This document shows, one piece after another, positions 1 to 42,529 of a DNA stretch of 42,529 bases. The translations under genes and the position numbers were made by a program. The notes under the pieces are model-generated. The model was not told where the DNA came from. It did not search any database and saw only the letters and a list, made by a program, of their open reading frames with translations. The number at the start of each line of letters is the position of its first letter. Within the stretch, counting starts at the first letter, position 1. This DNA is from Geitlerinema sp. PCC 9228 (GTDB lineage Bacteria; Cyanobacteriota; Cyanobacteriia; Cyanobacteriales; PCC-9228). The stretch is taken from positions 1-42,529 of the forward strand of contig NZ_LNDC01000106.1 in the NCBI RefSeq assembly GCF_001870905.1. Direction: 5' to 3'.

Positions 1-84
1 GGGGATGGACTAGTTCATAGCTAATCTATCTAGGCACACCCGATGAAGCGAGAATCTCACGAATTCTATTCGTGAGAGTGTCAA
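1..84 (+). mobile_element. Right end of an IS200/IS605-family element (omega-RNA 3' end), cut by the window edge
   Basis: Seen: a perfect hairpin with a 9 bp stem (CTCACGAAT at 56-64, ATTCGTGAG at 68-76) and a 3 nt loop, followed by GTGTCAA ending at 84. Positions 3-53 match 23217-23267 at 39 of 51 bases, mostly with transition differences. Known: IS200/IS605 elements of the IS608 type end in a subterminal hairpin followed by a short cleavage tetranucleotide such as TCAA. Where tnpB is present, the 3' end of the omega RNA runs through this boundary into the flank, which acts as guide. Inferred: the transposase or tnpB gene, if still present, lies to the left of the window. The flank from 85 onward would be the guide. 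Confidence 0.6.
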
Positions 85-328
85 TTCCATTTGGTGTTCG
101 GAAAATCTTTTTATCTCCCCTGCTTGAAAAGTATATCTATCTTTTAGAGGTTGGCTACCCAATCCGCGATCGCGATTGCCGTAGCCACCTTTTTTTTGAG
201 ATCTATCGCTCCGGAAACCCCGGTTCTATTTTGCGAAAAGTAACAATCCATAAACTTAAGTAACAAGTCCTAGGGCATTTCAAAACAGCATGCTATCTTA
301 ATAACCAAGACGTGGAAAGGATAGTTCT
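85..328. other. Intergenic, no convincing gene
   Basis: This stretch holds a 63-codon open frame on the plus strand (72-263) that begins inside the mobile-element hairpin. It has no ribosome binding site and no recognisable domain. I see no RNA gene here. Confidence 0.4.
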
Positions 329-550
329 TCATCCGAAAAAAACCAAAACCAAGAAGCAGGAATTTCGAGCAGCCATGTCTTGCCGGCTCGGTTCCAACCA
401 CAGCCAAATCTTGGTAACATCGGCAATTTGATTGAAGGTGGCGAACAAGGCAAGTAAAATGAGTTGCCTAGCCAAAACTTCCGCCAGTTGGGTGTCGTCG
501 GTGGGTTGCTTGAGAGTAGGCTGCTGGTCGTACCGTACATTTCTGGTCAA
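329..550 (-). CDS. Small hypothetical protein, possibly a gene remnant
   Basis: The frame gives 73 residues with a polar N-terminus (RYDQQPTLKQPTDDTQ) and a hydrophobic middle (LILLALFATFNQIADV) that looks like a membrane or amphipathic helix, then a short hydrophobic end. The only in-frame start is TTG at 550, just after an in-frame stop, and no clear Shine-Dalgarno sequence precedes it. A second minus-strand frame (298-540, ATG start) overlaps it fully, so at most one is real. The amino-acid texture of this frame is the more protein-like of the two. I do not recognise the family. It could be a truncated gene beside the mobile-element end. Confidence 0.3.
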   Translation of the reverse strand: MTRNVRYDQQPTLKQPTDDTQLAEVLARQLILLALFATFNQIADVTKIWLWLEPSRQDMAARNSCFLVLVFFG

Positions 551-670
551 CTCATTGATTTCTTAAGTCAACTTCTTCAGGTCATATTTGAAAGCTCCAA
601 CTAAGTTAACCCGCATGGGAAGGGTCTAGTAGCCGTCTGCTAGACCCTTCTTTGTATTTGTAGGTGGAAT

Positions 671-1879
671 CTACGACGAGCGATTGGTGGGGTGATGGGA
701 GGCGATATTCCGAACAACCGGTGCTTTTTGCACCATAGCGCTGCTTTGGGCGTCGGCGGTGGTGGGTACAGTGGTGGAGACCATGGCCCCTACCAGTTGG
801 TCGCCGGAGATGGGGAAGGGCAAATTGTGGATATCGGAGTCGGGTTGGCAAGCAATGTCCGCACTGCGGCGCAATTCGGCGAGGGTAATGTTTCCCAATC
901 CCAAATCTTCTAGGGTTTGGGGCAACCCAATTTCTTGATAGAAAGGCAACAGTTGCGCTCTCGCTGCGGCAGCCAGTTGGTTGCCTTGCAGGGTTTCTTC
1001 CAAACGTAATTGTACGAGAATGCCGTAGGCGACCTTTTCTCCGTGGAGGCTGCTGTGGCTGCCTTGTAGGTGGGTCAGACCGTTGTGAATGGGATGGGCT
1101 GCTACCGTACGGCATTGGGCCCCTCCCAACCCGCCAACCAAGCCAGGTAGCAAGACCGTTGCATCCACCACCTCCTGCCAAACCTCACTACCGGGATTTT
1201 GCAGGGCAGCTGGGGATTTTTGCAGCAGGATATCCCGGAGAATGCGCGCTTGCTGTACGGCGGCAATGGTAACGCTTTGTTGGGAATCGCCACTGCTGAG
1301 GGAAGCTTCGTACCACTTGGCAAGGGCATCCCCAATGCCGGCAATCAGGGTCCGCTGGGGAGCGGTTTGTACTAAATTGTAGTCCAGGACCAACAACTCC
1401 GGACAGCGTTGCAGGGGGATGTCGTAGAGAAAAGCGCCGTTGGGGGTATAAATATTGGAAAGTGCGGTCCAAGCGGCGCAGGTGGCGGCTGAAGTGGGGA
1501 TGGTAACCACCGGTAGCTGGCGCTGGTGTGCCAAGAGTTTGGCGGCATCGAGGGCTTTGCCACCGCCCACACCGACAATCAGGTCAGCTTGGTGCTGGCT
1601 GGCAGCGTTGTGGAGACTTTCTAGGGTGGATTCGCTGCAATCGGGATGGTAGGAAGCAGCGGCAACGGTTTTGGTGGTTGGCTGGCAGGTGAGTAAAGAT
1701 TCCAACTGCGATCGCACCAAGGCCAAACTGCGATCGCCGCCGACGATCAGAGGGCGACGTCCTAACTGTACAATGGAATCACCAGCAGATGATAAAATGC
1801 CAAACCCTTTCATGACCCGCGCTGGAGAAATAGCCAGAGTCAAGCAAGTATCGGTGGCTAGAGTTGTTGTTTGCTGCAT
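671..1879 (-). CDS. Iron-containing alcohol dehydrogenase, glycerol-dehydrogenase-like
   Basis: A 402-residue member of the group III metal-dependent dehydrogenase fold, close in layout to glycerol dehydrogenase (GldA). An N-terminal Rossmann-like part carries the nucleotide-binding loop GVGGGKALDAAK (about residues 103-114). The metal-site region follows, with Asp184 in GIGDALAKW, His265 in AHPIHNGL and His279 in HGEKVAYG, matching the Asp-His-His ligand pattern of GldA. It is therefore predicted to bind a divalent metal (zinc or iron) and NAD(P) and to oxidise a polyol or reduce a small keto compound in the cytosol. The true substrate cannot be read from the sequence. The C-terminal 30 residues are polar and not conserved-looking. 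The ATG at 1879 is used because the conserved fold starts soon after it. The next gene upstream, ycf51, is on the same strand 60 bp away. Confidence 0.85.
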   Translation of the reverse strand: MQQTTTLATDTCLTLAISPARVMKGFGILSSAGDSIVQLGRRPLIVGGDRSLALVRSQLESLLTCQPTTKTVAAASYHPDCSESTLESLHNAASQHQADLIVGVGGGKALDAAKLLAHQRQLPVVTIPTSAATCAAWTALSNIYTPNGAFLYDIPLQRCPELLVLDYNLVQTAPQRTLIAGIGDALAKWYEASLSSGDSQQSVTIAAVQQARILRDILLQKSPAALQNPGSEVWQEVVDATVLLPGLVGGLGGAQCRTVAAHPIHNGLTHLQGSHSSLHGEKVAYGILVQLRLEETLQGNQLAAAARAQLLPFYQEIGLPQTLEDLGLGNITLAELRRSADIACQPDSDIHNLPFPISGDQLVGAMVSTTVPTTADAQSSAMVQKAPVVRNIASHHPTNRSS

Positions 1880-1939
1880 AGGGCAAAAAGAATCAGAGTA
1901 AATGAATAGCGGCTACAAACAGGCAATCGCTGGGAAAGA

Positions 1940-2455
1940 CTAGCTGGTTGCCTGAATTTGGTCAAACTTTTCCGAATTGATGGTAATTTCCATGTTTTCG
2001 TCTTCGCGTTCGGTCAGCGATCGCTTCACCTGACCGAGATACACTGGTTGGGAAACCCCTTCGTTGGGATGGACGATCGTGCGCGCGCGAATGGTCAGTT
2101 TGGCGTCTCCCAAACCCAAACGACCGTAGGAATAGAGATTGCTCGCCGCCTGTTGCAAGGTTAAATTCAACTCCGACTCGGTGATATCGGGAGAAACAGC
2201 AATCACCGCCTGGGTGGAGCCATTGTCGTAAACCACGGAAAAAGGCGCGGCTCCTTCAATGGTAGTGCGGGTGAAGGGAATCAAACTGAGGGTAAACAAA
2301 CCCACGCTGAGAACCACCATAAACCCAGTAACGCCGACCAAATTAAAGCGAAAGCGCCATTGAAAGAAAAACGCCAAGACCGCCAAAACGGCAAAGAAAG
2401 CCGTTGCAATTCCCGACCATTGAGCCAGAACAGCAAAATCTTCTGTAGTAGGCAT
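1940..2455 (-). CDS. ycf51: Ycf51 family protein
   Basis: A 171-residue protein of the Ycf51 family, which is shared by cyanobacteria and red-algal plastids and has no assigned biochemical function. Two hydrophobic segments near the N-terminus (about residues 14-32 and 37-60) predict a membrane anchor. The rest (SVVYDNGSTQAVIAVSPDI, then NLYSYGRLG, then KLTIRARTIVHP and YLGQVKRSLTEREDENMEI) is the soluble conserved domain. The frame is open upstream to 2515, but I choose ATG at 2455 because MPTTEDF matches the usual family start and the extra 20 residues look unlike the family. It may be co-transcribed with the alcohol dehydrogenase downstream, though no functional link is evident. Confidence 0.85.
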   Translation of the reverse strand: MPTTEDFAVLAQWSGIATAFFAVLAVLAFFFQWRFRFNLVGVTGFMVVLSVGLFTLSLIPFTRTTIEGAAPFSVVYDNGSTQAVIAVSPDITESELNLTLQQAASNLYSYGRLGLGDAKLTIRARTIVHPNEGVSQPVYLGQVKRSLTEREDENMEITINSEKFDQIQATS

Positions 2456-2888
2456 AAGCAAAAACCGTTTGCAGAAATGCTGGTACCGAAACGACGAGGG
2501 ATGCCGCAGGGCCAAACATACTTTATCAGATCGATCCTAGCAGGAGAGCAACACGCTCCAACAGGCATCAACTATTTTCTCCAAGTCTATTGATGGCAGA
2601 CTCAGGGGGGTCTCAGGAAAATCCATCAAGATGGTGCCACGATCGAGCAAATGCTTCCGAATACAGGTGCTTACCTGCGAATGGTAGGTGCAGGTATTTT
2701 TATACGGTTGGGTAGGGCGATCGCGATTTGGTCTGGTGCTAAATCCTTTGGCACAATGAACCGTTGCGAATTTTGCGTGGCTGCCATCACCCTGGCGAGG
2801 CGCGCTCTATTTTTCAACTGCCTATCGATACCAACTGTAAGGGGAACCGTCGTTTGCCCTTTTTCAATTGTTTGCGTTCTTCAATGGT
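2456..2888. other. Divergent intergenic region
   Basis: About 430 bp between the divergent ycf51 and sulfotransferase genes. It contains one HIP1-like site near 2719 and an 83-codon plus-strand frame (2651-2902) with no domain signal that overlaps the sulfotransferase start. I take it as non-coding and probably containing both promoters. No clear promoter consensus or RNA structure was found. Confidence 0.4.
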
Positions 2889-3869
2889 ATGAAACAGCCT
2901 AATTTTTTTATTGTCGGTGCTCCCAGATGCGGAACGACTGCCCTCAGTCGCTATTTAGCCGCACATCCCCAAATTTGCTTGTCTCGCCCCAAGGAAACCC
3001 ACTATTTGTTGCGTCGCCCCCGCCATCTCTCCCGCGATCGTTGGATGCGGTGCTACTTGCACCAATTTTTCGGCCACTGCCATTCCCGCCATCAAGCTGT
3101 TGGCGAAGGTTCGGTGAGCTACCTCTATTCCGCGATCGCTATTCGTCGGATTTTGCGCCTCAACCCCCAGGCAAGGTTCATTGTTGCCATACGCAATCCC
3201 CTGGATTTGCTTCCTTCCTATCACCGGCGGATGCTATACCTGATGCAAGAGGATCGGGAAGATTTCCAAACGGCTTGGCAGTTGCAACAAACACGCCTGC
3301 AGGGGGAAGCTTTGCCGCCCTTATGCCGCGATCGCCGCTTGTTGCAGTATGCTGAAGTGGGCAAAATGGGCAAATACTTGGAGCGCCTGTTCAAACTGGT
3401 AGGGCGCGATCGCTGTCTGATTTTGGTATTTGACGATTTTATTCACCATCCCCGCTGGGTTTACCAACAAGTCTGCGATTTCTTAGGGGTGGAAGACGAC
3501 GGCAGAACCGAGTTTCCTCCGGCGCAAGTTAGTCGTACCTACCGCTATGCCTGGTTGCAACGCTTGCTGTTCCATCCCCCAGAATTTCTGGAACGCTGGG
3601 CAAGTCATTCTTCCTTCGATGCCCCGTGGATGCGGTGGAACCGGCTGCTGGCAATACGTTTGCACCGCTGGCTGCTGCAAGCCAACAGCTTCCCCAGCCA
3701 ACCCCCTTCTTTATCGCCCCGCATGAAAGCCAAGCTGCGAGAGGTATATACGAGCGATGTGGAACGGCTTTCCCATTTGTTGGGGCGCGACTTCAGTCAC
3801 TGGCTGCGATCGCCGGTGCGACTCCAAAGTTCGTTGAATCCACATGCTACCAAGGATCTGATAGGCTAG
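2889..3869 (+). CDS. Sulfotransferase family protein (PAPS-dependent)
   Basis: A 326-residue cytosolic-type sulfotransferase domain. The 5'-phosphosulfate-binding loop GAPRCGTTAL is at residues 10-19, directly after the first beta strand FFIVG. The 3'-phosphate-binding region is visible as FIVAIRNPLDLLPSYHRRM (about residues 97-115), with the arginine and serine spacing typical of the family. Such enzymes move a sulfuryl group from PAPS to a hydroxyl or amine. In cyanobacteria the acceptor is often an extracellular polysaccharide or a lipid, but the acceptor here is unknown. I prefer ATG at 2889 (MKQPNFF) to the upstream in-frame ATG at 2868, because the fold begins at once after it. The MFS gene follows 25 bp downstream on the same strand, suggesting one transcript. 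Confidence 0.85.
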   Translation: MKQPNFFIVGAPRCGTTALSRYLAAHPQICLSRPKETHYLLRRPRHLSRDRWMRCYLHQFFGHCHSRHQAVGEGSVSYLYSAIAIRRILRLNPQARFIVAIRNPLDLLPSYHRRMLYLMQEDREDFQTAWQLQQTRLQGEALPPLCRDRRLLQYAEVGKMGKYLERLFKLVGRDRCLILVFDDFIHHPRWVYQQVCDFLGVEDDGRTEFPPAQVSRTYRYAWLQRLLFHPPEFLERWASHSSFDAPWMRWNRLLAIRLHRWLLQANSFPSQPPSLSPRMKAKLREVYTSDVERLSHLLGRDFSHWLRSPVRLQSSLNPHATKDLIG

Positions 3870-3894
3870 CTGGCACGCAGTTGTAGATTTTTTT

Positions 3895-5106
3895 ATGAAT
3901 AAACCTCCCCGTTCGCTTTTCCACACCCGGCATCAGAGTCAAGTTTCTGGAAAAAAAAATCGCCCCAAATTTACCATTGCCGTGCTGCTGGCTGCTGGTT
4001 GTCTTTCCAGTATGACTGGCGGCGTGGTGGCACCGGTTTTGCCGGAAGTGGTGGAACAGTTGCAAATCGAACGTTGGGGAGGTTTATTGATGGGTCTGCC
4101 GCGGCTGACGGTGGCTTTGTCAAGTCCGCTGTTGGGTCTGCTGGCCGATCGCATGGGCAAATTGCGGGTATTGGTGCCTTCCCTGCTGGCTTTTGCGTTG
4201 TTTGGCATGGCGGGGGCGATAATGCCCAATTTTGGCAGTATGTTGTTTACCCGTGCGTTGGTTGGCGTCGCCAATGGCGGGATTTCCGCAGCCAGCATCG
4301 GTTTTGTGGCTCGTTCCTATGAAGGGGAAACGCGATCGCGCTTGATGGGCTATGTGGCCAGCGTTTTGGCGATCGCAGGCATTGTGTTTCCCCTTCTCGG
4401 CGGTTGGGTTGGTTCCTTTCGCTGGGAATATTCTTTTTGTTTGTACGGTCTGGCTATACCGGTGGCACTGGCAGCGATTTGGGGATTGCAAGAACCGAGA
4501 ACGGCTACGGCGACGACGGTGGATTTGCAACAGGCACAAAGCCTGCGCCGTTCTTTGCAAGATCTGCGCGTTCTCTCTTTGTTGCTCACCTTAGCTGCGT
4601 CTTCCGGGGTTTTCTACACGGTGGTGGTGTACGCGCCTTTGTATTTTAAAGAGGCGATCGATGCTGATTCTATGCTCAACGGTACGATTTTAGCAGCGAG
4701 GGCGTTAGGGGCAGCGATAATTTCGGCAATTGGTGCTTCTCGCCTTGCCAAACAGTTGGGATCGGCAACCACGATCGCGATCGGATTTGTATTTATGAGC
4801 GTGACCTTGGGAACGATTCCTTACTTGAATGTGGCGCAGTTGGCTCTCATCGCAGCGTTTGGGTTTGGCATTGGCTTTGGTTTGGTAATGCCCAATTTAT
4901 ACGATTTGTTGGCTGAGTTGTGCCCTCCCGAACGGCGGTCTACGCTACTAGCGCTGGGTACGGGAATTTCTTCGTTGGGTCAGTTCTTTTCTCCGATTGT
5001 ACTGGGTCCGGTTTGGGAACTTGCTGGCGAAGCCGTGTTCTCGATCGCTGCTGGCGTGGCGATCGCTTTGGCTGTGCTGCAATTTCGATCGTTCTTGAAA
5101 GCGTAG
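3895..5106 (+). CDS. MFS transporter
   Basis: A 403-residue major facilitator protein with about twelve predicted membrane segments starting near residue 27. The cytoplasmic loop between TM2 and TM3 carries the motif-A-like sequence GLLADRMGKLRVL. The charged loop after TM6 (about residues 200-225) is the usual midpoint. Glycine-rich helices in TM4 and TM5 (ARALVGVANGGISAASIGF, then GIVFPLLGGWVG) resemble drug/proton antiporters of the DHA1 type, so export of a small molecule is the most likely role, but the substrate is unknown. Its position 25 bp behind the sulfotransferase suggests co-expression, with possible export of a sulfated product. That link is inference only. Confidence 0.85.
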   Translation: MNKPPRSLFHTRHQSQVSGKKNRPKFTIAVLLAAGCLSSMTGGVVAPVLPEVVEQLQIERWGGLLMGLPRLTVALSSPLLGLLADRMGKLRVLVPSLLAFALFGMAGAIMPNFGSMLFTRALVGVANGGISAASIGFVARSYEGETRSRLMGYVASVLAIAGIVFPLLGGWVGSFRWEYSFCLYGLAIPVALAAIWGLQEPRTATATTVDLQQAQSLRRSLQDLRVLSLLLTLAASSGVFYTVVVYAPLYFKEAIDADSMLNGTILAARALGAAIISAIGASRLAKQLGSATTIAIGFVFMSVTLGTIPYLNVAQLALIAAFGFGIGFGLVMPNLYDLLAELCPPERRSTLLALGTGISSLGQFFSPIVLGPVWELAGEAVFSIAAGVAIALAVLQFRSFLKA

Positions 5107-5270
5107 TTGCATACCACAAAATCTATTTTTTGTCAAGAATAACGGCAACCTCGTTCCCCTGTTATTGCCTGCCAGCGGTTCTGCTGCCATCGTAAATTTT
5201 TGTTAAGATGGAAAAGTTGCATTGCAGTAGCGATCGCAACTTCGGCAAAAATTCTCAAGTAACTGGATTT

Positions 5271-7010
5271 ATGGAACGGTTCAACCTGCAGGTAGTGCGG
5301 CGGTTTTGGTCGATTGCCAAGACCTACTGGTTTGGCGATGAAAAATGGAAAGCGCGGGGATGGCTGCTGCTGGTGGTTTTGTTGCTGCTGGCATATACGG
5401 GATTAAGCGTCGTTCTCAACAACAAACGCGGCGTTTTGATTTCCTCGCTGTCGGCGCAAGACCAATCCCGCTTTTGGGAAACCATTTTTATTTTTGTGGG
5501 GGTGTTGGTATTATACGCACCCATTATCGCCGGATATGGCTACCTGCGCGATCGCTTGGGGTTGGAATGGCGGCGTTGGCTTAGCGATCGCTTTATCAAC
5601 AATTATTTTGGCGATCGCGCCTTTTACCGCTTAGATCGATTTTACGCCGAAGTTGACAACCCCGACCAACGAATTGCCGAAGATATCAAAAGTTTTACCC
5701 AAGAATCCCTAAAAATCCTGCTAACCTTCGTCGATTCTCTACTAACCGTTATCGCCTTTAGCGGCGTTTTGTGGAGTATTTCCCACTCCTTAGTAGGATT
5801 TCTGGTTCTCTACGCCTTGGCAGGTTCCATTGCCGCCATCTTTATTTTCGGCAAACCCCTCGTTCGTTTGAACTTCGAACAGTTAAAACGAGAAGCCAAC
5901 TTTCGTTTCAGCCTGGTAAGAATCCGCGAAAACGCCGAATCCATCGCCTTTTACCAAGGAGAAGAACAAGAAGCCAACCACGTCAAAAATCGCTTCCAGG
6001 ATGCCTTCGATAACTACAAACACTTGCTTTTCTGGGAACTCAGTCTCAACGTAGTCACCAACGCCTACGAATTTTTGCCCTTTATTTTACCAGCCTTGGT
6101 AGTCGCACCCAGCGTGTTTGCCGGAGAAATGGAAGTAGGAAAAGTTTCGGAAGCCCAAGGTGCTTTCATGCGGGTATTTTTCTCCCTAAACGTTGTGGTG
6201 GCGCGCTTGCAATCGCTAACCTCCTTTGGCGCTGGCATTAACCGTTTGTACGAATTTTCCCAATATTTGGAACCAGAACTCGATTCCCATACGCCAGAAG
6301 TTATCGAAGGAGTCAACACCCAACCCAGAATTCAGACGGAAGTTGCTTCCTACTTGCATTTGGAGGATGTAACTCTTTATACTCCCAACTACCGGCAAAC
6401 CTTGGTAGAAAATTTATCGGTGGAACTATCCCCATCGCAAGGATTGTTGGTGGTCGGTCCTAGCGGTTGCGGTAAGAGTTCTTTATTGCGGGCAATTGCG
6501 GGATTGTGGGATTCTGGCAACGGCAAAATTTACCGACCAGCGTTGCAGGATATTCTATTTTTACCACCAAAACCGTACGCGATCGCGGGAACGTTGCGCG
6601 AACAACTGCTGTATCCTGCCACCGAAACAGAACTAGACGACACGCAGCTAAAAGAAATCCTGCAGCGGGTTAACTTACCGGATTTAGACGAACGATTTGA
6701 CGGCATGGATGCGGAAGACAATTGGGAAGAAGTGCTTTCTCTGGGAGAACAGCAGCGCCTCAGTTTTGCCAGAATTTTAATCAATCAACCCAAATATGTC
6801 ATTTTAGACGAAGCGACCAGCGCTTTGGATATTCCCAACGAACAGCGTTTGTACCGACAATTGCAGGAAACTGGGATAACTTTTCTCAGCGTCGGTCACC
6901 GGGATACGTTACTAGCCTACCACCAAAAGGTTTTGCAGCTTTCTGAAAATCATTCTTGGCGTTTGCTGTCTCCAGAATCCATGCAACAGGAAATATCTGC
7001 TAGCACCTAG
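5271..7010 (+). CDS. ABC transporter, fused permease-ATPase of the SbmA/BacA-ABCD type
   Basis: A 579-residue half-transporter. The N-terminal part (about 330 residues) has six predicted membrane helices and the pattern EWRRWLSDRFINNYF..FYRL and NPDQRIAEDI, characteristic of the SbmA/BacA and peroxisomal ABCD permease group. The C-terminal ATPase has Walker A GPSGCGKSS (about 6455-6484), signature LSLGEQQRLSFAR (about 6737-6775) and Walker B YVILDEATSALD (about 6796-6831). The pieces for ATP hydrolysis and homodimer assembly are therefore present. Known relatives move peptides, cobalamin-like compounds, very-long-chain fatty acids or their CoA esters. The substrate here is unknown. The frame is open to ATG 5208, but its first 21 residues include a HIP1 site and look non-conserved, so ATG 5271 (MERFNLQ) is preferred. 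It converges with the next gene, three bases apart. Confidence 0.85.
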   Translation: MERFNLQVVRRFWSIAKTYWFGDEKWKARGWLLLVVLLLLAYTGLSVVLNNKRGVLISSLSAQDQSRFWETIFIFVGVLVLYAPIIAGYGYLRDRLGLEWRRWLSDRFINNYFGDRAFYRLDRFYAEVDNPDQRIAEDIKSFTQESLKILLTFVDSLLTVIAFSGVLWSISHSLVGFLVLYALAGSIAAIFIFGKPLVRLNFEQLKREANFRFSLVRIRENAESIAFYQGEEQEANHVKNRFQDAFDNYKHLLFWELSLNVVTNAYEFLPFILPALVVAPSVFAGEMEVGKVSEAQGAFMRVFFSLNVVVARLQSLTSFGAGINRLYEFSQYLEPELDSHTPEVIEGVNTQPRIQTEVASYLHLEDVTLYTPNYRQTLVENLSVELSPSQGLLVVGPSGCGKSSLLRAIAGLWDSGNGKIYRPALQDILFLPPKPYAIAGTLREQLLYPATETELDDTQLKEILQRVNLPDLDERFDGMDAEDNWEEVLSLGEQQRLSFARILINQPKYVILDEATSALDIPNEQRLYRQLQETGITFLSVGHRDTLLAYHQKVLQLSENHSWRLLSPESMQQEISAST

Positions 7011-7013
7011 TTG

Positions 7014-7565
7014 CTATCCTATCGATTTGCTAGATTTTTCCTCTTGCAGTTCCCAACGGAACAGTCGCGGCAGCTGCGCCAAATCCAGAAGATAGTTGCC
7101 AATCCAAACAACCAGGTTCACCCACAAAACCATGCGTATCCAGAACCAATTGTCGATGGGGGTGAGAACGACCAAGCCTTCGTATAGCTGCCAAATGCGA
7201 TAGGGTACGTATAGGTAAGGAACCATGACCCAAACCACAGACTGAAATTTCCTTAATGTTAGGAATTCAGAAAGGATTTGCAAACCCAGGACAATGATAT
7301 AAGAGGCAAAAATTGCGATCGCATTGGTGTTTCCTTGCCAAATGACCCAAATCAAAGCAACCAGGGGCAGCAATCCTCCCAAAATTTGTACCGAACCAAA
7401 CCACAACCCAAACCAATTTGGCAGGGGGTTGGGCAACTGATAGGGTTGGGTGTCTTGCCAAGCCCAACCGGTTATCGCTAAAAAAGCGGTTGTGAAAACG
7501 ACAAAAAGGATATTTTCGATAAAAATAGAATTTAAAGTGAAATCAAACATAGCGATCGCATACAT
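7014..7565 (-). CDS. Hypothetical multi-pass membrane protein
   Basis: A 183-residue, tryptophan-rich protein with four or five hydrophobic segments (about residues 17-35, 52-75, 82-97, 107-120 and 142-163) and a charged C-terminus ending in KSSKSIG. I do not recognise the family. The repeated aromatic and proline pattern (QPYQLPNPLPNWFGLWFG, then VMVPYLYVPYRIWQLYEG) suggests a genuine cyanobacterial membrane protein. ATG at 7550 (MFDFTLN) is an alternative start, since the five residues before it are encoded by a HIP1 site. No ribosome binding site is seen for either start. It stands alone, convergent with the ABC transporter. Confidence 0.55.
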   Translation of the reverse strand: MYAIAMFDFTLNSIFIENILFVVFTTAFLAITGWAWQDTQPYQLPNPLPNWFGLWFGSVQILGGLLPLVALIWVIWQGNTNAIAIFASYIIVLGLQILSEFLTLRKFQSVVWVMVPYLYVPYRIWQLYEGLVVLTPIDNWFWIRMVLWVNLVVWIGNYLLDLAQLPRLFRWELQEEKSSKSIG

Positions 7566-7601
7566 AGCATTTTTTATGGAAATTGCATACGATACGGTTG
7601 C

Positions 7602-7628
7602 GTAGGGGGGCTTCGCGAACCCCCCTAC
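7602..7628. repeat. Palindromic dispersed repeat, GTAGGGG family (copy 1)
   Basis: Arms GTAGGGGGG (7602-7610) and CCCCCCTAC (7620-7628) enclose the self-complementary TTCGCGAA. It lies between two minus-strand genes, the membrane protein and msrA. Related palindromes occur at 17001, 21632 and 23357. Confidence 0.7.
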
Positions 7629-7657
7629 AGGGGAAGATTGATACTTCTACCTAAAAG

Positions 7658-8320
7658 TTACGATTGCGTGGCAAACACGCCTGTGGGGCAACTTACATTG
7701 GTACCGCCCAAACCGCAGTATCCGCCGGGATTTTTGGCAAGATATTGCTGGTGGTAGTCTTCTGCGTAGTAAAATTCGGGCGCATCCAGAATTTCAGTGG
7801 TAATGTTGCCGTAGCCAGCTTTGCTAAGTTCCTGTTGGTAGGCTTCCTTAGAAGCTTCCGCTAGCTGTTTTTGTTCTGGCGAGTAGGTATAAATTCCGGA
7901 ACGATATTGGGTACCCACGTCGTTGCCTTGGCGCATACCTTGGGTGGGATTGTGGTTTTCCCAGAAGATTTTCAGCAATTGGGCATAGCTAATCACTTTG
8001 GGATCGTACACCACCCGAACCACTTCGTTGTGACCGGTTTTGCCGGTACAAACTTCCCGATAGTTGGGGTTGGGGGTATAGCCACCAGCATATCCCACAG
8101 CGGTACTGTACACGCCTTCTTGCTGCCAAAATACTCGTTCGGCTCCCCAAAAACAACCCATACCAAACATGGCCATTTCCATGCCTTCGGGGTAGGGAGG
8201 TTTGAGGGAATTGCCGTTGACGTAGTGCTGGGTGGGAACCGGCATGGGTTCGTCTCGACCTGGTAATGCCTCCTCGGGGGAGGGCATAGCGGTTTTTTTG
8301 CCAAATCCGAATAATACCAT
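7658..8320 (-). CDS. msrA: Peptide-methionine (S)-S-oxide reductase
   Basis: A 220-residue MsrA, which reduces the S epimer of methionine sulfoxide in oxidised proteins and so repairs photo-oxidative damage. The catalytic motif GCFWGAE has its nucleophilic cysteine at residue 56. Other family hallmarks are [26 protein letters not shown], the NHNPTQ motif and YHQQYL. Two further cysteines near the C-terminus (Cys202 and Cys211 in [13 protein letters not shown]) are placed to recycle the enzyme through disulfide exchange with thioredoxin. The N-terminal 45 residues are a polar extension before the conserved domain. They lack a clear hydrophobic signal peptide, so the enzyme is probably cytosolic. 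It is read away from the PEC operon, so the long gap at 8321-8974 serves both. Confidence 0.95.
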
Positions 8321-8974
8321 AATTGCAGTAGGTAGAATTGCTGAAAAACGTAATAACTTGCGAGAAGTTTCTGAGAAAACAGAATTGAGCGGCGATCGCT
8401 GCCTATGTTCTATTATGAAACACCAATAGCAGGAACGGGAAGGTGCTAGACAAAATGGGGGGTGGGGGGATATAAGAAAAAATGGCTACGCATTCTTGCT
8501 CAACAGAATTCATATTTCTTGATGAACTTCCCTTTGCAAAATCCAAAAAATAGTTACATTAAGCTCGCTTGATTTACGCGCTGTCGTACAGAATAGAATC
8601 CTTGTACGGACAAGGCTGAATCCCCCTTGACGATCGATAGAGCGCTTGCTGCAAAGTTGTATCACTAGCGCAGTTTTTATTAAGTAATATTAAAAGATTG
8701 TCAGCTATTAGCGTCTCGAAGGCTTGATATATGAAAATTACAGCTATTCTGTATTATTTTGTTGCAAATATTTATACTATTTAACTTCAAATCCCATCTG
8801 CTTTTGGTATACATAAAACGTAAGGTACGCAAGATCGAAAAACAAGTAGGAGACAAAAAGGAGAGAAACTGACAATTGTCAGACTTTTTCTCTGATGTTA
8901 GGGGTTGCGTATCTTGCCTACCGATTTAAACAGTCTGCATTCACTGTCAACCCAATTAAAGGAGTCAAAGAAAG
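8321..8974 (+). promoter_or_regulatory. Long leader/promoter region of the PEC operon
   Basis: A gene-free 654 bp region between divergent msrA and pecB. Seen: a hairpin CCTTGT-ACGG-ACAAGG at 8600-8615; a TATACT hexamer at 8773-8778 that could be a -10 element without a good -35; a complementary pair GGTACGCAAGAT (8824-8835) and ATCTTGCCTACC (8911-8922) matching at 11 of 12 positions; inside it the perfect palindrome CTGACAATTGTCAG (8869-8882), followed closely by TTTTT; and a ribosome binding site GGAG at 8961-8964, ten bases before the pecB ATG. Inferred: the 5' untranslated RNA folds into a long stem, and the palindrome is either an operator for a dimeric regulator or an attenuator-like hairpin. 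The start of transcription is not known. Confidence 0.45.
8869..8882. promoter_or_regulatory. Perfect 14 bp palindrome upstream of pecB
   Basis: CTGACAATTGTCAG reads the same on both strands, 92 bp before the pecB start. It sits in the loop of the long-range inverted repeat 8824-8835/8911-8922. It could be an operator, or an RNA hairpin with a five-pair stem and AATT loop followed by a run of five T two bases later. Confidence 0.4.
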
Positions 8975-9493
8975 ATGCTAGACGCTTTTTCTAAAGTTGT
9001 TTCCCAAGCCGACCAGCGTTGGGCTTACCTCAGCAATGAAGAAATCGAAGGCCTCTCCAACATGGTTGCGGAAAGCAACAAGCGCCTAGATGTGGTCAAT
9101 CGTTTGACCGGAAACTCTTCCACCATCGTTGCCAATGCCTATCGGGCTTTGGTAGCGGAACAACCGCAAGTATTCGGTGCTGGCGGTCAGTGCGACCACC
9201 ATCGCAACCACGCCGCCTGTATCCGCGACATGGGCTTTATTCTCCGTTACGTCACCTATTCCATGCTAGCGGGTGATTCCAGCGTCATGGACGACCGCTG
9301 CCTCAACGGGTTGCGGGAAACTTACCAAGCTTTGGGAACTCCCGGTTCCACAGTCGCTTCCGGCATTCAAAAAATGAAAGACGAAGCGATTAAGATTGCC
9401 AACGACCCCAAAGGAATTACTCGGGGAGATTGCAGCAATCTCATGTCCGAGTTGGGTGGTTACTTCGATCGCGCCGCTGCTGCTGTTTCCTAA
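8975..9493 (+). CDS. pecB: Phycoerythrocyanin beta subunit
   Basis: A 172-residue beta phycobiliprotein that pairs with PecA to form the PEC hexamers at the outer ends of phycobilisome rods on the thylakoid surface. Chromophore cysteines are at 82 ([15 protein letters not shown]) and 153 ([11 protein letters not shown]), both expected to carry phycocyanobilin. I call PecB rather than CpcB because of [29 protein letters not shown], the [11 protein letters not shown] block and [14 protein letters not shown], which follow the PecB rather than the CpcB pattern, and because pecA, pecC, pecE and pecF follow. The residue aligned with the methylated Asn72 of CpcB is Gln here. A good ribosome binding site (AAAGGAG) precedes the ATG. 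First gene of the operon, 77 bp before pecA. Confidence 0.93.
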
Positions 9494-9570
9494 GCTAACA
9501 GCCCTCTGGCGAAAACCGACTTCTCACCAAATTTGTATTTTGTGCAGTTAACAACGGAGTATAAGTTTCC

Positions 9571-10059
9571 ATGAAAACCCCAATCACAGAAGCGATCGCT
9601 ACTGCGGACACCCGTGGCTCTTACTTGAGCAACACCGAAATGCAAGCCATCTTTGGTCGTTTCAACCGTGCCAAAGCTGGTTTGGAAGCTGCCAAAGCGT
9701 TCACCGAAAACGGTCAAAAATGGGCGGAAGCCGCCGCCGAGCACGTTTACAAAAAATTCCCCTACACCACGCAGATGGAAGGTCCGCAATACGCTTCTAC
9801 CCCAGAAGGCAAATCCAAATGCGTTCGGGACATCAACAACTACTTGCGGGTCATCAGCTATTGCTGCGTCGTTGGCGGTACTGGTCCCTTGGATGAGTAC
9901 GTTATTGCCGGACTCAAAGAAGTGAATTCCGCGTTGGGTCTATCTCCCAGTTGGTACGTAGCGGCTTTGGAATTCGTGCGGGACAACCACGGATTGCAGG
10001 GTGATGTTGCCGGCGAAGCCAACATTTACCTGGACTACACCATCAACGCCCTCAGCTAA
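9571..10059 (+). CDS. pecA: Phycoerythrocyanin alpha subunit
   Basis: A 162-residue alpha phycobiliprotein. Cys84 ([13 protein letters not shown]) is the attachment site of phycoviolobilin, the chromophore that gives PEC its absorption near 570 nm. PecA-specific features are [17 protein letters not shown], the tryptophan in [23 protein letters not shown], and the adjacent cysteines 98 and 99 in ISYCCVVGG. In studied PecA proteins that dithiol pair controls the type of photochemistry the subunit shows. CpcA has different residues at these places. The length matches the family exactly. GGAG lies about ten bases before the ATG. The 171 bp gap downstream carries two hairpins that probably lower expression of the linker and lyase genes relative to the two structural subunits. 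Confidence 0.95.
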
Positions 10060-10066
10060 AAAAAAA

Positions 10067-10084
10067 GCTAGCGTTCTAGCTAGC
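10067..10084 (+). other. Small hairpin just after pecA
   Basis: GCTAGC (10067-10072) and GCTAGC (10079-10084) pair around GTTCTA, directly after a run of nine A next to the pecA stop codon. No T-run follows, so it looks like a stability or processing element rather than a simple terminator. Confidence 0.4.
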
Positions 10085-10110
10085 CCTACATGTCAAGTTC
10101 CTGGAAAAAA

Positions 10111-10176
10111 CGTGAAGGAAAGGGGGCGATGGAGAAAGCTTGCCCTGAAGCAGCCTGTCGCCTCCTCGCCTTCACG
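10111..10176 (+). other. Strong intercistronic hairpin between pecA and pecC
   Basis: CGTGAAGG (10111-10118) pairs perfectly with CCTTCACG (10169-10176). After a 3x3 internal loop, GGGGGCGA (10122-10129) pairs with TCGCCTCC (10158-10165) with one G-U pair. No U-run follows. Phycobilisome operons often hold such hairpins after the subunit genes, where they stop part of the transcripts or protect the 3' end of the short mRNA. Confidence 0.6.
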
Positions 10177-10230
10177 AGATTGAAAACAATCCATCCTTAG
10201 GATACCTCAAATTCGTGGAGTTTTCACCCT

Positions 10231-11055
10231 ATGAGTCCACTAGCAGCCGATTCGCTAGCAGAACAAGTGGTAGAACTGCGCGCCAACTGGAGTGAAGATG
10301 ACCTACAGTTGGTGTTTCGCAGTGCCTACCAGCAAGTGTTCGGTCGCCAAGGGGTCTACGCGAGTGCGGAATTTCGCAATGCCGAATCCCTGCTGCGCAA
10401 CGGTAGCATTACCGTACGGCAGTTCATTCGCGTTTTGGCATTGTCAGAGTTCTATCAAGATTGCTTTTTCCATAACAATTACCAAGTTCGTTTTATCGAA
10501 CTGAACTACAAGCACTTGTTAGGTAGACCGCCGTACGACCAGTCGGAAATCGCTTACCACGTTGATTTGTACGCCCAGCAAGGCTACGAAGCGGAGATGA
10601 ATTCCTACATTGACTCCCAAGAGTACAGCAATGCTTTTGGGGATTGGAGGGTTCCCTATCCCCGTGGTTTTCGTTCCCAACCCGGGCAAAAAGCTGTGGG
10701 ATATCCCCGCATGTTTGAATTGTTCCGCGGTAGTGGCAACAGCGACAACGCACAAATCGGGGGGTCTAAATCCCGCTTGCAAACGCGGGTGGCGCTGAAT
10801 ATGACCAATTCCGTACGCATGCCTTCCTCGCCAGGTAGCAAAACTGTATCGACACCGGGGCAAACGGCATTTCGCAGTGCTGACAAGCCGGATAACCGGG
10901 TGTACCGCGTGGAAGTGACCGTTGGTGGCGTTGGTATGGGTCCGCAGGTACGCCGCAGCAAGCAGTCGTACACCATTCCCTACGATCGCTTTTCCAATTT
11001 TTACCAGGAAATTCACCGCCGTGGCGGCAAAATTACCAGTATTGTTCCCGTCTGA
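10231..11055 (+). CDS. pecC: Phycoerythrocyanin-associated rod linker
   Basis: A 274-residue rod linker with the normal two-domain layout. The phycobilisome linker domain (Pfam PBS_linker_poly type) spans about residues 18-150 ([36 protein letters not shown], then [28 protein letters not shown]). A basic, low-complexity bridge follows. The C-terminal CpcD-like domain begins near residue 223 ([15 protein letters not shown]) and ends in [10 protein letters not shown]. The linker domain sits in the cavity of the PEC hexamer and the CpcD-like part contacts the neighbouring disc, so PecC fixes PEC to the phycocyanin rod. GGAG at 10217-10220 precedes the ATG. The protein is basic, as is usual for linkers. 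Confidence 0.93.
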
Positions 11056-11100
11056 TCGTTCGTTGCCGGACAGATAGGAACAATTTTCCCACAGGAGGGG

Positions 11101-11133
11101 GTGGTAGGGATAGAAAACCTCTGTTCCTACCGC
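11101..11133 (+). other. Hairpin between pecC and pecE
   Basis: GGTAGGGA (11103-11110) pairs with TTCCTACC (11124-11131), and the stem extends by one G-U and one G-C pair to 11101/11133. It is 45 bp after the pecC stop and 51 bp before the chosen pecE start. Its position argues against a pecE start at the upstream GTG 11101, which would place the stem inside the coding region. Confidence 0.5.
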
Positions 11134-11184
11134 CTTCTGCTCGATCCATGGAAACGGGAAAAGTTGGTTTGGCTTGGACAAATT

Positions 11185-11970
11185 ATGAATACCACCGTGC
11201 AGTCGGCACCGATACAGTCTTCCGAAGATGCGATCGCAGCTTTATATAATGACGACAATCAGATACGCTATTACGCCGCTTGGTGGCTGGGCAAACACAA
11301 AGTAAGTTCGGCTTGTTCCCATTTGTGCGCCGCTTTGCAAGACGAACGTTACCGCACGAATATTGGTGGATATCCCTTACGCAGACAAGCTGCCCGTGCC
11401 TTAGGGATGTTGGGCGATCGCGCTGCGGTTCCTGCCTTGATAGCGGCGTTGGAAGGGCACCAAGACCTACAGCTCACCGAAGCCGCGGTGCAAAGTTTGG
11501 CTGCTCTTGGTGACAATCGCGCCGTTCCTGCTTTGGTAGATTTATTCAACAGGACCGCCCCCCCCAAACCCGAGGAAGCGTTAATTGAAGCGCTGGCTAC
11601 CTTCCAAGTTTGGTCGCTGCGATCGCAGGTGGAACCCTATTTGGAACATACTTCCGAACGAGTACAATGCGCTGCTGCCCGCTATTTGTATTTGTGTACC
11701 CATGAGTATTGCTATTTGGAGCGCATCGTCGGCAATCTCAACCACGAGAATCCTTATTTGCGTTGGGCAGCTGCATTCGATTTGGGTGCCATTGGGCATG
11801 TAGAAGCTGCCAAAGCCATTGTCGAAGCACCAATTTCCAATAGCCTGAAATTACTGAATTTAAAAAGAATTCTTACATATGCTGTACAAACTGCCGATAG
11901 CAGTATAGATGGAAAAGAAAAATCAAAGTTTTTAATGGATTCTATCGATCGCTTGTTGCTACAACTATAG
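11185..11970 (+). CDS. pecE: Phycoviolobilin lyase-isomerase, subunit PecE
   Basis: A 261-residue HEAT-repeat (E/Z type) bilin lyase subunit. With PecF it attaches phycocyanobilin to PecA Cys84 and isomerises it to phycoviolobilin. Diagnostic stretches are [12 protein letters not shown] (residues 27-38), then [46 protein letters not shown] and the end block [17 protein letters not shown] and [12 protein letters not shown], all as in PecE. The repeats form a right-handed superhelix of about five units. The frame is open to GTG 11101, but ATG 11185 (MNTTVQ) matches the family length. The gene downstream starts only 8 bp after the stop, so translation of the extra linker is probably coupled to pecE. 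Confidence 0.93.
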
Positions 11971-11978
11971 GATGTACT

Positions 11979-13019
11979 ATGGTAGATTTTTCTATTGCTG
12001 CCGAACTGGGCATCGAACCTGTTCAAAAGCCAATTCCCACTGAACTGCGTTCCCCTGCCAGCCAAGAAGACATTAATATTGCCATCCAACAGGCTTACCG
12101 GCAAGTCTTGGGCAATGAATACGTTATGGCTAGCGATCGCTTGACCAGCGCCGAATCGTTATTGCAAGAAGGAGCTATTACCGTTCGGGAATTTGTTCGT
12201 GCGATCGCGTTATCGGAATTATATCGGGAAAAATTCTTCTATCCCAACCAGCAAACCCGATTCATCGAACTAAATTACAAACATCTTCTGGGAAGAGCGC
12301 CCTACGACCGCTCGGAAATTGCCTACCACGTTGATTTGTACAATCGCGCTGGCTACGAAGCCGAAATCAATTCTTATATAGATTCTGTTGAATATTACAA
12401 TAATTTTGGCGATCGCATTGTTCCCTACTATCGGGGCTTCGTCTCCCAGCTAGGACAAAAAACCGTAGGCTACAACCGATTGTTTCAATTGTACCAAGGC
12501 TACGCCAATAGCGATCGCGCCCAAAACCAAAGTCACAAAGCCAGCTTAACCCAGCAACTCAGCCGCAACCTGCCATCTCGCATCGACAAACGCCCGCGCC
12601 CTGGCATTTCCTACGAGAACCAAGTTAAAATCCAACAGAGATTGGAGAAACTCAAACCCACCACCACCTCTATGGCTGTTACCAAAACCGTTCCGTACGA
12701 AATCCAACGCCAGTGCCGGGAACAAGCCCAGGAAATCGAGCAACTGCAGCAAAAAATCGCCGAGTTGCGCCCAGTAGCTGCCATTGGTGAAGAAATAACC
12801 AACCGATTTGCCACCACCAGTGACAGTGCCACCACCACAGAAGTCCCACCCATTCCCACCAGCGAACCATCCATAACCGACAACCAATTTCAATGGGATT
12901 TGTATAGCAAACAACAGCAACGCGCGATCGAATATTTGCGATCGAAACTCGACCAACTGCGACGCCTATCTGTTTTGGGTGAAGCCCGTCTTAATAAATG
13001 GCGTCCGCGCAATTTTTAA
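11979..13019 (+). CDS. Atypical phycobilisome rod linker without CpcD domain, with repeat-bearing C-terminal extension
   Basis: A 346-residue protein. Residues about 27-165 form a clear phycobilisome rod-linker domain ([32 protein letters not shown], then [28 protein letters not shown]), followed by the CpcC-like tail [20 protein letters not shown]. No CpcD-like domain follows. Residues about 200-346 are instead a hydrophilic extension with helical, heptad-like units: a short unit at 218-227, a 22-residue unit at 256-277 and a matching unit at 320-341 (pattern LxxK[IL]xxLRxxxxxGExxxN[RK][FW]), joined by Thr/Pro-rich spacers. No membrane segment is seen, so it is not a CpcL-type anchor. Sitting between pecE and pecF, 8 bp after pecE, it should serve PEC rods. 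The extension could dock to another rod, the core, or a partner protein. The function of the extension is unknown. Confidence 0.85.
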
Positions 13020-13045
13020 ACTTTGATGCGTAAAAGCATGGGAGC

Positions 13046-13080
13046 AGGGGAGAAAATCAAGAATTGACTTTATCTCCCCT
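13046..13080 (+). terminator. Terminator-like hairpin before pecF
   Basis: AGGGGAGA (13046-13053) pairs with TCTCCCCT (13073-13080). The inner part AAATCAA..TTGA.TTT extends the stem with small bulges, and a pyrimidine/T-rich tail (TCTTTCTTATTCT) follows. This resembles an intrinsic terminator. It could lower pecF expression, or pecF could have its own promoter. Confidence 0.55.
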
Positions 13081-13110
13081 TCTTTCTTATTCTATGTCTC
13101 TCAACCAACC

Positions 13111-13704
13111 ATGACTTGCACAAACATCAATACCCTACTAAAACAACTCAGCGACCCACGCCCCGACGTTGCCAAAAACGCCGTTTCTGCCTTAGTTAAT
13201 CTAGGTCCCGATAGCGTAGACCCCCTACTGCAGGCATATCAAAAAAGCCAGGACCAGAACGTGCAAGCCTACATCATTCAAGCCCTAGCTAGAATCGGCG
13301 ATACTCGCAGTCGGGACTTACTCATAGAAATCGTCGGCGTAGAAGTAGCCAACCACTGCCAGGGAAACATCCGGCGGGTGGCAGCCCGGGGGTTGGGCGT
13401 TATGGGCAGCAAAACCACAGATACCAGTATTTTATCACCAGCCATTGACAAACTAACTTGGGCACTCACCAACGCCGAAGACTGGGCATTGCGGTATGCC
13501 GCTGCCGTTGCCCTGGAAGAAATTGGTACGCCCGCCGCTGTCACTGCCTTGCAAAACGCCCAAACCAACGAATCCGACTTAGTGGTTCAAACCCGCATTC
13601 AGACAGCCTTGGAAAGTCAGAAACAACCGCTGCCAAATCCGAATTGCCAAGACCCGCAAAGCAATCTCCGGGAAGAACCCCTGCTTCAGCAAGCTCAACA
13701 CTGA
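13111..13704 (+). CDS. pecF: Phycoviolobilin lyase-isomerase, subunit PecF
   Basis: A 197-residue HEAT-repeat protein, the partner of PecE. The motif NHCQGNIRRVAARGLG (residues 81-96) contains the adjacent His82-Cys83 pair that in studied PecF proteins is needed for isomerising the bilin during attachment. Other conserved blocks are DPRPDVAKNAVSALVNLG, VQAYIIQALARIGD and EDWALRYAAAVALEEIGTPAA. The last 30 residues are a polar, Gln/Pro-rich tail with little family character. It is separated from the upstream linker by 91 bp with a terminator-like hairpin, unlike the usual close pecE-pecF arrangement. It ends 22 bp before a convergent gene, so the operon ends here. Confidence 0.92.
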   Translation: MTCTNINTLLKQLSDPRPDVAKNAVSALVNLGPDSVDPLLQAYQKSQDQNVQAYIIQALARIGDTRSRDLLIEIVGVEVANHCQGNIRRVAARGLGVMGSKTTDTSILSPAIDKLTWALTNAEDWALRYAAAVALEEIGTPAAVTALQNAQTNESDLVVQTRIQTALESQKQPLPNPNCQDPQSNLREEPLLQQAQH

Positions 13705-13726
13705 CTCCTACTTGGGATTGGTGAAG

Positions 13727-15592
13727 CTATTTTCCACTCCCATCTACCTCTAGATTCATTGTTAATGGTAAAGATGCAAAGATGACAAAAACAACAGTAC
13801 CTACCATAATGAAGAAAACGACAAATTTAAGCAGTTGTTCCATCCAGGATGTGGAATTAGTGGGGGTACCCTCTACAATGACAGCAAAGGCACCAGCAGT
13901 TGAAAAGATCTCTTGAACATTGTCTAATTCCCCTCCTGGCACTCCTGTGGCTTGGTCACTACCTTTACCTGTGAGATCGCCACCAGCGGGGGAATGTCCC
14001 CAAGCAACTACTGACCCATCCTCTTTTAGCGCTGCAAAGGCATTGCCAGTAGAAAAAATCTCTTGGACATTGTCTAGTTTTCCTCCTGGTACTCCTGTGG
14101 CAAGTAACATCTCAGACTTCTTACCCGTAAGGTCACCACCAAAAGCTGAATGTCCCCAAGCAACTACTGACCCATCCTCTTTTAGTGCTGCAAAGGCACT
14201 ACCAGTCGAAAAAATCTCTTGGACATTGTCTAGTTTTCCTCCTGGTACTCCTGTGGCAAAGGCACTTTCTTTACCTGTAAAATCGCCACCAGTGCCTGAG
14301 CCACCCCAAGCAACTACTGACCCATCCTCTTTTAGTGCTGCAAAGGCATTGCCAGTAGAAAAAATCTCTTGAACATTGTCTAATTCCCCTCCTGGCACTC
14401 CTGTAACAGCAAAGGATTCAGATTTTTTACCCGTGAGGTCGCCACCAGCGGTTGAGTTTCCCCAAGCAACTACTGACCCATCTTCTTTTAGTGCTGCGAA
14501 GGCACCACTAGTAGAAAAAATCTCTTGAACATTTTCTAGTTTCCCTCCTGTTACTCCTGTGGCTTGATCACTGTCTTTACCCGTAAGGTCGCCACCAAAG
14601 GCTGAATGTCCCCAAGCAACTACTGACCCATCCTCCCTTAGCGCCGCAAACGCTTTACCAACAGACAAAAGCTCTTGGCTCGTAGAAAAGATCTCTTGGA
14701 CATTGTCTAATTTACCCCCTGGGACCCCTGTGGCTTTGTCACTGTCTTTACCTGTGAGGTCGCCACCAAAGGCTGAATGTCCCCAAGTTACTACTGAGCC
14801 ATTCTCTTTCAGTGCTGCAAAGGCACCACCAGTAGAAAAAATCTCTTGAACATTTTCTAGTTTCCCTCCTGTTACTCCTGTGGCTTTGTCACTGTCTTTA
14901 CCCGTAAGGTCGCCACCAGCGGTTGAGCTTCCCCAAGCAACTACTGACCCATCCTCCCTTAGCGCCGCAAATGCTGTATTAGTAGAAAAGATCTCTTGAA
15001 CATTGTCTAATTCCCCTCCTGGCACTCCTGTGGATTTATCACTATCTTGACCTGTGAGATCGCCACCCAAAGCTGAATGTCCCCAAGTTACCACTGAACT
15101 ATTTTCCTTTAGCGCTGCAAAAGCTCCCCTATTAGAAAAAATCTCTTGAATAGTTTCTAGTTTTCCTTTTGGCACTCCTGTAGCTTTGTCGCTATCTTGA
15201 CCCGCGAGGTCACCACCAAAGGCTGAATGTCCCCAAGTTACTACTGAGTCATTCTTTTTTAGTGCTGCAAAGGCATTCTTAGTAGAAGAGATGTCTTGAA
15301 CATTTTCTAGTTTCTCTCCTGTGACTCCTGTGGCTTTGTGACTGTATTTACCTGTGAGATCGCCACCCAAGGCTGGATGTCCCCAAGTAGTTACATAGTT
15401 ATTAACCATGCCATCAGACTGTCCTGCTGAAGTTGGTTCTCCATCCATATTTTCAATTACTTTCTGAGTTGGAATCTCAGTGGATCCAGACTCAGTTTGA
15501 GCATTAGCGATACCAAAGAATAGGGGCAGTAGTAACCCTAAGAGTAAATATCTCAATAGGAAACGAATCCGAAGATATTTGAATCGATACAA
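13727..15592 (-). CDS. RCC1-like tandem-repeat protein, exported and membrane-anchored
   Basis: A 621-residue protein. A signal peptide is clear (basic start, hydrophobic core about residues 11-28, cleavage probably after ANA at 31). Ten tandem repeats of about 50-56 residues follow, each built on FAALKEDGSVVAWG, then a GGDLTGK block, then ATGVPGGKLDNVQEIFST. The GSVVAWG core is the hallmark of RCC1-type beta-propeller repeats. Near the C-terminus residues about 587-609 form one membrane helix, leaving a short tail. The DNA of the repeats is very similar, which indicates recent duplication; one unit carries an extra insert (SQELLSVGK). It is probably a cell-surface binding protein, but its ligand is unknown. 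The region downstream holds a recombinase remnant, so it may be part of an acquired island. Confidence 0.75.
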   Translation of the reverse strand: MYRFKYLRIRFLLRYLLLGLLLPLFFGIANAQTESGSTEIPTQKVIENMDGEPTSAGQSDGMVNNYVTTWGHPALGGDLTGKYSHKATGVTGEKLENVQDISSTKNAFAALKKNDSVVTWGHSAFGGDLAGQDSDKATGVPKGKLETIQEIFSNRGAFAALKENSSVVTWGHSALGGDLTGQDSDKSTGVPGGELDNVQEIFSTNTAFAALREDGSVVAWGSSTAGGDLTGKDSDKATGVTGGKLENVQEIFSTGGAFAALKENGSVVTWGHSAFGGDLTGKDSDKATGVPGGKLDNVQEIFSTSQELLSVGKAFAALREDGSVVAWGHSAFGGDLTGKDSDQATGVTGGKLENVQEIFSTSGAFAALKEDGSVVAWGNSTAGGDLTGKKSESFAVTGVPGGELDNVQEIFSTGNAFAALKEDGSVVAWGGSGTGGDFTGKESAFATGVPGGKLDNVQEIFSTGSAFAALKEDGSVVAWGHSAFGGDLTGKKSEMLLATGVPGGKLDNVQEIFSTGNAFAALKEDGSVVAWGHSPAGGDLTGKGSDQATGVPGGELDNVQEIFSTAGAFAVIVEGTPTNSTSWMEQLLKFVVFFIMVGTVVFVIFASLPLTMNLEVDGSGK

Positions 15593-15812
15593 CTGTCTCT
15601 CCCTCCTTTAAGTAATTCGTACTTAGGATTTTTTAAATTAAGGAGACTTTAACAAAAAGTCCTCCTCAATGACCATCTAAATCTTAGATCGCAGGACTTT
15701 GACATCGATTGACTTTCCCATCATGGCAGGAGTTTTAGCTATTTTTAAGACATTGAGCCAATTGTGCTGTCTATAGGGAGTTTTTTTCAACTTTCTTTGG
15801 AAGTTAAAGATT

Positions 15813-16253
15813 GTGAGCTCCGATAAGAAACTGGTTGTAGTGCGATCGCTTCTCTCCCATTGCGTAGCTGAGGGATATTTAAACGACAACGTTGCCACCA
15901 ATATCGGGAAAGTTAACCAAGACAAGGAAAACAAAGCTAGCCAATCCCAATTGCCTACCGAACGAGTTATTGGTAGCGACGAGGTTTGGAAATTGATTGC
16001 TGCTGCCAGTACCGAACGCGATCGCTTAGCATTGAAAACTTGCTATATCCTAGGATTGCGGGTTCACGAACTTTCCAATCTTCATTGCTCAGACTTCAGC
16101 CGAGATGGCAACCGTTATAAAGTGCGTATCATAGGGAAAAACAGCAAAGAAGCCTATTTGCCAGTAGATAGGGAACTGGTGAACGAGCTTCGACAACTGG
16201 AAACCACCGGCTACATCTTCCAGAGGATAACCCCTTTGAAATCGAAGTTTTGA
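15813..16253 (+). pseudogene. Tyrosine recombinase (phage integrase family), 5' fragment
   Basis: A 146-codon fragment of a tyrosine recombinase. It begins in the core-binding domain (VVVRSLLSHCVAEGYLNDNVATNI) and enters the catalytic domain with GLRVHELSNLHCSDF, which contains the first catalytic arginine, and KVRIIGKNSKEAYLPV with the catalytic lysine strand. It stops at 16253 after YIFQRI, before the HxxR and tyrosine motifs. The N-terminal 60-70 residues expected of a complete enzyme are also missing. The missing middle resumes at 16797. It is therefore inactive. Confidence 0.7.
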
Positions 16254-16339
16254 TAGCAAATACGCGACAAACTTAAATTTTAAAGCTAAAATAATATCTA
16301 TACAAACAAAGCTATTTGTTCTTTTAAGGTGAGATATTT

Positions 16340-16711
16340 ATGATTGAAGGAAAGTATTTTGAAGTATTAAAATTATTGAACAGTTCAGTCGTTCTGAGTG
16401 TAGTAGGTTTACTAAGTTTTGTGCCTCCGGCCATAGCTCAACCAGCTACATCCTGGAGAAAACAAGGAACTGGTATCGATTTTCAATCTAAACAAGAATG
16501 TATAAGGCACGCTAAACTAGTAATGACACATTATAATTTTCAAAATACTGGAAGTAGCGGCAACTCAGGTTGGAAGGGAGAACAAGGTTCTACCCGTGGT
16601 TATGTTCTTTGTGATGATAATGGTTCTCAAGTATATATATTTTGTGCTGGTGATGATTTGGAAAACGTAACAAATGTTTGTGACAATTTAGAGAGATATA
16701 TGCAAGAATGA
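16340..16711 (+). CDS. Small exported cysteine-containing protein, unknown function
   Basis: A 123-residue protein with a signal peptide (hydrophobic LNSSVVLSVVGLLSFV, then PPAIAQ with likely cleavage near residue 33) and a mature part of about 90 residues with four cysteines (QECIRH, VLCDD, IFCAGD, NVCDN), enough for two disulfide bonds. An AAGGTGAG ribosome binding site precedes the ATG by about seven bases. Base composition is clearly more AT-rich than that of the flanking genes, and the gene lies in the stretch that separates the two recombinase fragments, both of which suggest acquisition. I do not recognise the family. Confidence 0.6.
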   Translation: MIEGKYFEVLKLLNSSVVLSVVGLLSFVPPAIAQPATSWRKQGTGIDFQSKQECIRHAKLVMTHYNFQNTGSSGNSGWKGEQGSTRGYVLCDDNGSQVYIFCAGDDLENVTNVCDNLERYMQE

Positions 16712-16796
16712 TGTAAATATTTTTTAGAATTCTAAGCAATAAAATTTTGACTTGACTGGTTCGCTAAATAATTCAAAAAATGTAATCAATTGGCTT

Positions 16797-16910
16797 GGTA
16801 AGCGATCGCCGGTGCAATTGCATCGGATTATGAAACGCGCCGCTGGCAATGTAGGATTGGATGAAAAGATATCCATGCACTGGCTACGCCACCTTGTAGC
16901 GATTTGGTGA
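16797..16910 (+). pseudogene. Tyrosine recombinase, 3' fragment
   Basis: Translating from AAG 16800 gives KRSPVQLHRIMKRAAGNVG, then LDEKISMHWLRHLVAIW and a stop at 16910. SMHWLRH is the catalytic HxxR box of tyrosine recombinases, and SPVQLHRIMKRAA is the strand and helix before it. This is what should follow the fragment ending at 16253. The tail is again cut short, without the tyrosine nucleophile. Too short and broken to be found as a gene; recognised by motif only. Confidence 0.65.
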
Positions 16911-17000
16911 ATAGTGGTAAGTTCATTTTAAGTCAAGTGCAGCGGTTTATGATACCATTTCTGAAAAACAATAATTTTCTGAAATTTTCCAATTTCCCTG

Positions 17001-17047
17001 GTAGGGGCGCTTCGCGAAGCGCCCCTACTCACGCGTTGCGCCCCTAC
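17001..17047. repeat. Palindromic dispersed repeat, GTAGGGG family (copy 2)
   Basis: Positions 17001-17028 are a perfect 28 bp palindrome (half-site GTAGGGGCGCTTCG). A second half-unit, GCGTTGCGCCCCTAC, ends at 17047. It lies downstream of the recombinase remnant. The same CGCGTTGCGCCCCTAC end is found in the copy inside dnaB at 21632. Confidence 0.75.
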
Positions 17048-17248
17048 AAAAATGCCTCTATTATCTCTTGCATATTATTAAGAATGGTATGAGGCATAGT
17101 AGCGCCACCACTATAGTGCTACGCTCTAAGTTTAGGACATTAAATTTGAAATAACACTGGCAAAAGTTGGCTCCCCCTTCAACTATCGTCCTAACTTTTT
17201 TCGTAGCGCTATACCAGTAACAAGCCTTCTTGCTAGACAAGAGACGCA

Positions 17249-17509
17249 CTACCACCGAAACTTCTGGGTCCAAGCAACAAACTCCGACCTTCGCAAATTC
17301 ATCTTCTGGTAGCACGCTTCTGGAGATGATGTAGGTGAAAACTGCAGAACAACGCCATCCTGAAACCGAACAACCACACTTGTAGCAATGTCAGTACGAT
17401 CCAACAACGGCTGCACTCGTTCCGAAAAGCGATCGCGCCTTCCATAACCAACCTTAAAATCTCCATGGGAAACACCGCAACCGTAACCGCATCCCTGCCA
17501 TCGGTGCAT
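17249..17509 (-). CDS. Small hypothetical protein, doubtful
   Basis: An 86-residue frame: a Cys/Gly-rich start (GCGYGCGVSHGDFKVGYGRRDRF) and then SERVQPLLDRTDIATSVVVRFQDGVVLQFSP, which reads like a folded beta-rich domain. No signal peptide, no family recognised, and no good ribosome binding site. A second minus-strand frame (17061-17315) overlaps its end, and the pair could be one frameshifted gene. Treat as uncertain. Confidence 0.25.
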   Translation of the reverse strand: MHRWQGCGYGCGVSHGDFKVGYGRRDRFSERVQPLLDRTDIATSVVVRFQDGVVLQFSPTSSPEACYQKMNLRRSEFVAWTQKFRW

Positions 17510-17541
17510 CCAGGCAGCCTAAGAAAACCAACAGCAACGCA

Positions 17542-18969
17542 CTACGATTCAATAGGCTGTCCAATCGTATGCACCTTAATCAAACTCGTCGAACCCGGCG
17601 TACCAATAGGAACCCCAGAAGTAATCACCACCTTATCTCCCTCAGCGACCAAATGATTCTCCATCGCCGTTTCAATCACCTTGATAAACATATTTTCCGT
17701 ATCTTTGGCCTCTCCCAACAGACAAGGGGCAACCCCCCAACAAAGAGCAAGCTGTCGGTAGGTACTAGTAGTCGGCGTAAAAGCAATAATCGGCATTGTA
17801 GGACGGTATTTAGAAACCAATTTTGCCGTTCCCCCAGAAGTCGTATTGCAAAAAATCGCTTTCGCACCAACTTCCCCAGCAATCCGACAAACCGCACTAG
17901 ACACCGACTCCGTCACGCTGACACTGCCAGCTTGGTGGCGGTAGCTGCCACTTTTCTCCACCAATACCGTTTCCGTACTCTGGGCAATATCGTGCATGAT
18001 TTTCACCGCTTCCACTGGATATTCCCCAACAGCCGTTTCCCCAGACAGCATCACTGCATCGGTACCATCTAAAATAGAATTGGCTACATCCGTTGCTTCC
18101 GCGCGGGTGGGGTCGGGATTGCGAATCATGGACTCCAGCATTTGAGTTGCCACAATTGCCGGTTTGCCAGCGAGATTGCAGCGGCGAATGATATCCTTTT
18201 GAATCAAAGGAACTTGGTGAATAGGCATCTCCACCCCCAAATCCCCACGCGCCACCATAATGCCGTCAGCCATTTCTAGAATTTCATCAAATCGTTCCAC
18301 CGCTTCGCGTTTTTCGATTTTGGCAATTACCTGGGTGTTGGCTTTGGCAGCTTCGATGGAACGCTTCACCGGTTCCAAATCCAAAGCACTGCGTACAAAA
18401 GAAACAGCGACCCAATCCAAGCCATGTTCGATGCCAAAGCGCAAATCGTGCAAATCTTTGTCTGTAACCGACGATACCGGCAGCCGGGTTTGCGGTAAAT
18501 TAACCCCTTTGTGGGAAGTGATGCGACCGCCAATAACCACAGTAGCGCGAATGGATTCCGTTTCCCGTTCGCTAACCGTTAGTTTTACCCGACCATCGTC
18601 AATCGACATGGGTTCGCCAGGGCGTAACATGGCAAACAGCGTGGCATGGGGCAGGGGAATATCGTCCACGCTGCTGCCTTCTTCTTGGAGGGCAAAAGTT
18701 ACTTCTTGCCCTGGTTTCAGCTTCAGACCTTCTTCCGGAAGGGTTCCCAGGCGGATTTTGGGACCGCACAGGTCTTGCAAAAGGGCTAAAGGAATGTTTT
18801 TCTCCCAACTGAGTTGGCGCAAGTTGTCAATGGCTTGGGCGTGGAATTCGTGGGAACCGTGGGAAAAGTTCAAACGGGCAACGTTCATTCCCGCATCGAC
18901 GAGGGCTTGCTGTTTCTCAAAGCTAGCCGTAGCGGGTCCGATGGTGCAGACAATTTTGGTGCGGCGCAT
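17542..18969 (-). CDS. pyk: Pyruvate kinase
   Basis: A 475-residue pyruvate kinase that makes ATP and pyruvate from phosphoenolpyruvate and ADP, the last step of glycolysis in the cytosol. It begins RRTKIVCTIGPAT and carries NVARLNFSHGSH (phosphate and potassium binding), VIAKIEKREA with the catalytic lysine strand, and MVARGDLGVEMP with the metal-binding residues. KPAIVATQMLESM and NSILDGTDAVMLSGETAVGEYP complete the barrel. The C-terminal allosteric domain ends in GVPIGTPGSTSLIKV. The extra C-terminal PEP-utiliser-like domain of the longer cyanobacterial isozyme (about 590 residues) is absent, so this is the short isozyme. It stands 114 bp downstream of the pseudouridine synthase gene on the same strand. 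Confidence 0.96.
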   Translation of the reverse strand: MRRTKIVCTIGPATASFEKQQALVDAGMNVARLNFSHGSHEFHAQAIDNLRQLSWEKNIPLALLQDLCGPKIRLGTLPEEGLKLKPGQEVTFALQEEGSSVDDIPLPHATLFAMLRPGEPMSIDDGRVKLTVSERETESIRATVVIGGRITSHKGVNLPQTRLPVSSVTDKDLHDLRFGIEHGLDWVAVSFVRSALDLEPVKRSIEAAKANTQVIAKIEKREAVERFDEILEMADGIMVARGDLGVEMPIHQVPLIQKDIIRRCNLAGKPAIVATQMLESMIRNPDPTRAEATDVANSILDGTDAVMLSGETAVGEYPVEAVKIMHDIAQSTETVLVEKSGSYRHQAGSVSVTESVSSAVCRIAGEVGAKAIFCNTTSGGTAKLVSKYRPTMPIIAFTPTTSTYRQLALCWGVAPCLLGEAKDTENMFIKVIETAMENHLVAEGDKVVITSGVPIGTPGSTSLIKVHTIGQPIES

Positions 18970-19083
18970 AAAAAAATGGTACTCGCCATTGCTATTATGG
19001 AGTATGACGGATTAAGCGATCGCTTTTGGGAAAAATATCGATTATCTTTAGGAAAATTTCGGCAAAATTGGCACAATCGATAG

Positions 19084-19812
19084 CTATTCAGGTTCCAACC
19101 CCACAGATTCGTACAAAGCTTTCACCTCCTCTGGATACAGAGAACGTACTTCCCCAACTTCTAACTCTGGGTCTAATTCCACCGGACCCATTTGGATGCG
19201 TTTGAGATAGGTCACTTGGTTTCCCCGCGCCGCAAACATCCGCTTCACTTGGTGGAATTTACCTTCGTAGACAATTAACTCTACTTGTTGGGGGTCTTCT
19301 TTGGGAATTAACTCCGCTGGCTTCCAAGTTTCTCCCTCCACGGTCATTTCTTTGGCAAAGGCTTCCACATCTTGGGAAGTGACTGGGTTTTCCAACTCTA
19401 CATAATAGCGTTTCCGAAGATGCCAGCGGGGATGGGTGAGGCGGTGGAGAAGGGTTCCATCAGTCGTTAGCAGCAATAAGCCTTCTGTATTTTTGTCCAA
19501 ACGTCCCACAATAGAAAATTCCGGGCGATACAGTTCCGGTGGTACCAAGTCTACCACTACCAATTCCCGCGGATCGGAGTTGGCACAAACGCATCCTTGG
19601 GGTTTGTGAATCATTACGTGGAAGTGTTTTTGCCAAATCAGGGGTTGCCCGTTGATGCTAACGGTGGTTTCGGTGGGATCGAATTTATAAGCTGGCTGGC
19701 GTATGGTTTCTCCGCCTACTTCTACCCAACCAGATTTGATGAGGCGGGTAACTTCTTTGCGGGTTTGACATTGGAGGTGGGATATGACTTTATCTAGACG
19801 TTGCGGTTTCAT
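19084..19812 (-). CDS. rRNA pseudouridine synthase, RsuA/RluB/E/F family
   Basis: A 242-residue RNA-modifying enzyme. The N-terminal S4 RNA-binding domain is at residues 3-48 (QRLDKVISHLQCQTRKEVTRLIKSGWVEVGG). The catalytic domain contains GRLDKNTEGLLLLTTDG with catalytic Asp106, followed by KRYYVELENPVT and EGKFHQVKRMFAARGNQV, all typical of the RsuA branch. It converts a uridine in rRNA to pseudouridine. Whether the target is the RsuA site in 16S rRNA or an RluB/E/F site in 23S rRNA cannot be settled from these motifs. dnaB lies 56 bp upstream on the same strand. Confidence 0.9.
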   Translation of the reverse strand: MKPQRLDKVISHLQCQTRKEVTRLIKSGWVEVGGETIRQPAYKFDPTETTVSINGQPLIWQKHFHVMIHKPQGCVCANSDPRELVVVDLVPPELYRPEFSIVGRLDKNTEGLLLLTTDGTLLHRLTHPRWHLRKRYYVELENPVTSQDVEAFAKEMTVEGETWKPAELIPKEDPQQVELIVYEGKFHQVKRMFAARGNQVTYLKRIQMGPVELDPELEVGEVRSLYPEEVKALYESVGLEPE

Positions 19813-19868
19813 GGTCGCGTGGCTTATCTTATCTGCTATTCGGCGAATAGAGGGGAAAATGGCAACTG

Positions 19869-22739
19869 CTATTGGGCAGCCATATTGCGGAATTGGGTAA
19901 ATTGCGGGTTAAATAGTAATTTGATATTTCCGGTGGGTCCATTACGGTGTTTGGTAATAATAATTTCTGCCAAACCGCGGTCGGGAGTATCGGGATTGTA
20001 GTATTCGTCCCGATATAACATGATAATCAAATCGGCATCTTGTTCGATGGAGTTGTGGACAACAATATTATTGGCGACGAAGTTGTGTAGGTGGGGAACG
20101 GTTAAATCGTAAACCCGTTCTTGGGGGAGGGGGGTGATGCTGGCTATGCTATCCCAAAGGATAGATTGAGTCGGTTTGGGTAGGGTGGCAAGGGATGTTT
20201 GATTGGCAAAATGGGTTGATAGGTTTTTGTCTGTAAATTTCGATACTGATGGCAGGACTGGTTCGGATTTTATCGCGATGCGATCGCTTTTTGCGAGTCG
20301 ATCCAAACGTTGCCATCCTTGCGGGGTGAAAAATTTGTGGTTGCCGGTGGCTTTAATTTTATATCCGCTTTGAGTTTGCAGGCAATAAACTGGTCGAATG
20401 CCTGTGGAAAAAGCATTGCTAACGGTGGCTTTTTCTAATTGTTGGGTTTCCCAATTGTACGCCCAAACTTGAATGTGGGATTTGCCCATTAAATCTCGAA
20501 TGGGAACGGTTTGGTTGGTATCCGCGCAAAAAATTAAGGTATCCCCCGTCAAACAGCCAGATTCGCGCAAATCGGACATCATGGGGCGTTTGTTGTTGCG
20601 GGTTTCGACACTACGACTTAACTGGGATAGGGAGATTAAGGGAACTCGTAATTCTCTGGCCAATCCTTTGAGCGATCGCGTAATTCTGGCCAATTCCTGT
20701 ACGCGATTGTCGCTGTTTCCACCTTCCATTAACTGCAAGTAATCTAACAAAATTAATCCCAATTCGCCACCCTGTTCTGCTTGCAAACGGCGACATTTGG
20801 AACGAATTTCGGTGACGGTAATGTTGGGGGTATCGTCAATAAAAATAGGCAATTCCGATAAATTCGCGATCGCATTTCCCAACGGTTCCCATTCGCTTTG
20901 GCTGATGCGACCGGCGCGCAGGCGATTGCTCTCAATTCCCGCTTCCCCAGAAAGCAAACGCTGTACCAATTGTTCTTTGGACATTTCTAAACTGAAAACC
21001 GCCACTGGCAGTTCGTGAAAAGCGGCAATATTGCGGGCAATATTCAGCGCAAAACTGGTATTGTGAACGCAAATGTCGTTGGCAACAAAATTATGGGTTT
21101 GAGGTATGGTTAAATCGTATACTCGCTGTTTGCCCAGGGGCGTAATTTCAACAATTTCATCCCAACAAATATGGCTGGCGGTTGATGCTGGGGTTGCTTC
21201 TTTTTCTAAGGTCGCGGTGGCTGTGGCTGCTTGTTTTCCTGGCAATGATTTTTGAGAAACACTGGCAGTAGGGTTGATTCGCGAATCGCCCTTATATAGA
21301 GAATTTTGATAGTGAGAAGGACCCCCGAGTTGAAATACGCCGATTTCGTTAAGAAATATTTCGACAGCATCGCGATGGTGCCCAAGGCACCGGTATTTCG
21401 GACCATCGCAAATTTCTACCTGCCAATTTCCATGGTTATTATCTGGTTTGGTTACAGCAGCAACAATGCCAAATCGCAACAAAAGATGCTGTAGCTGTCG
21501 GGCAACTTTTTGTTTTTCTGTTGGATAGACGATACAAACCGATTGATTTTCGAGGGTGACAATTTTTCCTTGGCTGGCAAACAAACGCTGGAGAAATCGA
21601 ACCACCAAAGACCGTTGTAGCGTAAAAATTATAGGGGGAATTCGCGTTGCGCCCGCGCTTCGCGTTGCGCCCCTACTGGCAATGCCTTCTGCGACCTGGT
21701 CGGCTAACTGTTCTACTTTTTCTTGGGAAATTCTTTGCTGCCCAAAAACTTCTAGTTTGCGAGGTACGGCAATTTTATCCCCTACTTGCAATTGGGACAG
21801 GGATTGCCAACCGTCCGCTGTTAGAAAAGGATGTGTTATGGTGGTTTTTAGCGATCGCCCTTGCCTGGTTTTGACCCAAAAAACGGGCTTGATGCCATCA
21901 TCTAAAAATCCACTCGGTTTGGCAAATGTAAATTGTCCATCCTTGCCGAGGGTTAACAACTCGCTGGTCGGGGTAGGTACGGGGGCACTACCCCGACGGT
22001 TTTCGGAATTTTTAACAATTTCTGCGATCGTGCGAACGCTACCATCTGCCAGTAAAATTTCCGCATCTGCTGTCAAACATTTGCCCATGGATGGCCTGCC
22101 AGCTACAATAGTTAAATCGGAACGCTGGAAACCACCGGTCATGGCATCCAAATCGTAAAAACCACAAGGCAACCCCGGTAAAGCAATATTTTCGTGGCGA
22201 ACTTCGATATCTTCAAACGTACGAACCAAGGTATCGCCAATGGCGGTCAATCCTTGTTGGGGTCGGTCTTGGGTAATATTAAAAATTTGCTGTTCGGCTT
22301 TATCTAAAATTTGCGATAAAGGGGTGGCGGTATCGTATCCCAACCGCACCACTTCGTTGCCCGATTGAATTAATTTCCGCCGGAGAAATTTATCAACAAT
22401 TAATGTGGCATACTGGTCAATATTAACCGCACTGACCGTACGTTCTACCAGTTGAACCAACTTGCTTTGACCGCCGACTTTATCTAATTTTTCCCGGTCG
22501 GAAAGCCAAGTGGTTACGCTCATTAAATCCGTAGGCATTTCTTGGTTGTAAAGAGCCAAAGCCGCCTTATAAATTTCTTTGTGAGCTTGAATGTAAAAAG
22601 CTTCCGGCATTAACAAATCGGCAATCCGCCCCATGGCTTCTGGGTCGAGCAAAATCCCCCCCAAAACTGCTTCTTCGGCTTCTATATTTTGGGGCGGCAA
22701 GCGATCGCTATAATCTTGGAAACTTAGCTCTTTAACCAT
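19869..22739 (-). CDS. dnaB: Replicative DNA helicase DnaB precursor with two inteins
   Basis: A 956-residue precursor. Extein parts are residues 1-220, 561-728 and 897-956, which splice to a 448-residue DnaB, the usual helicase length. The N-terminal domain begins RLPPQNIEAEEAVLGGILLDP. Walker A is split exactly at GRPSMGK/TSFALNIA (220/561). LILLDYLQLM is Walker B, and MSDLRESG/SIEQDADLIIMLYRDEYY is split at 728/897. Both inteins begin with Cys and end in His-Asn, and the following extein residues are Thr and Ser, so the splicing chemistry looks intact. The hexameric helicase unwinds the replication fork. Without splicing of intein 1 the ATP site cannot form, so splicing is needed for activity. 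Confidence 0.95.
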   Translation of the reverse strand: MVKELSFQDYSDRLPPQNIEAEEAVLGGILLDPEAMGRIADLLMPEAFYIQAHKEIYKAALALYNQEMPTDLMSVTTWLSDREKLDKVGGQSKLVQLVERTVSAVNIDQYATLIVDKFLRRKLIQSGNEVVRLGYDTATPLSQILDKAEQQIFNITQDRPQQGLTAIGDTLVRTFEDIEVRHENIALPGLPCGFYDLDAMTGGFQRSDLTIVAGRPSMGKCLTADAEILLADGSVRTIAEIVKNSENRRGSAPVPTPTSELLTLGKDGQFTFAKPSGFLDDGIKPVFWVKTRQGRSLKTTITHPFLTADGWQSLSQLQVGDKIAVPRKLEVFGQQRISQEKVEQLADQVAEGIASRGATRSAGATRIPPIIFTLQRSLVVRFLQRLFASQGKIVTLENQSVCIVYPTEKQKVARQLQHLLLRFGIVAAVTKPDNNHGNWQVEICDGPKYRCLGHHRDAVEIFLNEIGVFQLGGPSHYQNSLYKGDSRINPTASVSQKSLPGKQAATATATLEKEATPASTASHICWDEIVEITPLGKQRVYDLTIPQTHNFVANDICVHNTSFALNIARNIAAFHELPVAVFSLEMSKEQLVQRLLSGEAGIESNRLRAGRISQSEWEPLGNAIANLSELPIFIDDTPNITVTEIRSKCRRLQAEQGGELGLILLDYLQLMEGGNSDNRVQELARITRSLKGLARELRVPLISLSQLSRSVETRNNKRPMMSDLRESGCLTGDTLIFCADTNQTVPIRDLMGKSHIQVWAYNWETQQLEKATVSNAFSTGIRPVYCLQTQSGYKIKATGNHKFFTPQGWQRLDRLAKSDRIAIKSEPVLPSVSKFTDKNLSTHFANQTSLATLPKPTQSILWDSIASITPLPQERVYDLTVPHLHNFVANNIVVHNSIEQDADLIIMLYRDEYYNPDTPDRGLAEIIITKHRNGPTGNIKLLFNPQFTQFRNMAAQ
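20052..20555 (-). other. DnaB intein 2 (mini-intein, LRESG/SIEQDAD site)
   Basis: Precursor residues 729-896, 168 residues. Block A is CLTGDTLIFCADTNQTVPI, block B is GYKIKATGNHKFFTPQGWQRL, block F is RVYDLTVPHLHNFVANNIVV and block G ends VHN before Ser. Its length leaves no room for a homing endonuclease, so it is a natural mini-intein. The insertion site is the one used by the well-studied Synechocystis DnaB intein. Confidence 0.93.
21060..22079 (-). other. DnaB intein 1 (P-loop site) with decayed homing endonuclease
   Basis: Precursor residues 221-560, 340 residues, inserted between MGK and TSF of the Walker A loop. Block A is CLTADAEILLADGSVRTI, block B is LKTTITHPFLTADGWQSL, block F is RVYDLTIPQTHNFVANDI and block G ends VHN before Thr. 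The middle holds a LAGLIDADG-type remnant: FLQRLFASQG at 382-391 looks like the second motif (usually FLxxLFATDG), but the catalytic Asp is replaced by Gln. The first motif is missing. The segment PTEKQKVARQLQHLLLRFGIVAAV fits the endonuclease C-terminal part. Splicing should work; homing should not. Confidence 0.9.
21632..21676. repeat. Palindromic dispersed repeat, GTAGGGG family (copy 3), inside dnaB intein 1
   Basis: TAGGGGG..CGCGTTGCGCCC and CGCGTTGCGCCCCTAC form a 45 bp relative of the repeats at 7602, 17001 and 23357. Here it is translated as part of the intein (about residues 355-369, low-complexity SRGATRSAGATRIPP) and keeps the reading frame. It falls where the first endonuclease motif should be. 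Confidence 0.65.
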
Positions 22740-22989
22740 AAAATGCCCGTTACTATTGCCATCTATACTTATAATTTTATGGGGACAAATCCCCGGATAG
22801 TTCCCCGCAGATTCGGAGAACAGTTCAAGTTCAATTTGTCGTTTGATAAAACGATCGACAAAACCAATTATAGCGAAACCTAGTTGCTTTCCTAGGGCAA
22901 AGCTAGCAAATCAAATTAAAATAAAAAATTGAAAAAGATCGTATAACATTTTTCAATTCTATAAAACCTGCTTGAATAAGATTCAATCG
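22740..22989. other. Intergenic, upstream of dnaB
   Basis: An AT-rich region with no gene, presumably holding the dnaB promoter. CTAGTTGCTTTCCTAG near 22880 is a weak inverted repeat; nothing else stands out. Confidence 0.35.
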
Positions 22990-23274
22990 CTCTTAGAACC
23001 CCGGCTGCAATGCCGGGAGTTCCTCCGTTGGATTGCCATTCCCCGAGTCTATGAGGAACTTACGAAAAAAGACGGGAGCTTGAAAAGCCTGCCTCTTCCC
23101 CCGCAGGGATGAAAAGCGACCCGTGCGGTCGCCGCCGTCAAAATGTGCTACATTTGCATTAAAAGTACGTCCATCACAGGGCGGAAAAATGCTCGCCGAG
23201 GGTTCCCGTGCGCCGGGGATGAGTTAGCTTATAGCGAATCCATCTAGATACACCCAACGAAGTGAGATTGTCAA
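22990..23274 (+). ncRNA. Orphan omega-RNA-like remnant of an IS200/IS605 element
   Basis: No transposase or tnpB gene is present, but the DNA holds a chain of hairpins in the plus direction: CCCGGC/GCCGGG (23000-23017), AGTTCCTC/GAGGAACT (23018-23060), GACGG/CCGTC (23071-23139) enclosing GCGACC/GGTCGC (23116-23132), and AAATG/CATTT (23141-23155). Its 3' part, 23217-23267, matches the IS right end at 3-53 at 39 of 51 bases and also runs into TTGTCAA (ending 23274), but the terminal hairpin is deleted. This resembles the RNA scaffold used by TnpB nucleases. It may be a decayed fossil or an RNA that can use a TnpB made elsewhere. Confidence 0.5.
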
Positions 23275-23356
23275 AGGAGGGTCTTCCCCAATTGAGTACC
23301 ATTTGCAGTATTTCAAATTTAAAATAACTGGAATTGGCTGGCAAACCTGACCCCCT

Positions 23357-23383
23357 GTAGGGGCGTTTTGCGAACACCCCTAC
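23357..23383. repeat. Palindromic dispersed repeat, GTAGGGG family (copy 4)
   Basis: GTAGGGG (23357-23363) and CCCCTAC (23377-23383) enclose CGTTTTGCGAACA, which itself pairs GTT with AAC. It is 20 bp beyond the rplI stop codon, where it could also act as a 3' end structure for the rplI transcript. Confidence 0.6.
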
Positions 23384-23402
23384 CCCATGGCTTCGCCACC
23401 GG

Positions 23403-23867
23403 TTAGCTGGGAGCTACTTGGATTTCAATTTCCGCCGTAATATCGGAATGCAACTTCACGTGGGCTTTGTAGAAACCAATTTTGTTGATTTCATCCGGTA
23501 GGGAAATCCCGCGGCGGTCTACTTCTCTGCCAGTTTGTTCTTGAATCGCTTCGGCAACGTCTTGGTTGGTTACAGTACCAAAAATGGCCTCGCCTTCGCC
23601 AACCTGTCGTTCAATACGAAAACGATGGATGGTTTCCAAAGAATCTTTGAAGGCAATGGCTTCTTGTCTTTGTGCTTCCAAACGTCTTTGTTCCGCTTGG
23701 CGGCGTCGTTCCACTTGTTTGAGAACCCCAGGGGTGGCAAAGACAGCTTTATGTTGGGGAATCAGGTAATTACGGGCATAGCCTGGGGCAACTTCTACTA
23801 AATCGCCGTTGTTTCCCAATTTACGGATATCTTCGTTTAAAACAACCTGTACTCGTTTTTTGGGCAT
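23403..23867 (-). CDS. rplI: 50S ribosomal protein L9
   Basis: A 154-residue L9. The N-terminal rRNA-binding domain has [37 protein letters not shown], the family signature. The long connecting helix is [20 protein letters not shown], and the C-terminal domain contains [17 protein letters not shown] and [19 protein letters not shown]. It binds the base of the L1 stalk of 23S rRNA. The frame is open to 23957, but ATG 23867 (MPKKRVQ) is right for the family and follows a strong ribosome binding site (AAGGAAG, reading on the minus strand). Confidence 0.96.
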
Positions 23868-24244
23868 GGTCTTCCTTCGTTGACGTTCGTAGCTTATACA
23901 CGAAATGCAGTTTTGACAGCACGCGCAAACCGACAGCAAACTGGCAGAACCCGACAAAACCGCTGTTTGGCCGGGAGTTCTGGTCTTGCTGCCGTTCGGT
24001 TGGCACGAACCAAGTACGCTACTCTATTGGCTCAGATCTTACTATACTAGAAAACAACCGTCGCGATCGCAACCCCCAGGGGGAACTTTCCGCCTGCAAA
24101 TTCGCCGATATCCATTTATTACGCTGTATTGGCTGCTGGCAAAAGAAATTTGGTCAAGTGCAAATTTAAGACAAATATTTCCCATTTCTGGGGAAACTGT
24201 GTGTTAGAACCAAATCGGATAAAAACAACGGGAGTGACAACTCA
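23868..24244. other. Divergent intergenic region
   Basis: About 377 bp between divergent rplI and the DUF3352 gene. It contains TATACT at 24043-24048 and a HIP1-like site at 24062. No convincing gene or RNA structure is seen; it presumably holds both promoters. CGGGAGTGACAACTCA just before 24245 gives a weak ribosome binding site. Confidence 0.35.
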
Positions 24245-26056
24245 ATGACAGAAAATAAAGAAGCCGCAAAAAGCAACAAATCGAGTTTAAAAAAAGCTGG
24301 AATCCTCATTGGGGGGATAGCGGTGGTTGCCGCTGCTGGGGCTGCATCGTGGTTTTATTTCTTTCGTTCTACCCCCGGGCAAAAGCTTTCCCCCTTTAGA
24401 AGCGCCCAATTGGTTCCCGACGAGGCATTGGTGACCAGCTATATCTACACTGATACCAAAGCTTGGTCGCAACTGCAAAACTTTGGTACGCCCGAGTTGA
24501 AGAATTTAGTAGAAGAAAACCAACAAAAAGCACAACAGGAAATTTGGGAAGGCAGCGACATTACTTTTCAGGAAGACATCCAACCCTGGGTAGGGGGGAT
24601 AATGTTGGCTTACATGCCTAGTGGCGATACCTCTACCACCAATCCTGAAGATTCCCAATCTAACTCACCTCGTGATTCCGCCAACGGCAACGCAGAACCG
24701 ACCCAAGCCGAAACCGCCCCAGCGCCAGGAAGCGCGCTGTTTGTAGTGGGGATTAAAAATAAAACCAAAGCCCTGGATTTTTTTAGTAAAATGCAAGATC
24801 GGGAAGGAACCCAGGTTCAAGAAACAGATTATCAAGGCGTCACGATTTTTGAACTCACCCAACCAGAAGAGACCAACTATTTTGCTAGGTTGGGGAACCA
24901 TTTGTTGCTTTCCCCCAAACGTCAAAATGTGGAACGGGCAATCGATACTTCCAAAGGAGAAGCCTCTTTTGCTGATAGTGACGGCGCTGTCAATGTTCTC
25001 CAACAGGGAACCAAAGTTAACAATCCAATTGCCCAGGTATACATAACCGATTATTCTAAATTGGTTCGGGAACTATCGGCGAATTCTCCAGATGCCCCGC
25101 AACTATCGGAAGGAACCATCGCACAGCTACAAAATATTAAACACATTGTCGCTGGTGTGGGTGTGGATGGCGAAGGCATTCGCATGCGGTTTCTCAGTCA
25201 AATTGACCCCAGCAATTTGCCGGAAGGCTACCAACAGCAATCCCCCGGCGAAGTTCTCAAACGGTTCCCTCAAGATACAATTGCTTTAATCAGTGGTATT
25301 GGAATTAACCGAGTTTGGTCGCAGTTGCAAACCCAAGCCGAAGAAAATCCAGAAGTACAGCAATTTGTCGAGCAAATTCGTTCGGCGCTGCAATCGGTAA
25401 ATTTAAATGCCGATGAAGTTTTTGGCTGGATGGATGGCGAGTTTGGCGTTGCCTCAGTTCCCCTTGCTTCCAATACGGGCCTTTTTGGGCAAGTTGGCAT
25501 GGGGCTGGCTGTGGTTATGCAAACTAGCGATCGCGACCGGGCTGAGTCTACTTTACAAAAAATTCAAGATGTTGCCAAACAGCAAGCGCCCTTTTTAAGC
25601 TTTGGTGAAAAACAAGTGGGCGATATAAAAGTTACTGAATGGCAGGTGCCTGCACAAGGAGCGTTGTTGGGGCATGGTTGGCTGGATGAAAATTCTGTTT
25701 TTGTTGCTTTGGGCAACGGTTTGCCTTCCAGTTTTGTGGAAAGTGGCGCTCAGAATTTATCCGATAGTTCCCAGTTTCAAGAAGTAACCAATACGTTGCC
25801 CCAATCTAATGTGGGTTATTTCTATTTGAATATGGATAAAATGGTTTCTATTCTGAACAATATACCGCGACTTTCCAACAATGGTGGCATTCCCCCAGAA
25901 ACCAGAGCTGTTTTGGATTCTATGAACGGCGTTGGCGTCACGGCGAATTGGCAGAATCAGTCCACTAGTCAGTTAGAAATGTTGTTTTCTCTGAAAGAAA
26001 CCAGCGAAGTCAACGCCGACAGCGGAGCTTCCCCATCTCCCCAACCAGAAAATTAA
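24245..26056 (+). CDS. DUF3352 family protein, membrane-anchored
   Basis: A 603-residue protein of the cyanobacterial DUF3352 family, whose function is not known. After a basic N-terminus (KSNKSSLKKAG) one membrane helix at residues 19-41 (ILIGGIAVVAAAGAASWFYFF) anchors it, with the large remainder probably outside the cytoplasm. Family features are LVPDEALVTSYIYTDTKAWSQL near the start of the domain, the WVGGIMLAYMP block, VVGIKNKTKALDFFSKM, and the later DTIALISGIGINRVWSQL and WMDGEFGVASVP. A Ser/Asn/Pro-rich stretch (about residues 127-160) breaks the first domain and looks like a flexible loop. The C-terminal tail is acidic and low in complexity. Confidence 0.75.
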   Translation: MTENKEAAKSNKSSLKKAGILIGGIAVVAAAGAASWFYFFRSTPGQKLSPFRSAQLVPDEALVTSYIYTDTKAWSQLQNFGTPELKNLVEENQQKAQQEIWEGSDITFQEDIQPWVGGIMLAYMPSGDTSTTNPEDSQSNSPRDSANGNAEPTQAETAPAPGSALFVVGIKNKTKALDFFSKMQDREGTQVQETDYQGVTIFELTQPEETNYFARLGNHLLLSPKRQNVERAIDTSKGEASFADSDGAVNVLQQGTKVNNPIAQVYITDYSKLVRELSANSPDAPQLSEGTIAQLQNIKHIVAGVGVDGEGIRMRFLSQIDPSNLPEGYQQQSPGEVLKRFPQDTIALISGIGINRVWSQLQTQAEENPEVQQFVEQIRSALQSVNLNADEVFGWMDGEFGVASVPLASNTGLFGQVGMGLAVVMQTSDRDRAESTLQKIQDVAKQQAPFLSFGEKQVGDIKVTEWQVPAQGALLGHGWLDENSVFVALGNGLPSSFVESGAQNLSDSSQFQEVTNTLPQSNVGYFYLNMDKMVSILNNIPRLSNNGGIPPETRAVLDSMNGVGVTANWQNQSTSQLEMLFSLKETSEVNADSGASPSPQPEN

Positions 26057-26204
26057 AATTGGGCTGAGTGGGAAATCGCAGTAGGGCAGCAACCAGCGAT
26101 CGCAATTGGATGGTATTTTCTATCTCTCGCGATCGCTTTGTCCAATCAAAGCTACTTAGGAGAAAAAACGAAAATATCCTACTTTTATCCATGGAGGAAC
26201 CATC

Positions 26205-27629
26205 GTGACAGGGGATAAAACTTACTTGGAACTTTCTGAAGAACAAGGTACCTCGCATAAATTCTACGAAGTCACAGTTGAAGGTACGCAAGTCACCATT
26301 CGGTACGGACGTATTGGCGATCGCGGACGCACCCAAACCAGCAACTATCCCACCCCGGAAAAAGCCCAAGCTGCCGCGCAAAAGAAAATTCAGGAAAAAA
26401 TACGCAAAGGCTACGAACCCGCAGTTATGGGCGTACGCCAAAAACGTCCCATCACCCGCCGCCCCACCACCAGCAGCCGTTCTAACGCTCGTTCTGCCCC
26501 GGTTCTGTGGAAATTTAACTCTGGTGCCCCTGCTTTTGGAATTTTTATCGGCGCGTCAGCTTGTTGGGTAGGCAACCAAGCCGGTCAGGTATTTGCCGTG
26601 GATTCTCAAGGACAAATTCTCAACCAGTTCCAACTTCCCGAAGGCGTAAAATGTCTGGTGGCTGACGATGTTTGGATTTATGCTGGCTGTGATGATGGTA
26701 ATGTGTACGATTTGTCGGGAAAAATCCCACGTTTGGCTTATGAAATTGATGAAAATGTAGATATTTTTTGGTTAGATATTGACGATGGCTTACTTGCAGT
26801 TTCTGATGCCAACGGTCAGGTGGCGTTATTCCATCCCGAGGATGAGTTTCACTGGGTGCGCCTGTCTCAGGGAAAATCCGGCTGGATGGTACGCTGCGAT
26901 CGCCAGGGGGTCTACCACGGACATAGCAAAGGAGTAACTTGCTACGATCTAGAAGCAGGGCGCGTACAGTGGCACTGCCCCACCCAAGGCAGCGTGTTGT
27001 TTGGCTGGCAGGAGGCGGAAACAGTATATGCGGGCACTTCCAATCGGCTGGTGTATGAGTTTCGCAAGTCGGGGGAACAACGCACCCAATGCCAGTGCGA
27101 TGCGTCGGTTTACGCTTGCGCGGCTTCGTCTGATGGGCAATATATTTTTGCTGGCGATAACTGTTCTTCTGTATATTGTTTCGATCGCGCGGGAAAGCGA
27201 CTTTGGAAACTAGCCACCCAATGTGGTTCGGCACTGTCAATGCAATGGTACGACCAAAAACTGTATGTGGTGACCACCAGTGGCTATCTTGCCTGTCTCG
27301 ATGTGAGTGAAAGCGCGATCGCTTCCGCCCAAGCGGGCAATCTCCCGCAAACGGCTACCTTACAAGCGCCCTCACAACCAGGAACCCAGGTTTCCGACCA
27401 ACTGGAAACCACATGCGATCGCAACGGTGGCGTGCTCGTTCGCTGTATTCGCGAAGGGGGGAAACTGCGGGTTCGCGTCGTTTCTCCTGGCTACCATCAG
27501 GATTGGAACGTTCAATTTCCCCGCAATATCCGCGAACAAGGAGCGCACTATCTGGTTTCTGAAATCCGCGAATCCTCCCGCAGCGGTTTTTATCGAGCCT
27601 ATGGAGAAATTAAAAAGCTTGTCGATTGA
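26205..27629 (+). CDS. WGR-domain and beta-propeller protein
   Basis: A 474-residue protein with three parts. Residues about 5-80 are a WGR domain (FYEVTVEGTQVTIRYGRIGDRGRTQTSNYPTPEKA), a nucleic-acid-binding module best known from DNA-damage proteins such as PARPs. Residues about 100-370 are a repeat propeller of the PQQ/WD type, with blades such as VFAVDSQGQILNQF, AGCDDGNVYDLSGK, SDANGQVALFHPEDEF and FAGDNCSSVYCFDRAGKRLWKL. Residues about 395-474 form a further conserved-looking domain (VRCIREGGKLRVRVVSPGYHQDWNVQFPRNIREQG). The start is GTG 26205, with a strong GGAGG about nine bases before it. No signal peptide, so it is cytosolic. The role is unknown; sensing or binding damaged nucleic acid is a guess. 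Confidence 0.75.
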   Translation: MTGDKTYLELSEEQGTSHKFYEVTVEGTQVTIRYGRIGDRGRTQTSNYPTPEKAQAAAQKKIQEKIRKGYEPAVMGVRQKRPITRRPTTSSRSNARSAPVLWKFNSGAPAFGIFIGASACWVGNQAGQVFAVDSQGQILNQFQLPEGVKCLVADDVWIYAGCDDGNVYDLSGKIPRLAYEIDENVDIFWLDIDDGLLAVSDANGQVALFHPEDEFHWVRLSQGKSGWMVRCDRQGVYHGHSKGVTCYDLEAGRVQWHCPTQGSVLFGWQEAETVYAGTSNRLVYEFRKSGEQRTQCQCDASVYACAASSDGQYIFAGDNCSSVYCFDRAGKRLWKLATQCGSALSMQWYDQKLYVVTTSGYLACLDVSESAIASAQAGNLPQTATLQAPSQPGTQVSDQLETTCDRNGGVLVRCIREGGKLRVRVVSPGYHQDWNVQFPRNIREQGAHYLVSEIRESSRSGFYRAYGEIKKLVD

Positions 27630-27673
27630 GCGATCGCATGGCTTTTTTCTTTATATTTTACCAACCAAATGAA

Positions 27674-27703
27674 TAGCGGTGAGCTTACGAAAACTCACCG
27701 CTA
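27674..27703. terminator. Hairpin after the WGR gene
   Basis: TAGCGGTGAG (27674-27683) and CTCACCGCTA (27694-27703) form a perfect 10 bp stem with a 10 nt loop. There is no T-run after it on the plus strand. It lies between the convergent WGR gene and the small exported protein gene and could mark the 3' ends of both transcripts. Confidence 0.45.
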
Positions 27704-27841
27704 CCAGCAAAAATGGGCTAGCCTCGCTTAGGAACGAGGATCGAAATCCTCTAAAATACAGGCGTTTACGACAATCTAGGGAATGGGGAAATACTTACTT
27801 CCCCGCAGAGGCGCTCTCCAACGCAAGCAACCCTAGAAATG

Positions 27842-28192
27842 TTAGTCGTTATCGCTGGGTCTTTCTAGGGATTCTAGTTGCATTTCTACGGAAGCTAAGT
27901 ACTCTTCATCGTTCATAGCTGCGTCAGGAAGGCGACCGGTTTCGACCGCAGCTTCGACCAGATCCTTCGCATGTAGTTCCCCTTGATGGAAGCGAGAATT
28001 GAGAGCAGCATAGCTAGGTATGCCTTCGTCACTCAAGGTTCCCTGACGTGCCAAGCTGACAAGCTCAAATGGTGTCACATTGTAGTCAGCTTTTTCCATA
28101 CGATCGCCAGCTTTAGCCGGAACCAAGGTGGCTGCAAGTAATCCGGAGGTTGCTACAAAAGCGGAAATGCCCGCAACTAGCCATTTTCTCAT
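27842..28192 (-). CDS. Small exported hypothetical protein
   Basis: A 116-residue protein with a clear signal peptide (MRKWLVAGISAFVATSGLLAATLVPAKA, cleavage near residue 28) and an acidic, helical mature part (TPFELVSLARQGTLSDEGIPSYAALNSRFHQGELHAKDLVEAAVETGRL). Strong ribosome binding site AAGGAGG six bases before the ATG on the minus strand. It reads like the cyanobacterial exported proteins of unknown function that are built from short helices. No cysteines occur in the mature part. No function can be assigned. Confidence 0.7.
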   Translation of the reverse strand: MRKWLVAGISAFVATSGLLAATLVPAKAGDRMEKADYNVTPFELVSLARQGTLSDEGIPSYAALNSRFHQGELHAKDLVEAAVETGRLPDAAMNDEEYLASVEMQLESLERPSDND

Positions 28193-28573
28193 AAGAGAAC
28201 CTCCTTACGTCCTCCGCTTCACTTTCATTCTAAAAAATGCCAAGTGCTACTGTCAAAGCGACCTTGTTGTTGACACTACGTCATTAACTCTCCCAAGTCT
28301 ATGAATCAGGATTTCAGCGATCGCTACCCATTTTTCTGAGAATGAGAGATAATAAACGGATGTGGGGTCAAACCCCTCAAGTACCTAGGGGGTCAGTACC
28401 CAGGAAATCGCAAAAAGAGACATTCGGTACTGGTAGCTGGTAAAAACACGGAATCCCCCATCAGAGTCGAACTCGTTTGCTTTTCCGACGCCAAACGTCC
28501 GGATTATCGCTGTCTATCGCTGAAAAATGCGAGAACAAGATAATTTTCGGCGTCGCTTGTCAAGGAAACCAAC
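28193..28573. other. Divergent intergenic region with hairpins
   Basis: About 380 bp. It contains TTGACA near 28270, a small hairpin GGGGT-CAA-ACCCC (28364-28376), and two GTACC copies at 28381-28385 and 28396-28400 around TAGGGGGTCA. This could be an RNA leader for the gene at 28574, but no known riboswitch class is recognised. Confidence 0.3.
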
Positions 28574-29191
28574 ATGCAACTCAATGGATTGCCAACATCG
28601 AGGAAAACCGCCATTCCCCTTTGGGAAGAAACGTTTATGGTAGAGCCAACAGCCACCCGCCAAACAACGGAAAACGGCCAAATCGACATTCGCAAAGCGA
28701 TTTTGGTTTCTCCCTACACACAACCCAATCTATCCCAATATATCAACCCGCATGCCGCCCCAACTTTGGTCCGTTTGGATTTGGAAGATTTAAAATGCTT
28801 TGAAGTGGTAGAAAAACAGTTCCAGCATTGGGGCGTTACCCTCCACAACGCGATCGCCATCCATCCTTCCAATCCCGCCTATCCCCCCCACTCCGGCGTT
28901 ACCCTGCTAATGGGTGCCCCCAAAGGTGGGTTTTTGGAAATTTGCTTTCAATATCCCGTACAATTGGTTTGTGCTTTTGTCACCAGTTCCAGCCGCACAG
29001 TGGTCAAAGCTTACGACCAAAACGACAATCTGCTAGCAAAAACAGAAATTCCTCAAGGCAATTTAGCCATATCTGGTGCCACTGTTCCCGCCAATATGGA
29101 AGTCAACCTGCAATCTGCCCACATCCATCGGGTGACCTTCCAGACCTTCAACGGTCAGCTAACCGTAGACGATTTAACCTTTGGATTTTAA
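28574..29191 (+). CDS. Conserved-looking hypothetical protein, probably beta-sandwich
   Basis: A 205-residue soluble protein without signal peptide or membrane segment. The main part (LVRLDLEDLKCFEVVEKQFQHWGVTLHNAIAIHPSNPAYPP, then FLEICFQYPVQLVCAFVTSSSRTVVKAYDQNDNLLAKTEIP and HIHRVTFQTFNGQLTVDDLTFGF) has the alternating pattern of a jelly-roll or lectin-like beta sandwich. The end VDDLTF is a common close of such domains in exported bacterial proteins. Two starts are possible: ATG 28574, with AAGGAAA before it, or ATG 28637 (MVEPTATR), which also follows a purine-rich stretch. I keep the first. The membrane protein gene follows 80 bp downstream on the same strand. Function unknown. Confidence 0.65.
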   Translation: MQLNGLPTSRKTAIPLWEETFMVEPTATRQTTENGQIDIRKAILVSPYTQPNLSQYINPHAAPTLVRLDLEDLKCFEVVEKQFQHWGVTLHNAIAIHPSNPAYPPHSGVTLLMGAPKGGFLEICFQYPVQLVCAFVTSSSRTVVKAYDQNDNLLAKTEIPQGNLAISGATVPANMEVNLQSAHIHRVTFQTFNGQLTVDDLTFGF

Positions 29192-29271
29192 TTGGCATTG
29201 GGGCCGGGATTTTCGTTTTGAGCCCAGATCGGATATTCTATTAAAACTAGGCAATTCCATAGGAAAGATCT

Positions 29272-30018
29272 GTGGCTAAGGGTTCGTACAAACAAGTTCG
29301 CTCTCGCTACCGCCGTTCCCCACAAATCCCTGGAAGGCATTGGTGGGTGGCGCTCGCCGCTGCCTACATGGTGCTGCTGTGGAACTGGCAACTGCTGCTT
29401 GCTATTGGCGTTGGGGGATTGAGCGCGATCGCAGCCCATCAAGGTATCGGGAAAAACTGGTGGCAATATCGCCGCCAACTGTTACAAATTTGGCAGCAAA
29501 GCGACCCAAAATTTTTCCGTGCTGTTGGTATAGGTGGTTTCGCTACGCTGGCTACCTATTTGATTTTTACCAGTTTTATTTCTTTAGCCAACTTCTGGCT
29601 GGTGATTGCCCTGTTGCTACAGGTATTAGGGATCTTCGCGATTTGGTTACGTTTGGGAAAACCTACTGCCAACCGCCATACTTCCCCCCAAACCGAATTT
29701 CCCCTACAGCAAAAACTCTCCGAACTTAGCGATGGCAATGCCATTACCCGCTTGATAGCCGTTCGCCAACTACCCCAACTGGTTCGCCAATCCCCTACAA
29801 CTAACACCATCCATATCGATTCTCGCCGCCTAGCCACCGATGCTTTGCGTCTGATGCTCAAGCAAGAACCAGAACCCATCGTTCGCAAAGCCATTACAGA
29901 AAGTTTGCGCCTGTTGGGGTCATCCCACAGCTTGCATTCCGGCAAACAGCCGCCGGTTTCCTTGCCTTTGAGGCAAAAGCAACGCCAACGCTCTAAAACC
30001 CCCCAGGAAATTGACTGA
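29272..30018 (+). CDS. Membrane protein with armadillo-type C-terminal domain
   Basis: A 248-residue protein. A basic N-terminus (KQVRSRYRRSP) precedes two hydrophobic hairpins (about residues 24-56 and 83-126). The soluble C-terminal domain (LQQKLSELSDGNAITRLIAVRQLPQLV..RRLATDALRLMLKQEPEPIVRKAITESLRLLG) has the helical repeat pattern of an armadillo/HEAT fold. The last 25 residues are basic and disordered. This layout is found in a cyanobacterial family of unknown function. The start is GTG 29272; no better start is available upstream. It ends 350 bp before the acyltransferase gene. Confidence 0.65.
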   Translation: MAKGSYKQVRSRYRRSPQIPGRHWWVALAAAYMVLLWNWQLLLAIGVGGLSAIAAHQGIGKNWWQYRRQLLQIWQQSDPKFFRAVGIGGFATLATYLIFTSFISLANFWLVIALLLQVLGIFAIWLRLGKPTANRHTSPQTEFPLQQKLSELSDGNAITRLIAVRQLPQLVRQSPTTNTIHIDSRRLATDALRLMLKQEPEPIVRKAITESLRLLGSSHSLHSGKQPPVSLPLRQKQRQRSKTPQEID

Positions 30019-30371
30019 GAAGGTGCTCCGATTATAAAGATTCTGTAAATTTTGGGAAACCAGCGATCGAGACCTATTTCTGGGTACGCTAAAAAAGACT
30101 AACGAGAATAGCGATCGCAGCATCTACCAAATGAAATAGGATTTGATAACCAGCTGTATCGGATAAAAAATCAATCCTCGCGATCGCTAGGTAAGTTCTG
30201 CAAGCAAATCAATCGAACATAATGAAAACCAAATTCCCTTTACAAAAAATTCATACCAGAAAGCCTCCTTTTCCCGATTGAAATGCTAACCTGAACGTAG
30301 CTCTGTAGTAAAAAAACACCCTCCATTGTAAAACCTAATCAACTGTCCTTGTTTCGGAAAAAAGGATACTG
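30019..30371. other. Intergenic region before the glycan-modification genes
   Basis: About 350 bp with two HIP1-type sites (near 30109 and 30179) and no gene. It probably holds the promoter of the MBOAT gene. No clear consensus, riboswitch or hairpin was identified. AAAAAAGGATACTG before ATG 30372 gives a ribosome binding site (AAGGA). Confidence 0.35.
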
Positions 30372-31940
30372 ATGCTATTCAACTCCTATGAATTTATTTT
30401 CTTCTTTCTGCCCGCCACCTTAGCATTATTCTTCTTATTGGGTAGGTTGCAAAGCCGCCAGTGGGCCATTGGTTCTTTAGTCTTCTGTTCCCTATTTTTC
30501 TACGGTTGGTGGAACCCGGCTTATCTTAGTTTAATATTATTTTCCATTGTCTTTAACTATAGCTTTGGGTCGATTTTAACCCACGAAAAACCAATTCCTC
30601 TTATCGGTCGTCGGGGATTTCTCGCCATCGGCGTTGCTGTGAACCTAGGGTTAATTGGCTACTTCAAATATGCTAACTTTTTTGTCGATACCGTCAATGC
30701 CCTAGCCAACACGAACTTTCAAATCGGTTCAATTGTTTTACCCCTGGCAATTTCCTTTTTTACCTTCCAACAAATTTCCTATTTGGTAGATGCCTACCAA
30801 GGAGAAACCAAAGAATATAATTTCCTCCGCTACTGTTTGTTCGTTTGCTTTTTCCCCCAACTCATTGCCGGTCCCATCGTTTTGCATAAAGAGGTCATGC
30901 CGCAATTTGCCCGCAAAACGATCTATCAAATGAAAGGAGAAAATCTAGCCATTGGGCTCACCATTTTCTCCATTGGATTGTTTAAAAAGGTCATTATTGC
31001 CGATAGCGTTGCCCTCTACGCCACTCCAGTTTTTCAAACAGCTTTGGATGGCACCCAGCTCACTTTTTTTGAATCTTGGTGCGGTACATTAGCCTATACC
31101 ATGCAGCTTTATTTTGACTTTTCTGGCTATTCCGATATGGCGATTGGTGCTGCCAGAATGTTTGGTATTGTTTTGCCTTTAAATTTTAATTCGCCGTATA
31201 AATCAATCAATATTGCCGATTTTTGGCGTCGCTGGCACATGACCCTATCCCGTTTTTTGCGGGATTATCTCTACATTCCTTTAGGAGGAAATCGCAAGGG
31301 ACAGCGCCGGCGCTATGTTAATTTAATGATTACCATGCTTTTGGGTGGTTTGTGGCACGGTGCCGGTTGGACGTTTGTTTTTTGGGGGGGATTGCACGGT
31401 GGCTATTTGGTCGTTCATCGCCAGTGGCAGCAACTGCGCCAGAAATGGGGACATAATTTACAAGAAAGTACCTGGTGGGGTCGTTGGCTAGCATGGGGAT
31501 TGACTTTTCTCGCGGTGATGGTGGCGTGGGTATTTTTCCGCGCCGAAAGTATGTCCGCTGCTGGCAATATGCTATACGCTATGTTTGGAGGCCATGGGAT
31601 TTCCCTGCCGCGATCGCTTTCTGGGGTACTCAGTTTTCTCCCGGAAAGTGTTTTTCCCTTTGAAGGGGTACGCGGTACCACAGAACTGCCTTCTGTAGCA
31701 GCAATTCTTTGGATTGCTGTCGCCTCCGCGATCGCCTTGTTTGCCCCCAATACGCAACAATTGTTAGAACATTACTACCCCGCTCTCAACCACGAACCAA
31801 CCGATCCAAAAACCAAGGGAATTTCGCCCCAAATTAGGTGGCATCCCAATCTTTTCTGGTCCATATTTGCCGGGGTAGCAGCTGCTTTAAGCATTGTCTT
31901 TATTCTCCGACCCAGCGAGTTCCTCTACTTCCAGTTTTAA
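30372..31940 (+). CDS. MBOAT family membrane-bound O-acyltransferase (AlgI-like)
   Basis: A 522-residue polytopic membrane enzyme that passes acyl groups, usually acetyl, across the membrane for O-acylation of an extracellular polymer. It starts with the AlgI-type MLFNSYEFIFFFLPATLALFF. Hallmarks are FFPQLIAGPIV, MQLYFDFSGYSDMAIGAARMFGI, FWRRWHMTLSRFLRDYLYIPLGGN and GGLWHGAGWTFVFWGGLHG, with the presumed catalytic His at residue 329. About eleven membrane segments are predicted. The gene 60 bp downstream codes for an SGNH-like protein, the usual partner that places the acyl group on the polymer. The natural acceptor is unknown; an exopolysaccharide is most likely given the glycosyltransferases that follow. 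Confidence 0.92.
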   Translation: MLFNSYEFIFFFLPATLALFFLLGRLQSRQWAIGSLVFCSLFFYGWWNPAYLSLILFSIVFNYSFGSILTHEKPIPLIGRRGFLAIGVAVNLGLIGYFKYANFFVDTVNALANTNFQIGSIVLPLAISFFTFQQISYLVDAYQGETKEYNFLRYCLFVCFFPQLIAGPIVLHKEVMPQFARKTIYQMKGENLAIGLTIFSIGLFKKVIIADSVALYATPVFQTALDGTQLTFFESWCGTLAYTMQLYFDFSGYSDMAIGAARMFGIVLPLNFNSPYKSINIADFWRRWHMTLSRFLRDYLYIPLGGNRKGQRRRYVNLMITMLLGGLWHGAGWTFVFWGGLHGGYLVVHRQWQQLRQKWGHNLQESTWWGRWLAWGLTFLAVMVAWVFFRAESMSAAGNMLYAMFGGHGISLPRSLSGVLSFLPESVFPFEGVRGTTELPSVAAILWIAVASAIALFAPNTQQLLEHYYPALNHEPTDPKTKGISPQIRWHPNLFWSIFAGVAAALSIVFILRPSEFLYFQF

Positions 31941-32000
31941 ATGTTTCCCTAGGTCTCTGTATAGCAAACAAGAGGTTTTGCTATTGTCAATTATTCTATC

Positions 32001-33176
32001 ATGCCCATGAAGCGAACGATATGGGAATATCCCCAAAAAAATCGAAGCAAATCCTCCTCCCTGAAATTGCCAGACCCCCACAAACACTACATTCGCAATT
32101 TTCTCTTGGTGGTTGTAGCTGTTTGCATGGTGTTCCAAACGATACCTGCTATAGGCATCGACCCCTACAAAGTTTTTGGAATTTCCGATTTTAACCAGAA
32201 GAACTTTGCCCCCAATACTCGGTATTTAAAAATCGAGCATTTGCAAGATACGGATGCCTATAAGGGGTTTATTTTTGGTACCTCTCGCGCCAACTTCTAC
32301 AATGTAGAATCCGCGCGAAAATTATCTGGTTTGACTTACTATAACATGAACGGGGAAGGAGATAATTCCGTAGGATTGCGACGCAAAGTAGAATGGGTGG
32401 TAGAAAACGAACCCATCCAACAGGCAATTGTGGCTTTGGATTATGATTTTGGCTACGGGAAAATCAACCCATTAGAGTTATTTCGTCAAGACCACCCCGA
32501 TGTTAGCGGTATCTTTCCCCCTCAGTTTTATGGCAAATACTTACTCTTTCAACCCAACACGCTCTACGAATGCATCCAGGAAAATTTAAAAGAGGATACT
32601 TATTATTTGTTTCATGTGGATACGGGGCATTTTTGGAACCAACGTTACATTCAATTAAACCAAGGGGAAGATCGGTATGTAGGCAATCAGTTTCGCGCGT
32701 TAAACGATTGGGAAAAACCCAATCCCATTGTCAAAAATGTGGATGCTTTGGCGGAATACCGGCAAGCCATCGCGGCTTTAGACCAGAAAAATATCGATCG
32801 CACGGTGGCGATCAATCCCATCAACCAAGTTCGCTATACAGCATTTGATATCGACGATTACATTCGGTGGTATCGCGAAGTGGTAGAGATGGCCGGTCAA
32901 GTGTGGGATTTTTCCGGTTTGAATCCCGTAACCACCAACGACCGCAACTACTACGATACCAGCCACTTTACCAAGGAAATTGGCGATGTGGTGCTCACCA
33001 AAATCTGGCAAAACCGCGATCGCACCCCGTCAGCCTCCAACAATCCCTTAAAGGTCAGCATACCCAACGATTTTGGCGTTTTGGTTACCCCCGAAAATGT
33101 CGAGGAGCGCGTGCAGCAATTGTACCGACAGTACCGCAGCTACCGACCCAAACCGCAACCCGCCTACGACCCATAA
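32001..33176 (+). CDS. SGNH-like O-acetyltransferase partner (AlgJ/AlgX-like)
   Basis: A 391-residue protein with one N-terminal membrane anchor (about residues 31-50, NFLLVVVAVCMVFQTIPAIG) and an extracytoplasmic domain. GTSRANF puts a Ser-Arg at residues 95-96 in the position of the SGNH nucleophile block, and NYYDTSHFTKEIGDVVL puts Asp319 and His322 in the DxxH block, so a serine-type acyl transfer triad is plausible. In alginate-like systems such proteins receive acetyl from the MBOAT partner and place it on the sugar polymer. Either ATG 32001 or the next Met (32007) can be the start. Its end overlaps the convergent epimerase gene by 13 bp (33164-33176). Confidence 0.75.
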   Translation: MPMKRTIWEYPQKNRSKSSSLKLPDPHKHYIRNFLLVVVAVCMVFQTIPAIGIDPYKVFGISDFNQKNFAPNTRYLKIEHLQDTDAYKGFIFGTSRANFYNVESARKLSGLTYYNMNGEGDNSVGLRRKVEWVVENEPIQQAIVALDYDFGYGKINPLELFRQDHPDVSGIFPPQFYGKYLLFQPNTLYECIQENLKEDTYYLFHVDTGHFWNQRYIQLNQGEDRYVGNQFRALNDWEKPNPIVKNVDALAEYRQAIAALDQKNIDRTVAINPINQVRYTAFDIDDYIRWYREVVEMAGQVWDFSGLNPVTTNDRNYYDTSHFTKEIGDVVLTKIWQNRDRTPSASNNPLKVSIPNDFGVLVTPENVEERVQQLYRQYRSYRPKPQPAYDP

Positions 33177-34117
33177 ACCTGGCGAATCCACTGCCACTGT
33201 TGAGTCAGACCTTCCCGCAGGGAAACTTGCGGCTGGAATCCTAAAATTTCCCGAGCCTTGGAAATATCCGCTGCTGTATGCCTGGCATCTCCCATGGCTT
33301 TTTGCACGTAGCGACGCTGCACCAACCGTTGGGTAATTTCTTCAATGGCGTCGATCACCTCTGCCAGCACCACCCGCGACCCACCACCAATGTTAAGTAC
33401 CTCACCGGGAGCTTTCTCGGCGGTTGCCGCTGCTAAATTAGCCGCGATCGCATCCCGCACAAACGTAAAATCGCGGGTTTGCTGCCCATCACCATAAATA
33501 TTAATCGCTTCCCGGTGCAAGATGGCTTTAAAAAACTTATGAAACGCCATATCCGGGCGCTGGCGAGGACCGTATACAGTAAAATATCGCAGCGCGACAA
33601 TGGGAACGCCAAAATTTTGATAGTACAACCGACAAAGCTGTTCGGAAGCCAGTTTGGTAATACCATAGGGAGAAACCGGATCCGGGCAAATGGCTTCGCT
33701 GGTGGGTAACGTTTCTGCATTGCCATACACGGATGAAGAAGAAGCAAACACAAAACGTTTGAGATGGGTGCAGTTCGACGCCGCCTCTAGCAAAATTTGT
33801 GTGGCATCCACATTGCGTTCGGTATAGGCAAAAAAACCATCTCCCCAACTAGCGCGCACCCCTGCTTGAGCAGCTTGGTGGTAAATCACCTCCACATCTT
33901 GCAGCAGTTCCAACCAATTGATATCGGCAATTCTCCCCTCTATTAGTTGAAAATTTTCCTGCTCTAAAAGCGCAGCCACATTTTGCCGCTTGAACTGGGG
34001 ATCGTAATAGTCGTTGAACTCATCAACTCCAATCACTGCATATCCTTGCTCTAGAAGAGTTTGGGCAAGGTGGGAACCAATAAAACCAGCCACGCCAGTA
34101 ATTAAATGAGTTTTCAT
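33164..34117 (-). CDS. NAD-dependent sugar-nucleotide epimerase/dehydratase
   Basis: A 317-residue extended short-chain dehydrogenase. The NAD-binding loop is GVAGFIGSH (residues 8-16). The catalytic residues are in SSSSVYG (126-132) and YGITK (Tyr151, Lys155). Further hallmarks are HQAAQAGVRASWGD, RYFTVYGPRQRPDMAFHKF and DGQQTRDFTFVRD. The pattern is that of UDP-glucuronate or UDP-glucose 4-epimerases, which supply sugar precursors for envelope polysaccharides. The exact substrate is unresolved. ATG 34117 (MKTHLITG) is preferred to the upstream in-frame ATG 34138, because the Rossmann fold starts at once. Opposite in direction to its neighbours, so expressed separately. Confidence 0.88.
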   Translation of the reverse strand: MKTHLITGVAGFIGSHLAQTLLEQGYAVIGVDEFNDYYDPQFKRQNVAALLEQENFQLIEGRIADINWLELLQDVEVIYHQAAQAGVRASWGDGFFAYTERNVDATQILLEAASNCTHLKRFVFASSSSVYGNAETLPTSEAICPDPVSPYGITKLASEQLCRLYYQNFGVPIVALRYFTVYGPRQRPDMAFHKFFKAILHREAINIYGDGQQTRDFTFVRDAIAANLAAATAEKAPGEVLNIGGGSRVVLAEVIDAIEEITQRLVQRRYVQKAMGDARHTAADISKAREILGFQPQVSLREGLTQQWQWIRQVYGS

Positions 34118-34394
34118 AAAACCAAGTAAAAATATCAAACGATTGCAAGCGGTAGTTGCAAATAACCTTTATTATAGATACAACAGAAACCATCTGTCGT
34201 CTGAGCAGAATTGTACGTTTAGTGGCACGGCGAAAATTTAAAGATTTGATAAATGACTTGATGGATGCGACGGTTTAGCAGCCTTTTGCCAGTTTTTAAC
34301 CGGAAAACATACAAATTCTCCATCGTGGGATCCTTGCAAGGGCGAACTTGCTAGTGATTCCATAGTCCCATATCCTCCACCAGGTAGCCTCCCC

Positions 34395-35336
34395 ATGAAG
34401 CAAATTGGCAAACGTCTCAAATCTTTTCTGCGCTGGGCTGTTTTAGGCGCTACGTTATTTTTTCTAGCTACCACTTTCAAAGACCGATGGCAAGAAGTGG
34501 CTGCCGTTCGCGTAAGTTCCCAAGGAGGCATGCTGCTGGCTGCGGCGTTCGCCATTACCTTGGTAGCCCATGTTTGGTCGGCTTTGGTGTGGGGGTGGAT
34601 TTTGCGAGAATTTCAGCAAGTAGTGCCCCTGGGATGGGCGGTTCGCGTTTTTTTACAAACCAATATTGCCAAATATTTGCCGGGCAATGTATGGCATTTC
34701 TACGGTCGCGTTGTTGCCTCGCAAAGCAAAGGCTTGTCTGTGGGAGCGGCGGCGTTAAGTGTTGTGGTAGAACCGTTGCTGATGGCAGCGGCGGCTCTAG
34801 CGATCGCGGTGACCAGTACCCAAGTACAGGGGAGGCTGGGGATACAGATTCCGATTTTACTGGCTATCCTGATGGGAGTTCACCCGCGCATTCTCAACCC
34901 GATTGTACACTGGTTGGGAAAGGCAAAGACCAAAATCCGCAACCAAACTGACGCTCCGGCGACCACGTTTCGACTGCAGCGCTATCCTTTGCTGCCTTTG
35001 TTGGGAGAGTTGATTTTTGTGGGGTTGCGGGGAACTGGGTTTCTGGTTGCCTTTTGGGCTTTTCAAAGCGTTCCGGCAGCGCAATTTTCCCTGGTTATCA
35101 GTGCTTTTAGTTTTGCCTGGTTGCTGGGATTGGTGATTCCGGGGGCACCAGGCGGCATGGGGGTGTTTGAGGCTACATCGTTGGCTTTGCTCGATGGTTC
35201 TTTTTCGCCGGCTTTGGTGTTGGTATGCGTGGCTTTTTATCGCGTCATTAGTATTTTGGCAGAAGCTGCCGGTGCGGGGATGGGCTGGTTGTTTTCCAAT
35301 TCGCGATCGCAGGTAGGTAAAGATGTAGAAAATTAG
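34395..35336 (+). CDS. Flippase-like/LPG-synthase-type integral membrane protein (UPF0104)
   Basis: A 313-residue polytopic protein with about eight hydrophobic segments. FLQTNIAKYLPGNVWHFYGRVV (about residues 88-109) and the glycine-rich LVIPGAPGGMGVFEATSLALL near the C-terminus are the signatures of the UPF0104/lysylphosphatidylglycerol-synthase transmembrane family (also called flippase-like). Only the membrane domain is present; the cytosolic aminoacyl-transferase domain of MprF is absent. In gene clusters with glycosyltransferases such proteins are thought to move or anchor lipid-linked sugars. It lies 183 bp before the GT2 gene on the same strand. Confidence 0.8.
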   Translation: MKQIGKRLKSFLRWAVLGATLFFLATTFKDRWQEVAAVRVSSQGGMLLAAAFAITLVAHVWSALVWGWILREFQQVVPLGWAVRVFLQTNIAKYLPGNVWHFYGRVVASQSKGLSVGAAALSVVVEPLLMAAAALAIAVTSTQVQGRLGIQIPILLAILMGVHPRILNPIVHWLGKAKTKIRNQTDAPATTFRLQRYPLLPLLGELIFVGLRGTGFLVAFWAFQSVPAAQFSLVISAFSFAWLLGLVIPGAPGGMGVFEATSLALLDGSFSPALVLVCVAFYRVISILAEAAGAGMGWLFSNSRSQVGKDVEN

Positions 35337-35519
35337 ATTTGTCAAGGCGGGAGATTTCCCTGACGAGGGAAATTAAAGTCAAACTTGAGCCTCTTGGTGG
35401 GAACAAATTGAGTAATATGATGGTTGAACGATTTTTTGAGCTCGGTCAACCTGAAATTTGATGGCGTTCTCAGTAAAACAACAATAGCGATTTTGGTTTG
35501 AGTTTCTTAATGGTTTTTT

Positions 35520-36551
35520 ATGGAAGCAACAACATCTCAAAACAAGAGGGATACGCAAGTTCCGGCTACGGTACCGGATGTTTCTGTGGTAGCACCTATT
35601 TATAATGAAGTGGACAGTTTGCAGCAGTTGGTAGAAGCGATCGCAACGGCTATGCAAGACAGCTCGTTTACCTACGAAATTGTCTTGGTGGATGATGGTT
35701 CCCGCGATGGCTCCACCGACTTGCTCCGCCAAATTGCCCAACAGCGTAGCGATTTGCGGGCGGTTTTGCTGCGACGCAACTACGGGCAAACCGCTGCCAT
35801 GTCGGCTGGGTTTCGTACGGCTACTGGTAAGGTCGTGGTAACTATGGATGGCGACCTGCAAAACGATCCCACCGATATTCCCCATCTCATCGAAAAGTTG
35901 GAGGAAGGTTACGATTTGGTCAGCGGCTGGCGTCGGGAACGGCAAGATGCCAAGGTAACGAGGTTGTTGCCTTCTAGAATTGCCAACTGGATGATTGGTA
36001 AGGCAACCGGCGTCCGCTTGCACGATTACGGTTGTTCTTTGAAAGCTTATCGTGCCGAGTTGGTGGCGGATATGAATCTTTATGGAGAATTGCACCGCTT
36101 TTTACCGGCTTTGGCGTTTATTGAAGGGGCAACCATCGCTGAAATGCCCGTCAAACATTACCCGCGTCGTTTTGGTAGCAGCAAGTACGGCTTGGGGAGA
36201 ACCTTTCGGGTTTTGATGGATTTGTTGACGGTGTTTTTTATCCAAAAATTCTTAACCCGCCCCATGCACGTATTTGGCTTTTTTGGTGTCATAGGAACCA
36301 TCGCTGGGGTGGGGATTGGTGCTTATCTATCATTTTTAAAAATATTTCAAGGTCAAGATATTGGCGATCGCCCGTTGCTCATTCTAGCTGTTTTGTTAAT
36401 GTTGGCTGGCGTTCAGTTATTTAGCTTTGGTTTACTAGCAGAGGTGCTCATGCGTACCTATCACGAGTCTCAAGACAGACCAATTTACCGCATTCGCGAA
36501 ATTGTTGAACCCGGTTCTAACAAGATTTCAAACCATCAAAAAACAGGGTAA
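35520..36551 (+). CDS. Glycosyltransferase family 2, DPM1/GtrB-like, with C-terminal membrane helices
   Basis: A 343-residue enzyme. The GT-A domain opens with VSVVAPIYNEVDSLQQLVEAI, followed by the nucleotide site VLVDDGSRDGSTD and the metal motif in TMDGDLQNDPTDI. NYGQTAAMSAGF and GWRRERQDAKVTRLLPSRIANWMI are typical of the polyprenyl-phosphate mannosyl/glucosyl transferase branch. Two membrane helices (about residues 252-278 and 286-312) close the protein. It would transfer a sugar from a nucleotide donor to undecaprenyl phosphate on the cytoplasmic face. The GT39 gene, 45 bp downstream, would use such a lipid-linked sugar on the other face, so the two form a likely pathway. Confidence 0.9.
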   Translation: MEATTSQNKRDTQVPATVPDVSVVAPIYNEVDSLQQLVEAIATAMQDSSFTYEIVLVDDGSRDGSTDLLRQIAQQRSDLRAVLLRRNYGQTAAMSAGFRTATGKVVVTMDGDLQNDPTDIPHLIEKLEEGYDLVSGWRRERQDAKVTRLLPSRIANWMIGKATGVRLHDYGCSLKAYRAELVADMNLYGELHRFLPALAFIEGATIAEMPVKHYPRRFGSSKYGLGRTFRVLMDLLTVFFIQKFLTRPMHVFGFFGVIGTIAGVGIGAYLSFLKIFQGQDIGDRPLLILAVLLMLAGVQLFSFGLLAEVLMRTYHESQDRPIYRIREIVEPGSNKISNHQKTG

Positions 36552-36596
36552 GCATCTGCTACAAATGAAGAAAATGCAAGCTTTGGCGTTTGAATA

Positions 36597-38315
36597 ATGG
36601 GTAAAAATCTTTTCACCAATGCGTTCGCCCACAAACGATCGCTGGAAATTTTTTCTAGCATCGCGATCGCAGTTGGGGTGATGTGGCGCATGGCAAACCT
36701 ACAAAGTCGAGAATATTGGTACGATGAAATCCTGTCGGTAATTTTTTGTACCGGACAACGGATAGCCTACGAAAGTCCCGGCAGCGAACCGGTTTCTCTG
36801 GCTCAGTATGCTAGCTATTTGCAACTGCCACCAGACACGAGCTTGGTCGATGCCATCAATACTTTGAAAGATGTTCTCAAAGGCGTGACCACCAACCAAC
36901 ACGCTCCCTTGTTTTATGTCTTACAGCATTTTTGGTTGCGTCTGTTTGGCAATGACGAAGCGGCTACCCGTTCTTTGGTGGTGCTGTTTGGGATTGCAGC
37001 GATCGCATTAGCGTACTTTGTGGGCAGAAAACTGCTCTCCCATCGCGGAGGATTATTGTTTGCTGCCTTGCTGGCAACCAATCCATTTTTTCTGTCTCAC
37101 TCCCTCAAATTTCGCATGCATGGCTACATGCCTTTTTGGGCGCTCCTCAGTACGTTGGCTTTGATAACGTTAATCGAACTGCGACAAGCTTCTCCCGCCC
37201 AAAACGATAGCCAACGGCCGTATTTCCTCTATCAGGGAGTTTGGAGTGTTGTCTTCGTGGGTAGCGTCACCGCTGGGCTTTTAACCAACTATTTATTTGC
37301 CTATATTGCCCTGGGATTGTCTGTTTTGGTTTTGGTTTTGGACCGCCGCCACTGGTGGTACTACGCCATCGAAATGTTGCTGGCAGCGCTATTAACTACG
37401 CCCTGGATTTGGTGGGGGGTTCGCCGGCAAATTCGCAACGCTAGCTGGGTTCTCGATCAATTTGGTGCTGGTGAAGGAGAAAATGTCGCCTTACAACACC
37501 TACAGGGTTTGGCTAACAATTTGAGCGCGCAGTTGGTGGTTGGCGATTGGTTTGAAAGTCTCTCCGACGCTGCGGTAGTGGCTATTGGTACGGTGACAGG
37601 CATGCTGCTTGTCGCCATGTGGTGGGGTTGGTGGCGGCAAACTAAAAATTCAACCGGCTCGCGCGATCGCAAACCCCTGGCGGTTGCCCTTTTGATAGGC
37701 GTGTTTCCCCTATTTTTAGGATTTTTCGTGGATGTTTTTGCCGGTCAGTTTACGATTGGTTGGGGAGGCGGCCGCGGTTTGTCGTTTATTTTACCGGGCA
37801 TGTTGCTCGCGATCGCCTGGTGGCTGGAACGAGCTGCTGGTAGATGGCAGCAAATGGCTGCGGTGGGATTGCTCCTGCTGTATTTGGGAATTGGTATTGG
37901 CGACTATACCCTCAGACAGCGGCAAACTTTCCACGCGATCGCCGCTACGGTGGAACAAACACCCAATACAGATACCTTAATAATTATGAACTCCCGCGCT
38001 TGGGGGCATATCCTGCGTCTGGCTTACTACGTCTGGCCGTCGCCATCGCTACAACTGCTAGCTCGCCCTCCTGCGGATTTGGCGAGCAATCTGGAAACTG
38101 TTTTAGCCAACTCAGAAACCACCTATCCTCGGATAGTTTGGTTGGAAGCAGAAAGAGAAGTATGGGAAATGCCACAAAACGAGGCACAAGCCCAACAGTT
38201 TCGCCAGCAAGTGCGCTCGGTTTTAGAGAACCAGGCGTATACCTTAGAACAAACTCAACAGACCCAAGGAACCATGATTTTAGATGAGTTCACCATCACC
38301 AGTTGGCGTTCTTAA
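36597..38315 (+). CDS. Glycosyltransferase family 39-like membrane protein (GT-C fold)
   Basis: A 572-residue polytopic protein with about eleven membrane helices and a soluble C-terminal domain of about 110 residues. The first outer loop carries REYWYDEILSV, the acidic motif of the GT-C/PMT-2 group, with the Asp-Glu pair at the catalytic place. NQHAPLFYVLQHFWLRLFGNDEAATRS is the next family block, resembling the N-P-P/H-A-P pattern of ArnT-like enzymes. Members move a sugar from a lipid-phosphate donor to a glycan, lipid or protein outside the membrane. Paired with the GT2 gene upstream. The acceptor is unknown. Confidence 0.8.
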   Translation: MGKNLFTNAFAHKRSLEIFSSIAIAVGVMWRMANLQSREYWYDEILSVIFCTGQRIAYESPGSEPVSLAQYASYLQLPPDTSLVDAINTLKDVLKGVTTNQHAPLFYVLQHFWLRLFGNDEAATRSLVVLFGIAAIALAYFVGRKLLSHRGGLLFAALLATNPFFLSHSLKFRMHGYMPFWALLSTLALITLIELRQASPAQNDSQRPYFLYQGVWSVVFVGSVTAGLLTNYLFAYIALGLSVLVLVLDRRHWWYYAIEMLLAALLTTPWIWWGVRRQIRNASWVLDQFGAGEGENVALQHLQGLANNLSAQLVVGDWFESLSDAAVVAIGTVTGMLLVAMWWGWWRQTKNSTGSRDRKPLAVALLIGVFPLFLGFFVDVFAGQFTIGWGGGRGLSFILPGMLLAIAWWLERAAGRWQQMAAVGLLLLYLGIGIGDYTLRQRQTFHAIAATVEQTPNTDTLIIMNSRAWGHILRLAYYVWPSPSLQLLARPPADLASNLETVLANSETTYPRIVWLEAEREVWEMPQNEAQAQQFRQQVRSVLENQAYTLEQTQQTQGTMILDEFTITSWRS

Positions 38316-38329
38316 CCGGAAGCAGATTT

Positions 38330-38800
38330 TTAATAGTACTTCAGCGCCCGTTCGATATCCCGTTTTTCCTGCTTGCGTTTGAGAGTTTCGCGCTTGTCGT
38401 GGATTTTCTTACCTTTGGCGAGGGCAATTTCTACTTTCACCAATCCCCGCTTGAAATACATTTTTAAAGGCACTAGGGTCAGCCCTTTTTCCTTGACCTT
38501 GCCGATGAGCTTGCGAATTTCCTGTTTGTGCAATAGCAGGCGACGAGTGCGACGGGGTTCGTGGTTGAAATAGTTACCAGCGGTATGATAGGGGGAAATG
38601 TGGGTGTTTACCAACCAGACTTCACCGTCGCGAACCAAAGCGTAGCTGTCGCGCAGGTTGACTTTGCCCTCCCGCGCCGATTTCACTTCGGTGCCTTGCA
38701 GGGAAATGCCCGCTTCGTAGGTGTCCAGAATGTGGTACTGGAAGCGAGCTTGGCGGTTTTCGCTAACAATTTTGATGCCGGCGTTGGTGGTTTTGGTCAT
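38330..38800 (-). CDS. smpB: SsrA-binding protein SmpB
   Basis: A 156-residue SmpB, which binds tmRNA and delivers it to stalled ribosomes for trans-translation. The signature is RQARFQYHILDTYEAGISLQGTEVKSAREGKVNLRDSYALV, followed by EVWLVNTHISPY and RRTRRLLLHKQEIRKLIGKVKEKGLTLVPLKMYFKRGLVKVEIALAKGKKIHDKRE. The tail (KRKQEKRDIERALKYY) is the basic helix that enters the mRNA channel. Length and motifs are complete. tmRNA itself is not in the window. It stands 54 bp after the DUF3685 gene on the same strand. Confidence 0.97.
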   Translation of the reverse strand: MTKTTNAGIKIVSENRQARFQYHILDTYEAGISLQGTEVKSAREGKVNLRDSYALVRDGEVWLVNTHISPYHTAGNYFNHEPRRTRRLLLHKQEIRKLIGKVKEKGLTLVPLKMYFKRGLVKVEIALAKGKKIHDKRETLKRKQEKRDIERALKYY

Positions 38801-38854
38801 AAGCTCTACTTTATCACGGCGCGATCGCTTCTCAAAGGAGCTGCTAAACAGACT

Positions 38855-40576
38855 TTAGCGGTTCTCCACTTCGTTCTGTTTGTTTTTTCGATCGGTGCGT
38901 AGGTCTTGCCAGGAACTACCAATTCCCTGAACGATGCCGCGGGCAATCAAACCAATCCCCCGACCGATGACTTGGGTTAAAAGGTACACCAAACCACTGC
39001 CGATAAAAGAGATAGTCGCTCGCAGTCTGGGGGCGATCGCATCTCGAATTTCCAAAGCCAAGGTTACGATGAAAGGGATACCAGAAAGAGCTTCCAATTC
39101 ACCGCGGCGGGGCGCGTAAATAGATATTTGTTTGATGCCGGTGTCGGTAAGGGTCCACAAAGCATAGCGGCTTTCAAAAATTTGTTTGGGTTCGCCCACG
39201 AGTTCCGCCAAACGATATTTCCAGGTTAAGTTATTGCGAAATCGTTCAATTTCCCGGGTGGAAATGACCCGACGGTCGAAAAATTGATTTTTTATGGCTT
39301 CGATATCGGCAAATTGGTTGAGCAATGGTGAGATGGTGGCATTGCCTACGGAAATAATGAGATTGTCCACTAGAAGTTCGGCACGCTGTTTGGCAGCCAA
39401 ACTCCCCGCCTCGTAGGTAGTGTTGTCTCCTGGTAGGGGGGTTTGGAAGAGAAAGTGGGCGAGCAATTCCCAAACGAAGGGAATTTTGCTGAGGATGTTT
39501 TCTTCAATTCTAGCTTCTTCTTCGAGCAGGCTGCTAGCGACATTGACTTCGCGATCGCCGATGTAAATGGTGTAGTATTTGCCGAAAAATTCTGTCGTTG
39601 CAATTTGCCACAAATCCCGCACGATGGTGGCGGTACTCTTTTCCAATTGTTCCGGTTGGATTTGCGAAAACCGCAGTTCTTCTAGCAGATTTTCCAACTG
39701 CCGCAGAAGAATATAGAGAAGTTCCCGTTTCTTTTCTGGGCGTAAAATATCGATTTCCAAAACCGTTTCCGTCAGGTTGGTCACGTTGGTTTGGATTTTG
39801 CGCAGGGTGGCATCGAAAAGAGCAGATTGCATGTTGGCGGGGGTCGCTGGGCTGGAGGATTGGGGAACGGGAAGGGGGGCCTTGCGATCGCGGGAGGGAG
39901 AAGTGGTTTCCTGGGGTGGAGGTGGATTGGTGGGGGGGTCTTCGTTGCGAACCCACCACAAACGCCGTACCAACCAGCGGGCAGCCCGCAATTCCCGCTC
40001 TCGCCCTTGAAAAACCATACGCTCTAAAAAGGTCATATCCCACTGGCGCAATCTTGCTTGCAGCTCGTTTAAGGTGACATCAATTTGCTGCAGGTGGCTG
40101 GTACCGGTGTTTTGCCACCATTGGGCTAAAAATCCCCTGCTTGCGCTTGGGGAAGGGCTCAGTTGCGAAAGTTGCGGCCAGTAAGATTCGCCCCTGGCAA
40201 TGGTTTCCATGGCAGCAACCAACTCCGGTAGGGGCGTTCGGTAGGGGCAGTATCCCCGGGCACCCGCGGCTTGTGCTCGTAATAAGGTGGCGCGATCGCC
40301 CGCGGTAGCCAGCAATAAAATGGGAATGTGGGGAGATTCTGCTTGCAATTGCTGGCAAAATGCGATCGCCGTTTCGGGATTGCCCGCCAACGCTAGTTCT
40401 AAAAGTACGACCCCAATGGCGTCGGTATCTGCCAGTGCCTGGAGAGCGTCGGTGGTGGTGGCTGCTTCTTCGATGTAGGAGATATTGGCAAATTCTGCCA
40501 ATCCCGTGCGCAACCCCAATCGAAAGATCGGATCGCTGTGGACCAGTAAAATACCAATAGCCGTCTGTTGGGTCAT
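38855..40576 (-). CDS. DUF3685 (Ycf55-type) protein with degenerate response-regulator receiver
   Basis: A 573-residue protein. Residues 1-125 have the fold pattern of a response-regulator receiver (ILLVHSDPIFRLGLRTGL.., then VVLLELALAGNPETAIAF and IPILLLATAGDRATLLRAQAAGARGYC), but the phospho-accepting Asp is Glu60, the acidic pair is changed (VHSD), and the conserved Lys is missing (GYCPYR). It thus cannot be phosphorylated in the normal way. A Pro-rich linker follows (about residues 215-245). Residues about 250-560 are the DUF3685 domain found in cyanobacteria and as Ycf55 in red-algal plastids. Two hydrophobic stretches near 520-555 might touch the membrane. Role unknown. Its start is 6 bp below the stop of the next gene on the same strand. 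Confidence 0.75.
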   Translation of the reverse strand: MTQQTAIGILLVHSDPIFRLGLRTGLAEFANISYIEEAATTTDALQALADTDAIGVVLLELALAGNPETAIAFCQQLQAESPHIPILLLATAGDRATLLRAQAAGARGYCPYRTPLPELVAAMETIARGESYWPQLSQLSPSPSASRGFLAQWWQNTGTSHLQQIDVTLNELQARLRQWDMTFLERMVFQGRERELRAARWLVRRLWWVRNEDPPTNPPPPQETTSPSRDRKAPLPVPQSSSPATPANMQSALFDATLRKIQTNVTNLTETVLEIDILRPEKKRELLYILLRQLENLLEELRFSQIQPEQLEKSTATIVRDLWQIATTEFFGKYYTIYIGDREVNVASSLLEEEARIEENILSKIPFVWELLAHFLFQTPLPGDNTTYEAGSLAAKQRAELLVDNLIISVGNATISPLLNQFADIEAIKNQFFDRRVISTREIERFRNNLTWKYRLAELVGEPKQIFESRYALWTLTDTGIKQISIYAPRRGELEALSGIPFIVTLALEIRDAIAPRLRATISFIGSGLVYLLTQVIGRGIGLIARGIVQGIGSSWQDLRTDRKNKQNEVENR

Positions 40577-40582
40577 AATTCT

Positions 40583-42409
40583 TTATCGAGCGTTCCCACG
40601 AGCTTCCAGCCAACGAGCGATCGCTTGCTGGGCTTGGGCATACAATTGTTCTCCCGGCGCAATGGTCCGTACTTTGATAATGGCATCGGTATATTGCCCT
40701 TGCGTGGCCAGTTCTTGACCAGCTTTTAAAATGGCTCGGTGGGCCGCCAGTTCTGCTTGGGTGCGCCATCGCTGAATGCGTTCTTGGGCCTCTTCGTACA
40801 GGGGGCTTTTCGTGCTAATGTTGGCAACCAGTTTCACTGCAGCGGTATATTTTTCCTGTTGGGCGAGTTCGTCGGCACGGCCAATGGTGCGTCGGTCGGT
40901 CAAGAGCATGGCTTGTTGCCGCCACTGGGAAATGAAGGATTGAGCGCGATCGTGTAGGGGACTTTGGGGTTCGATGGTGCTGGCCAATTCGATGGCTGCT
41001 TGGTAGTCTTCTACTTGACCGCCGGTGGCTTGCTGTTGGGCTTGCTGCAGCAGGGGCTTATCTTCCAAGCGGTGGATTTGCTTTTTCCAGTGAGATTTGA
41101 GGGTTTGCGCGTGCAGGCGGCGGGGTCTTTGCTGGGAGATGGTTTGCACCTGTTGGGCTGCCATTTTCAGGGTTGGTTTGTACCCCAAACTGGCGAACCA
41201 ACTGGCAAATTGCATTTGGCTCAAATCTTCGCTGTGGTCTTGCCACGCCAGTTGCATTTGTCGGATATGGGGAAAGTAAGGGGTTGAGGATGAAAAAGCG
41301 TTGGCAGCGGCGCGTGCTTCCCAAAATAAGTACATTAAGGAAGGCAGGCGATCGCCGAGGGCGGTTTGGGTATCTTCTTGGTGCAGGTTGGCCGTTGCCC
41401 GGGCTAGCAATACCAGGTTTTCCGCTTCCCCACCCAGGTAGGTGGGGTCGGGGACCAATTCGGCAATGCGAATGGCTTTGTCAAAGTTTTGTCGGTCGAT
41501 CTCGGCAAAGGCTTCGTTCAGTAGCTGCCGTCCCCAGCGGGAAATGTCGGCTTGGGCTGGCGATCGCGCGTAGGTATTGGGTTCGATTTGGCGGGCCATC
41601 TCGATGGCCCGGGCGTATGCCTGGGGATTTTCCCCAACCATGCGATCGCGGGCGCGTTCTAACTTGGTCCAGGCGTCCCGTTCCCTTTTCATTTGTTCGA
41701 CTAACTGTTGGGAGCGTTTTTTCTGCCAAGGCTGGTGGGGAAATTTTTGTAATTTGCGGATGGCATCCCAGGCTGCAGACCAGTCTCGCTTTTTCATAGC
41801 AGTCTGGGCGCTTTGGTAAAATCCTTGGGCTTGGTCGTGGAGGTTTTGCCAGCGTTGTTCTACCTCTTGGGCTTGGGGGTGGGCGCTGCTGTTTTCAGGA
41901 ATTTCTTTGATGAGGGATAGTGCTGCTTCTAAATTATTGTCTTCTGTAAGTTTTCGCCGCGCGATCGCCAGCAGTAGGTGAGACCACTCATCCCGGGATT
42001 TGGCTGCCAAACCGTATAGGGGGGCCTCTTGGGGCCAGCTAGCAACCACCTCCAAAGCCGCAATCAAATCCTCCGTACCGCCAGAGCTCGCTGCTTTTTG
42101 AGCGCAATATAACTGCTGCGGGGCGTTGCTCCCTGCCTGCAAAGCCACCTGCTCGCAATTGGGAATGGGCGGGGTTTTTAAGAGCAACATCAAGGTTCTG
42201 GCAACAACCGCCAAAACGGCTGCCAGCGCTAGCAACCAAAACAGCAGCCACAGCCAACCGCCGCGCCCCGACGGAGAAGAAGCTGTAGATTTGGTTTGGC
42301 GATCGTCATTGGGAGCGTTAGCGCTGCCATTTTCCGAAGTCCCACCACCGGCAGAGACCGAGTGATGCACTGATGAAGAATCGCTTGGTTCGGACTGGGG
42401 TGTGGCCAT
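40583..42409 (-). CDS. Repeat-rich membrane-anchored protein (TPR-like), unknown function
   Basis: A 608-residue protein. The N-terminal 50 residues are Ser/Asn-rich, then one membrane helix (GWLWLLFWLLALAAVLAVVARTLMLLL). The long remainder is helical, with a recurring pattern AQxxIxxW (ADISRWGRQLL, QSFISQWRQQA, QERIQRWRTQA, QQAIARWLEAR) and repeated DYQAAIELASTI/KYTAAVKLVANI/QYTDAIIKVRTI units, in the style of TPR helical pairs. The frame is open to ATG 42514, but ATG 42409 (MATPQSEP) follows a strong GAGGAAAT and is preferred. It is probably co-transcribed with the DUF3685 gene 6 bp downstream. A protein-interaction scaffold is likely; the partner is unknown. Confidence 0.7.
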   Translation of the reverse strand: MATPQSEPSDSSSVHHSVSAGGGTSENGSANAPNDDRQTKSTASSPSGRGGWLWLLFWLLALAAVLAVVARTLMLLLKTPPIPNCEQVALQAGSNAPQQLYCAQKAASSGGTEDLIAALEVVASWPQEAPLYGLAAKSRDEWSHLLLAIARRKLTEDNNLEAALSLIKEIPENSSAHPQAQEVEQRWQNLHDQAQGFYQSAQTAMKKRDWSAAWDAIRKLQKFPHQPWQKKRSQQLVEQMKRERDAWTKLERARDRMVGENPQAYARAIEMARQIEPNTYARSPAQADISRWGRQLLNEAFAEIDRQNFDKAIRIAELVPDPTYLGGEAENLVLLARATANLHQEDTQTALGDRLPSLMYLFWEARAAANAFSSSTPYFPHIRQMQLAWQDHSEDLSQMQFASWFASLGYKPTLKMAAQQVQTISQQRPRRLHAQTLKSHWKKQIHRLEDKPLLQQAQQQATGGQVEDYQAAIELASTIEPQSPLHDRAQSFISQWRQQAMLLTDRRTIGRADELAQQEKYTAAVKLVANISTKSPLYEEAQERIQRWRTQAELAAHRAILKAGQELATQGQYTDAIIKVRTIAPGEQLYAQAQQAIARWLEARGNAR

Positions 42410-42529
42410 GATTTCCTCTACAAATGCCAGTTTCTTGCTACACCGACTGCTACTTCCTAATAGGTGATTTACTGGACAATAATTGACTTTTATTGACTTG
42501 ATAGTCGTAGCCATCTTTCTTAAAGATTG

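Follow-up and report, generated by a model that had tools for sequence, protein, structure and literature searches.

The window analysed here is a stretch of 42,529 nucleotides from Geitlerinema sp. PCC 9228 (contig NZ_LNDC01000106.1). It contains a pec cluster with the gene order pecB, pecA, pecC, pecE, linker, pecF, Table 1. The linker gene is an open reading frame with an ATG start that begins 8 bp after the end of pecE and ends 91 bp before pecF. It encodes a phycobilisome linker of 346 residues whose tail ends in a signature that we call LNKW. The genome carries the phycobiliprotein genes apc, cpc and pec, and it also encodes an ordinary CpcC, a CpcG and a CpcL with a membrane helix.

Table 1. 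Features of the pec cluster and of the LNKW-tailed linker; coordinates refer to the window and residues to the linker protein.
Feature	Coordinates	Strand	Basis
pecB	8975..9493	+	PF00502; pec cluster context
pecA	9571..10059	+	PF00502
pecC, ordinary rod linker	10231..11055	+	PF00427 and CpcD (PF01383)
pecE, lyase subunit	11185..11970	+	HEAT repeats, CpcE-like; 55-64% identical to pecE of other pec clusters
LNKW-tailed phycobilisome linker (346 aa)	11979..13019	+	ORF; PF00427 without CpcD
PF00427 linker domain, residues 28-152, CpcC/PecC clade	12060..12434	+	Pfam E 5e-49; tree support 98/99
Connector, residues 156-239, mostly predicted disordered	12444..12695	+	AlphaFold2 pLDDT <50 for 156-214 and 225-236
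Tail unit 1: helix, residues 240-277, degenerate LNKW end	12696..12809	+	AlphaFold2 model; unit HMM E 5.5e-12
T/S/P-rich spacer between the tail helices, residues 278-302	12810..12884	+	Sequence; low pLDDT 279-287
Tail unit 2: helix, residues 303-341	12885..13001	+	AlphaFold2 model; unit HMM E 1.9e-15
C-terminal LNKW signature (13 residues), residues 334-346	12978..13016	+	Pattern search, 386 genomes
pecF, lyase subunit	13111..13704	+	HEAT repeats, CpcF-like

Two other genes of the window deserve mention. Directly after pecF, on the opposite strand, lies a gene for a repeat protein (13727-15592, minus strand) that has some twelve VVAWGHSAFGGDLTGKDSDKATGV-like units and a hydrophobic segment at its C-terminus. 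At 19869-22739 (minus strand) a DnaB-like helicase of 956 residues seemingly contains two intein-like insertions, both of which start with CLT and end with VHN.

The preliminary description noted that the linker gene follows pecE by 8 bp and splits the usual pecE-pecF pair, and the comparison with other genomes bears this out. In each of the 31 other pec clusters having both genes, pecE and pecF are adjacent, with a gap of -4 to 436 bp, and none of the 31 has an LNKW linker between them. A conserved pecE-linker-pecF arrangement is rejected on these grounds, and the placement in the window is therefore a local rearrangement. This location, seen in one genome, is what speaks for a linker that recruits the lyase or acts as an assembly chaperone, i.e. 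whose tail would keep PecE and PecF near the nascent PEC alpha subunit. However, the gene order is unique to the window genome, most members of the family described below are found in cpe and not in pec clusters, and most pec operons have no LNKW linker. Lyase recruitment is thus rejected as the main role, and we regard it as very improbable.

The head of the protein is a normal linker domain, as first described. PF00427 matches residues 28-152 with an E-value of 5e-49 (166 bits, compared with a curated cut-off of 28.7). The CpcD-like cap had been reported absent, and indeed Pfam gives no CpcD match (PF01383) in the window linker at E-values up to 1; the neighbouring PecC has both domains. In a tree of PF00427 domains with 60 rows, the window head and two other PEC-type heads group with CpcC/PecC (support 98/99). 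Heads of the phycoerythrin (PE) type LNKW linkers are found on other branches, away from the PEC-type heads, and the CpcG/CpcL clade is far from both (100/100). With PEC-type and PE-type heads thus on different branches, the tail sits on more than one linker lineage and behaves as a module. It may have reached these separate lineages by domain shuffling or by parallel fusion, in either direction.

According to an AlphaFold2 model made with 26 sequences, the ordered head is followed by a disordered connector and two confidently predicted helices, each of 38-39 residues. Two matching 22-residue units had been proposed in this region (256-277 and 320-341), and the seven identities claimed for them are confirmed. 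The best ungapped pair starts at residues 249 and 313 and has a BLOSUM62 score of 41, a score reached in none of 1000 plain shuffles and in none of 2000 shuffles that keep the heptad positions. A unit HMM, for this comparison built from the second (last) unit of the relatives only, matches both units of the window linker, with E-values of 5.5e-12 and 1.9e-15; it also recovers the first unit from every one of the 26 linkers in the alignment. By the shuffles and the HMM matches, the repeat is a duplicated unit and not a generic coiled coil. The shorter third repeat suggested at 218-227 is not recovered, as the second-unit HMM gives no match there. The absence of a membrane helix holds as well: none is visible in the tail of the window linker, and the tails of its two PEC-type relatives peak at 0.61-0.67 on the Kyte-Doolittle scale (19 residues), compared with 2.0-3.1 for CpcL tails.

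Searches of Pfam, NCBIfam and PDB with residues 201-346 give nothing above chance, just coiled-coil noise. These databases and the open papers searched likewise describe no linker with such a tail, in agreement with the preliminary description (subscription papers lay outside the search). The most conserved part of the tail is the C-terminal LNKWRxRxF, not the heptads. Residue counts over sequences that had been chosen by the motif itself serve as description only. Independently of that choice, L338, N339, W341 and R344 are invariant in the 26 aligned linkers, although their loci were fetched partly with a GEARLNKW-like pattern. The missing annotation would fit a degenerate or neutral tail, acquired when CpcD was lost by fusion to a coiled-coil sequence and having no specific role. 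However, both the architecture and the terminus are conserved across many cyanobacterial families and on separate linker lineages, and we find such a neutral origin hardly credible.

We defined the family of LNKW-tailed linkers by a PF00427 head, two coiled-coil units and a C-terminal GExxLNKWRxRxF, all of which are present in the window linker. With the window protein alone as query, a scan of the genome contigs gave no confirmed relative. Within the order, a profile of linker tails matches 157 of 389 genomes. Across 386 genomes of the phylum, a DNA pattern encoding GExxLNKWR has 20 matches in 19 genomes, and the reversed pattern used as control has none. Each of the 20 falls at or close to the C-terminal end of its protein, which is either a PF00427 linker or has a ribbon-helix-helix-like (RHH) head and a long coiled coil. 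A unit HMM from the linkers was also run over the 6656 ORFs of the fetched regions, where it finds about 95 distinct linkers and 46 RHH proteins, 42 of the latter carrying the unit at the very end. The remaining ten matches are fragments, HMA_2 (PF19991) proteins and two unclassified ORFs. Nearly all the matches are C-terminal, and such a near-exclusive position is what would be expected of a docking signature. It is well supported that the window linker belongs to a widespread and undescribed family of LNKW-tailed linkers.

Outside the linkers and the RHH proteins we observed a few other carriers of the LNKW end. Five proteins of 282-311 aa (L129, L130, L132, L146 and L149) end in a two-unit LNKW tail, and the two tested are HMA_2 proteins. 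No antenna genes were seen in the fetched flanks of the HMA_2-type carriers, so the partner of the tail may not be specific to the antenna. A protein of 312 aa without a recognised head (L152, 8485-9423, plus strand) ends in QLNKWRFRTFSN and is a possible fourth kind of carrier.

The preliminary description regarded the linker as specific to PEC, a view that the relatives contradict. Most LNKW linkers are phycoerythrin linkers encoded directly behind cpeT-cpeR and outside pec clusters, in Nostoc, Calothrix, Symploca, Geitlerinema, Pseudanabaena and others, and phycoerythrin-containing cyanobacteria, Nostoc among them, commonly have such linkers. We find three PEC-type LNKW linkers, namely those of the window, of Coleofasciculus sp. 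LEGE 07092 (pecB-A-E-F-linker) and of UBA8803 (pecF-linker-cpcG). A pecE-type lyase gene occurs in about 38 of the 389 genomes when the longer fused or RpcG-like matches are not counted; with only three PEC-type linkers, the PEC type is therefore rare. In LEGE 07092 and UBA8803 the linker comes after pecF; of the three, only that of the window genome lies between pecE and pecF. The slot after pecF is taken by a CpcL with a membrane helix in 11 pec clusters and by an LNKW linker in the two just named. A CpcL gene also comes directly after the LNKW linker in several PE clusters.

The number of PF00427 domains varies among the LNKW linkers: 69 have one, 24 have two, one has three and two have seven. 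The two with seven domains, each about 2008 aa long and found in two genomes (L133, 4004-10033, and L134, 8317-14340, both on the minus strand), also end in an LNKW tail, and these giants may bundle many hexamers. In thylakoid-free cyanobacteria, rods are believed to be joined by multi-domain linkers such as CpcJ and CpcN, and the best PDB sequence match of the window linker domain is CpcN of Anthocerotibacter. Together with the predicted coiled-coil helices of the tail, these observations allow a linker that bundles rods, its tail helices coiling with the tails of other LNKW linkers and so joining neighbouring rods or phycobilisomes. The PE members with two, three or seven PF00427 domains would suit such a linker. 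However, conservation peaks at the C-terminal LNKWRxRxF and not in the heptads, and proteins lacking a linker domain terminate in the same signature. Bundling by tail-tail contacts is, in our judgement, unlikely, although it has to be taken seriously.

The RHH proteins provide a second set of neighbours. An RHH/coiled-coil gene is located directly downstream, on the same strand, of 17 out of 92 distinct LNKW linkers. Among 44 other RHH loci, which were drawn mostly from the better-scoring matches and not at random, 18 adjoin cpc, cpcG or cpeT-cpeR genes. RHH genes beside cpc/cpcG or cpe are found in L144, L151, L246, L255, L218, L232, L239, L241-L244 and L248-L251, and in some of the proteins of this L144-L255 set a membrane-type helix replaces the LNKW end. 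Of the proteins with a common RHH head, 44 carry LNKW at their end and 14 a membrane-type helix, which makes the two look like exchangeable anchors. The head itself has a weak ribbon-helix-helix match in Pfam. According to Foldseek, its best matches are the ribbon-helix-helix proteins CopG, PutA and ORF56, with E-values of only about 1, so that the predicted structure is suggestive of this fold. The open papers searched give no description of a ribbon-helix-helix protein linked to phycobilisomes, nor of the linker tail (subscription papers were outside the search).

These data raise the question of whether the tail packs on the neighbouring RHH/coiled-coil protein, tying the rods to its coiled-coil scaffold or to DNA. 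The adjacent genes and the terminal unit common to linker and RHH protein agree with this, and the window genome has one LNKW-ended RHH protein (C110, 484 aa). However, the flanks fetched around the C110 gene, about 9 kb per side, contain no antenna gene, and LNKW linkers occur without an RHH protein of this kind: LEGE 07092 has no RHH match, and no LNKW-ended form was found in the Nostoc PE genomes examined. An obligate pair of linker and RHH protein is thus rejected, and the RHH protein is plausible as a non-obligate partner. In addition, a common end suggests a common third partner as much as mutual binding. We hold direct packing on the RHH protein to be improbable.

The reading that we favour, at somewhat less than even confidence, is that the window linker tethers the PEC antenna, with its head holding a PEC hexamer and its tail docking to a partner outside the rod. 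By homology with other rod linkers, the PF00427 head would sit in the cavity of the phycobiliprotein hexamer. The chain would then leave through the flexible connector of about 85 residues, with no CpcD to plug the next hexamer, and end in the two coiled-coil helices, the second of which bears LNKWRxRxF as its putative docking signature. Outside the rod, this signature probably binds a specific partner, for which the thylakoid or photosystem side is the most likely location, and a soluble plug would thus do the job of the CpcL membrane helix.

The head family, the absence of CpcD, the duplicated tail, the module on several protein families and the synteny are directly supported; the docking of the tail, the partner outside the rod and the location on the membrane side are what we infer. 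An anchor is suggested because CpcL and LNKW linkers both use the slot after pecF, because CpcL follows LNKW linkers in PE clusters and because the RHH proteins swap the LNKW end for a membrane-type helix. That the signature is nearly fixed, and lies at a constant distance from the C-terminus, speaks for a specific binding site. As the tail is common to many PE linkers and to an antenna-adjacent coiled-coil protein, it is probably a reusable plug tying rods to something outside. In solved phycobilisomes, it is the C-terminal extension after PF00427 that docks the rod-core linkers (PMC8448738). Several observations count against tethering. The head is of the rod type, whereas rod bases use heads of the CpcG/CpcL type, and the window gene is outside the CpcL slot. 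The near-fixed asparagine and tryptophan suggest that a protein, rather than the lipid surface, is bound, the PE members with several PF00427 domains would equally fit a bundling linker, and the HMA_2-type carriers show no antenna genes in their fetched flanks. Of the tail functions first proposed, binding to something outside its own rod is retained as probable, and nothing supports the recruitment of the lyase.

How phycobilisomes are attached, and how they are redistributed between photosystems, is a long-standing question. The known linkers that attach rods are CpcG and CpcL. A widespread linker class with a different, common and soluble end that probably docks points to an unidentified receptor. 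We consider it possible, but rather unlikely, that a mobile LNKW docking module is a third general mooring of rods, beside the core-binding tail of CpcG and the membrane helix of CpcL, with one receptor common to PEC linkers, PE linkers and the antenna-adjacent RHH/coiled-coil proteins. If true, such a common receptor would imply an antenna-organising scaffold not known before. Through the LNKW end, a family of hypothetical coiled-coil proteins can be tested for a place in the antenna, and the frequency of the linkers in PE-containing cyanobacteria such as Nostoc allows tests in cultivable strains.

Among known linkers, the window head is closest to those of the rod linkers CpcC and PecC (PF00427 and PF01383), in whose clade it falls, and its linker domain is 68% identical to the solved rod-linker domain 3nph. 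It differs from CpcC/PecC in having the connector and two LNKW units instead of CpcD. The red-algal linkers LRC2 and LRC3 also have a PF00427 head followed by a long tail, and Foldseek aligns the window model to them over about 365 columns, the tail included, at an rmsd of about 25 Å; no sequence match of the tail was found. CpcJ, CpcN and the multi-PF00427 linkers of Gloeobacter rank near the top when the linker domain is compared with PDB sequences, and some LNKW linkers likewise have several PF00427 domains, but no LNKW tail was found in the solved chains. The rod-core linker CpcG belongs to another PF00427 clade, with no detected similarity in the tail, and the NCBIfam CpcG models, which are of the narrow "exception" type, give the window linker 79-98 bits compared with cut-offs of 420-440. 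CpcG nevertheless resembles it in combining a PF00427 head with a C-terminal docking extension, docking being predicted for the LNKW tail. CpcL has a membrane helix and a head of the CpcG/CpcL clade, whereas the LNKW linker has neither; both consist of a PF00427 head with a C-terminal extension other than CpcD, and in LEGE 07092 and UBA8803 the LNKW linker holds the slot that CpcL takes elsewhere.
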